This document shows positions 1-35,446 of a stretch of DNA of 35,446 nucleotides, piece after piece. The first letter of the stretch is position 1. Each line of letters begins with the position of its first letter. The position numbers were made by a program, and so were the translations under genes. The stretch is from IMG/VR virus record IMGVR_UViG_3300002460_000101, positions 1 through 35,446 of that record, one strand, 5' to 3'. The notes below the pieces were generated by a model. It was not told the DNA's origin and did no database searches. It saw only the letters and a program-made list of their open reading frames with translations. The stretch is from a virus.

Positions 1-11
1 GAGATGAAAGA

Positions 12-188
12 ATGAGACGCAAGGATACAGATTGGTTTAAACAGGCAAAGATAGAAACTGCACATTTAAAAAAAACAGGAATACCACGCTGTATGACTTG
101 CAAGGTTAATTTCAAAAAGATAGACAAATATCAATGGACACCAAAGTGCAAGTGCATTACAGGGAAGTTTATAATAAGTTTGGGGTAA
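12..188 (+). CDS. small Cys-rich zinc-finger-like protein, 58 aa
   Basis: A 58-residue basic protein that I cannot assign to a named family. It has a CxxC pair (Cys-Met-Thr-Cys, near residues 28-31) and a later CxC pair (near 46-48), a four-Cys pattern suited to binding one zinc ion, so a nucleic-acid or protein binding role is possible but not shown. The start is chosen because the context gagatgaaagaATG recurs before two other genes here (4968 and 5144). The next gene begins four bases after the stop, so it is probably co-transcribed. If the genome is circular it follows the membrane peptide that starts at 35368. Confidence 0.6.
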   Translation: MRRKDTDWFKQAKIETAHLKKTGIPRCMTCKVNFKKIDKYQWTPKCKCITGKFIISLG

Positions 189-191
189 AAT

Positions 192-440
192 ATGGCATAC
201 AGCGAAAACCATTCTGAAGATGATAACTTGCATAACGGAATATTAAAGAAGTATATCTTTAAAAAAACAGTAATACATAATGATAATACCTGCGACAAGT
301 GCTGTAAAAGAGTAGGCAAAGCTAACCTGAAACCCGTATCTTTTATGTATTTAGACAAGAACGATAAAATGCATCCGGATATGGGTAATGGGTATCGGCT
401 TTATTACTGCTGTCCCTCTTGTTTTAAGGAAGGAGTATAG
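192..440 (+). CDS. small zinc-ribbon protein, 82 aa
   Basis: An 82-residue hypothetical protein. Two Cys pairs, Cys-Asp-Lys-Cys (plus an adjacent Cys) near residues 34-38 and a CysCys-x2-Cys group near 74-78, frame an Asp/His/Tyr-rich core, which is the layout of a treble-clef or zinc-ribbon fold. It starts four bases after the previous stop with no clear Shine-Dalgarno site, suggesting translational coupling. No catalytic motif is visible. It belongs to the run of Cys-rich mini-proteins that dominates the first 7 kb. Confidence 0.6.
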   Translation: MAYSENHSEDDNLHNGILKKYIFKKTVIHNDNTCDKCCKRVGKANLKPVSFMYLDKNDKMHPDMGNGYRLYYCCPSCFKEGV

Positions 441-469
441 TAGGAAGGCATAAAAAAGGAGTTGAGAGA

Positions 470-595
470 ATGAATATAAATGCAAAAAGAATAGAAGACG
501 CAATAAAAGAGCATTGGGGTAAAAAGTGTAAGGAATATGTATCAACTTGTGTAGTTTGTAAAGTTTGGAGAGAATGGGAGTTAAGGAAAAAATGA
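470..595 (+). CDS. small Cys-containing peptide, 41 aa
   Basis: A 41-residue basic peptide rich in Lys, Glu and Trp, with three cysteines (one near residue 20, then a CxxC pair near 27-30). It is preceded by a good ribosome binding site (aaaggagttgagagaATG), and its stop overlaps the next start as ATGA, the usual coupling in this operon. Function unknown. Coding status rests on the binding site, the overlap and the Cys pattern shared with its neighbours. Confidence 0.55.
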   Translation: MNINAKRIEDAIKEHWGKKCKEYVSTCVVCKVWREWELRKK

Positions 596-795
596 CAACC
601 GATACTGAAGGTTCAATAGAATGGCTAAATAAAAGATGTATAGATAAGTGTAACCAGATAATTGATGACTTAAAAAGTTATAGCTTGATAGAAAAATACT
701 TGATATTAAACAATTTGCTAATATCATTAAAAGATTTAGCAAGGGAAGATGGTATAGAATTTGAAGATTTAACGATAGCAAAGAGGAAAGAATGA
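592..795 (+). CDS. small helical protein with MTTDTE start cassette, 67 aa
   Basis: A 67-residue acidic, mostly helical hypothetical protein. The start at 592 is preferred over in-frame starts upstream because it overlaps the previous stop as ATGA and has an aaggaaaa site before it. Its first six residues, Met-Thr-Thr-Asp-Thr-Glu, recur with small changes at the starts of the genes at 792, 1298 and 1580, although the rest of these proteins does not look alike. This points to copying of a short start cassette rather than whole-gene duplication. The C-terminal half is rich in Leu and Ile heptads. Confidence 0.65.
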   Translation: MTTDTEGSIEWLNKRCIDKCNQIIDDLKSYSLIEKYLILNNLLISLKDLAREDGIEFEDLTIAKRKE

Positions 796-908
796 TAACC
801 GACACTGAAATCCAATGTAGTTATTTTCGTGCCTATAAGTCAGATAAAAGTCATTATTTACATTGTCCTGAATGTATTAACAAGCTGGAGAAGATGCAAA
901 ATGTGTGA
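792..908 (+). CDS. tiny CxxC peptide with MITDTE start cassette, 38 aa
   Basis: A 38-residue peptide: the repeated start Met-Ile-Thr-Asp-Thr-Glu-Ile, a Cys at residue 9, a Cys-Pro-Glu-Cys knuckle near 25-28, and the end Lys-Leu-Glu-Lys-Met-Gln-Asn, which is nearly the end of the peptide at 1298-1429. It overlaps the previous gene as ATGA, and its last codons contain the next start. The shared head and tail with a different middle suggest a mosaic family of mini-proteins. Function unknown; a single zinc knuckle is plausible. Confidence 0.55.
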   Translation: MITDTEIQCSYFRAYKSDKSHYLHCPECINKLEKMQNV

Positions 909-1059
909 AGATTGTTTAAAAGGAACTGTTGGATATTTACCTGAAGGAATGACTATACCTACACACGTTATAAGAATTCTGCCATCTGGACATTATGATG
1001 TTAAACCTATTTATTCTGATAATTATTTTATAGGGAAGAAAAAGGAGATAAAACAATGA
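901..1059 (+). CDS. hypothetical protein with N-terminal CxxC, 52 aa
   Basis: A 52-residue hypothetical protein starting Met-Cys-Glu-Asp-Cys. The start at 901 lies inside the end of the previous gene and has a ggag site at about the right distance (ctggagaagatgcaaATG). The same ggag-gatgca context precedes the gene at 1419, so both the coding sequence and the start signal appear to have been copied. It has no membrane segment or known motif. Confidence 0.55.
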   Translation: MCEDCLKGTVGYLPEGMTIPTHVIRILPSGHYDVKPIYSDNYFIGKKKEIKQ

Positions 1060-1103
1060 GGTCAATTAATCTTACAAAGAAAGTAGCAGAATGAGGTGGA
1101 AAA

Positions 1104-1277
1104 ATGAGTCATGAAACGCAATTAATAATATTGAAAAGGATAGAAGAAATTGATAATATGGGAATAACAAAGTCATTAACACTTGGCAAACTAAACAAAT
1201 TATTGCAAGAGAGAAATCAATTATATGCCGAATTGAGTAGATATTATCAATTAATGTTGAATGAAAATATAAAATAG
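1104..1277 (+). CDS. small coiled-coil-like protein, 57 aa
   Basis: A 57-residue, almost wholly helical peptide with regular Leu/Ile spacing, likely a short coiled coil. It is preceded by gaggtggaaaaATG. It has no Cys, unlike most neighbours. Right after its stop comes a six-codon remnant (Met-Gln-Lys-Glu-Met-Lys, then Lys and stop) that matches the last residues of the protein at 1419-1583, which marks one boundary of the duplicated start cassette. Function unknown. Confidence 0.6.
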   Translation: MSHETQLIILKRIEEIDNMGITKSLTLGKLNKLLQERNQLYAELSRYYQLMLNENIK

Positions 1278-1297
1278 ATGCAGAAGGAAATGAAAAA

Positions 1298-1429
1298 ATG
1301 ATAACCGACGCTGAAATCAGAGAACTGCGAAAGAGAAATCCTTATGATAATGATAAGGATTTCAAAAGATGGAAAGAAATTTGGAAAGAAGCTTGTGAAG
1401 AGCTGGAGAAGATGCAGAATGAGCGATAA
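1298..1429 (+). CDS. small charged protein with MITDAEI start cassette, 43 aa
   Basis: A 43-residue highly charged helical peptide starting Met-Ile-Thr-Asp-Ala-Glu-Ile and ending Glu-Leu-Glu-Lys-Met-Gln-Asn-Glu-Arg. Head and tail both match the peptide at 792-908, while the middle differs (no zinc knuckle, several Trp and Lys). The gaaggaaatgaaaaaATG context upstream is almost identical to that before 1580. The next gene starts inside its last codons. Function unknown; probably a member of a fast-changing mini-protein family. Confidence 0.55.
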   Translation: MITDAEIRELRKRNPYDNDKDFKRWKEIWKEACEELEKMQNER

Positions 1430-1583
1430 AATAATGTGTTTGGGTGTATTATTTATAACAATCGGGCTTATATTTGTATTTATGGAAAAATATATTACAT
1501 TTTGGTTGCTTTTAATTATTGGAACATTTTTATTATATTTAGGAAAAAAAGATATGGAAATGCAAAAGGAAATGAAAAAATGA
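1419..1583 (+). CDS. small membrane protein, two TM segments, 54 aa
   Basis: A 54-residue membrane protein with two hydrophobic segments (about residues 6-23 and 27-43) separated by a short Glu-Lys turn, then a charged tail ending in Lys-Glu-Met-Lys-Lys. The start at 1419 follows a ggag site about 15 bases upstream and overlaps the end of the previous gene; the stop overlaps the next start as ATGA. Small two-segment proteins in early virus operons often act at the host membrane (for example superinfection control), but nothing specific shows this here. Confidence 0.6.
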   Translation: MSDKIMCLGVLFITIGLIFVFMEKYITFWLLLIIGTFLLYLGKKDMEMQKEMKK

Positions 1584-1720
1584 CAACCGACGCTGAAATC
1601 AATATGATAGAGAATTGGACAAATGATTTAATTATTTCTTTATATAACGGTAAGGATAAAAGATGGAATATATCAAGAAGCCTAAAAGAAGCATATTTAA
1701 AAGGAAAGGAGATGAAATAA
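1580..1720 (+). CDS. small protein with MTTDAEI start cassette, 46 aa
   Basis: A 46-residue basic peptide, the fourth clear carrier of the Met-Thr-Thr-Asp-Ala-Glu-Ile start. Bases 1580-1600 differ from 1298-1318 at only one position. The stop overlaps the RNA ligase start, so the two are translationally coupled. The C-terminal Lys-Gly-Lys-Glu-Met-Lys overlaps the ligase binding site (aaggaaaggagatgaaata). No known domain. Confidence 0.55.
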   Translation: MTTDAEINMIENWTNDLIISLYNGKDKRWNISRSLKEAYLKGKEMK

Positions 1721-2328
1721 TGAACGAAATAAAAGATATGCCAAAAATTGAAAGTCCTTTTGTTAGAAAAGAAATTGATGGAAACTATATAGTAATTCCA
1801 GAAATTACAGAAGGCTATGAATGGGTATTTAATGATGATGGAGTAATAGCCATTGAAAAACTACATGGAACAAATGTAAGTATTTTAATCCAAGATGGCA
1901 TTATAACTTCGGTATGGAATAGAACTGAAAGAATACCTTTTTTTAACAAAGGCAAGAAATATATTATAGAAGCCGTATTGAATTCTTATGAGAAAGGTTA
2001 TATGGAATTTCTGCCAGATGGACAACACTTTGGTGAAGTTATTGGCGAAAAAATAAATGGCAACCCTTACAAGATTCAAGGACATCTTTGGATGCCGTTT
2101 AATACTTATTGCAAAAAACATCTGGCATATACCAGCTGGGGTAAATATCCGAAAACATTTGAGTCCATATCTGAATGGTTTAAAACTTTAATGCCGTTAT
2201 ATGCAATGAAAGGAGGAGACAAGAACGGCTTTGTTGAAGGTGTTGTATTTTATCACCCAGATGGCAGAATGGCAAAACTTAGAAAAGATATGTTTGATTG
2301 GTATGTTGGAAGGAGACATAAAGAATGA
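1720..2328 (+). CDS. RNA ligase, T4 Rnl2-like
   Basis: A 202-residue ATP-dependent ligase of the covalent nucleotidyltransferase superfamily, closest in motif pattern to the Rnl2 type. Motif I is Glu-Lys-Leu-His-Gly-Thr-Asn with Lys47 as the predicted adenylated residue. A Gly-Glu-Val-Ile-Gly motif lies near 105-109, motif IV is Glu-Gly-Val-Val near 173-176, and motif V is Lys-Leu-Arg-Lys near 186-189. It lacks the extra C-terminal domain of full-length Rnl2, so it is a minimal catalytic core. The start at 1720 has an excellent aaggag site. Such viral ligases seal nicks in RNA, often repairing tRNA cut by host defence, but the real substrate cannot be read from sequence. No polynucleotide kinase partner is visible. 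Confidence 0.85.
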   Translation: MNEIKDMPKIESPFVRKEIDGNYIVIPEITEGYEWVFNDDGVIAIEKLHGTNVSILIQDGIITSVWNRTERIPFFNKGKKYIIEAVLNSYEKGYMEFLPDGQHFGEVIGEKINGNPYKIQGHLWMPFNTYCKKHLAYTSWGKYPKTFESISEWFKTLMPLYAMKGGDKNGFVEGVVFYHPDGRMAKLRKDMFDWYVGRRHKE

Positions 2329-2354
2329 GTAATAGTTAAACAAGGAGGCAAAAA

Positions 2355-2522
2355 ATGAATCCGATTCTTGAAATACGATGTTTTTATTGCGGTTGGATAC
2401 AAAAAAGTTCAAGCAGGAAACATATCTGCTGCTTTCATTGCGGTAGATCTTACAAATTTTCCGGTAATCTAGTAGTAAGCGGACCCATAAAACAAAATCC
2501 AAAGCCGCTTGAGGAATGGTAA
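2355..2522 (+). CDS. zinc-ribbon protein, two CxxCG knuckles, 55 aa
   Basis: A 55-residue zinc ribbon: Cys-Phe-Tyr-Cys-Gly near residues 9-13 and Cys-Cys-Phe-His-Cys-Gly near 30-35, the classic arrangement of two zinc knuckles 20 or so residues apart. The C-terminal third is Pro/Lys rich and probably unstructured. It has a strong Shine-Dalgarno site (caaggaggcaaaaaATG), and its stop overlaps the next start. Nucleic-acid or ribosome/RNA polymerase binding is typical for isolated ribbons of this kind; the partner is unknown. Confidence 0.65.
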   Translation: MNPILEIRCFYCGWIQKSSSRKHICCFHCGRSYKFSGNLVVSGPIKQNPKPLEEW

Positions 2523-2818
2523 TGGCAACGTTACAAAAAGAAACTAAAGACAAAGAAGAGGTATTTTGGATATTGAAAGATCTTACCGAGTTATTCTGCT
2601 TTTATTGTAAAAATGAATTAGAACTTCCGTTTTACTGGGACGACAAGTCTAAACTCTGTATCTGTGCTAAATGCAATAACGGAACGATAAAAATGGGTAA
2701 AACTCAAGCAACTTCAAGTGAGGAACAAGGCATCGAACAGAAACGCAGTAAGATACAGTATAACTTGACTGCAAAAAAACCTGAAAAGGAAGTCTACTGT
2801 ATTAAAGGCGTGAAATAA
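2522..2818 (+). CDS. zinc-ribbon protein, 98 aa
   Basis: A 98-residue protein. A helical N-terminus is followed by a zinc ribbon with Cys-Phe-Tyr-Cys near residues 26-29 and Cys-Ile-Cys-Ala-Lys-Cys near 48-53, then a Lys/Gln-rich tail that is probably disordered. The start at 2522 is preferred to 2516 because it overlaps the preceding stop (TAATG) and leaves proper spacing to the GAGG at 2511. It is the last gene before a promoter region, so it may end the first early transcript. Confidence 0.65.
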   Translation: MATLQKETKDKEEVFWILKDLTELFCFYCKNELELPFYWDDKSKLCICAKCNNGTIKMGKTQATSSEEQGIEQKRSKIQYNLTAKKPEKEVYCIKGVK

Positions 2819-2901
2819 TGGCAACTAACGATTTTATTATGTTATAGTTTACTTGGAACAATAAAGATTGCAATATTAAATTCAAGAATATGTTTAGAAA
2901 C

Positions 2902-2936
2902 TATATAAATTAAAATAACCTTTATAGTATATAAAT
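2902..2936 (+). promoter_or_regulatory. tandem archaeal TATA boxes upstream of 2992
   Basis: Two identical TATATAAAT elements at 2902-2910 and 2928-2936, 26 bases apart, lie in the AT-rich gap 2846-2991, the only sizeable gap in the first 7 kb. The second would place a transcript start near 2960, giving a short leader with the strong AAAGGGGG ribosome site before the ATG at 2992. The doubled box suggests two start points or a regulated tandem promoter. Confidence 0.6.
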
Positions 2937-2991
2937 CTTTATAAAGTAGTTATACTTAGAAATAATATTGTATTTAAAGGGGGAAACAAAA

Positions 2992-3531
2992 ATGGTATCA
3001 AATAATGGAATTATAGAAGACGTCATGCAGGCAACTGGCAAAACTGGTGTTATTTATTGGAAAGTAAAAATCGATGGATTAACATATACAACATTTGATA
3101 AGACATTATCTTCTTTTAAAAATAAAAGAATACATTTCAATTTTGAACAAAAAGGAAAATATCTGAATTTAAAAGATTATGAATTAGATACTGTTCAAGA
3201 AGAAATGGTAGGTTCTGAAGTTAAGACTACTATAACAAAAGTATCGGGGCCGACTGCAAGTCCATCTGTAACAGAACGTGTAGATAAAGCTTACCAACAA
3301 TCTAATTACTATGAAGAAAAGGAAAAAGCCAAGCAAGAGTTCGAAGATAGAAAACAGATATTAATTGTAAGACAGAGTTGCCAGGATAGGGCTACTCAAA
3401 TTGTGCTTAAAAGTATAAAAGATACAGAACCAGTCTTAAATACAACTATGGTAATTGGTATCATCCAAGACGAATTAGAAAAACTTATATGGAAAGATTT
3501 GAAAGAAAAGACAGAGGAAACAAAACAATGA
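2992..3531 (+). CDS. OB-fold-like putative ssDNA-binding/replication accessory protein
   Basis: A 179-residue hypothetical protein. Residues 1-65 look like a compact beta barrel (alternating hydrophobic strands, Trp18, repeated Lys and aromatic residues), consistent with an OB fold; 66-105 is a low-complexity Thr/Ser/Glu linker; 106-179 is helical and charged and includes Arg-Gln-Ser-Cys-Gln-Asp, reminiscent of the RQ-x-S/C helices following OB domains in some phage DNA-binding proteins. Its own promoter (tandem TATA boxes) and very strong ribosome site imply high early expression, as expected for a single-strand binding protein. The function is inferred from fold-like features only; no signature is decisive. 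The start at 2992 is fixed by the aaagggggaaacaaaa site. Confidence 0.5.
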   Translation: MVSNNGIIEDVMQATGKTGVIYWKVKIDGLTYTTFDKTLSSFKNKRIHFNFEQKGKYLNLKDYELDTVQEEMVGSEVKTTITKVSGPTASPSVTERVDKAYQQSNYYEEKEKAKQEFEDRKQILIVRQSCQDRATQIVLKSIKDTEPVLNTTMVIGIIQDELEKLIWKDLKEKTEETKQ

Positions 3532-3818
3532 AAATAATGGAAGATATTAAACAACTTTTAACTGCCACAAAAGTAAAATGGGCATTAGAAGATCATAGGG
3601 CAAAATTGAAGTATATGGAAGAATATTTTATAACTACAAATGAAAGAATTGAACAACTTGTAAATATAACAAGTTCATTAAATCATAATTATGTTGTAGA
3701 TCAATTAAATAAAGAATTTAAAAAAGGTCAAACTTTAGACAAATCTAAAGAAGTCGATATAATAAAAGATGCAATAGATATAGGTTCACGTATTAAAAAA
3801 GGGATAAAAAAGAGTTGA
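3528..3818 (+). CDS. helical hypothetical protein, 96 aa
   Basis: A 96-residue predominantly helical, basic protein with no Cys and no recognised domain. Its start overlaps the stop of the OB-fold-like gene as ATGA, so the two are probably made in fixed ratio and may interact. Lys-rich ends (Ile-Lys-Lys-Gly-Ile-Lys-Lys) suit nucleic-acid contact. An accessory replication role is only a guess from position. Confidence 0.6.
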   Translation: MKIMEDIKQLLTATKVKWALEDHRAKLKYMEEYFITTNERIEQLVNITSSLNHNYVVDQLNKEFKKGQTLDKSKEVDIIKDAIDIGSRIKKGIKKS

Positions 3819-3822
3819 AACA

Positions 3823-4176
3823 ATGAATCTACTAAGTTTTAATAAGAAATATGCTAAAATGACAGGAGATGAAATATCTAAATCTTCAGAATTATCTTGG
3901 TATGAAATTAATGATTTATTCGAACAATTCATGAAAAGAATCCCTTTAAAAACAAAAGATAGATTTGAAATAGACCAAGAAATTTCAAGAATATTAAAAT
4001 TACAACTTACCCTTGATAAAGATAATCAATTAGAAAGAAGATATTGGGAAGGTTATTTACAAGCATTAGGACATTTTATATCAAAAGAAAGGGGGATAAA
4101 TAATGGTAAAAACCAGGAAAAAAGGCAATCGAAGGGAACTCCAAACGGAAAAGATATACCAAAGTTGGGGCTATAA
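3823..4176 (+). CDS. helical hypothetical protein, 117 aa
   Basis: A 117-residue, mainly helical protein with several Trp/Tyr residues and a Lys/Gln/Gly-rich tail. Its last 74 bases also encode the start of the nuclease at 4103 in another frame. That is a long overlap for this genome, so the tail (after about residue 93) may be little constrained or the result of a lost stop. It starts four bases after the previous stop, with a weak gag site. No family recognised. Confidence 0.6.
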   Translation: MNLLSFNKKYAKMTGDEISKSSELSWYEINDLFEQFMKRIPLKTKDRFEIDQEISRILKLQLTLDKDNQLERRYWEGYLQALGHFISKERGINNGKNQEKRQSKGTPNGKDIPKLGL

Positions 4177-4510
4177 AACGCACAGGGCAGGATACCAGAG
4201 ATTCAAGCATAACGACATCTTCGGTATTGCCGACATCCTTGCCATAAATGGTGAGAGTTTAGAATTTATCCAAGTTAAAAGCAACAAATGTGACAATAAA
4301 ACAAGGAATGAATTAAAGGAATTAATCAATCAGTTAAATAATCCAAACATTACAGGGAGTATTTGGATAATTAAAGATAGAAAAGAAATCATTGTTGAAG
4401 TATATGGATTTTGTAATTTCAAGGTGATATATACTTATGATAAGATTACTAATTATTTAACTGAAAAACTATTTGAGGAAAAGACTAATGCGGGAACTAA
4501 AAGTAACTAA
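4103..4510 (+). CDS. Hjc-like PD-(D/E)XK nuclease
   Basis: A 135-residue nuclease with the compact plan of archaeal Holliday-junction resolvases and other small restriction-like enzymes. A basic N-terminus and helix carry Glu12 and Glu16; a His/Lys/Asn-Asp loop (residues 33-40) leads to Ala-Asp-Ile-Leu with Asp44, then Glu-Phe-Ile-Gln-Val-Lys with Gln57 and Lys59 giving the (E/Q)xK half of the motif. The family cuts branched or damaged DNA using a metal ion. In a virus without its own polymerase this would serve junction resolution before packaging, or recombination; that is inference. The ribosome site aaagggggataaataATG supports the start despite the long overlap with 3823-4176. Confidence 0.75.
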   Translation: MVKTRKKGNRRELQTEKIYQSWGYKTHRAGYQRFKHNDIFGIADILAINGESLEFIQVKSNKCDNKTRNELKELINQLNNPNITGSIWIIKDRKEIIVEVYGFCNFKVIYTYDKITNYLTEKLFEEKTNAGTKSN

Positions 4511-4724
4511 CTTAATTAAAGGCAGAGAAAAGTATTTCGCTATAGTGGAAAACGAACAAGGAAAAGAATATGATGTCTGGTACGATCCGAATAAAGAAAC
4601 CTATTCATGTTGTTGTTTACATGGTTCCTGGTATAGATGGGCTCCAAGATTTAGGAATATTATTTGTTGCCATGCAAAACAATTGATAATAGAGATAGAA
4701 AAAGATGAACTAAATGGAGAGTGA
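4488..4724 (+). CDS. SWIM-type zinc finger protein, 78 aa
   Basis: A 78-residue protein with the SWIM pattern CxC...CxH: Cys41-x-Cys43 and Cys60-x-His62, flanked by a beta-rich N-terminus and a C-terminal helix. SWIM fingers bind DNA or protein and are found in MuDR transposases, MEKK1 and archaeal DNA-associated proteins. The start at 4488 is chosen over a TTG codon 15 bases upstream because it has gagg at a normal distance. It overlaps the nuclease gene by 23 bases, which suggests coupled translation and perhaps a shared role in DNA metabolism. Confidence 0.65.
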   Translation: MRELKVTNLIKGREKYFAIVENEQGKEYDVWYDPNKETYSCCCLHGSWYRWAPRFRNIICCHAKQLIIEIEKDELNGE

Positions 4725-4729
4725 TTAAA

Positions 4730-4963
4730 ATGATGGGAAAACTAAGAGGATGGCTGTTAAGTAAACTTATAGGAAATCTTACGGTCGTGGCAAATGTCAG
4801 CTTGGAAAATGTAAGAGTTTCAAGACCATTGGACTATTTCGATGGAGCACAATACTTTGAAACAAGGTGTCATTCAGAATATGACAATTACATAGTTCCT
4901 ATTGAAACGGAACCTGAACAGCCAAAACAGGAAGACAAGAAACCAAAATGCAGAAGGAGATGA
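4730..4963 (+). CDS. hypothetical protein with basic amphipathic N-terminus, 77 aa
   Basis: A 77-residue protein of unknown function. The N-terminus (residues 3-25) alternates basic and hydrophobic residues and could be an amphipathic membrane-binding helix; the middle is aromatic and acidic; the tail is Pro/Glu/Lys rich. I take 4730 as the start because ggaga lies about ten bases upstream; a GTG at 4721 would be too close to it. The Cys residues are isolated, so a zinc site is unlikely. Confidence 0.5.
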   Translation: MMGKLRGWLLSKLIGNLTVVANVSLENVRVSRPLDYFDGAQYFETRCHSEYDNYIVPIETEPEQPKQEDKKPKCRRR

Positions 4964-4967
4964 AAGA

Positions 4968-5147
4968 ATGAATAGATGTAAATATTGCCATAACTTTTAT
5001 GAGGGAAAAGTTAAGAATAGTGTCAAGATATTAAAAAAAGGATTAGTATTTACTCAGTCAGATTATTGTTCAGATATATGTTTAGACAAATCAAGATTAT
5101 GTGATGCAAAAAGAATTGTAGAAAATATAAAGGAGATGAAAGAATGA
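4968..5147 (+). CDS. TRASH/FCS-like zinc finger protein, 59 aa
   Basis: A 59-residue zinc finger: Cys-Lys-Tyr-Cys near residues 4-7 and Tyr-Cys-Ser-Asp-Ile-Cys near 33-38 (CxxC then CxxxC), the spacing seen in TRASH/FCS-type and related treble-clef fingers. A basic helix follows and ends Ile-Lys-Glu-Met-Lys-Glu, part of the recurring start cassette. The ribosome site agaaggagatgaaagaATG is strong. Role unknown; nucleic-acid binding is the usual one. Confidence 0.65.
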   Translation: MNRCKYCHNFYEGKVKNSVKILKKGLVFTQSDYCSDICLDKSRLCDAKRIVENIKEMKE

Positions 5148-5215
5148 TGATTAGGATACAAGCAAGACAAACTGGCAAGACATATGATATTGCCCAAGCA
5201 ATGAAAAAAGCGTAA
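5144..5215 (+). CDS. 23-aa peptide with Walker A-like motif; possible gene remnant
   Basis: A 23-codon reading frame with a very good start (aaaggagatgaaagaATG, ATGA overlap) encoding a peptide that contains Gln-Ala-Arg-Gln-Thr-Gly-Lys-Thr, which looks like a P-loop. The TerL in this window has Ser-Arg-Gln-Ile-Gly-Lys-Thr at the same kind of site. A P-loop needs a larger ATPase to work, so this is either the stump of a lost ATPase gene or a chance likeness in a real micropeptide. The frame stops at 5213, and the following bases do not restore an ATPase. Confidence 0.35.
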   Translation: MMIRIQARQTGKTYDIAQAMKKA

Positions 5216-5235
5216 AAAGGAAATTAATCTGAAAA

Positions 5236-5562
5236 ATGGTATTAATGACAAATAGAGAACGAGAAGTAATGCGGTTGGTAAATCAGCAAGACAGAAGTCA
5301 TTTAAACTGCCTTAGAATCAACGTGGGCAACACTTTTTTGCATGAGTTGAGCAAGTTCAAGTTATTCTGGGAACTGCGTTCTAATGGAGTTAACGTAATC
5401 GCAGAGGCACGTTGTAAAGAAAAAAGAACAGACTTACTTGATTTAAGTAGTGGAATTTGTTGGGAAATTGCAATAACCGAACCTATAGAATCATTAAAAG
5501 AAAAAGAAGAATATTATAAAAAAATAGGTTTAAAAATGAAAACAATAAAGGTGAAACAATGA
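5236..5562 (+). CDS. putative PD-(D/E)XK-like nuclease-fold protein, 108 aa
   Basis: A 108-residue protein. After a basic helix (1-30) comes the series His-Glu-Leu-Ser-Lys, Glu-Ala-Arg-Cys, Lys-Arg-Thr-Asp-Leu-Leu-Asp, then Trp-Glu-Ile-Ala, which resembles the order E, D, ExK of restriction-like folds, but the final Lys is replaced (Glu-Ile-Ala). If the family call is right it may be an inactive or divergent member. The start at 5236 has an aaaggaaa site 13 bases upstream; an ATG at 5245 is an alternative. The assignment is by pattern only. Confidence 0.45.
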   Translation: MVLMTNREREVMRLVNQQDRSHLNCLRINVGNTFLHELSKFKLFWELRSNGVNVIAEARCKEKRTDLLDLSSGICWEIAITEPIESLKEKEEYYKKIGLKMKTIKVKQ

Positions 5563-5630
5563 AATATTATAATGATAAAATCTGTTTAAAGATGTTTTGG
5601 GAATTATTCAAGAGGGCAATAAAATGGTAA
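5559..5630 (+). CDS. micropeptide, 23 aa
   Basis: A 23-codon frame starting as an ATGA overlap with the nuclease-like gene and ending inside the start region of the next membrane peptide. It is basic and aromatic with no motif. It may be a real micropeptide or merely a ribosome bridge that keeps the two flanking genes coupled; the gagg site for the next gene lies inside it. Confidence 0.35.
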   Translation: MKYYNDKICLKMFWELFKRAIKW

Positions 5631-5737
5631 GTGACTTTGTTATTGCAGGAATAATGGTGCTTGGTATAGCTTTAGTGATATACATAGTGTATAAAATGGG
5701 TGATATGAATGGAAAAGGAAAACCAAATTATAATTAA
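5624..5737 (+). CDS. single-pass membrane peptide, 37 aa
   Basis: A 37-residue peptide with one strongly hydrophobic segment (about residues 5-23) followed by a Lys/Gly/Asn-rich polar tail, so probably an N-out or N-in single-span membrane peptide. A caagagggcaataaaATG site supports the start. The next gene starts inside its end in another frame. Similar small spans occur at 34262 and 35368. Confidence 0.5.
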   Translation: MVSDFVIAGIMVLGIALVIYIVYKMGDMNGKGKPNYN

Positions 5738-5963
5738 CTGCTTGTGCGGAAATAAAGTCAAGATAGAAGACGAAGGAAAATGCAAATCTTGTGCCATAAA
5801 AGGAAAAAATAATCCCATGTATGGAGTCCATAGATTTGGAAATACAAATCCGATGTATGGTAAACACTATATTAGTCATAGATTAGGTAAAAAATGTTCA
5901 GAAGAAACAAAATTAAATATGAAAAAGGCATGGATTATTCGGAAATTGAAAGGTGTTAAATGA
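5709..5963 (+). CDS. stand-alone NUMOD3 DNA-binding protein with zinc knuckles
   Basis: An 84-residue protein made of a zinc-ribbon start (Cys-Leu-Cys-Gly near 11-14, Cys-Lys-Ser-Cys near 26-29) followed by two Asn-Pro-Met-Tyr-Gly-type repeats (near 35-40 and 47-53) and Gly-Lys-Lys-Cys-Ser-Glu-Glu-Thr-Lys: the NUMOD3 modular DNA-binding motif of homing endonucleases. The HNH enzyme at 7136-7762 carries the same motif (Asn-Tyr-Phe-Tyr-Gly-Lys-His-His-Ser-Glu-Glu-Thr-Lys), but here no nuclease domain is present. It may be the remnant of a homing endonuclease, or a DNA-binding module taken over as a regulator. The start at 5709 overlaps the membrane peptide gene. Confidence 0.7.
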   Translation: MEKENQIIINCLCGNKVKIEDEGKCKSCAIKGKNNPMYGVHRFGNTNPMYGKHYISHRLGKKCSEETKLNMKKAWIIRKLKGVK

Positions 5964-6115
5964 TATTATGTATTTGTAATGGAAAATTAAAAATAAAAAA
6001 AGAAAATGGAGATAAATATTGTATTGTTTGCGGAGCTATTTATACCAAATCAAAAAGGAATTATTCCACGCTTAGCAAAGACAAGTTTTACACAGATAAG
6101 GATGATTTACAATGA
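5960..6115 (+). CDS. zinc-ribbon peptide, 51 aa
   Basis: A 51-residue basic protein with Cys-Ile-Cys near residues 4-6 and Cys-Ile-Val-Cys-Gly near 21-25, followed by a Lys/Ser/Tyr-rich tail. Its N-terminal ribbon resembles that of the NUMOD3 protein just upstream (CxC then CxxC), and the two may be parts of one duplicated unit. Start and stop both overlap neighbours as ATGA. Confidence 0.55.
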   Translation: MILCICNGKLKIKKENGDKYCIVCGAIYTKSKRNYSTLSKDKFYTDKDDLQ

Positions 6116-6324
6116 AAGTGGCAATAAAAATTAACCGATACAATCTTAACAGTTTCAAAAGGTTTCTTAACGGCAGTAAGTACAGTGATAAATTCAAGAT
6201 AATCCAAGAAGGCAATACTTTCATATTATCTGGTTCAAAAGAAGTTCTTGACAGTGCACTAGTTTTAATTGAATCTGCATATTCAGTTGAAGTATCTTGG
6301 GAGGATTCTTATGAGACTGCATAG
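6112..6324 (+). CDS. small alpha/beta hypothetical protein, 70 aa
   Basis: A 70-residue protein with a beta-alpha-beta-beta-alpha-like pattern, basic at the start and acidic at the end. There is no Cys and no family I recognise. The start overlaps the previous stop, with aaggatg upstream. The next gene begins inside its end with a very strong ribosome site, so the tail codons double as the gggagg signal. Confidence 0.55.
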   Translation: MKVAIKINRYNLNSFKRFLNGSKYSDKFKIIQEGNTFILSGSKEVLDSALVLIESAYSVEVSWEDSYETA

Positions 6325-6544
6325 CGGCAAAACTGAACCTTTTACTTGTAAAGAATGTTTGATTATCTTTCAAAGATATAAAAAGAGATTTCCTACAAGA
6401 TCAAGACTGGCAATAAGAAGTCACAGATGTGTTACTTGTTCACCGGACTGTTCAAAAGAATATACAAAAAACTATCGAAAAAGAAAAGATACAGAAAGGA
6501 GGAGAAAATTATGCAAACCGATACGAAAAAGGATAAAAGAATAG
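6311..6544 (+). CDS. basic zinc-finger protein, 77 aa
   Basis: A 77-residue very basic protein. Cys-Lys-Glu-Cys near residues 13-16 and Cys-Val-Thr-Cys-Ser-Pro-Asp-Cys near 40-47 form a zinc site, and the tail is mostly Arg and Lys. Such a layout strongly suggests nucleic-acid binding. The start at 6311 is set by gggaggattctt directly upstream. The end overlaps the next gene, whose aggagga site lies within the Arg/Lys tail codons. Confidence 0.6.
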   Translation: MRLHSGKTEPFTCKECLIIFQRYKKRFPTRSRLAIRSHRCVTCSPDCSKEYTKNYRKRKDTERRRKLCKPIRKRIKE

Positions 6545-6798
6545 AAAAAAGACAAGAAAGAATGAGAATAACTGAAGAAGTATTAAACGAAGGTAAACTT
6601 GACGGGCTTAGCTTAAACCAGGCTGCTTATACTCTGGTTGGCCTTTTATCAGAAAAAGACACCACAGGAACTTGTATTTCAGTAGGTTGTAACACGTTCA
6701 GGAACGATCTGATGGTACTCAAAACCCAGAATAAGTTTAAACTGAATGCAGAACACAAGATATACAGGCTAAACTTGACACCACTGCCAGTACAATGA
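6511..6798 (+). CDS. putative helix-turn-helix regulator, 95 aa
   Basis: A 95-residue protein: a highly charged N-terminal helix (1-25), then a segment (32-80) whose pattern, Leu-Ser-Leu-Asn-Gln-Ala-Ala-Tyr followed by Thr-Phe-Arg-Asn-Asp-Leu, looks like a winged or simple HTH in which the second helix would be the recognition helix. This is weak evidence. The start at 6511 has a near-perfect aaaggaggagaaaatt site. Its first residues (Met-Gln-Thr-Asp-Thr) resemble the MTTDTE cassette. A late-gene regulator would fit its place at the end of the early run. Confidence 0.45.
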   Translation: MQTDTKKDKRIEKRQERMRITEEVLNEGKLDGLSLNQAAYTLVGLLSEKDTTGTCISVGCNTFRNDLMVLKTQNKFKLNAEHKIYRLNLTPLPVQ

Positions 6799-6998
6799 AT
6801 GAACAATTAAGGATATTTGTTCCGAACACTGAAGAAAAAAAGAGAATAATAACCAACACTAAAGCCATAATATGCGTTATTGAAGCTCTCTCTTTAGATG
6901 AACAAATTGCTATTATGGTTATTTTAAGTGAATATTTCGAGAATAAGGGTTTTAACATTGAAGAAAGCATAATCAAAAAGATGAATTTTGATTCTTAA
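6795..6998 (+). CDS. helical hypothetical protein, 67 aa
   Basis: A 67-residue helical, acidic protein that overlaps the HTH candidate as ATGA, so the two are likely co-translated and may form a pair. There are no Cys, no membrane span and no recognised motif. It is the last gene of the rightward run; the gap 6999-7135 that follows separates it from the convergent leftward genes. Confidence 0.55.
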   Translation: MNEQLRIFVPNTEEKKRIITNTKAIICVIEALSLDEQIAIMVILSEYFENKGFNIEESIIKKMNFDS

Positions 6999-7012
6999 TA
7001 TATTATGTATTT

Positions 7013-7026
7013 CCTAATATATTAGG
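7013..7026. other. 14-bp perfect palindrome at the convergent gene junction
   Basis: CCTAATATATTAGG, a perfect inverted repeat, sits 15 bases after the last rightward stop and about 110 bases beyond the last leftward stop. It could be the core of a bidirectional terminator or a protein site. The remaining bases of the gap (7027-7135) hold no gene that I can support. Confidence 0.4.
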
Positions 7027-7135
7027 TATTTTAAAAGCAATTAGAATCGATTAGAACGGACTTTTCATTATGCCTATGATTAAGCCAAGAAGGTAAAGAA
7101 AAGCCGAACCTGACACTACCGTTATCGCTGTAAGC

Positions 7136-7762
7136 CTATATGGTAATCTTAAGGTAATCTTTATAACTTTTTATTCCATTTATTTGATAATTTAATATTG
7201 AAAAAGAAAGATATTCTATAGGTATTTTAAAAATATTTCTTTGTAAAGTTCGGAATCTTAAAATTACTTTTCTTCTATCTTTTTCTATTTCTGTAAGTCT
7301 TTTTCCTAATCTATTTAATCTTAATATTTCTTTTGTTTCTTCAGAATGATGTTTACCATAAAAATAATTTTCTATACCTTTACGTTTGCCAATTCTCATT
7401 AAACTCATATTTTTCAGATGTTCTTCAGTAAACTTTCTTCCATCATTCATTCTTAATCTTCCATCTTTTTTCATATGACACCACCTACAAAGATATTCCC
7501 AATCCATTATATCTCTTTTATATTCTCCAGATATATTTGCCGCATCATAAGGCGATTTAATCTTACAAATCTCACAAAGTTCAGGTTTAGGTTTATTTCT
7601 TTTAACCCATCCATGTAAAGCATTATAACTAACATTATTACCTTTCCATAATGGATGTTTTTCACCACAAACATGATTATTTTTATTCTGACAAGAACGA
7701 CACCTAATTGAACGAAGAATAATTAATTTTCCACAATCCCTACAATTACTTTTTTTTCTCAT
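7136..7762 (-). CDS. HNH homing endonuclease with NUMOD3 motif
   Basis: A 208-residue free-standing homing endonuclease. N-terminal zinc knuckles (Cys-Arg-Asp-Cys-Gly at 7-11 and Cys-Arg-Ser-Cys near 21-24) precede the HNH core: Cys-Glu-Ile-Cys near 63-66, Asp-Ala-Ala-Asn-Ile-Ser near 73-78 in place of the usual central His region, and Tyr-Leu-Cys-Arg-Trp-Cys-His near 89-95. A NUMOD3 segment (Asn-Tyr-Phe-Tyr-Gly-Lys-His-His-Ser-Glu-Glu-Thr) is near 131-142, and a basic tail binds DNA. The enzyme would nick or cut one target site to copy its own gene. It lies at the end of the leftward transcript, a typical place for an inserted selfish gene. The aaggtgaacttaaATG site is good. Confidence 0.85.
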   Translation of the reverse strand: MRKKSNCRDCGKLIILRSIRCRSCQNKNNHVCGEKHPLWKGNNVSYNALHGWVKRNKPKPELCEICKIKSPYDAANISGEYKRDIMDWEYLCRWCHMKKDGRLRMNDGRKFTEEHLKNMSLMRIGKRKGIENYFYGKHHSEETKEILRLNRLGKRLTEIEKDRRKVILRFRTLQRNIFKIPIEYLSFSILNYQINGIKSYKDYLKITI

Positions 7763-7768
7763 TTAAGT

Positions 7769-8038
7769 TCACCTTAAAAGAATACTCAAAATAAATAAAA
7801 TACTAGTTCCTACAATCCCACTTAAAATAGTAAGCCAATGTCTTTGAAATCTTACAGAACCATTAGTTAACTTGACTGCCAAATGGATATCATTTAATAT
7901 CTTATCATGTTCTTGAAGTTTATTGAAAATATCTTTTTGGGTAATTCGAATAAAAGTCTTATCCCCTTCTTGAGTATCTGATAACACCAAATTAGGGTAG
8001 TTAAAAGAATATATAAATTTATTTATCTCGGGATGCAA
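7769..8038 (-). CDS. XhlA-like coiled-coil membrane protein (lysis-associated candidate)
   Basis: An 89-residue protein with a beta-like head (1-34), a helix with coiled-coil character (about 35-62; Gln-Glu-His-Asp-Lys-Ile pattern) and one C-terminal transmembrane helix (about 68-88) ending in Leu-Leu-Arg. This is the build of XhlA-type haemolysin/holin partner proteins of phages. The only in-frame start near the beginning is TTG at 8038, inside the previous gene, so start choice is uncertain. The position next to another multi-span small protein fits a lysis or exit module, but archaea lack murein and no lytic enzyme is visible. Confidence 0.5.
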   Translation of the reverse strand: MHPEINKFIYSFNYPNLVLSDTQEGDKTFIRITQKDIFNKLQEHDKILNDIHLAVKLTNGSVRFQRHWLTILSGIVGTSILFILSILLR

Positions 8039-8226
8039 TATCCTTTGGTTTTCAGGTAACTTAGCACTTTTAATGCCTTGTCAAGATCCTTTTGGACTTC
8101 GTCGAGAGGTTTTGAAATATCGAAATATACCTTAAATTGTCCCACGGTTCCAGTCCCGAAACTGAACGAACTTGTAGCATTGGTTTTTATCTTTTCTTCT
8201 TCAATGTTCTCTTCTTCTGGATTCAT
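8023..8226 (-). CDS. hypothetical protein, 67 aa
   Basis: A 67-residue protein with an acidic start (Glu-rich, residues 3-12), a Ser/Gly/Thr middle and a C-terminal helix. No membrane span. The start at 8226 has aataggagaaaATG directly upstream. It overlaps both the GTG-started zinc ribbon upstream (8201-8320) and the XhlA-like gene downstream, so all three are likely coupled. Function unknown. Confidence 0.55.
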   Translation of the reverse strand: MNPEEENIEEEKIKTNATSSFSFGTGTVGQFKVYFDISKPLDEVQKDLDKALKVLSYLKTKGYCIPR

Positions 8227-8320
8227 TTTCTCCTATTTCTTTAGAAAAGTTTGGTGTATTACAAAGTGGACAGATGAGCCTCTCGAAGGCAATAAAACAA
8301 TTTTTGCAGAATTTGACCAC
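8201..8320 (-). CDS. zinc-ribbon peptide with GTG start, 39 aa
   Basis: A 39-codon frame starting at GTG (8320) after gaagggtaactaaaa, which offers an AGGG-type ribosome site at a normal distance. The peptide has Phe-Cys-Lys-Asn-Cys near residues 4-8 and Ile-Cys-Pro-Leu-Cys near 16-20, a complete mini zinc ribbon only 17 residues long, then a charged tail. Keeping two CxxC knuckles in a random frame would be unlikely, which supports coding. It fills most of the gap behind the promoter at 8357-8368 and overlaps the next start. Confidence 0.5.
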   Translation of the reverse strand: MVKFCKNCFIAFERLICPLCNTPNFSKEIGENESRRREH

Positions 8321-8356
8321 TTTTAGTTACCCTTCGTCCCTCTTAGACTTCCAATA

Positions 8357-8368
8357 CCTTTTTAAAGG
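8357..8368 (-). promoter_or_regulatory. TATA-like promoter of the HNH/lysis-like group
   Basis: On the minus strand, CCTTTAAAAAGG is an AT-rich TATA-like box about 37 bases before the GTG at 8320, so a transcript would start near 8335 with a short leader. It follows the hairpin at 8396-8453, and hairpin plus promoter would separate this group from the genes to its right. The call is by position and composition. Confidence 0.4.
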
Positions 8369-8395
8369 CTTATATCCCTATTATACTTGAATTAA

Positions 8396-8453
8396 GAAGG
8401 ACAATAGCAGTTATCCCCTGGTTCTAATCCCATTAACTGCTATTCATACCTTC
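8396..8453 (-). terminator. long hairpin between small membrane-protein gene and next promoter
   Basis: AATAGCAGTTA (8403-8413) and TAACTGCTATT (8434-8444) form a perfect 11-bp stem with a 20-base loop, extended by GAAGG (8396-8400) pairing with CCTTC (8449-8453). It lies 13 bases after the stop of the gene at 8466. No long T run follows on either strand, so it may be an RNA 3-prime end stabiliser or processing site rather than a simple terminator. Confidence 0.5.
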
Positions 8454-8465
8454 CTTTTACAATGA

Positions 8466-8744
8466 TTATTTCTTTTTCTCTTTAACGGCTTTAACTGCTC
8501 TTACTACTTTATCAAAGAGAAGTCCGCCGAAAGCTGCACCGACTGCACTGAAATCTACACCTAATGCATTAATACTGAAATATAAAGCAATAGCTGGAAC
8601 ACCAACACCGAATATAGTAACTATAAGTTCACGCCATTCATAATCCTTGATTATGCCGTCTGCTAATGAATTCTTAGCCCATCCTAACCCAGAAGCTAAT
8701 ACAGGGGTTAGAACTGCAATAATTAATTCAACGTATTGTGTCAT
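8466..8744 (-). CDS. small multi-span membrane protein, holin-like candidate
   Basis: A 92-residue membrane protein: hydrophobic segments at about 5-22 and 38-59, a third weaker Gly/Ala-rich one at about 65-80, and a Lys-rich C-terminal tail (Lys-Glu-Lys-Lys-Lys). Size, span number and basic tail match phage holins, and the place after the tail-tip gene is where holins usually sit, but holins share little sequence so this stays tentative. It has a strong aaaggagggtcgcct site and overlaps the gene at 8741 as ATGA. Confidence 0.5.
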   Translation of the reverse strand: MTQYVELIIAVLTPVLASGLGWAKNSLADGIIKDYEWRELIVTIFGVGVPAIALYFSINALGVDFSAVGAAFGGLLFDKVVRAVKAVKEKKK

Positions 8745-9052
8745 AGGCGACCCTCCTTTTTAAGCAAATCTGTTACTTCTGCATCCACTCGTTCCTGTTC
8801 TTTAGAATCAAGTATTTTTTCAGGTTCTTTTATTACAGGTTTGACTGGCATTGCATCGATAACTTTAATCATGTTTTCTAAGAATGTTTTAAGATCGCTT
8901 GAAGAAACAGGTCTGACGTCTGTAGTAGTGAGAATTATGTTATTCTCTTTCATAAACGGTCTTAGATGGTCAGCCAGACTTCTTAAATTAGCAGAATTAG
9001 CGTTTGGTATAGAAAGAATAAAAAGTTCTTTAGAAGGTACTTCATTAACCAT
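8741..9052 (-). CDS. hypothetical protein with leaderless promoter, 103 aa
   Basis: A 103-residue soluble protein with an alpha/beta first half (residues 8-60) and an acidic, Pro/Lys-rich helical end. Not recognised. Its ATG lies about 27 bases from the centre of a TATA box that is identical over 18 bases to the portal promoter, so it should be made late and leaderless. It is co-transcribed with the holin-like gene through an ATGA overlap. Confidence 0.6.
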   Translation of the reverse strand: MVNEVPSKELFILSIPNANSANLRSLADHLRPFMKENNIILTTTDVRPVSSSDLKTFLENMIKVIDAMPVKPVIKEPEKILDSKEQERVDAEVTDLLKKEGRL

Positions 9053-9074
9053 TCATTTTAAATGTCATTACGAA

Positions 9075-9092
9075 CTTAAATACTTTTCTTTT
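9075..9092 (-). promoter_or_regulatory. late leaderless promoter copy 1 (BRE-TATA)
   Basis: Minus strand AAAAGAAAAGTATTTAAG. The TATTTAAG box centre is about 27 bases from the ATG at 9052, so transcription would start at the start codon. All 18 bases are repeated at 30835-30852 before the portal gene at the same distance, which strongly supports a shared late promoter. The rest of the gap 9053-9167 shows nothing else. Confidence 0.75.
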
Positions 9093-9167
9093 CTACAATA
9101 CGTATATCATCAATATTAACATACTTTGAAAGTTCAGTAATTTCATTCCATTAACTATTGTTAATAA

Positions 9168-11852
9168 CTAACTTGTATTAATAAATAATTGTCCTTGAAC
9201 TCCAGCATGGATCCTGCAATTTCCTGTAGGTGTTCCTGTTGGCTTGACTGAAATCGTATATCGTTTTCCTGCCTCGAAAGTAAACACCTTGCTTAAATCA
9301 ATAACATCCATTTTTGAAGTTGAAAGTGTCCCGTAAAGAGTTTCAAGTGCGGCTGTATAATCAACAGTGTCAATATAGACTGCAATATCGTCTGCGTCAG
9401 AAGCAACTTCACTAATAGCATAATTAACAGTATGTGTATGATTTCCAGTAGTATGTGTATGCCTACTAAATACTGTAAAATGTGCCCTGCCCAAAGCAGA
9501 ATGAGTATAACCAGTATCATTATGGATTATCTGGACAGTTAAAGTATTTCCATTCATATTACCAGGCACTTTAATTAAACAAGAATAAATACCTCCAGGA
9601 CTTTCGTGTTTATGTCCAGAAGCTCCACTAGTTACTGAAGGACTACTCAAACTTTTACCATAATCTAAAGTAATAAAAGCACTATTATCGTCTCCATAAG
9701 GATTATGAGAATGTGAAGAAGTAGTACCAGTAACTAAATCTAAACTAAATGTTCCACTAGAAGTGGCAAAATAAGTTCCTGAACCAGGTGTATGTGTATG
9801 TAAAGGAAAATAAGTAGTATCTTCTTCACCAGTAACAAATGTAGGGGAAACACCCATAGTAATACCATCAGAATTAGGATAATAATTAGTTCCATCATAA
9901 ACTCTTGCATAAAAATTGGTTAAATTTGAAGAACTTTCAGATATATTTATGTTAACATCAGTTTCTTCACCATCAGATGTCTGTGAATAGGTCATAGTAT
10001 AATCTGTCCATGTTGTTGTTACATTTGTGGCAGTTTTTGTTTGTTGAGATGCAGCAACTATTGTAGAACCTGCATTTGAACCAGAAGTGACACTGCCACC
10101 ACTGGGAGTATCTGCATGGAATATCCTATAAGAACTAACATCATAATATAGGTTCATGTTAGTTACTGCAATTGTCCCTTTAGGAATTACTATATCCAAA
10201 TTTAAGTTATAATTATTAGCACAGTTATCTGATTCTGAATCCTGAACTAAAACTGGTGTGCCTTGTGCATAACCGCTAAGTTCTCTTGAAAGGAGTTTAC
10301 TGTCAGAAAGGTCTTTAATCAAGTCAAGGTTACGTTCTATACCTAAATCAATTTCGCAGGTTTCTTGGGTCCCCCAACCCCTGCTTACTTTAATTGCCTT
10401 AACTTCATAATTTCCGTTAAGATCTGCACTTGAATCCTGGATAGTTACCGTATCGCCAAGTTCAATCTTTTCATCATCGAGTATCCTGTGAAACACGTAA
10501 GGCACAAGAACTATGTTAGGAATTATGGTTTTTCGTTCTGCAAGAATGTTCTGTGCAACTATGTCAAGCGCGTTTCGGTTAATTACGCTGCGGAAATCGT
10601 ATTTTTCTTCAATTAAACCTTCATCACTGGCAATTGAGCTGCCAACCTGCGGATTTGTGGTCTTATACTGCTCATCATAGACTTCAATGTTATCAGAATG
10701 GGCATAAATCGGTGTTGGGTTACCATCATCATCATTTGCACCCCTTGTAATGCCAGTAAAAGTCGTGCTTGTCTTGCCTGTATAAGTAACAAGTTCTGTA
10801 CCTATCCAGACGGTTCCTGTTGCATCAAAAAGGGTAGTGCTATCCACAGTCAAACTAGTTAAATTAATCACGTCAGCGTCATCTGTGTGTGCTGTAGCCG
10901 TTGTACTGGATGTTCCTCTTGTACAACCTGTAAATGTAGTCCCACTTTTTCCTGTATAAGTTATTATTTCCTTGTTTATCTGAATCGAACCTGAACTTGG
11001 AAATCCTGTAGTTGAGTTTACTGTAATTGTGGCACCGGATTCTGCTATTGCACCATTTAACCACGTATCGCCACCGTTTAGGTAAGTCCGATTTGTAGTT
11101 GCATGTAAATTAATCGAAACAAGCTCGTTTCCTGCACCGATACAGATAATGTAATTTGCTATATTGTTCTGCCGTTCGGTATTGGTCGCCGTAATGATAT
11201 TCTTGTCTTCACCACTTGCATAAAAAGAATATTTGCTGACTCCAGTACCTCTTGTCTGGGCTATGTTCCAGTAATCCGTATCGTAACTTTCACTTTCGTT
11301 CCAAGATACCCACCAATCGGCTTTATGGCAGTCTGCCTGTTGCATCAGTGCCTTGAGTATGCGTTCACGTTCTGCCCTGAAGAAAACCGTGCCGAAACTA
11401 GAAATAGTCCCTGAACTGAACACTCCTGAAATCAATGCAGTAGTAATCGTAGCAGAATCGATATCTTCGTAAATGTAAGTGTCCCTGTCAGTGAAACTGC
11501 GTTTACTGTCCTTGCATTCGATTCCTTCCAATCTTAAAACTGCTGCACCCGTCGTATCAAAACTGACATTTTCTATTTGGTACACATAAAAAATCGTGTT
11601 GCCAACGAAAACTTTAACTTTATTTCCCCTGACTAAGTATAATTTGTCTGTGCTTGTAACGCCAAGGAACTGACAGGTGCCCACTTTGATTTTATTCTGG
11701 GTCTTGTTAAATTCGTATGATATCATCTGCCTAGTGAAATCCTTTTCGCCCAAGACTGCATCTTTAATGTAAACCGAAACTACATTACGACGCCCCCATG
11801 GAACGTAACTAACACTTAATGGTAATGGACCGAAAGTGAAATTACTTGCCAT
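9168..11852 (-). CDS. tail-tip hub/fibre protein with HxH metal-binding tail
   Basis: An 894-residue tail-end protein. Residues 1-130 look like a baseplate-hub start (a beta-rich domain with a Tyr-Val-Tyr-Gln-Ile-Glu-Asn-Val core). Residues 278-392 hold two 57-residue repeats of the Ile/Val-Thr-Tyr-Thr-Gly-Lys...Thr-Phe-Thr-Gly...Thr-Arg-Gly type, inserted in the hub, which resumes at about 405-510. Residues 540-894 are fibre-like and beta-rich, with five HxH motifs (about 685, 714, 747, 798 and 805), as in metal-binding phage tail fibres such as T4 gp12. It is last in the tail module after the two secreted glycoproteins and would contact the host. The start is set by gttaaggaggccagttaaATG. 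The fibre is fused to the hub rather than encoded separately. Confidence 0.75.
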   Translation of the reverse strand: MASNFTFGPLPLSVSYVPWGRRNVVSVYIKDAVLGEKDFTRQMISYEFNKTQNKIKVGTCQFLGVTSTDKLYLVRGNKVKVFVGNTIFYVYQIENVSFDTTGAAVLRLEGIECKDSKRSFTDRDTYIYEDIDSATITTALISGVFSSGTISSFGTVFFRAERERILKALMQQADCHKADWWVSWNESESYDTDYWNIAQTRGTGVSKYSFYASGEDKNIITATNTERQNNIANYIICIGAGNELVSINLHATTNRTYLNGGDTWLNGAIAESGATITVNSTTGFPSSGSIQINKEIITYTGKSGTTFTGCTRGTSSTTATAHTDDADVINLTSLTVDSTTLFDATGTVWIGTELVTYTGKTSTTFTGITRGANDDDGNPTPIYAHSDNIEVYDEQYKTTNPQVGSSIASDEGLIEEKYDFRSVINRNALDIVAQNILAERKTIIPNIVLVPYVFHRILDDEKIELGDTVTIQDSSADLNGNYEVKAIKVSRGWGTQETCEIDLGIERNLDLIKDLSDSKLLSRELSGYAQGTPVLVQDSESDNCANNYNLNLDIVIPKGTIAVTNMNLYYDVSSYRIFHADTPSGGSVTSGSNAGSTIVAASQQTKTATNVTTTWTDYTMTYSQTSDGEETDVNINISESSSNLTNFYARVYDGTNYYPNSDGITMGVSPTFVTGEEDTTYFPLHTHTPGSGTYFATSSGTFSLDLVTGTTSSHSHNPYGDDNSAFITLDYGKSLSSPSVTSGASGHKHESPGGIYSCLIKVPGNMNGNTLTVQIIHNDTGYTHSALGRAHFTVFSRHTHTTGNHTHTVNYAISEVASDADDIAVYIDTVDYTAALETLYGTLSTSKMDVIDLSKVFTFEAGKRYTISVKPTGTPTGNCRIHAGVQGQLFINTS

Positions 11853-11948
11853 TTAACTGGCCTCCTTAACTTGATTTAATAATTCTTCAACGTAATCTAT
11901 GTATATTATTTCTCCATCTTCATCATAATACTTATTTTCTTTTATCAA
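11853..11948 (-). CDS. micropeptide, 31 aa, TTG start
   Basis: A 32-codon frame exactly filling the space between the glycoprotein stop and the hub start: TTG overlaps the upstream TGA, and the TAA abuts the downstream ATG. The peptide is acidic and Tyr-rich with a helical end, and its last codons carry the aaggagg site of the hub gene. A ggtggg sequence lies just before the TTG. The perfect fit suggests a real coupled micropeptide, though it could be only a translational bridge. Confidence 0.45.
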   Translation of the reverse strand: MIKENKYYDEDGEIIYIDYVEELLNQVKEAS

Positions 11949-14900
11949 GTTCCCACCACGAATACTTTAAAGTCAATGCTGTGCGTTAAAGGCGCACTTA
12001 AGTTAGACAAGTTAAAGTCCATAAAGTGCCAAGTCATATTACTATTACCTTTTGTCATGTTCATTATCGTTACGTAAGTGTTATTGTTTAATAAAATTGA
12101 TTGCTGGTAACTATTATTTATTCCTAACCTTACCGAAATATTTATCTTGGTAAAGTTGGTTGGGTTGACTAATCTTGCCTTGAGTGTGCCACTGGTTGTA
12201 GTTCCAACATTTTCTAAAGTTAAATTGAATATGCCGCAAGTACTGTTCTGCCATCTTGGTTGGATATCCTTTTGAGTGTTATTGTTCAAAACCAAATAAT
12301 AATATCTGGTAGTGACATTAACTAATTTAGAAGTATAACTGCTGTTAACTTTGGCAGTAAAATTTATCCAACCAACTTGACTGTAATTCCCTATAGTTAA
12401 TCTTTCGCCGCCTGTTGCGTTAGTTATCCTAATTGTGTCAAGTTCAACCATCCTGAAATCAATCAAAGGAAGTTGCGAATCGTTCTTGTTTGTTAAGTTG
12501 GTAGTGAAATTGTAAAGCCAAGCTGGTGACGGATTACTGTAAGTGAAGTTCGGTATTCCGCATGAATAAGACCCTGTCAGATTAAAGTCAATTATGCCTA
12601 ATGTCCAGTTCTCTGAATTTCCTGTATAGTTATTGTTTCCTTCCCAACGACCACCGACAAGCCAGTATCCTGCCTGTAGGTTACTGTAATTCACGTATAA
12701 CGGGTTATCTAACGAAGTATAGTTCAATTCCCACGTTCCTGTAAAGTTGGCGTAAATCGTTAAATTGGGGCTTAACGGGCTTATCGTCAAGTTAGAAATC
12801 AAGGATCCTGACTGGTTAAAAAGATAAACTGTAATATTAATACCCTTATTTAAACTATCTTTGTTTCCTCTTGTGTTTTCCAGATATAAGGCAATTGAAG
12901 TGTTCTGTTTAGATATGTTCAGCCAGTAAGTCATATTAGAGAATGTCTGATTCGTACTGCTTGGCGTAATTGCAGTAATGTTATAGAAACCTTGGCCGAT
13001 AGAACCAATGAACGGACTGGTGACTAAAGTTTCGTTAAGATATAATTTTAAGTCAATACCAGTAGAATATGCAGTAAGATTTGTATTATCATCAGTATAT
13101 GACTTAGTAGTATTGGATTGGATATTATCTATAAAGAGGGTTGTATTACTTGTTTGTTTAGATATATTTAAAGTAAAAGTTTCACTTGAAAAAGTCCAAT
13201 TATTAGTATTTTCTGTGATGGCTGTTATATTATACACACCGCCGCCAAAGATTCCTGTGTAAGGATTAGAGACTAAGGTATTATTAAAATAAAGAATAAC
13301 AGTTGCATTAGAAGTTGCATTTATTGTAATGTTAATTGAAGGATTGTAAATATAACTTAAATCAGACCTGGTTCCGTTAAGATAAAGAAGCGTGGTTGTG
13401 TTTAATTTAGTAACGTTCAATGCCCAGGATTGACTACTGTTGGTATAGTTTCTATTTCCATTATTCATTGCAGAAACATTGTAAAGTCCTGCACCAAGGA
13501 TTCCGTTAAATGAATTAGAATAAGTAGTTCCATTAATTGAAAGAACTAAAGAAAGATTAGAAGTATATGCAGTAATGTTTATTGAATTGTTCCAAACAAA
13601 TTCGTAATTATTGTTTGTATTGTTCAAGTAAAGTAAAGTAGTAGTATTTTCTGCAAGAATAATATAAGTGTAAACATCAGTTGAGTTGCAGTTGCCGACC
13701 GTATCGCAGCCAGTCCAGTTATAGGCATAAGAACCTGCACCGAGTGTACTAAAAGTCTTATTGAAAGTTAAACTTGTATTTGTATAAGTTATATTAGAAA
13801 AAGAATTATTGAAAGTCATGTTAATGTAAGCCATTGGCGAACTTGGATAAGTATCAATAAAGTCTACACTAAATATGTAATCTTGGGCAGGATTATATCT
13901 CAGATAACTAGCAGGTGAAGTGTAATTATTTGTCCAGTTAGGATAATTCAAATCAACAATGAAATATACAGTTGAACTGTTCCAGTTATTTGCGGTATCG
14001 TTGCAAGATACAGTTATATGGTTATCGTTCAATATTGCCGTATAATCTGCACCATATTCATAAGACACAACTAATGATCTATCCATGCTAATGTTAGAAC
14101 TTCCGTTAGAATAAACACAAGTAGCCAATTCGTTAGTTGTTGCATTAATTGTAAACACGGTTGTCCTATAAGAGATATTGAACGGGTTTGTAATGTTAAG
14201 GTCAGGACTTATTGTATCGATTGTGAAGTTTCTTGTACTGCTCATATTACTATAAACTCCGTCAGAACAGTTCACTTTCCAATCGTAAGTCAAATCAGAT
14301 ATTTCTGTTACTTGAGTATTACAAATTGTGTTATTATAGCAACCCGTTGTTTTGTTAATATCACTCCCGAAATAAAGGCCACAAGAAAACGAGTTATTTG
14401 AACTATCTATTACTGTCCAGTTAAAGTCAATAGTTTTAACATTAAAGTATGCGTTATTATCGGGTTTGTTTAAAGAAAGAAGTGGGTTGGTGTTAACTGA
14501 AAAAGATATATTTGCACTTGTTTCACTGCCGTTAGTTTGGTTGGCATACGCAAAAACAGAATACTGCCCTTCAGATAAATCTAATTGGAAAGATGTATTA
14601 CAGGTATAAGAAACATTACCAGAACCGATATTGTACCAGCAATTTCTTAATTCATCACCAGAGCCGTCTATATCAAAAAGAACAGTTTTGTTTGTATAAC
14701 TTATATTAGTTGGTTGATTGATTGTAACGGATAAAGGAACAACTGCCGGAACACTAGTTATTTCTATATTGATTTTGTTGCTGTTTACTTCAGTGCCATT
14801 TGCAGTACTGTTAGCGAAAATGAAAAAAGTCCAATTAGAAGGAACTACATTATTTCCAAGTACTTCAAGGTTATAACTGAAAAGAATAGACTCACCTTGG

Positions 14901-15286
14901 TACAATACGGTTGTGTTGTAATAGGAATTGTTAACGCAGAACGGTTCCCAGTCTACTTTATTTGCACAAAGTGGTATTATATGACTTTTAGAAAAAACAG
15001 TTATGTTGATTAAATTGGATGAAACCTCAGTAGAGTTTGCTGTTGAATTGGCTATTGCCTTGAAATAATAAGAACCACCTTTAGTATATTGGATTACCGA
15101 AGTTAAATTAATTGATTCGCCTTCACGAAGTACAGTTGTATTGTAAAGTGGGTATCCTGTAGTGATACAAAAAGGTGAACTCGGACATAGATTAACTAAA
15201 GACCAAGTTCCGTTACCTTCAGCAGACACATTAATTGCTACTAAAACAAAAAGAATCAATATCAATGGTAGTCTGGTTGGTTTCAT
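11945..15286 (-). CDS. giant secreted Ig-like glycoprotein, 1113 aa
   Basis: A 1113-residue surface protein. It starts with a Sec signal peptide (basic start, hydrophobic residues 6-20, then Ser-Ala-Glu). Two alike modules lie at 25-100 and 105-180, several Ig-like domains with paired Cys at 185-540, and four tandem repeats of about 82 residues at roughly 546-627, 628-710, 711-793 and 794-900, each opening with a Thr-Leu-Leu-Tyr-Leu-like strand. I count more than 60 Asn-x-Ser/Thr sequons. No C-terminal anchor is visible. Proteins of this build are host surface or S-layer-associated adhesins in DPANN and other archaea; finding one between tape measure and tail tip is odd. It may be a secreted adhesin, a tail fibre assembled outside the cytoplasm, or a coat that alters the host surface. 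It starts four bases after the previous stop without a clear ribosome site. Confidence 0.75.
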   Translation of the reverse strand: MKPTRLPLILILFVLVAINVSAEGNGTWSLVNLCPSSPFCITTGYPLYNTTVLREGESINLTSVIQYTKGGSYYFKAIANSTANSTEVSSNLINITVFSKSHIIPLCANKVDWEPFCVNNSYYNTTVLYQGESILFSYNLEVLGNNVVPSNWTFFIFANSTANGTEVNSNKINIEITSVPAVVPLSVTINQPTNISYTNKTVLFDIDGSGDELRNCWYNIGSGNVSYTCNTSFQLDLSEGQYSVFAYANQTNGSETSANISFSVNTNPLLSLNKPDNNAYFNVKTIDFNWTVIDSSNNSFSCGLYFGSDINKTTGCYNNTICNTQVTEISDLTYDWKVNCSDGVYSNMSSTRNFTIDTISPDLNITNPFNISYRTTVFTINATTNELATCVYSNGSSNISMDRSLVVSYEYGADYTAILNDNHITVSCNDTANNWNSSTVYFIVDLNYPNWTNNYTSPASYLRYNPAQDYIFSVDFIDTYPSSPMAYINMTFNNSFSNITYTNTSLTFNKTFSTLGAGSYAYNWTGCDTVGNCNSTDVYTYIILAENTTTLLYLNNTNNNYEFVWNNSINITAYTSNLSLVLSINGTTYSNSFNGILGAGLYNVSAMNNGNRNYTNSSQSWALNVTKLNTTTLLYLNGTRSDLSYIYNPSINITINATSNATVILYFNNTLVSNPYTGIFGGGVYNITAITENTNNWTFSSETFTLNISKQTSNTTLFIDNIQSNTTKSYTDDNTNLTAYSTGIDLKLYLNETLVTSPFIGSIGQGFYNITAITPSSTNQTFSNMTYWLNISKQNTSIALYLENTRGNKDSLNKGINITVYLFNQSGSLISNLTISPLSPNLTIYANFTGTWELNYTSLDNPLYVNYSNLQAGYWLVGGRWEGNNNYTGNSENWTLGIIDFNLTGSYSCGIPNFTYSNPSPAWLYNFTTNLTNKNDSQLPLIDFRMVELDTIRITNATGGERLTIGNYSQVGWINFTAKVNSSYTSKLVNVTTRYYYLVLNNNTQKDIQPRWQNSTCGIFNLTLENVGTTTSGTLKARLVNPTNFTKINISVRLGINNSYQQSILLNNNTYVTIMNMTKGNSNMTWHFMDFNLSNLSAPLTHSIDFKVFVVGT

Positions 15287-15289
15287 GGG

Positions 15290-17737
15290 TCATGTGATTA
15301 GTTTTCTGATATATTTTTCTATTACTAAAGGATCAAGATAATGTGTTATGTTGGCACATTCATAATCAATACAACCGACTCTAGTATTGATAAGTTGAGT
15401 TGTACCATTCTGGACAGAAATATTCGTATTTGGACTGACTAAAGTTACATTAACTGTGCCCCAAGGTATACTCCATTGAATCGAAGTGCCGACGTTATTA
15501 GAACCATCAGTGCATTGTGCAGTTATGTTCCAAGTTCCACTATAATTAATCAAAACTTTATCTCTAGGAATATTTATTGAAGCAATACCTGTACTAAAAG
15601 TAGAATTAACAAGTTGAACGAACCAAGTATCATTACTGTCATAAGAATTGTCTTCAGTACCTATACCTTCAGTGCCGTTAAAGGAAATATTTAATCCAGT
15701 AGAACCTGTACACGCTACTTTACAAGAACTTACGTTTTCTGTCCAGTTGAAACCTGTTTTAAAAGCAGTTCCATTAGTGCAGTTAAGTCCACTTATAACT
15801 AAAGATATTGGCGGAATATTAGTTTGTTCCAGTGCAAACTTATTCTGCATACTGAGATATTGTGCCCTGACATAACTTGAATTTCTTACAATGTTAGAGA
15901 ATCTCCATTCATCCATTAAAGCCTGTGCTCTATCTTCTATTCCGCAAGAAGTTGACTGTTCAAATATATTAAAAGTATTACCAGTATTATCCGGTGCCGT
16001 TGAAGGTTGGACATCCCAAGTTCCCGGAACTATATTACCGTCTACATAAATTGTTGCAGAACCATTGGTCTGATATGAAAATACAATATACTGCCATTGA
16101 TTAACTTTCATTGTATAAGGTGCAGTAAATGCTCTCGTTGCACCACTAAATATACCTTCAAAAACAAAGCTGCCACCTGCATTGGTGTACCAAAACATAA
16201 TGCCACTTCTATGGTCAAGTATAGTTCTATGAACAGAACCAGTCGTAGCTGATTTAATTAGCATTACCGCCTCAATAGTAAAGTTAGTAGAGTCAAAGGC
16301 ATCATTATCTGGCATGCAGATGCTTCTTGAATCTTGGCTTAGGCCCATAGCAGTTCGGTTTCGTGCACGATTGACTACGCCTGTTGTCTGGTGATTTTTA
16401 TATTTAGTAGAATCATAACCTGAATTATTATCAAAATGCCAAACTGCAAGATAGTTCGAATCCCAGACATCAGTCGGCTTGAAATCCGTGCCATTGCCAT
16501 AGCTTACTTCCATCGGTGCATAGGTTTCATTATTATAGGCAGCAAAATAATCTGAATTGTTATTATAATATATGCTCATATTCAAAGTATCCGGTGTAAT
16601 TCCCCAGACAAATTGGGTGCTGTTTTTCTCTGAATTATTAAATGTAAAACCAGTATTATTTGTTGTTGCATTAAGCAAAAAAGGTAGTTTCATATTATAA
16701 TTATCAAAACTGATGTTTCTTTTATAAGAATAAGATGCATTCACCCACGGGTCAACAATAAACATGTTTCCGCTGCTTAAAGCCTGAGAGATGGTATCTG
16801 AACTTCGTTTGCAGAATATGTCAACTTTTTCGTCTATGCCCCATTTGCCATTAGGTAGTTTCTGGAATTGAGTATCAAAGCACAACTTGACTTTCTTTGT
16901 TGTGTTCTGAACCCAGTTAATATTGCTAATTATAAAGTAATCCTTTCCGTTTAATGTCTGTTTACTGAAAAGGTGGTTTATGTTATTCCAGTCATTATAA
17001 TATACTTGGACAGTTCTTGTTGCGGTTCCTGTTTCATTCCACCATATTGTCTTGGCTGGAATATTCCCGCCAAGAAATGAATGACTAAACACCAGAGTTC
17101 CATTACCATCAGAACACCAAGCAAACTTATCAGGTGTTGTTCTATAAGAAAAATTAGAGTAAGGGCAGGTGTAAGTTTTTGTAACTATTCCTTGATATTC
17201 CTCTTGGACATCGTGACTTATATTTGCCCATAAGTCTGCACTTCTGCCTTTCATTTTATCAGAATTACCTGCAACTGCACAATCTAAATTCTGTGTTGAA
17301 ATCTTGCTTGTTCCTTCACAGATGAAACAACCATTATCGGCATCCTTGTTGCATTCCATTTTTCCATAAGTATTCTCATAATAAACCTGACTTCCGTTAA
17401 GAATATATCCGACGGGCAATTCAGGATCTTCCATTACGTAAAGCGTCTTTTTTGACGAACTTGTTTTGCCTCCCCACTTGCAACCATCTAAATTAAGGTC
17501 TTTAGATTTCATAAGACACTGTTCTTTCGTCATTCCAGTTTCTCTTGAACAGTAATACCTTGCTACTGCCGGAAACGTGGCATTATAATAAATAGTTTCA
17601 GTAAGGTTTTCCCAGTTGCCAGAAACCCCATCAGAAGTGCAAAGGTCAGTAGCAACATAATAAGGATAGAACATCACAGTACCGAAAGCAACAAAAAATA
17701 ATGCTATAAGTCCGCCAATTAAAGTATTATTTGCCAT
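15290..17737 (-). CDS. membrane-anchored DUF2341/LamG surface glycoprotein, 815 aa
   Basis: An 815-residue surface protein. Residues 5-28 form a hydrophobic signal anchor; 30-160 is Cys-rich; around 335-435 is a DUF2341-like domain (Tyr-Lys-Arg-Asn-Ile-Ser-Phe-Asp start, Ile-Tyr-Tyr-Asn-Asn); around 440-650 is a LamG/concanavalin-like domain (Ala-Val-Trp-His-Phe-Asp at its start, Asp-Glu-Trp-Arg-Phe-Ser near its end). An Ig-like tail follows with many Asn-x-Ser/Thr sequons. LamG domains bind sugars or proteins, and this pairing is common in archaeal cell-surface proteins. It overlaps the 17737-18147 gene as TAATG and is followed directly by the 1113-residue glycoprotein, so the two are probably partners. 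Placement in the tail operon suggests host binding or surface change. Confidence 0.8.
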   Translation of the reverse strand: MANNTLIGGLIALFFVAFGTVMFYPYYVATDLCTSDGVSGNWENLTETIYYNATFPAVARYYCSRETGMTKEQCLMKSKDLNLDGCKWGGKTSSSKKTLYVMEDPELPVGYILNGSQVYYENTYGKMECNKDADNGCFICEGTSKISTQNLDCAVAGNSDKMKGRSADLWANISHDVQEEYQGIVTKTYTCPYSNFSYRTTPDKFAWCSDGNGTLVFSHSFLGGNIPAKTIWWNETGTATRTVQVYYNDWNNINHLFSKQTLNGKDYFIISNINWVQNTTKKVKLCFDTQFQKLPNGKWGIDEKVDIFCKRSSDTISQALSSGNMFIVDPWVNASYSYKRNISFDNYNMKLPFLLNATTNNTGFTFNNSEKNSTQFVWGITPDTLNMSIYYNNNSDYFAAYNNETYAPMEVSYGNGTDFKPTDVWDSNYLAVWHFDNNSGYDSTKYKNHQTTGVVNRARNRTAMGLSQDSRSICMPDNDAFDSTNFTIEAVMLIKSATTGSVHRTILDHRSGIMFWYTNAGGSFVFEGIFSGATRAFTAPYTMKVNQWQYIVFSYQTNGSATIYVDGNIVPGTWDVQPSTAPDNTGNTFNIFEQSTSCGIEDRAQALMDEWRFSNIVRNSSYVRAQYLSMQNKFALEQTNIPPISLVISGLNCTNGTAFKTGFNWTENVSSCKVACTGSTGLNISFNGTEGIGTEDNSYDSNDTWFVQLVNSTFSTGIASINIPRDKVLINYSGTWNITAQCTDGSNNVGTSIQWSIPWGTVNVTLVSPNTNISVQNGTTQLINTRVGCIDYECANITHYLDPLVIEKYIRKLIT

Positions 17738-18147
17738 TAGTCGATTATCCTTTCTCCTTCAATTAAACTAAATATCACCATTAAATAGTTTGGTATTGCT
17801 CTTCCTGTAGGTATTTCACGGATTTCAAGTCCCTGCATATAACCTGTTATTATCTCCCCAAAGGATACATAGTTTAAATAAGTATAACTATTTTTTGATA
17901 CGAAAGAGATTAATTTGGATCTTGTAAGAGAAATTGCTTCTATATCTGAATGTATATATCCCATTACTTCTATGATTCTATTGCCTTGAAGAAGAGGAAT
18001 TAAACTTGTACTTAGGTTGCTAGTATCATTAGGTAACTTTGGATTATTAAATTTACTTATTGTAATTACAAAGTTATCCTTAACACTAATTGCATGGATT
18101 TCTACCGTTCCACTTGTCTGTTCGTTTGTTAAACTTATTCTTGTCAT
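17737..18147 (-). CDS. distal-tail/baseplate candidate, 136 aa
   Basis: A 136-residue beta-rich protein directly downstream of the tape measure, where siphoviruses encode the distal tail protein or a small baseplate component. The sequence (Ile/Val strands, Gly-Arg-Ala-Ile-Pro near the end) resembles a compact beta sandwich, but no signature of the Dit family is clear. The ribosome site aaaggaataaaaaaATG is good. The function is assigned mainly by gene order. Confidence 0.45.
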   Translation of the reverse strand: MTRISLTNEQTSGTVEIHAISVKDNFVITISKFNNPKLPNDTSNLSTSLIPLLQGNRIIEVMGYIHSDIEAISLTRSKLISFVSKNSYTYLNYVSFGEIITGYMQGLEIREIPTGRAIPNYLMVIFSLIEGERIID

Positions 18148-18164
18148 TTTTTTATTCCTTTCAT

Positions 18165-19109
18165 TTAATTTATATAAAATAATGTTTTATTGTTTGCATT
18201 ATTTAAAAAGTTTTTTAATGCAATATTTTCAAAATAATTATTAAAGTCATCCATTATCTGATCTGAAGTTCTTGGAGTAACTCCACCTACACTTATTCCT
18301 GGCAAAGGTCCACTACTTGTTATAGTTTCCATGCCAACTGCCCCTGTTGCCAATCTTTCTGATGAAGTTTTTTTATATGGATCCATGCCAGTAGCACCTA
18401 TTGTAGCTATTCTTTTCGATTGCAACCTTTCTAATTCTTTATCTAAATCACTTAATTCTTTCCAAGTTGAAGCAGCTATAACTATAGCGACTGCACCAGC
18501 AATAATCCAACCGCCAGTAACTAATGTCGCGGCAGTAATACCCAACTTAGCGGCAATACCGTTAATTAATCCACTACCAGCAACCGCACCTGCCGTTGTA
18601 AAATCTGTACCTATTTTAGTTGCAGTTGCAGCCGCAGTTAATCCTAATCCAGTAAAGAGTTCTTTTAAACCTATTATAGCTAATCCTAAAGAACCACCAG
18701 CAGAAAGTAAAGCTCCCAATTCATTTAAACCCAATATTGCTATGCCAGCTGCAGTTTGTACACCAGGTCCTAATTCACCAAATTTAGTTAATAACCATGC
18801 TAAACCTTCAGTAATCTTTGCCATTGGTTTTACCATTGCTATAGTAAAAAAAGCATCGATTATATCTTTTTGGCCAGTAAGTTCAGCAACTCTGCTTACT
18901 TGACTTCCGAACATTCTCTGTAATGCCATTCCTGCAAACATAACGGAAAGAATATCGCCGCGCATACTTGCCATGGACTTTTTCTGTTCTGCCATTTTTC
19001 GTATAGTGAAACCTTGTTGTTCTCCTATCTTTTTCATTTCTTTAACAGTTTGAGCAGAACCTTCAGATTTAATTCCGAATATTACCATATATCTTTCAAT
19101 AGTTCCCAT
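18165..19109 (-). CDS. short tape measure protein
   Basis: A 314-residue protein with a charged helical start (1-50), a long Ala/Gly/Leu/Ile-rich middle with several hydrophobic helices (about 55-75, 85-140, 150-225) and a polar end. This composition and position between the tail-chaperone candidates and the distal tail gene identify a tape measure. It is short for the family, so at the usual 0.15 nm per residue the tail would be about 45-50 nm long. The hydrophobic helices would enter the host membrane during DNA entry. The gtgaggaaagaacATG site supports the start. Confidence 0.7.
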   Translation of the reverse strand: MGTIERYMVIFGIKSEGSAQTVKEMKKIGEQQGFTIRKMAEQKKSMASMRGDILSVMFAGMALQRMFGSQVSRVAELTGQKDIIDAFFTIAMVKPMAKITEGLAWLLTKFGELGPGVQTAAGIAILGLNELGALLSAGGSLGLAIIGLKELFTGLGLTAAATATKIGTDFTTAGAVAGSGLINGIAAKLGITAATLVTGGWIIAGAVAIVIAASTWKELSDLDKELERLQSKRIATIGATGMDPYKKTSSERLATGAVGMETITSSGPLPGISVGGVTPRTSDQIMDDFNNYFENIALKNFLNNANNKTLFYIN

Positions 19110-19332
19110 GTTCTTTCCTCACTTGGATTTCTTCCATCATAAGAGACAGGTGCCATAAAAACGTTCCTATTTTCCATGATATTATCTCGCTGTACTTAAT
19201 TGACCATTCCCTATAAAAATAGGACACGATATGACTAAAGTAAGTAACTATGTCAATTAAGTTAAAACCAGTTTCAGGAACGATTCCTAATTGGTTCGCT
19301 TTCTCTTGAAACAGTAAACTTGCATTAACCAA
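19096..19332 (-). CDS. tail assembly chaperone partner candidate, 78 aa
   Basis: A 78-residue helical, aromatic-rich protein encoded between the larger chaperone candidate and the tape measure, the place of lambda gpT-like extensions. It begins at TTG (19332), eight bases inside the end of the upstream gene and in its +1 frame, with AGAGG at a normal ribosome distance, so separate initiation is plausible. A stop just before the TTG means any +1 frameshift would have to occur within the last few codons (around CTT-GGT). The gene overlaps the tape measure start by 14 bases. Confidence 0.5.
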   Translation of the reverse strand: MVNASLLFQEKANQLGIVPETGFNLIDIVTYFSHIVSYFYREWSIKYSEIISWKIGTFLWHLSLMMEEIQVRKEHGNY

Positions 19333-19783
19333 GTTTTATCGCCTCTCTTTTTTTCTTTTCTTCTTCAACGAAACTTTCAATACTGTTACAGGATTTATCA
19401 CCAATTGAGAAAAGTGACATTAAGTTAGTCGGGAACATAACTTCAATTAAAAAAATGAAATTGTTGTTAACGAAAAGCCTGATATTATCATCAGACCAAT
19501 CAGGATAAGATATTTTTACCATTTTCTTAATGTATGGTTCGCATTCCTTAATCAAGCTCGGTTCGTAATCATCTAAAGTGATTTCTTGTTCGTTTTTATT
19601 TTTATCTTCGATTTTCTTACCGAACTTAAGCCACTTGTCAGCCAAAACCAGAAAGTCTGCCATGTCAGTCATATCAAACTGCTGGAACTCGAAATCATAA
19701 TCGTTCCCGTCTTGACCTTTTCTTATTATCTTGTTAGGTTTGCCCATAAAGTTTGCAGTAAGTTGTTCTGGTGTTGGTTTCAT
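19325..19783 (-). CDS. tail assembly chaperone candidate, 152 aa
   Basis: A 152-residue acidic, mostly helical protein, placed directly before the small partner and the tape measure as tail assembly chaperones (lambda gpG type) are. Aromatic and acidic stretches (Asp-Tyr-Asp-Phe-Glu-Phe near 28-33, Pro-Asp-Trp-Ser-Asp-Asp near 94-99) and a Glu/Lys end fit this. The end contains a run of seven A bases, but it does not set up a classical -1 shift into the next frame. It starts right after the previous stop with a ggtgg site. Confidence 0.55.
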   Translation of the reverse strand: MKPTPEQLTANFMGKPNKIIRKGQDGNDYDFEFQQFDMTDMADFLVLADKWLKFGKKIEDKNKNEQEITLDDYEPSLIKECEPYIKKMVKISYPDWSDDNIRLFVNNNFIFLIEVMFPTNLMSLFSIGDKSCNSIESFVEEEKKKREAIKLG

Positions 19784-20155
19784 TTAGTTCACCACCTGGA
19801 GTATCGTACCGTCAGCTTGAACTGAACCCTTTAGTTTTTCTTTTGGTTCAGGTTCTTTAGGCTTGTTTTTAGAAACAAAAGCGCCTTCAAGGATAGTTAA
19901 CCTTGCTTCCATTAAATCCATTTTACCTTCAAATTCAGGACTAATCACGTTAATTGCACCGTTATAGAAATCTATTAGATATTTCAAAGTAAACCCGTAA
20001 TTGCCGTTAAACTCTTTATGTGCAAGATCCTGAAACACTTTCAGTGCTGGTCCAGGCACACTTTCCTTATACATCAATACAGGATTTTTATCTTTTCTTA
20101 ATATCTCATAAACCTTTTTCTGATTTTCATCCAAGTTCTTTTCGATTTCTTCCAT
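19784..20155 (-). CDS. helical tail-module protein, 123 aa
   Basis: A 123-residue helical protein between the major tail gene and the chaperone candidate. It has a charged N-terminal coiled coil, a central domain (25-85) and a Lys/Pro/Glu-rich linker near the end. I take the start at 20155, with ggagg upstream at a slightly long spacing; an ATG six codons earlier contains that ribosome site itself and is less likely. It may be a second tail chaperone or a tail-tube partner. Not recognised. Confidence 0.55.
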   Translation of the reverse strand: MEEIEKNLDENQKKVYEILRKDKNPVLMYKESVPGPALKVFQDLAHKEFNGNYGFTLKYLIDFYNGAINVISPEFEGKMDLMEARLTILEGAFVSKNKPKEPEPKEKLKGSVQADGTILQVVN

Positions 20156-20180
20156 GTTCTTTTTTTCCTCCATTCATTAA

Positions 20181-20194
20181 ATAAAAAAAATAAT
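20181..20194 (-). terminator. oligo-T terminator after major tail gene
   Basis: On the minus strand the major tail stop is followed almost at once by ATTATTTTTTTTAT, an eight-T run. Archaeal RNA polymerase stops at such T tracts without a hairpin. Partial termination here would raise major tail RNA above that of downstream genes. Confidence 0.5.
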
Positions 20195-20196
20195 TA

Positions 20197-20811
20197 TTAA
20201 CTTAAATCTGCACCTGCGTATGCACTTAATGCCGCTAATGCCGAAGTACTGGTTACAGAACCCCATTTATAGTTTCTTATTGCCGCCGCAGTCACTGGCG
20301 GGAATTTCAGGACGTAAGTCTCACTCCATGCTTTACCAGAACCGCCTGTAGCTGTATGGCTAACGATTCTGCACCTGATTGCATAAAACCTCAATCCCAT
20401 CTTTCCTGAAGTTACAGAACCTGCCCCAGATGTGTTTGCAGTATCATCAGTTAACAAGATAGATACCCTAAAATCATCTCTAATGAGTCCAGTTGCAGCA
20501 CTTACTGGTGTTTCAAGTCCCCCTGTTGCTTCAGTAATATCCCAATTGGCCCTTGTTGTAATGTACTGTTGGGCAAGGCCACCACTACCTACACCGGTAT
20601 TAATCGAAATTGGTTTTAGGTTACGTAGTGTAATCTCTCCTGTTTCCTGTGGTTCGTCTAACCAAAGACAAGATCCGTCACAACCGGGTATACTTCGCCC
20701 TGGTCTGTCACCTTCGTTTATGTCGATGTCTTCTATCCTACTAGCAAATTCGACTTCCGAACCGCCGTTAGCTGATATGCTGACTTTGAAATAGTTCCAT
20801 GTGTCTGGCAT
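20197..20811 (-). CDS. major tail (tube) protein
   Basis: A 204-residue beta-rich protein with a strong aaaggaggaaaaaacaATG site. It is placed after the neck genes and before chaperones and tape measure, as the tail tube subunit always is. Ser/Thr/Gly/Ala-rich strands and the flexible acidic loop near 26-60 suit tube subunits, which form hexameric rings. An oligo-T tract follows it, in line with a highly expressed structural gene. The identity rests on order, size and composition rather than a signature motif. Confidence 0.65.
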   Translation of the reverse strand: MPDTWNYFKVSISANGGSEVEFASRIEDIDINEGDRPGRSIPGCDGSCLWLDEPQETGEITLRNLKPISINTGVGSGGLAQQYITTRANWDITEATGGLETPVSAATGLIRDDFRVSILLTDDTANTSGAGSVTSGKMGLRFYAIRCRIVSHTATGGSGKAWSETYVLKFPPVTAAAIRNYKWGSVTSTSALAALSAYAGADLS

Positions 20812-20825
20812 TGTTTTTTCCTCCT

Positions 20826-21305
20826 TTAGTTTCCCGTAAATGTTGCTTTGCTTTTCATAAATATGTCCATTCTTTTCATTTCATTTACAAATTCCATAGC
20901 GGTCATCATAAACACATCGTTAAGAAACGGGTGTGCCTTAGTTCCTTTGTTTTTTATTATTCCATACAATTGTCCAAAATTCATTCCGTGCAGCCTGCAC
21001 CATACCAGTGCCTTAGTTGACATTGGTATTCCGTGCGGTCTTGTTCCTCTGTCAAGGAATATTGCACGTTGGTACCCGATTACGCCATAACTATCAGCAC
21101 CCAATTTACTCATTCGGATACTTTTAACTAAATCATTTGTAGCAGTATGCCCTCTTTGAATTAAAGTTTTTTTCGTGTCGTTAGCCATTCTAGTCGCAAG
21201 TCCTCTAGTTATCTTTCTCATTAATGTAGGTAAATTCGAATGGAAATCCTGTGTGAATCTTTGCAGTCCGTCCTTATCATTGATTGTAATTGTCCATTCT
21301 ATCAT
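20826..21305 (-). CDS. HK97 gp10-like tail completion (neck) protein
   Basis: A 159-residue protein of the HK97 gp10 type: a helical N-terminal half with basic residues, then Ala-Ile-Phe-Leu-Asp-Arg-Gly-Thr-Arg-Pro-His near 80-90, the motif with which this family marks its central strand-turn, then a helical end (Ala-His-Pro-Phe-Leu-Asn-Asp-Val). These proteins join the tail to the neck. I choose ATG 21305, which overlaps the upstream stop as ATGA and has aaggtgg upstream, rather than the GTG three codons earlier. Confidence 0.75.
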   Translation of the reverse strand: MIEWTITINDKDGLQRFTQDFHSNLPTLMRKITRGLATRMANDTKKTLIQRGHTATNDLVKSIRMSKLGADSYGVIGYQRAIFLDRGTRPHGIPMSTKALVWCRLHGMNFGQLYGIIKNKGTKAHPFLNDVFMMTAMEFVNEMKRMDIFMKSKATFTGN

Positions 21306-21742
21306 AGTTTCCACCTTGAGATAATTGTAGTTGTAAGATAATTCTGACCATTAATTTCTGTTATGTCTACCATTCCACTATCTTGGATATCGATAAAAAC
21401 AATATTGTCAGCATAAAGTGTAGTCAGATTAGTTGTGTTAGTTAAAGTCTCATAGATATTATCTTTACCAGTATCTACAACACTCATTCCGTTTTCGTAA
21501 TGGACAAGAATATCAACTTGTAATTCAATAAACGTTTCTCTGAAAGCTATATCACTAGAAGTTCCAATATCTGTACTGTTTCTTTTTCTGTCTATCTTGA
21601 CTGGATTAACTATAATTAAAGGATTAACATTATCAACATCAGGCATATTTGCTCTAACTGTCCAACCGTTTGCTTTATTAGTGTCAATTAAATTAAGAAA
21701 CAATCTGAAAGTATCTCGTCTTAAGTTAGTCTCATTTACCAT
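21302..21742 (-). CDS. tail terminator candidate, 146 aa
   Basis: A 146-residue alpha/beta protein: an N-terminal helix (6-24), then strands with Phe-Ile-Glu-Leu-Gln-Val-Asp-Ile-Leu-Val near 71-80 and a final strand (Thr-Thr-Thr-Ile-Ile-Ser-Arg-Trp). Size, fold pattern and place among neck genes match tail terminator/completion proteins (lambda gpU, HK97 gp10 neighbours). Good ccttgagaggaaaaaATG site. Assigned mainly by order. Confidence 0.55.
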   Translation of the reverse strand: MVNETNLRRDTFRLFLNLIDTNKANGWTVRANMPDVDNVNPLIIVNPVKIDRKRNSTDIGTSSDIAFRETFIELQVDILVHYENGMSVVDTGKDNIYETLTNTTNLTTLYADNIVFIDIQDSGMVDITEINGQNYLTTTIISRWKL

Positions 21743-21785
21743 TTTTTCCTCTCAAGGACAAACAAATTAAGATCGCAACCTTAAT

Positions 21786-22166
21786 TTATCCTGTATCTTT
21801 TGATAGTATTACTATAATAGCTACCTTTATATTATTTAATATTATCGGTTTTATATCTGAAACATCATAAGTCTCACTTTGCCAGGTTACGTGATAATCT
21901 TTGGTAATAGTTGTCTCACCAGGAATAATAAGTTTAACGTCACCTGCATTAAAGTTGCCTTCACTTCTAATCAACATCTTAGTGCCAAAATATTCAGCAG
22001 GAACGCAATTAACTGTCACACTAGTTCCTAATGTCTTTGTAGAAACCTCATAACCACCATAGGCACCGATAGTTTTGGTTCTTGGTACAAAAGTGCATGT
22101 ACTGCGTATTGCCCTGTTATTAAGCACTCTATCGACCTTTGCTTTGAAGTTAGAACCGAGTCCCAT
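21786..22166 (-). CDS. head closure protein (SPP1 gp16-like)
   Basis: A 126-residue beta-barrel-like protein directly after the adaptor. The end, Tyr-Asp-Val-Ser-Asp-Ile-Lys-Pro-Ile followed by a hydrophobic strand Val-Ala-Ile-Ile-Val-Ile-Leu, is typical of head-closure proteins, which plug the portal channel and bind the tail. I start it at 22166 (TAATG overlap with the adaptor stop); an in-frame start 13 codons earlier would sit inside the adaptor gene and is less likely. Confidence 0.6.
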   Translation of the reverse strand: MGLGSNFKAKVDRVLNNRAIRSTCTFVPRTKTIGAYGGYEVSTKTLGTSVTVNCVPAEYFGTKMLIRSEGNFNAGDVKLIIPGETTITKDYHVTWQSETYDVSDIKPIILNNIKVAIIVILSKDTG

Positions 22167-23167
22167 TATACCATTTCGGCATTGAATATACCTACTTCCT
22201 CCCAAGCTTCTTTAATTTCATCTTTAAGGTTTTTTAGGTATAAACTGACAGAACCTGCACCATTACTGATACTTAGTTCGGAAATAGTGATATTTTCTGA
22301 ATTGTTAAAAGAAGCACTACTTGCTTTCATTCTTACTATATCAGATACTGCAAGAAGTATAGTAAGCCTTTCTACCTGTTTCGGTACTATTGCATATCCA
22401 TAAACATAAATTACTTTAATTGCACGTTGGCCGTATCTTGGAATATTGGTCATGAAAGTTACCCAACCTGTTATTTTATCAATCTCGAAGTCACCGCCAG
22501 ATCCACTTTGTTCGGTAAGTGCAGTCCAACTATCTGTCTGACCTGCAGATGAAGTATTCTTTGAAAGTGAAGTTACACTAACTATCGGAAACTGTTTTAA
22601 TTTAAACTTGTTATTGAAATTAGTGTTCCAGTAATCTCGTCTGCTAGTTGTACCCAAATAAAACATCTGTTCAGGGCTTTTAACACTATTGTACTGGTTA
22701 AAATCATAATATTCAGTTACTGTAGTAGAAGTAAAAGTAGTCTGGGTATGTTCGTTTATTCTTGCTTCTGCCCTTTGAACTGCTTTGATAACTCTTTGTG
22801 CAGTCAAATCAGAATCGCTTATATCAAGTTCATCGAACACGTCTTGGACCGTACAATAATAAATCAAACTGGAATCAGCAATCGCAGTCAAAGTAAGATC
22901 TGCTTCATGTTCATCATTTGCAATATCTAATGTAGCTGAAGCATCATAATTCGTATAAATAACGTAAACTGTTACTTTATCAGTTTCAAGATAACCACTA
23001 GAAAAATTAGCTGCATCAAGGACATAATTTCCGCTTGAATCTGTAATTACGCTAATTATAGAATTTGTTGTTTCGTTTCTGGCCCTGACTGTTGCACCAT
23101 TAATAGGGGTAGAACCATTAGTATCATAAACAGTTCCAGAAATCATATAAGGGAGTTGTTGCGGCAT
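22166..23167 (-). CDS. head-tail adaptor with N-terminal CarboxypepD_reg-like Ig domain
   Basis: A 333-residue fusion. Residues 8-95 are a carboxypeptidase regulatory-like beta sandwich (Ile-Ser-Gly-Thr-Val-Tyr-Asp start, Thr-Asp-Ser-Ser-Gly-Asn-Tyr middle). Residues 103-333 are a gp6-like connector, beginning Cys-Thr-Val-Gln-Asp-Val-Phe and continuing with the helix Gln-Arg-Val-Ile-Lys-Ala-Val-Gln-Arg-Ala-Glu-Ala-Arg-Ile, as in adaptors that bind the portal. Standard adaptors lack the Ig-like part; here it may reach outward at the neck as a collar or whisker-like decoration. The ggaaaggaccaATG site is good. Confidence 0.7.
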   Translation of the reverse strand: MPQQLPYMISGTVYDTNGSTPINGATVRARNETTNSIISVITDSSGNYVLDAANFSSGYLETDKVTVYVIYTNYDASATLDIANDEHEADLTLTAIADSSLIYYCTVQDVFDELDISDSDLTAQRVIKAVQRAEARINEHTQTTFTSTTVTEYYDFNQYNSVKSPEQMFYLGTTSRRDYWNTNFNNKFKLKQFPIVSVTSLSKNTSSAGQTDSWTALTEQSGSGGDFEIDKITGWVTFMTNIPRYGQRAIKVIYVYGYAIVPKQVERLTILLAVSDIVRMKASSASFNNSENITISELSISNGAGSVSLYLKNLKDEIKEAWEEVGIFNAEMV

Positions 23168-23191
23168 TGGTCCTTTCCTGGGCTTACAGGA

Positions 23192-23911
23192 TTACCTCCC
23201 GTATGCCTTTTGATTATTCTTTTTGAATAAAGTACTAGCCATCTTTCTTGCTTTCGGAAAACTTAATCCTGCCATTAAGGCAACTATCATCAAGATAAAC
23301 GCATGCCACCATTTCAGTCCTGAACCTGCCTTGAATCTTTCTAAATCGGTATTAACTCCTGCCAATTGGATTTTAATTTTAGCAAGTTCTTCAGAAGTCT
23401 TAGGATCAGGTACATAGACTACTCTTTCCTTTTCAATAGTCTGCACTGCTGGTTCATTCACGTTTGGATAGATTGCACTGTCTGCACCGACAACGAAATT
23501 AACTTCGGTTGCAGTATCGCCAAGAGCAGTAATAACTTCACAGTTTGGATTACCGTCACACACGTCAAGTTTAACTAAATCGCCAGGTCTCCAACCTGGA
23601 TTAATGTTAGCCATCTCAAAGATATAACTGCCAGTACTGTCAGTCTCAAATCTGCACAACTCTGGTTTGCTTACACACTTAGAATCAACAGCAACTACAC
23701 ATTCACTTAAACTTGATTTCCTATAATCGCACACACTTAATTTAACTTCGTAAAATGGCATTATATCATTAAATACTTTTACTTGCCCATAAACTTGGTG
23801 AGGCATACTTGGAACTGCAAGGGCGCCCATTAATGTAACAAGTACAAATAAAAGAGATAAAATGCCAATACCAATCTTTTTCATTGTCTTACCTTTTATT
23901 TTAGATTTCAT
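23192..23911 (-). CDS. secreted single-pass membrane protein with Ig-like ectodomain
   Basis: A 239-residue protein with a Sec-type signal (Lys/Arg start, hydrophobic residues about 12-32), an Ig/CarboxypepD_reg-like domain (about 38-140) with six Cys, a coiled-coil stalk (about 170-200), one transmembrane helix (about 205-225) and a basic tail (Lys-Lys-Asn-Asn-Gln). The predicted topology is outside domain, membrane anchor and cytoplasmic tail. The Pro-His-Gln-Val-Tyr-Gly motif at the domain start is common in DPANN surface proteins. I choose ATG 23911 for its ATGA overlap and ggag spacing; 23917 and 23884 are alternatives. It may anchor the 645-residue glycoprotein encoded just upstream. 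Confidence 0.7.
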   Translation of the reverse strand: MKSKIKGKTMKKIGIGILSLLFVLVTLMGALAVPSMPHQVYGQVKVFNDIMPFYEVKLSVCDYRKSSLSECVVAVDSKCVSKPELCRFETDSTGSYIFEMANINPGWRPGDLVKLDVCDGNPNCEVITALGDTATEVNFVVGADSAIYPNVNEPAVQTIEKERVVYVPDPKTSEELAKIKIQLAGVNTDLERFKAGSGLKWWHAFILMIVALMAGLSFPKARKMASTLFKKNNQKAYGR

Positions 23912-25845
23912 TGCCATAGACTCCTGTTCAAGAACATTGTTGGTTGAACTGTTGCGTTTAATTCCACCCAGATAGTATCCCCATCAAAGACTTGTACTGC
24001 ACCATTATATGTCCAGTTATTCTTGAATGGCATGTAATATCCACTATGATTCACATAACTCATTCTGGGTATTGTATAATTGCTATTTGTATGGTTATAT
24101 AAAACAGTATGATGTTGTCTGTTACCATTTTCTATGCCCTGTAGTGTAGTATCATTGAATACACCTACTAAAGCAACCATACCACCTGTCTGGTTTGAAA
24201 CATTAAGGTAATTTACAGTTGTATTTACTGCCCAGATCCTTCCCCTTTCCCAAACTGCATCAGATGGCATATTGAATACAAGTGGATTGTTTCTTGTTAA
24301 AGTAAAGTTATTAGTTGCTGTACCACAAACAAATGATACCCAAGAGTTATCAGTTAAGTTCCACATACTTACACTTGTAGGTATAGTAGATGGTTCTGCA
24401 CATAACTGTGACGCACTTTCTTCTTCAGTAACTAAACTGTAAAAGTTGTATCCTGATTTAAGCTGGTACCCGACAGAGTCAGGATAATAATTAAATGCAA
24501 CCCTACAATTACCAGAAACATTTCTATTGTTTGCTTGGTCAACTACGCTTACGTTCCAATACCATTGACTATCCGAAGTTAAATTATTAGTAATTTCAAA
24601 AGTTAAAGAGTTATTCGAAGTTACTGCATATTTAAACACTGGCAAATCTTTACTTGCATTGAATAAATAAACGGTATAATTAGCAAATCCTTTATCAATA
24701 GTTCCGTTCCAAGTTAAGTTAGGTTTATGATCAGTCCCTCTTGTATTATTTTCAGGACTAATACAACCTACTACATCCGGAAATGCAGTGTCTACATAAA
24801 TAGTAAAGTTTGATACTGATAACTGGTTTGAAGTATCATTACACCTGTATCCCCAAGTATATCCAGTTTGATTGTCTGCCAATTCAATTTCCCTGAATGG
24901 AACAGTAGTACCATTCTTTACTGAAACAAAAGATTGGTTCAATGCCCATGTAACTGTATCGAAGTTACCCCATAACTCGCAAGTTGCAGGATTATCACTG
25001 TTAACTACAAAAGTAAAGTTAAGTCTTTTTGTATTACTCCAATATCCGTTTGAATAATTAGTTACGACAACAACTGGCGCAGACGGATTGTATCTTAATG
25101 TGTTAGAATTTGTACTTCTATTAAAAACATTTGTACCTGCCTTGTTGCATTCGAAAAAGTACCTGTAACTTGTTAATGAACTTGATAATCCCCAGACTGA
25201 ACTAGAACCGCCAAATGAAAGGTGTGTATCATTTACTGCATTGTTTTTACATTCCTTTTCTGCAAAGGTATTTCTATCACTGTTATTTGAAAGCCATAAG
25301 CAGCACCTCAGCGGTGTATCAGTTGAATTGAAACTCATGTTCAATGTAGGTTTTTCGAAATTCACGGCAGAGTTATTTGTATCTAAACTTATTATTTCCC
25401 TAATTTGTACAAAGTCTACCTGATAAGTCTGATTAGAAGCAAATAACCATAATTTTGCATTACTTGAATTAGTAAACTCAACGTTCCAAGAAACTAATCT
25501 TTCATGTGATATATTAAAATTAACTATTGTCCTGCCCCAACCAAGATGTACTGGGTTAGTTAGACTAGTATCATTTGTTCTTATGACACTCCAAGTACCA
25601 TTTAAGTTATCGTATAAAGTTACATTAATTAATTTAGTTAAGTTAAATTGTGCAGCAGTAGGGCCAGATATATTAGTATTATCATCATCGAAAGCAATTG
25701 TAACATTATTTGCTATTGTTCCGTTATATACAACAACAACAGGACTTACCGGACCTACACTAGTTCCAGTATGACCAAGAACTAAACTTAGTGAAACTAT
25801 CAGTACCAACATTAGTAAAATTGAAATTTCCTTTATTTTATTCAT
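23908..25845 (-). CDS. secreted Ig-like glycoprotein, 645 aa
   Basis: A 645-residue secreted protein. It has a Sec signal peptide (Met-Asn-Lys-Ile-Lys start, hydrophobic residues 8-24), then several Ig-like beta domains with Asn-x-Ser/Thr sequons throughout, including a fibronectin-like module (Pro-Asn-Leu-Thr-Trp-Asn region, around 360-460). No C-terminal anchor is seen, but the next gene encodes a single-pass membrane protein and overlaps it as ATGA, so they may form a complex. The start at 25845 follows agggggaaaaggaaaATG; an upstream in-frame start would spoil the signal peptide. It lies between capsid decoration genes and the adaptor, an unusual place for a secreted protein. Confidence 0.75.
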   Translation of the reverse strand: MNKIKEISILLMLVLIVSLSLVLGHTGTSVGPVSPVVVVYNGTIANNVTIAFDDDNTNISGPTAAQFNLTKLINVTLYDNLNGTWSVIRTNDTSLTNPVHLGWGRTIVNFNISHERLVSWNVEFTNSSNAKLWLFASNQTYQVDFVQIREIISLDTNNSAVNFEKPTLNMSFNSTDTPLRCCLWLSNNSDRNTFAEKECKNNAVNDTHLSFGGSSSVWGLSSSLTSYRYFFECNKAGTNVFNRSTNSNTLRYNPSAPVVVVTNYSNGYWSNTKRLNFTFVVNSDNPATCELWGNFDTVTWALNQSFVSVKNGTTVPFREIELADNQTGYTWGYRCNDTSNQLSVSNFTIYVDTAFPDVVGCISPENNTRGTDHKPNLTWNGTIDKGFANYTVYLFNASKDLPVFKYAVTSNNSLTFEITNNLTSDSQWYWNVSVVDQANNRNVSGNCRVAFNYYPDSVGYQLKSGYNFYSLVTEEESASQLCAEPSTIPTSVSMWNLTDNSWVSFVCGTATNNFTLTRNNPLVFNMPSDAVWERGRIWAVNTTVNYLNVSNQTGGMVALVGVFNDTTLQGIENGNRQHHTVLYNHTNSNYTIPRMSYVNHSGYYMPFKNNWTYNGAVQVFDGDTIWVELNATVQPTMFLNRSLWQ

Positions 25846-25858
25846 TTTCCTTTTCCCC

Positions 25859-26170
25859 CTATAGACTAATATCACTTAATGTTGATGATGTTGCTACACC
25901 TGTTAATTCAACGTCATCCCCGCCTGCCGTTATTTTTGCGGTAGTTACTGTACTTGTTGCAAATGCTTCAAATTTTCCGTTAACTTTAACTTGGATTATA
26001 TCACCATTTACTACTTCGGTAATTAAGTTTGCTAAATCTAATACAGCATTACCACTTGCATTAAATATCCCCGAAAGTGTTTCTCCGTTAGTTTGATTAT
26101 AAACCCTGACAACGTGACCTGAACTTACATTAGTACTGGATATAGTTAATACGTACGAATTTCTTGGCAT
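25859..26170 (-). CDS. Ig-like capsid decoration candidate, 103 aa
   Basis: A 103-residue beta-sandwich-like protein (Val-Arg-Val-Tyr-Asn-Gln-Thr-Asn-Gly-Glu-Thr motif, regular strands, Gly/Thr/Val rich), similar in style to small Ig or CarboxypepD_reg domains used as head decorations. No signal peptide, so it stays in the cytoplasm and can join the capsid. It has a ggaggcgagactaATG site with TAATG overlap, and follows two other small structural candidates after the capsid gene. Confidence 0.5.
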   Translation of the reverse strand: MPRNSYVLTISSTNVSSGHVVRVYNQTNGETLSGIFNASGNAVLDLANLITEVVNGDIIQVKVNGKFEAFATSTVTTAKITAGGDDVELTGVATSSTLSDISL

Positions 26171-26514
26171 TAGTCTCGCCTCCTACCAACAGATGATGCA
26201 AAAACCTTTAAGTTGGTATTAACAGTAAGTACCTTAACACGAAAATTATCTACCCTGAATCTCGATTTTCTTGATATTGTAAAATTTCCATTTGCTTTAA
26301 CAGTAACTGGATCTTTAAGAGTAAAACCATTAATCTGGTCAATTGAAATTATTTGGTCAGTTCGTAATTGTAAACTAATAGAATCTGCACCCATACCAAG
26401 ATATTCGTTTGTTGCATTATCAAAACCAGAATCAGAAACGTGTACTAGAACATCAGAAATATTTGCTACTTGCCATTCAACATTTTCTACTGGTTTTGCT
26501 GGAACTGTTCCCAT
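26170..26514 (-). CDS. structural protein candidate, 114 aa
   Basis: A 114-residue beta-rich, mostly soluble protein with a basic end (Val-Gly-Arg-Arg-Arg-Asp). Position in the head operon and the strong aaagggggaaaaagATG site suggest a minor capsid or decoration protein. No signature. The overlap with the next gene (TAATG) keeps the two in fixed ratio. Confidence 0.5.
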   Translation of the reverse strand: MGTVPAKPVENVEWQVANISDVLVHVSDSGFDNATNEYLGMGADSISLQLRTDQIISIDQINGFTLKDPVTVKANGNFTISRKSRFRVDNFRVKVLTVNTNLKVFASSVGRRRD

Positions 26515-26538
26515 CTTTTTCCCCCTTTGTATCCGACC

Positions 26539-26880
26539 TTACTCGTGATAACCATTTTTTACCAACAAATCGATTAATTCTGATTCTTTAATAGGTGCCT
26601 TTACTTTTAAACCTATCGTTTTTGCAAGTTCTTTAAGTTCTTTAACTGTTTTTAATTTTAATTTATTTTTCAGTTCTGAATTTAAATTAACAGGTTCAAC
26701 TTCTTTAGGTTTTTCAATAACTTTTTCTTCAATTTTTTTTTCTTCGTCGATAATGAAAGGTTTGATTTCTTCTAAAGATAAATGATACAAATCATTATCA
26801 TAAACACATTCACCAACATAACTATGACCGTCACTCATTCTGATACTAATCCTATTTCCAGGAATTTTGAATTTTACCAT
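26539..26880 (-). CDS. head-operon protein with SAP/Rho-N-like C-terminal domain, 113 aa
   Basis: A 113-residue protein. Residues 1-35 form short strands, 36-65 a Glu/Lys/Pro/Val linker, and 70-113 a helix-hairpin segment (Leu-Lys-Thr-Val-Lys-Glu-Leu-Lys-Glu-Leu-Ala...Glu-Ser-Glu-Leu-Ile-Asp-Leu-Leu) that matches the SAP/HeH/Rho-N-like pattern, often found in phage head-operon proteins next to the capsid gene. These small domains may bind nucleic acid or protein. Excellent tggaggaaacaaATG site. It follows the oligo-T tract after the capsid pair. Confidence 0.55.
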   Translation of the reverse strand: MVKFKIPGNRISIRMSDGHSYVGECVYDNDLYHLSLEEIKPFIIDEEKKIEEKVIEKPKEVEPVNLNSELKNKLKLKTVKELKELAKTIGLKVKAPIKESELIDLLVKNGYHE

Positions 26881-26902
26881 TTGTTTCCTCCATTGACTAA
26901 AT

Positions 26903-26920
26903 ATAAAAAATAAAAAAAAT
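26903..26920 (-). terminator. oligo-T terminator after the capsid/decoration pair
   Basis: Minus strand TTTTTTTTATTTTTTATA directly after the stop at 26929: two T runs of eight and six. This is the strongest T tract in the late operon and would end many transcripts behind the capsid genes, giving them the highest RNA level. Confidence 0.55.
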
Positions 26921-26928
26921 AGTTGGAA

Positions 26929-27189
26929 TTACTTGCCAACTACCATTACACGATACTCGTCTGTGGTTGTACTGACAACTGCCGTAAGTACTGCAACGCC
27001 ATTAGTCAGTGCCTTTGAAGCACCGAATGGTTTATCAGCAGTAACTTCGTTTGTACCCCACCATGCATAAGCATCGTTGAAAGGTGTAGTTATTGTTTCA
27101 CCATTAGCCAAGTTGGTAATCTCATACACAACGTACCTAAGGTCGCCAATAACACCCTGCTTTTTTAGTGTTTTAGTCGCTTCTGTCAT
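26929..27189 (-). CDS. capsid decoration protein candidate, 86 aa
   Basis: An 86-residue beta-rich protein right after the major capsid gene (aatgaggtaaactATG). It has a Gly-Asp-Leu-Arg-Tyr-Val-Val-Tyr-Glu-Ile strand and a Trp-Trp-Gly-Thr-Asn loop, and ends Arg-Val-Met-Val-Val-Gly-Lys. Size and place fit small head decoration or stabilisation proteins. It shares a transcript with the capsid gene up to the oligo-T tract, so should be abundant. Confidence 0.55.
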   Translation of the reverse strand: MTEATKTLKKQGVIGDLRYVVYEITNLANGETITTPFNDAYAWWGTNEVTADKPFGASKALTNGVAVLTAVVSTTTDEYRVMVVGK

Positions 27190-27200
27190 AGTTTACCTCA

Positions 27201-28289
27201 TTAAGGTGTTGCCAAGTTGTATATTAAAACTTGGTTGTCAAATCTTCTTAAGACTAATACTCCGTATGTCTTGAAGTATCCACCTCTAACGTCCTTTCTG
27301 ATACTTGTATCGTCACCGACAATTGGTACGTGAACAAAGTCTACTCCGTTCAATACCCTCATTTCGATATCGTCCAAGTTCAACAGATACATTGAGTTAT
27401 CTGTATATGACAGACTGGAACTTCCTGTATAGAGTACTCCGTTCTTGTCCATGAATCTTGATCCGACAAGTTCAAATCCTCTATAAGATAAAGCCCTCAA
27501 TCCAAGATTACCTTCAACTGACGCTGATGGAAATCTTTGCTGTGGTTGGAGTTTCTGACTGATTTCGTCAAGTCTTTCCAATGACATAAAGAATACCTTT
27601 AAACCACTTCCGCCGTCTTGTTTATTGCTTTTAGTTATTGCACTGTCAAGCAAACTCAAATCAAACGGGCCTGTAGTAGTTGATGCTGCACCAACTAATT
27701 GTACATCCAATTCGTCTCTGGCTGCTGCCCTTGCAGTACCGTAAATCGAAGTTGTGTCACCAAGTGTTGCATTAGAGCTCATCAACTGTAGCAATCCATT
27801 AAATGAATTTGCAAACCCGTAGGCACTTGTATCAGAACCACAGATTATTGATTTCTCTTCAAGCAATTTCAGTGAGTCCAATGCGTCACGCGCTTCATCT
27901 TCGATTGCATCGTAATACGAAGCTGATCCTGCCAACATTAATCCAGTAACTTCATAGTCTGCCCTGTAAGCCTTTGCAGGTGCGAAGTACTGTATCTTGG
28001 AACTTGGGTACGGAGTGCCTGTTGCACCGTCACTATAGAAAGCAGCTTTTGCTGTGCTTCCTAAGTTTGTCCTGATGTTCCAAATAAAGGCAAGTTGGTT
28101 CATTGGTCTTCGCCTTAATCGTTGTCTTAAGTCAGTGCCCCTGTTAAGAGCATCGACTATCATTCTGTCTATCATTTTTTGAATTTCAACACCACCAATA
28201 CCAGACCTGGCATCTCCACCAGTCGTGTTAGTTGTTGAAGTCAAAGCAGTTCTTACTTCTGCTAATGAGTCGTATGTACCGTTTTGCAT
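27201..28289 (-). CDS. major capsid protein, HK97 fold
   Basis: A 362-residue major capsid protein. The long helix with Tyr-Asp-Ala-Ile-Glu-Asp-Glu-Ala-Arg-Asp-Ala-Leu (about 125-136), the Glu-loop region before it, a Leu-Leu-Asp-Ser-Ala-Ile segment of the P-domain and a final strand with Gly-Val-Leu-Val-Leu-Arg-Arg-Phe-Asp match HK97-type shells. Context is decisive: portal, protease-scaffold, then this. I start it at 28289, not at the frame opening further upstream, because aaccatggaggataaaacaATG gives an ideal ribosome site and the stretch upstream overlaps the protease gene. There is no separate scaffold gene. Confidence 0.8.
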   Translation of the reverse strand: MQNGTYDSLAEVRTALTSTTNTTGGDARSGIGGVEIQKMIDRMIVDALNRGTDLRQRLRRRPMNQLAFIWNIRTNLGSTAKAAFYSDGATGTPYPSSKIQYFAPAKAYRADYEVTGLMLAGSASYYDAIEDEARDALDSLKLLEEKSIICGSDTSAYGFANSFNGLLQLMSSNATLGDTTSIYGTARAAARDELDVQLVGAASTTTGPFDLSLLDSAITKSNKQDGGSGLKVFFMSLERLDEISQKLQPQQRFPSASVEGNLGLRALSYRGFELVGSRFMDKNGVLYTGSSSLSYTDNSMYLLNLDDIEMRVLNGVDFVHVPIVGDDTSIRKDVRGGYFKTYGVLVLRRFDNQVLIYNLATP

Positions 28290-28293
28290 TGTT

Positions 28294-29418
28294 TTATCCT
28301 CCATGGTTTTTCGGGAGTAAGTGTATATGATCCTTACTCTTAAGCGTTGCAAGAGTTTCAGGTGATAATGAACCCAGGGCATCGTATTCTGCCTGTAAAG
28401 CGATAGCCTTACCGAGTTCTCTGCCTTCTTCAATAGGTTTAAGAGTTTCTCTTAACCTTTGTCTAAAGTCCATATCATTCATTGGCTGGGGTGGTACGAG
28501 ACCTCTACTTGGCATAGATCTTTCTTGCAACATTTTGTTTCTGTTTTCTAACTCTGCCTGGAGTTTTGTTTTCTCTTCGACCAGTTTATCTATTTCAGCC
28601 TGTCTTTCTTTTGTATCATTTTCCTTAATCAGTTTGTCTTTTTCTAGATTTTCCTGTTTAAGTTTTTCAATTTCAGCTTTAAGTCCATTTTCATTGTTTT
28701 GATTTTCTTCCATTTTCTTGCCTCCATTAATTATTACTTCCTGTGCACTTCTTACGGCAACATCAAGAACGTCATACATATCATCATAAGCGGGAGAATT
28801 AACTAAACTAATCCCGTAAATATCCATATCTTCTATTTGTGGAACAAGTTCATTGCCAATTGCATCGTAAATTTGTTTTACTTTAGTCGGAACGAAATTG
28901 AAACTGATTGAATTTAGATATTTGTCTTGAACAGATTTCCAGACTGCTTCAGAATAAGCAGAATGTTCTGAATCAATTTCTGCATAATGCGGGTTCATTA
29001 CTATATCCAAATCAAGGAACTCATTATTTAATTCTGCAGCATCTAATTTAAGTAACTGCATATCACTTACTTTCATCCATTTATTAATATTATTTTTGAA
29101 TTCTTTTAGATCCTTGCCAGTCTCTCTTGATAAATCATTTATTGTTCTGTTAACATTCATTTCTGCAATTGTTTTATGGTTCTCATCAATGAAAATTTCT
29201 TTTGATAAGATTTTCTTTTTGATTTTTTCCCAAGCACCGTCAGATATAATCTCTTTCAGACTTTCAATAGGAACACCATTTTCATCTTTCTTGAATAAAT
29301 AAGAATATTTCTTTCCAGGTATTAATTTAGCCCTGCCTTTAATGTGTCGTTTAACAGTATTATTACTAGAACTTCGTATTTCTAATGCTTCTATTGGCAA
29401 TAATATCTTATTTTCCAT
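28294..29418 (-). CDS. prohead protease fused to scaffold
   Basis: A 374-residue protein. Residues 10-225 look like the HK97-type (S78) maturation protease: His81 in Asp-Glu-Asn-His, Ser170/Ser172 in Asn-Ser-Ile-Ser-Phe, and Ile-Ser-Leu-Val-Asn-Ser-Pro-Ala near 203-210. The His and a Ser would form the catalytic pair. Residues 235-305 are a long Glu/Lys/Asn coiled coil, and a short end part (306-374) probably binds the shell: a scaffold. Protease-scaffold fusions are known in phages. The gene ends four bases before the capsid start. No ribosome site is seen at 29418, and a TATA box lies about 50 bases upstream. Confidence 0.75.
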   Translation of the reverse strand: MENKILLPIEALEIRSSSNNTVKRHIKGRAKLIPGKKYSYLFKKDENGVPIESLKEIISDGAWEKIKKKILSKEIFIDENHKTIAEMNVNRTINDLSRETGKDLKEFKNNINKWMKVSDMQLLKLDAAELNNEFLDLDIVMNPHYAEIDSEHSAYSEAVWKSVQDKYLNSISFNFVPTKVKQIYDAIGNELVPQIEDMDIYGISLVNSPAYDDMYDVLDVAVRSAQEVIINGGKKMEENQNNENGLKAEIEKLKQENLEKDKLIKENDTKERQAEIDKLVEEKTKLQAELENRNKMLQERSMPSRGLVPPQPMNDMDFRQRLRETLKPIEEGRELGKAIALQAEYDALGSLSPETLATLKSKDHIHLLPKNHGG

Positions 29419-29460
29419 TTGATTATTTTTTTATGAAAGTCTTACTTTTGATAATCTAAT

Positions 29461-29474
29461 GATAATTTATATAC
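29461..29474 (-). promoter_or_regulatory. TATA box upstream of protease-capsid genes
   Basis: Minus strand AGTATATAAATTAT in the short gap between portal and protease. The box centre near 29469 would start RNA near 29443, giving a leader of about 25 bases without a ribosome site. It would drive protease, capsid and decoration genes apart from the portal promoter. Confidence 0.5.
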
Positions 29475-29495
29475 TAATCTTATATTTAATCTTTT

Positions 29496-30812
29496 CTAAA
29501 GTTTTCTTGAATTGAATTTCTCTTTACCTTCAGGACTATCACCTGTAGAATCCTTGTTACTGCCTTCTTCTTTGCCTTGTTTACGTCCTTTTCTTGTTCT
29601 GCTTTGCATACTTTCTATATCTTTCTCTTTAGGATCACCAATTTCTGTTCCATTAGGTATAGTGAATCCTTTCTCTTTAAGGAAAACCAGTGCAGGATGA
29701 TTTTCGCCTTCTCCAGTCATTCCGGAATCTATCATGTTTCTTGCTATTCTCATTATTACATCTTCATCACCAAGGAAAACTGGCGGGAAATAAAACTCTA
29801 CATTAGAAAGGCCAAGTATCGGCATTAGTTTCTTGTTAATGAAATTAGCAATACGTTTCTGTTTTGTTCGTAAATGATTCTCGAAAATGAATATCTGTGG
29901 TTCGCTTCGTCCACCACCTTCTTGTAATCCCAACATTGACGGAGGTACTCTCATTCTTGTAAGGATTTCTTCACGAAGATAAATAAGAACTTCCATAAGA
30001 CCACCTTTAGTGAAATCAACAACGAACTGTTTAATTTCTACACCCTCGGTTTCTTTGGGCGTTCTTACAACCAAGTCTTGATTGATATTACTTTTAACAC
30101 CTTGAAGTGTTTGCTTGTATTGCTGGAGTTGTTTACTGTTGGCACTTTTCAAGATGTGCACCATCTTTGGTGGGAGGTTCCTAAAGATCTGTGCAATGTA
30201 ATGATTACCTAGTGTCCTGCTTGACAGTATTGAAGCTACACTAACGTTAGGTGCATAAGAATACACGTTAGAACCGAACCAGTTTTCTCGATAACAAAGT
30301 AATTCATCTGCTTCCCAGGTTGGCATATCACTAGGATTAGTGCCAGTAGTTGAGTTACTTACCTGAAGAAAACCCGTAACAACTCCATTTTTATCGAAAT
30401 TCATCCTAGTAATGGGCGTCTCTAATGGCCATACTTCAAAGACTTTTGTTCCCTGATATCTTGGTTCCCAGTAAAAAGTTCCATAAGCTTCAGACTGTTT
30501 TAATGAATTAAGTAAAACCTCAAACATATTAAGATCATCAAAAGTTTTGTATGCTTTTTCTATATCGCGTGTATTTTTTCCCCTGAACCTGTATCCATTA
30601 GAAAGAATCAGTTCTGCTTTAAGATCAGTTGCAGTACTTATTATTGAATCGTTAAAATAAATGTCTTTAAGAATTTCATAATCGTGTGGCGGATTCTGGC
30701 CGACACTAGTATTACCTTGAGAATAATTTACTACGATACCTAAACTGCTTCTGATTTCTGCAAGAGGATCTGAACTTGGATATAACTCTTCATCAGATTG
30801 TTCCTCTTCCAT
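29496..30812 (-). CDS. portal protein
   Basis: A 438-residue portal protein, the dodecameric ring through which DNA passes. Typical features are an N-terminal Asp/Ile-rich wing start, a central Glu-Glu-Ile-Leu-Thr-Arg-Met-Arg-Val-Pro-Pro-Ser-Met-Leu-Gly (about 278-292), then Glu-Asn-His-Leu-Arg-Thr-Lys-Gln on the stem helix, and a Lys/Glu/Ser-rich disordered tail. It follows TerL and the coiled-coil gene and precedes protease and capsid, the standard order. It has its own leaderless promoter and is cut off from upstream genes by a hairpin terminator. Confidence 0.85.
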   Translation of the reverse strand: MEEEQSDEELYPSSDPLAEIRSSLGIVVNYSQGNTSVGQNPPHDYEILKDIYFNDSIISTATDLKAELILSNGYRFRGKNTRDIEKAYKTFDDLNMFEVLLNSLKQSEAYGTFYWEPRYQGTKVFEVWPLETPITRMNFDKNGVVTGFLQVSNSTTGTNPSDMPTWEADELLCYRENWFGSNVYSYAPNVSVASILSSRTLGNHYIAQIFRNLPPKMVHILKSANSKQLQQYKQTLQGVKSNINQDLVVRTPKETEGVEIKQFVVDFTKGGLMEVLIYLREEILTRMRVPPSMLGLQEGGGRSEPQIFIFENHLRTKQKRIANFINKKLMPILGLSNVEFYFPPVFLGDEDVIMRIARNMIDSGMTGEGENHPALVFLKEKGFTIPNGTEIGDPKEKDIESMQSRTRKGRKQGKEEGSNKDSTGDSPEGKEKFNSRKL

Positions 30813-30834
30813 AACTTTTAGTTACATAACTTCG

Positions 30835-30852
30835 CTTAAATACTTTTCTTTT
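30835..30852 (-). promoter_or_regulatory. late leaderless promoter copy 2 (portal)
   Basis: Minus strand AAAAGAAAAGTATTTAAG, identical to the element at 9075-9092. The TATTTAAG centre is about 27 bases from the portal ATG at 30812, so the RNA should begin at the start codon. The purine-rich part before the box would be the TFB recognition element. Confidence 0.75.
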
Positions 30853-30865
30853 TAACTAAAATAAG

Positions 30866-30887
30866 AAAAAAAAGGTAAAATCTTACC
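30866..30887 (-). terminator. hairpin plus T8 terminator before the portal promoter
   Basis: On the minus strand GGTAA-GATT-TTACC forms a hairpin that overlaps the stop codon of the 30883 gene, and eight T bases follow (30866-30873). This looks like a bacterial intrinsic terminator but will also work for archaeal polymerase because of the T run. It separates the packaging transcript from the portal transcript. Confidence 0.6.
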
Positions 30888-31386
30888 TGCAACATTCAAA
30901 AGTACAGTTTTTCTTTAATTCACTGTATTCTTCAGTACTGACTTTACATTCTTCAAGAAGTCTTTTCAGGACAACTTTATGTGCATCTTTACACCTTTTT
31001 CGTTGTGCTTCGATATCATCTAACTGAAGTTGTGTATTTAACTGTGTTGAACTTAGACTTTTAGTGTGCATTCTTATATTAAATTCAGCTTTTTTAATTT
31101 CAAGATCAAGGATACTTTTCTGGTTATTCATCCATTCTTTTTTGCTTTCCCAATCGTATCTTGGTTCAATTACTTTAAAATATTTTATTCTTAACTTGAA
31201 ATCATCAATAATCAAACTTGCAGAATCTGTTTTCATTTTCAAGTCTTCTTCAGTAAGTTCTAGATTTAACTTAACTTGTGCAAGTTCGTCAGGGATTTTC
31301 TTAAGTCTGTCTGCATTACGTTTATAGTCTTCTTTCATTTTCGTCTTCATTTCGTCCATTGTTGGTTTAATTTCGTTAGTTTCCAT
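30883..31386 (-). CDS. coiled-coil protein between TerL and portal, 167 aa
   Basis: A 167-residue charged, almost wholly helical protein with long Leu/Ile/Lys/Glu heptads and Cys residues near the end (Cys-Thr-Phe-Glu-Cys-Cys-Arg). I start it at 31386 because ggaggactaaaATG gives a perfect ribosome site; the frame continues seven codons upstream into TerL, which is less likely. The end Cys trio could bind metal or form disulphides. Its role is unknown: a packaging accessory or an internal head protein is possible. Confidence 0.6.
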   Translation of the reverse strand: METNEIKPTMDEMKTKMKEDYKRNADRLKKIPDELAQVKLNLELTEEDLKMKTDSASLIIDDFKLRIKYFKVIEPRYDWESKKEWMNNQKSILDLEIKKAEFNIRMHTKSLSSTQLNTQLQLDDIEAQRKRCKDAHKVVLKRLLEECKVSTEEYSELKKNCTFECCR

Positions 31387-31387
31387 T

Positions 31388-33031
31388 TTAGTCCTCCATT
31401 TCTTCAATTCCGTTCATGTTTGCCCATTCGTGGTCCTGCCGATAACTTAACGGGTTTACTTTCAGTTTCGGTTCATCTGGTATTATCATTCCAATAAGAT
31501 CCCCGTCATCTTCTGTTTCAACAAGGAACGGATAACATGCCATACATAATGCATCTACTATATCAGATCGTTCACCTGCGGCAGCTTCGATAGTCACGTT
31601 AATTTTCTTTTTGATTTCTATAGTAACTTTAAGTTGTTTGATTAATTCAGGATGGTTAGTTAATTTAAGTTTTCCTGTATTGATTGCAGTCCTAAGCAAG
31701 TAATATCCTCTGTTTCGTTCTCCCGCGTTCTGGTCACTCCTGAAATTAAATGGCGTTACTGGATAACCATCATTTTTCAGACGCTGGTTAGTGAGATATC
31801 CCATACTTGCATCATCCGGAATTATATGCCTTAAATTAAATCTTTGAGTTAAACTAACTACATCTTTGTAAATATCAACATCAGAACCGTCAAGAGGATA
31901 TTTATGTATCATTCTTGCTCTTAAAATTCCGTCATTGCTTTTACTGACTATGACTATTGAGGTATTGCTTGTCTTCCAGCCGTAATCCAAACCAAGACTG
32001 CACGGTTCAGAGTTCCAGTCCATCACTTCAGCAAGACTTTTATCTACACTGGCATCGACTTTTTCAAAATCAAAGAAGTTCGATTCGGATACGGTAAATA
32101 AAGCTTCGTATTCCTGTTGGAAATTTTTTAATTTACCTTCAGCGATCCAACTTGCCTTTTTCGATTCTATCATTTTGTACTGTTCAGGGTTTTCACAGTA
32201 CCACCACGGTATCCAGAACCGTTCGAAAGTGTTAACTTCTTCTCTTTCATTGAACGGATTGAGGATTTTATAAGCGAGACCTGAGGCGCCGTTCGGGGTC
32301 GAAGCAGCAAAAATTGCGCCATTAACCGCAGAAGTTGTCGGTTCAAGCACATCATAATATAAATCCTCTTCAATAAACCCGATTTCATCAGTAAACAAAA
32401 TATCTGCTGAATATCCCCTTGCAGAATCTGTTGGTGGCAAACTTTTTATCGTGCTACCGTTCCTGAACGTAATCTGGCTGGTGTTTTGGGGTTGGTCGTC
32501 AGCTAATTCTCTGCTAACGTAATCCATTTGCACACCCTTAGTACGTATTGACATTGTCCTATCACCCATCTCAATTAACTTTTTAATTTCACTCAATATA
32601 TGTTTCGCTTGGGTGTCGCCCTTGCTTACAATAATTATTTTCGTGTTCTTATACAGTCCGCTTGGCATTGTGTTATAATATGCCGCCCAGAGTGCTATCA
32701 TTGCCAACATGGACGTTTTTCCGATCTGCCTGGAGCTTATCATAATGATTCGTTTGCTTCCTTTCCTGACTTTTTCAAAAAAGTAGTGTTGGTAGAGATA
32801 CGGTTTGATACCAAGTATGTGAAACACGAAATAACTTGGATTTATCATGCATTCAGAAATATGCAGTACAGTCTTAGGTTTGCAGACTTCGTCACGTGAC
32901 TGTTTTATCTCTTCAGGAATCACCGTATAAGTTAATACCTCTTTTATTCCACGGATTATATCGCCATACTTGCTGTCACTTATCATGCTCGTTGCAAGAT
33001 TCTCGGTTGCTAGATTTTCTATTTCGTTCAT
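31388..33031 (-). CDS. terminase large subunit
   Basis: A 547-residue packaging motor. ATPase part: Walker A Ser-Ser-Arg-Gln-Ile-Gly-Lys-Thr (99-106), Walker B Ile-Leu-Phe-Thr-Asp-Glu (211-216, Asp215 and Glu216), coupling motif Ala-Ser-Thr-Pro-Asn-Gly (243-248). Nuclease part: Gly-Leu-Asp-Tyr-Gly with Asp349, Ile-Pro-Asp-Asp-Ala with Asp406/407, and Arg-Ser-Asp-Ile-Val-Asp with Asp490 and Asp493, the RNase H-like metal site. All parts are present, so the protein should be active. It overlaps the histone-fold gene as ATGA and has no ribosome site of its own, so it depends on coupled translation. Confidence 0.95.
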   Translation of the reverse strand: MNEIENLATENLATSMISDSKYGDIIRGIKEVLTYTVIPEEIKQSRDEVCKPKTVLHISECMINPSYFVFHILGIKPYLYQHYFFEKVRKGSKRIIMISSRQIGKTSMLAMIALWAAYYNTMPSGLYKNTKIIIVSKGDTQAKHILSEIKKLIEMGDRTMSIRTKGVQMDYVSRELADDQPQNTSQITFRNGSTIKSLPPTDSARGYSADILFTDEIGFIEEDLYYDVLEPTTSAVNGAIFAASTPNGASGLAYKILNPFNEREEVNTFERFWIPWWYCENPEQYKMIESKKASWIAEGKLKNFQQEYEALFTVSESNFFDFEKVDASVDKSLAEVMDWNSEPCSLGLDYGWKTSNTSIVIVSKSNDGILRARMIHKYPLDGSDVDIYKDVVSLTQRFNLRHIIPDDASMGYLTNQRLKNDGYPVTPFNFRSDQNAGERNRGYYLLRTAINTGKLKLTNHPELIKQLKVTIEIKKKINVTIEAAAGERSDIVDALCMACYPFLVETEDDGDLIGMIIPDEPKLKVNPLSYRQDHEWANMNGIEEMED

Positions 33032-33228
33032 TTTAAGCCAATTGCATCGGAAAGGACTTCTCCAGTAACAATTACCTTTTTTTTACTTTTTAATCTTTCG
33101 TTAGACCTAGTACAACTTTCCTTGATAAAGTCAATTATGACCTTATGCATCAAGTCAACTGCTTTATTTGTAGGTTTACAGTACTTTTTCATTTCGTACT
33201 TAATCGTTGCTTTCTTCAGTCCTTTCAT
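33028..33228 (-). CDS. histone-fold protein (archaeal-histone-like), 66 aa
   Basis: A 66-residue basic protein, the same length as archaeal histones (about 66-69). Helix 1 about 5-16; a Pro-Thr-Asn turn; a long helix 2 about 21-47 with an Ala-Val-Asp-Leu-Met...Ile-Ile-Asp-Phe-Ile face; a basic loop Lys-Ser-Lys-Lys-Lys; the Val-Ile-Val-Thr-Gly-Glu-Val segment, which parallels Lys-Thr-Val-Thr-Ala-Glu-Asp of histones; and helix 3 about 57-64. From the turn onward it can be laid on HMfB without gaps over about 45 residues. It sits between the TerS candidate and TerL and overlaps both (TAATG and ATGA). It could bend or bind DNA for packaging, or be an unusual terminase accessory. The fold is inferred from pattern; identity to known histones is low. 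Confidence 0.55.
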   Translation of the reverse strand: MKGLKKATIKYEMKKYCKPTNKAVDLMHKVIIDFIKESCTRSNERLKSKKKVIVTGEVLSDAIGLK

Positions 33229-33851
33229 TATTCCTCTTTATCTTTTTCAGAATTATCTTGATTTTCTTTGGTTTCTTGCTTTTTTAGTTCCTTAATCCTA
33301 TTTTCCATATAGTTATCAGTACTGACATTACCGTGAACAACAGGGGGCAAGTCAGGGACAGTATCTTTATCGTAAAGGTCAGGATCCATTTCGATTAATT
33401 CGGCATCCTGTGTGAAACTGCTTTTGATTATTCTTGGATTATTCGAATCTAAATCGTATTTCATTATTTCTTTTACCACGTCCAGTTTCAATCTAACTAG
33501 TTTATGCCATTCTGCACTGCTCAACTTTTTACTCTGCCCGTCTATGAACTGTTGTAACTGGATCCTTGTTTGGATATCGGCTGCGTCCCTAATTAATACA
33601 GTAATTGGCTTTTTCCATTGTCTGATATTCTCAAAGTAAATCCTGCGTATATCCTCACAACCCCTCTGCTGCTGGGTCCGGCTCATTAATTTCCGGTACT
33701 CACAGTAATCGAACACAGGACAAGTGTCACAACCACCAAAGTTACGCATCTTAAGGCCAATTCCAACACTAGGCGTATTACTTACACTCTTGTTATGGTT
33801 AACTTCCTTTACAGGTTCAAGACGCTTTTCTTTTAAACTTTTTTCGTTCAT
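33228..33851 (-). CDS. terminase small subunit candidate with four-Cys cluster
   Basis: A 207-residue protein at the TerS position. Residues 41-65 hold Cys41-x2-Cys44-x5-Cys50-x14-Cys65, which could bind zinc or an iron-sulphur cluster; 68-135 is helical and basic; the end is acidic and disordered (Glu/Lys/Asp/Asn). Small terminase subunits recognise packaging sites through helical DNA-binding parts, but a Cys cluster is not a usual feature. The assignment is by position before TerL. The start overlaps the end of the 45-residue gene upstream as ATGA. Confidence 0.6.
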   Translation of the reverse strand: MNEKSLKEKRLEPVKEVNHNKSVSNTPSVGIGLKMRNFGGCDTCPVFDYCEYRKLMSRTQQQRGCEDIRRIYFENIRQWKKPITVLIRDAADIQTRIQLQQFIDGQSKKLSSAEWHKLVRLKLDVVKEIMKYDLDSNNPRIIKSSFTQDAELIEMDPDLYDKDTVPDLPPVVHGNVSTDNYMENRIKELKKQETKENQDNSEKDKEE

Positions 33852-33985
33852 TCCAGTTTTTCCATTTTGACTTCAGTTAACATCTTTACTATAGCCAATT
33901 TCTTGTTTGGTAAGTTATAGTAAACCTTAACCAAGTCAACTTTCTGGTTCAATTCGTCATCCAACTCTACTACTAATTTTACCAT
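33848..33985 (-). CDS. small ribbon-helix-helix-like protein, leaderless, 45 aa
   Basis: A 45-residue protein: one strand (Val-Lys-Leu-Val-Val-Glu-Leu) and two helices, the size and pattern of a minimal ribbon-helix-helix (Arc/CopG) repressor, though the strand is less basic than usual. It is the first gene of the leftward late operon. Its ATG is about 27 bases from a TATATAAA box, so its RNA should be leaderless. The stop overlaps the TerS candidate start. It could be an autoregulator of the late operon acting at the control region next to it. Confidence 0.5.
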   Translation of the reverse strand: MVKLVVELDDELNQKVDLVKVYYNLPNKKLAIVKMLTEVKMEKLE

Positions 33986-34007
33986 GTTACAAAGAATAAC
34001 AAAAGAG

Positions 34008-34015
34008 TATATAAA
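34008..34015 (-). promoter_or_regulatory. TATA box of the late operon
   Basis: TTTATATA on the minus strand, centre about 27 bases from the ATG at 33985, so a leaderless start. The sequence is nearly symmetric (TATATAAA on the plus strand), so it might also fire rightward into the control region. A single GTAACCA copy lies close by at 34035-34041. Confidence 0.65.
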
Positions 34016-34161
34016 GTTACTTATTGTTTCTAAAGTAACCAGAATCTTACATAGTTAGCCCGACTGGCGACTGAAGTCCTAAGTATTAAAGAGACACCAT
34101 ATAACTAAGAATAAGTGTACTAAAACAAAAGAATGAACTTAGCATCGAAGTTGACGTCTTG

Positions 34162-34209
34162 GGAATTCTGAGATCTTTCTGGAATATTGAAATCTTTCTG
34201 GAATTCTGA
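34162..34209. repeat. 19-bp tandem repeat, 2.5 copies
   Basis: Units at 34162-34180 (GGAATTCTGAGATCTTTCT), 34181-34199 (three differences) and a half unit at 34200-34209. It lies in the 600-base noncoding control region between late and early genes. Short tandem repeats in such a place are typical of replication origins or protein-binding arrays. The stretch 34016-34161 before it holds no gene that I can support. Confidence 0.65.
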
Positions 34210-34261
34210 CTAGCTTATGCCCCTATCCGCTGTCCGTTCTTGTTTTGGTTTCCTGAAGTCA

Positions 34262-34357
34262 ATGGATGTCCTTGGATGGCTTATAATGTGCTTGTGGGTT
34301 GTATTGGCATATTTTTTATTTGGTTATTGTGTGAGCATTGCATGGGCTTATGGTTGA
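34262..34357 (+). CDS. possible single-span membrane micropeptide, 31 aa
   Basis: A 32-codon frame within the control region. Nearly all residues are hydrophobic (Leu, Val, Trp, Tyr, Ile), so the peptide would be one membrane span. It has no ribosome site and no clear TATA box. It resembles in size the membrane peptides at 5624 and 35368. It may be chance in an AT-rich region. Confidence 0.25.
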   Translation: MDVLGWLIMCLWVVLAYFLFGYCVSIAWAYG

Positions 34358-34411
34358 TACTATAAGAGATCCTTACCTAAAAATTATGTGCCTCAACAAG
34401 TAGTTTAAGCT

Positions 34412-34445
34412 CCAAATAGACGCCAAATAGACGCCAAAATAGACG
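34412..34445. repeat. 11-12-bp tandem repeat, 3 copies, followed by an AG run
   Basis: CCAAATAGACG at 34412-34422 and 34423-34433, then CCAAAATAGACG at 34434-34445. A seven-copy AG dinucleotide run follows (34452-34465). The unit length is one DNA helical turn, so a protein bound to each copy would sit on the same face. It is placed directly before the GTAACCA array. Confidence 0.7.
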
Positions 34446-34472
34446 CCATTCAGAGAGAGAGAGAGTGTCAAG

Positions 34473-34599
34473 GTAACCACCATAGTAACCATAGGTAACC
34501 ACCATAAAGTATTTAAGTAACCATCACTTACAAAAGGGTAACCAAAATAGTATAATATAAGTAACCATAATAAATAAACGTGGTTACTGGGATGGTTAC
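34473..34599. repeat. helically phased GTAACCA array (operator, origin or partition site)
   Basis: Six direct GTAACCA copies start at 34473, 34485, 34495, 34517, 34538 and 34561, and two inverted copies (TGGTTAC) lie at 34581-34587 and 34593-34599. The start spacings are 12, 10, 22, 21 and 23 bases, and the inverted pair is 12 apart: all near one or two turns of DNA. The array surrounds a TATA-like box (34551-34560) and ends four bases before the ATG at 34603. AGGTAACCACCATA occurs twice (34471-34484 and 34493-34506). Likely the binding site of the protein encoded at 34603. Confidence 0.8.
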
Positions 34600-34602
34600 T
34601 AT

Positions 34603-34920
34603 ATGGCAAAACAAATTAAGATCAGTGATGAAGTTTATGCATTACTTCAGACAAAAAAAGGCGATTCATTCACCGATAAAATAAGCAACCTTTTGAGCCC
34701 GTCGGCGATTGAGACCACAGATGATCAGCCAAATAACCCAGATAAACAACCTATACAAGAGGACGCCCTACAAGATGTATATATCACACTCACCGACGTA
34801 ACTAATAAATTAGGACTATTAGAAACAGCCCTAAAAGGGACTAATAAACTGATCCAAACAAAACAAGAAGAAACAGAAGGCTATATCAAGGAAATGATGA
34901 AAGCAAACGGCTTAAAATAA
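34603..34920 (+). CDS. VapB/CopG-like DNA-binding protein with C-terminal coiled coil
   Basis: A 105-residue protein. Residues 1-32 match the archaeal VapB-like (DUF217/CopG family) ribbon-helix-helix pattern: Lys-Gln-Ile-Lys-Ile-Ser-Asp-Glu-Val-Tyr as the strand and first helix, then Lys-Lys-Gly-Asp-Ser-Phe-Thr-Asp-Lys-Ile. Residues 33-55 are a Pro/Asn/Asp-rich linker, and 56-100 a coiled coil of the leucine/threonine type. No VapC toxin gene is adjacent. The gene lies directly under the phased GTAACCA array, so the most likely role is binding that array as autorepressor, origin-binding or partition protein. It lacks a ribosome site, so near-leaderless translation is probable. Confidence 0.7.
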   Translation: MAKQIKISDEVYALLQTKKGDSFTDKISNLLSPSAIETTDDQPNNPDKQPIQEDALQDVYITLTDVTNKLGLLETALKGTNKLIQTKQEETEGYIKEMMKANGLK

Positions 34921-34922
34921 CT

Positions 34923-34972
34923 AAAACCTTTAATCAATACTTAAAAGTTTTAATAAAAAAACCTTTAATCAA
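34923..34972. repeat. 15-bp direct repeat flanking a small palindrome
   Basis: AAAACCTTTAATCAA occurs at 34923-34937 and 34958-34972, 35 bases apart, with the palindrome TTAAAA-G-TTTTAA (34941-34953) between. Two more TGGTTA(T/C) copies of the array motif follow at 34979-34991. It may be the terminator of the 34603 gene or a further part of the control region. From 34992 to 35150 there is no gene; a GC-richer patch at about 35030-35060 stands out but has no clear meaning. Confidence 0.55.
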
Positions 34973-35151
34973 CGCTTTTGGTTATGGTTACTACTTTACT
35001 ACTTTGGATCTGTTGTCTTCCTTATTATTCTGCGGGCTTCACTTGGCAGCCGGCCTTTACTCTGACTAAACTATAACTTACTACGAAATGACAAAAAGGG
35101 TAGGTATTTGAGTGGTATTGGCTGAAAGAATGAGTTAATAGTATAGAAAGA

Positions 35152-35159
35152 TTTATATA
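35152..35159 (+). promoter_or_regulatory. TATA box of the early rightward run
   Basis: TTTATATA, centred about 51 bases before the ATG at 35207, with a purine-rich element (agaaaga) upstream as a TFB site. RNA would start near 35182 and carry a short leader with an aggatgg site. If the genome is circular this promoter drives the early genes that continue at position 12. Confidence 0.65.
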
Positions 35160-35206
35160 CTAATTATACTTGGTAATATTAACCTTAATTGGTTAGGATG
35201 GTAAAA

Positions 35207-35371
35207 ATGAAAACACAAATAGAAATTAATATGATGGTTTGTCCTAAATGCACACCAAAAGATAAGTATAGGACTAATCATAGAATTAGTAAGGGCATAA
35301 TGAGAACTGACTATATTTGTAATAGTTGTAATAGAAAAAACTATTATAGTGATAAAGAGGTGTCAGAATGA
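35207..35371 (+). CDS. zinc-ribbon protein, 54 aa
   Basis: A 54-residue basic zinc ribbon: Cys-Pro-Lys-Cys near residues 12-15 and Cys-Asn-Ser-Cys-Asn near 38-42, with strand-like basic residues between, close to the zinc ribbons of transcription elongation factors (TFIIS/RpoM type) but without their catalytic Asp-Glu pair. I choose ATG 35207, with aggatgg at a good distance; 35198 and a TTG at 35189 are less well placed. It is first in the early operon after its TATA box. A role in altering host transcription would fit the place but is not shown. Confidence 0.6.
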   Translation: MKTQIEINMMVCPKCTPKDKYRTNHRISKGIMRTDYICNSCNRKNYYSDKEVSE

Positions 35372-35446
35372 TTAACATAGTAGGTTATGGATTAGTTGCA
35401 GTGATTTTTTTAATTTTAATAGGTATGTTGATTTTGCAGCTTGGTT
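35368..35446 (+). CDS. membrane micropeptide, cut by the window end
   Basis: A frame of 26 codons up to the edge, with a good gaggtgtcagaATG site and an ATGA overlap with the zinc-ribbon gene. Almost all residues after the first few are hydrophobic (Val, Leu, Ile, Gly, Phe), so it is a single membrane span. If position 1 follows 35446, the next codon is TGA and the peptide is complete at 26 residues, which supports a circular or permuted genome. Confidence 0.5.
   Translation, partial: MINIVGYGLVAVIFLILIGMLILQLG

Follow-up and report, generated by a model that had tools for sequence, protein, structure and literature searches.

The closest described counterparts of the locus analysed here are ribbon-helix-helix (RHH) regulators of archaeal viruses and a plasmid partition protein. 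AvtR of Acidianus filamentous virus 6 represses its own gene and, according to dose, activates or represses a neighbouring RHH gene, covering about 100 nt between both promoters (PMC5569661). SvtR of SIRV1 also autorepresses. F55 of SSV1 binds to tandem repeats that lie at BREs and start sites, among them those of its own promoter, and both proteins have several viral promoters as targets (PMC5569661). In the omega (ParB)/parS system of pSM19035, a 7-bp non-palindromic word is present in direct and inverted copies at promoters, and each word is bound by one RHH dimer (PMC9499535).

The window, that is, the whole stretch of 35,446 bases that was analysed, is a virus record without a terminal repeat and is probably an incomplete fragment. 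It represents a tailed virus, likely with an archaeal host, the host being suggested because the best phage match covering 80 % of the terminase is Halogranum tailed virus 1 (26 % identity) and because TTTATATA boxes are found at the main promoters of the record. To our knowledge, early/late control in tailed archaeal viruses has been little studied. The features of the window and of the contigs compared with it are listed in Table 1.

Ahead of the gene starting at 34603 (the 34603 gene), the window contains an array of short sites, and the positions of exact matches bore out the original prediction of eight GTAACCA copies, six direct followed by two inverted. The base preceding the core was always a purine (5 A, 3 G), giving the full motif RGTAACCA, the core of which, GGT-A-ACC, is a nearly two-fold symmetric word. 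Start-to-start spacings were 12, 10, 22, 21, 23, 20 and 12, so that the predicted spacing of 10-12 or 21-23 bases held for six of the seven intervals and failed for the interval of 20; the gaps between the sites measured 3-16 bp. In 60 genomes simulated with a third-order Markov model, in which the most frequent 7-mer per 130 bp was counted, any 7-mer reached a maximum of 3-4 copies per 130 bp, compared with 8 in the array. The sites are in phase with a period slightly above the usual 10.5 bp (R = 0.948 at the best period of 10.8 bp, R = 0.68 at 10.5 bp), and the best R was matched by 0.08 % of random non-overlapping placements (p about 8e-4), in agreement with the expectation that they lie on the same face of the helix.

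RGTAACCA occurred 10 times in the 35.4 kb record, always within the 957 bp from 34035 to 34991 around the 34603 gene, which adds a ninth and a tenth site (34035, 34985) to the eight reported earlier. Since there was no occurrence in the other 34.5 kb, with about 3.9 per record expected from simulation, the motif characterises a single locus rather than a regulon spread over the genome. Tandem duplication was rejected as the origin of the array, the flanks between the sites being unconserved, unlike those of the array in the related contig L151. A search of Rfam gave no match.

Table 1 Positions of the features discussed; coordinates refer to the window unless a contig is named
Feature	Position	Strand	Remarks
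Late genes	leftward from 33985	-	P45, 207-aa ORF, terminase, portal, major capsid
Early genes	rightward from 34603; 1 to about 7000	+	second part at the other end of the record
P45, 45-aa ORF	33848..33985	-	first gene of the late operon
Late-operon box TTTATATA	34008..34015	-	about 26 bp from the ATG at 33985
Ninth RGTAACCA site	34035..34041	+	20 bp upstream of the leftward TATA box
Direct repeats GGAATTCTGAGATCTTTCT	34162-34209		19 bp apart, in the same control region as the RGTAACCA array
AAATAGACGCCA x3	34414..34448	+	separate array, exact copies 11 and 12 bp apart
Array of eight RGTAACCA sites	34473..34599		exact GTAACCA cores
Direct cores	34473-34479, 34485-34491, 34495-34501, 34517-34523, 34538-34544, 34561-34567	+	
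Inverted cores	34581-34587, 34593-34599	-	
TATA-like box GTATAATATAAG of the 34603 gene	34550..34561	+	gap between sites 5 and 6
34603 gene	34603..34920	+	105 aa, VapB-type RHH N-terminus and long C-terminal helix
Tenth RGTAACCA site	34985..34991	-	just downstream of the 34603 gene
NUMOD3-containing protein	5709-5963	+	likely homing endonuclease or remnant
NUMOD3-containing protein	7136-7762	-	likely homing endonuclease or remnant
19-bp tandem repeat TTCCTAATATATTAGGTAT	6992-7031		where the early and late transcription units converge
L151 array	L151:450-700		ACATATG-type words about 20.4 bp apart, R = 0.99 for CATATGTA
L140 array	L140:187-420		AGTATTAC-type words at multiples of about 10 bp, weaker, R 0.58-0.72
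GTAACCA/TGGTTAC clusters	L028:653-808, L016:5995-6370, L110:9993-10185, L023:4315-4480		noncoding, in unrelated phage contigs

The array surrounds the TATA-like box and the start of the 34603 gene, as had been proposed, sites five and six flanking the box and sites seven and eight lying at the predicted start and immediately ahead of the ATG. Given the usual archaeal distance between TATA box and start site, transcription is predicted to begin near 34581, a position coinciding with the first inverted site; its inverted neighbour stops three bases short of the ATG. A bacterial-type reading of the promoter (CTTACA-18-TATAAT, 34527-34556) likewise lies inside the array. The separate AAATAGACGCCA copies are followed by a GA tract, and their exact core is absent elsewhere in the record. 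They are possibly sites for a second factor.

On the other side of the control region, the predicted promoter of the late operon is of the leaderless type. This promoter, together with the overlap of the P45 stop codon with the start of the next gene (ATGA at 33851-33848), makes it probable that P45 is a real gene. Inspection by eye showed agreement of P45 with the RHH sequence pattern, and a CopG regulator (7by2) ranked second among its sequence matches in the PDB, with a weak E = 1.2. A Pfam scan of P45 gave no match, and its structure was modelled as a single helix with low confidence. An RHH-like nature of P45 is thus possible, on the sequence pattern only.

The 34603 gene is the first of the rightward operon. 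The predicted VapB/CopG-like N-terminus joined to a coiled coil was recovered as a match of residues 3-32 to PF02697 (VAPB_antitox), barely above the cut-off (28.2 bits against 27.9) and spanning only profile positions 1-32 of 69, and as a confidently modelled long helix at residues 53-101. The structure model also placed two N-terminal helices (residues 9-15 and 22-30) and no strand in a part of low confidence, and the protein had a weak match to PRK13696. PIN toxins (PF01850) had no match anywhere in the record, which agrees with the earlier observation that no toxin lies nearby.

Like that of AvtR, the control region of this RHH gene lies opposite a second gene of RHH or RHH-like type and carries numerous sites spread over roughly 100 nt; autorepression combined with an effect on the neighbour, as proposed here, would be a further common trait. 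AvtR differs in having two RHH motifs per chain and a longer, imperfect palindromic consensus, whereas the 34603 protein has one VapB-type RHH and a predicted coiled coil, and its sites are short and near-identical. F55 and SvtR are also small viral RHH proteins that act at their own and other viral promoters, as would the 34603 protein, and F55, too, has tandem short repeats over the start site and the BRE. Their motif words are different, however, a sequence relation to the 34603 protein is not established, and each promoter bound by F55 has one or two sites, each made of two tandem repeats, instead of eight phased sites. Repeated sites overlapping the regulator's own promoter, a feature common to autoregulators of the AvtR, SvtR and F55 type, are present here. 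With omega/parS the locus shares a 7-bp word in both orientations at promoters and, we infer, one dimer per word; the parS heptads are contiguous and have a ParA partner, whereas here the sites are spaced by helical turns and no ParA was found. VapB antitoxins share the N-terminal domain match, but the 34603 protein has no toxin and a predicted long helix replaces the C-terminal half. The array and the RHH protein most likely form a switch of a familiar type whose layout is unusual.

The array is probably the operator of the 34603 protein, which would control its own early promoter. This reading is supported by eight phased sites far above chance and by an adjacent gene encoding a protein of a DNA-binding family with a long predicted C-terminal helix. 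Of the origin, partition or switch unit originally suggested, the part best supported is an operator serving the neighbouring RHH protein, the sites lying around the promoter and start and the motif being confined to the locus; origin and partition functions found no support in this fragment, with no ParA-type ATPase detected in the record and no replication initiator among the Pfam-scanned early genes. Each RHH dimer would occupy one RGTAACCA site, and, with all sites on one face of the helix, adjacent dimers could bind cooperatively over about 130 bp, perhaps tied together by their C-terminal coiled coils. Full occupancy would cover the TATA box, the start site and the ribosome-binding region and so shut the early operon (autorepression). 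Bound to the single site at 34035, which lies just ahead of the leftward TATA box, the 34603 protein could raise or lower expression of the late operon. The result would be a concentration-dependent early/late switch.

The binder could instead be another viral or host protein. That the array serves another regulator (P45, a viral regulator encoded outside the fragment or a host factor), with the 34603 gene merely the first gene regulated, is unlikely. P45 is a second possible RHH gene divergent to the 34603 gene, the triple AAATAGACGCCA array close by points to a second factor, and the record, without a terminal repeat, is probably incomplete; the motif, however, clusters at the start of the 34603 gene and not at that of P45, and the RHH regulators described in archaeal viruses as a rule bind at their own genes (PMC5569661). 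A role as replication-origin iterons, recognised by a replication protein encoded outside the fragment, appears quite unlikely for the sites. The GTAACCA clusters of unrelated phage contigs, which may themselves be origin iterons, adjoin large ORFs resembling primases or helicases by eye (L028, L016, L110, L023, L058), but they were found by searching with the same word and their layout differs. The cumulative GC-skew also has its minimum at the array locus, but it is uninformative on an origin because the change coincides with the switch of the gene strand. Moreover, no initiator or helicase was detected among the Pfam-scanned early genes, and the TATA box, start site and RBS that the array overlaps all belong to a single gene.

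If the array were a partition centromere and the 34603 protein acted as ParB-like RHH partner, the pair would resemble the omega-type RHH ParBs, which use 7-bp repeats in both orientations overlapping promoters (PMC9499535), but this reading is very improbable: ParA-type ATPases (PF13614) had no match in this partial record, and omega parS needs at least 4 contiguous heptads and fails with gaps (PMC9499535), which are present between all sites here. Equally improbable is a VapBC remnant, in which the array would be the operator of a toxin-antitoxin locus that has lost its toxin; the N-terminus does match VAPB_antitox, but the record lacks a PIN domain, and the toxin-binding part of the profile is unmatched, a long helix being predicted in its place.

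Searches of viral, genome, phage and plasmid collections yielded no usable homologue of the 34603 protein, the HGTV-1 match being weak (E = 3). Among 38 virus records (the present one and 37 relatives) PF02697 matched in the present record only, and a profile search of the virus records with PF01402 gave nothing over the cut-off. Searches with the major capsid and the terminase gave only distant relatives (TerL at most 40 %), all lacking the RGTAACCA array. Among the matches listed, the GTAACCA clusters of other viral contigs were coding repeats or unrelated phage regions, and none adjoined a relative of the 34603 protein. In two of the relatives, L151 and L140, other arrays occupy the equivalent position ahead of the late operon. 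They may have arisen by tandem duplication, and both contigs end before the early gene is reached. This hints that control regions bearing arrays recur among the relatives while the words change.

A bolder extension of the operator reading can be put forward, although it is unlikely: a toxinless VapB-type protein with a coiled-coil tail would form a one-sided nucleoprotein filament on a helically phased array and serve as an early/late (or lysis/carrier) switch throughout a lineage of tailed archaeal viruses in which each virus has its own array word at the same place. The locus is compact and the operator reading gives a sharp prediction, namely one protein, ten sites and two divergent promoters. 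If it is true, a VapB-type domain serves as a stand-alone viral regulator.
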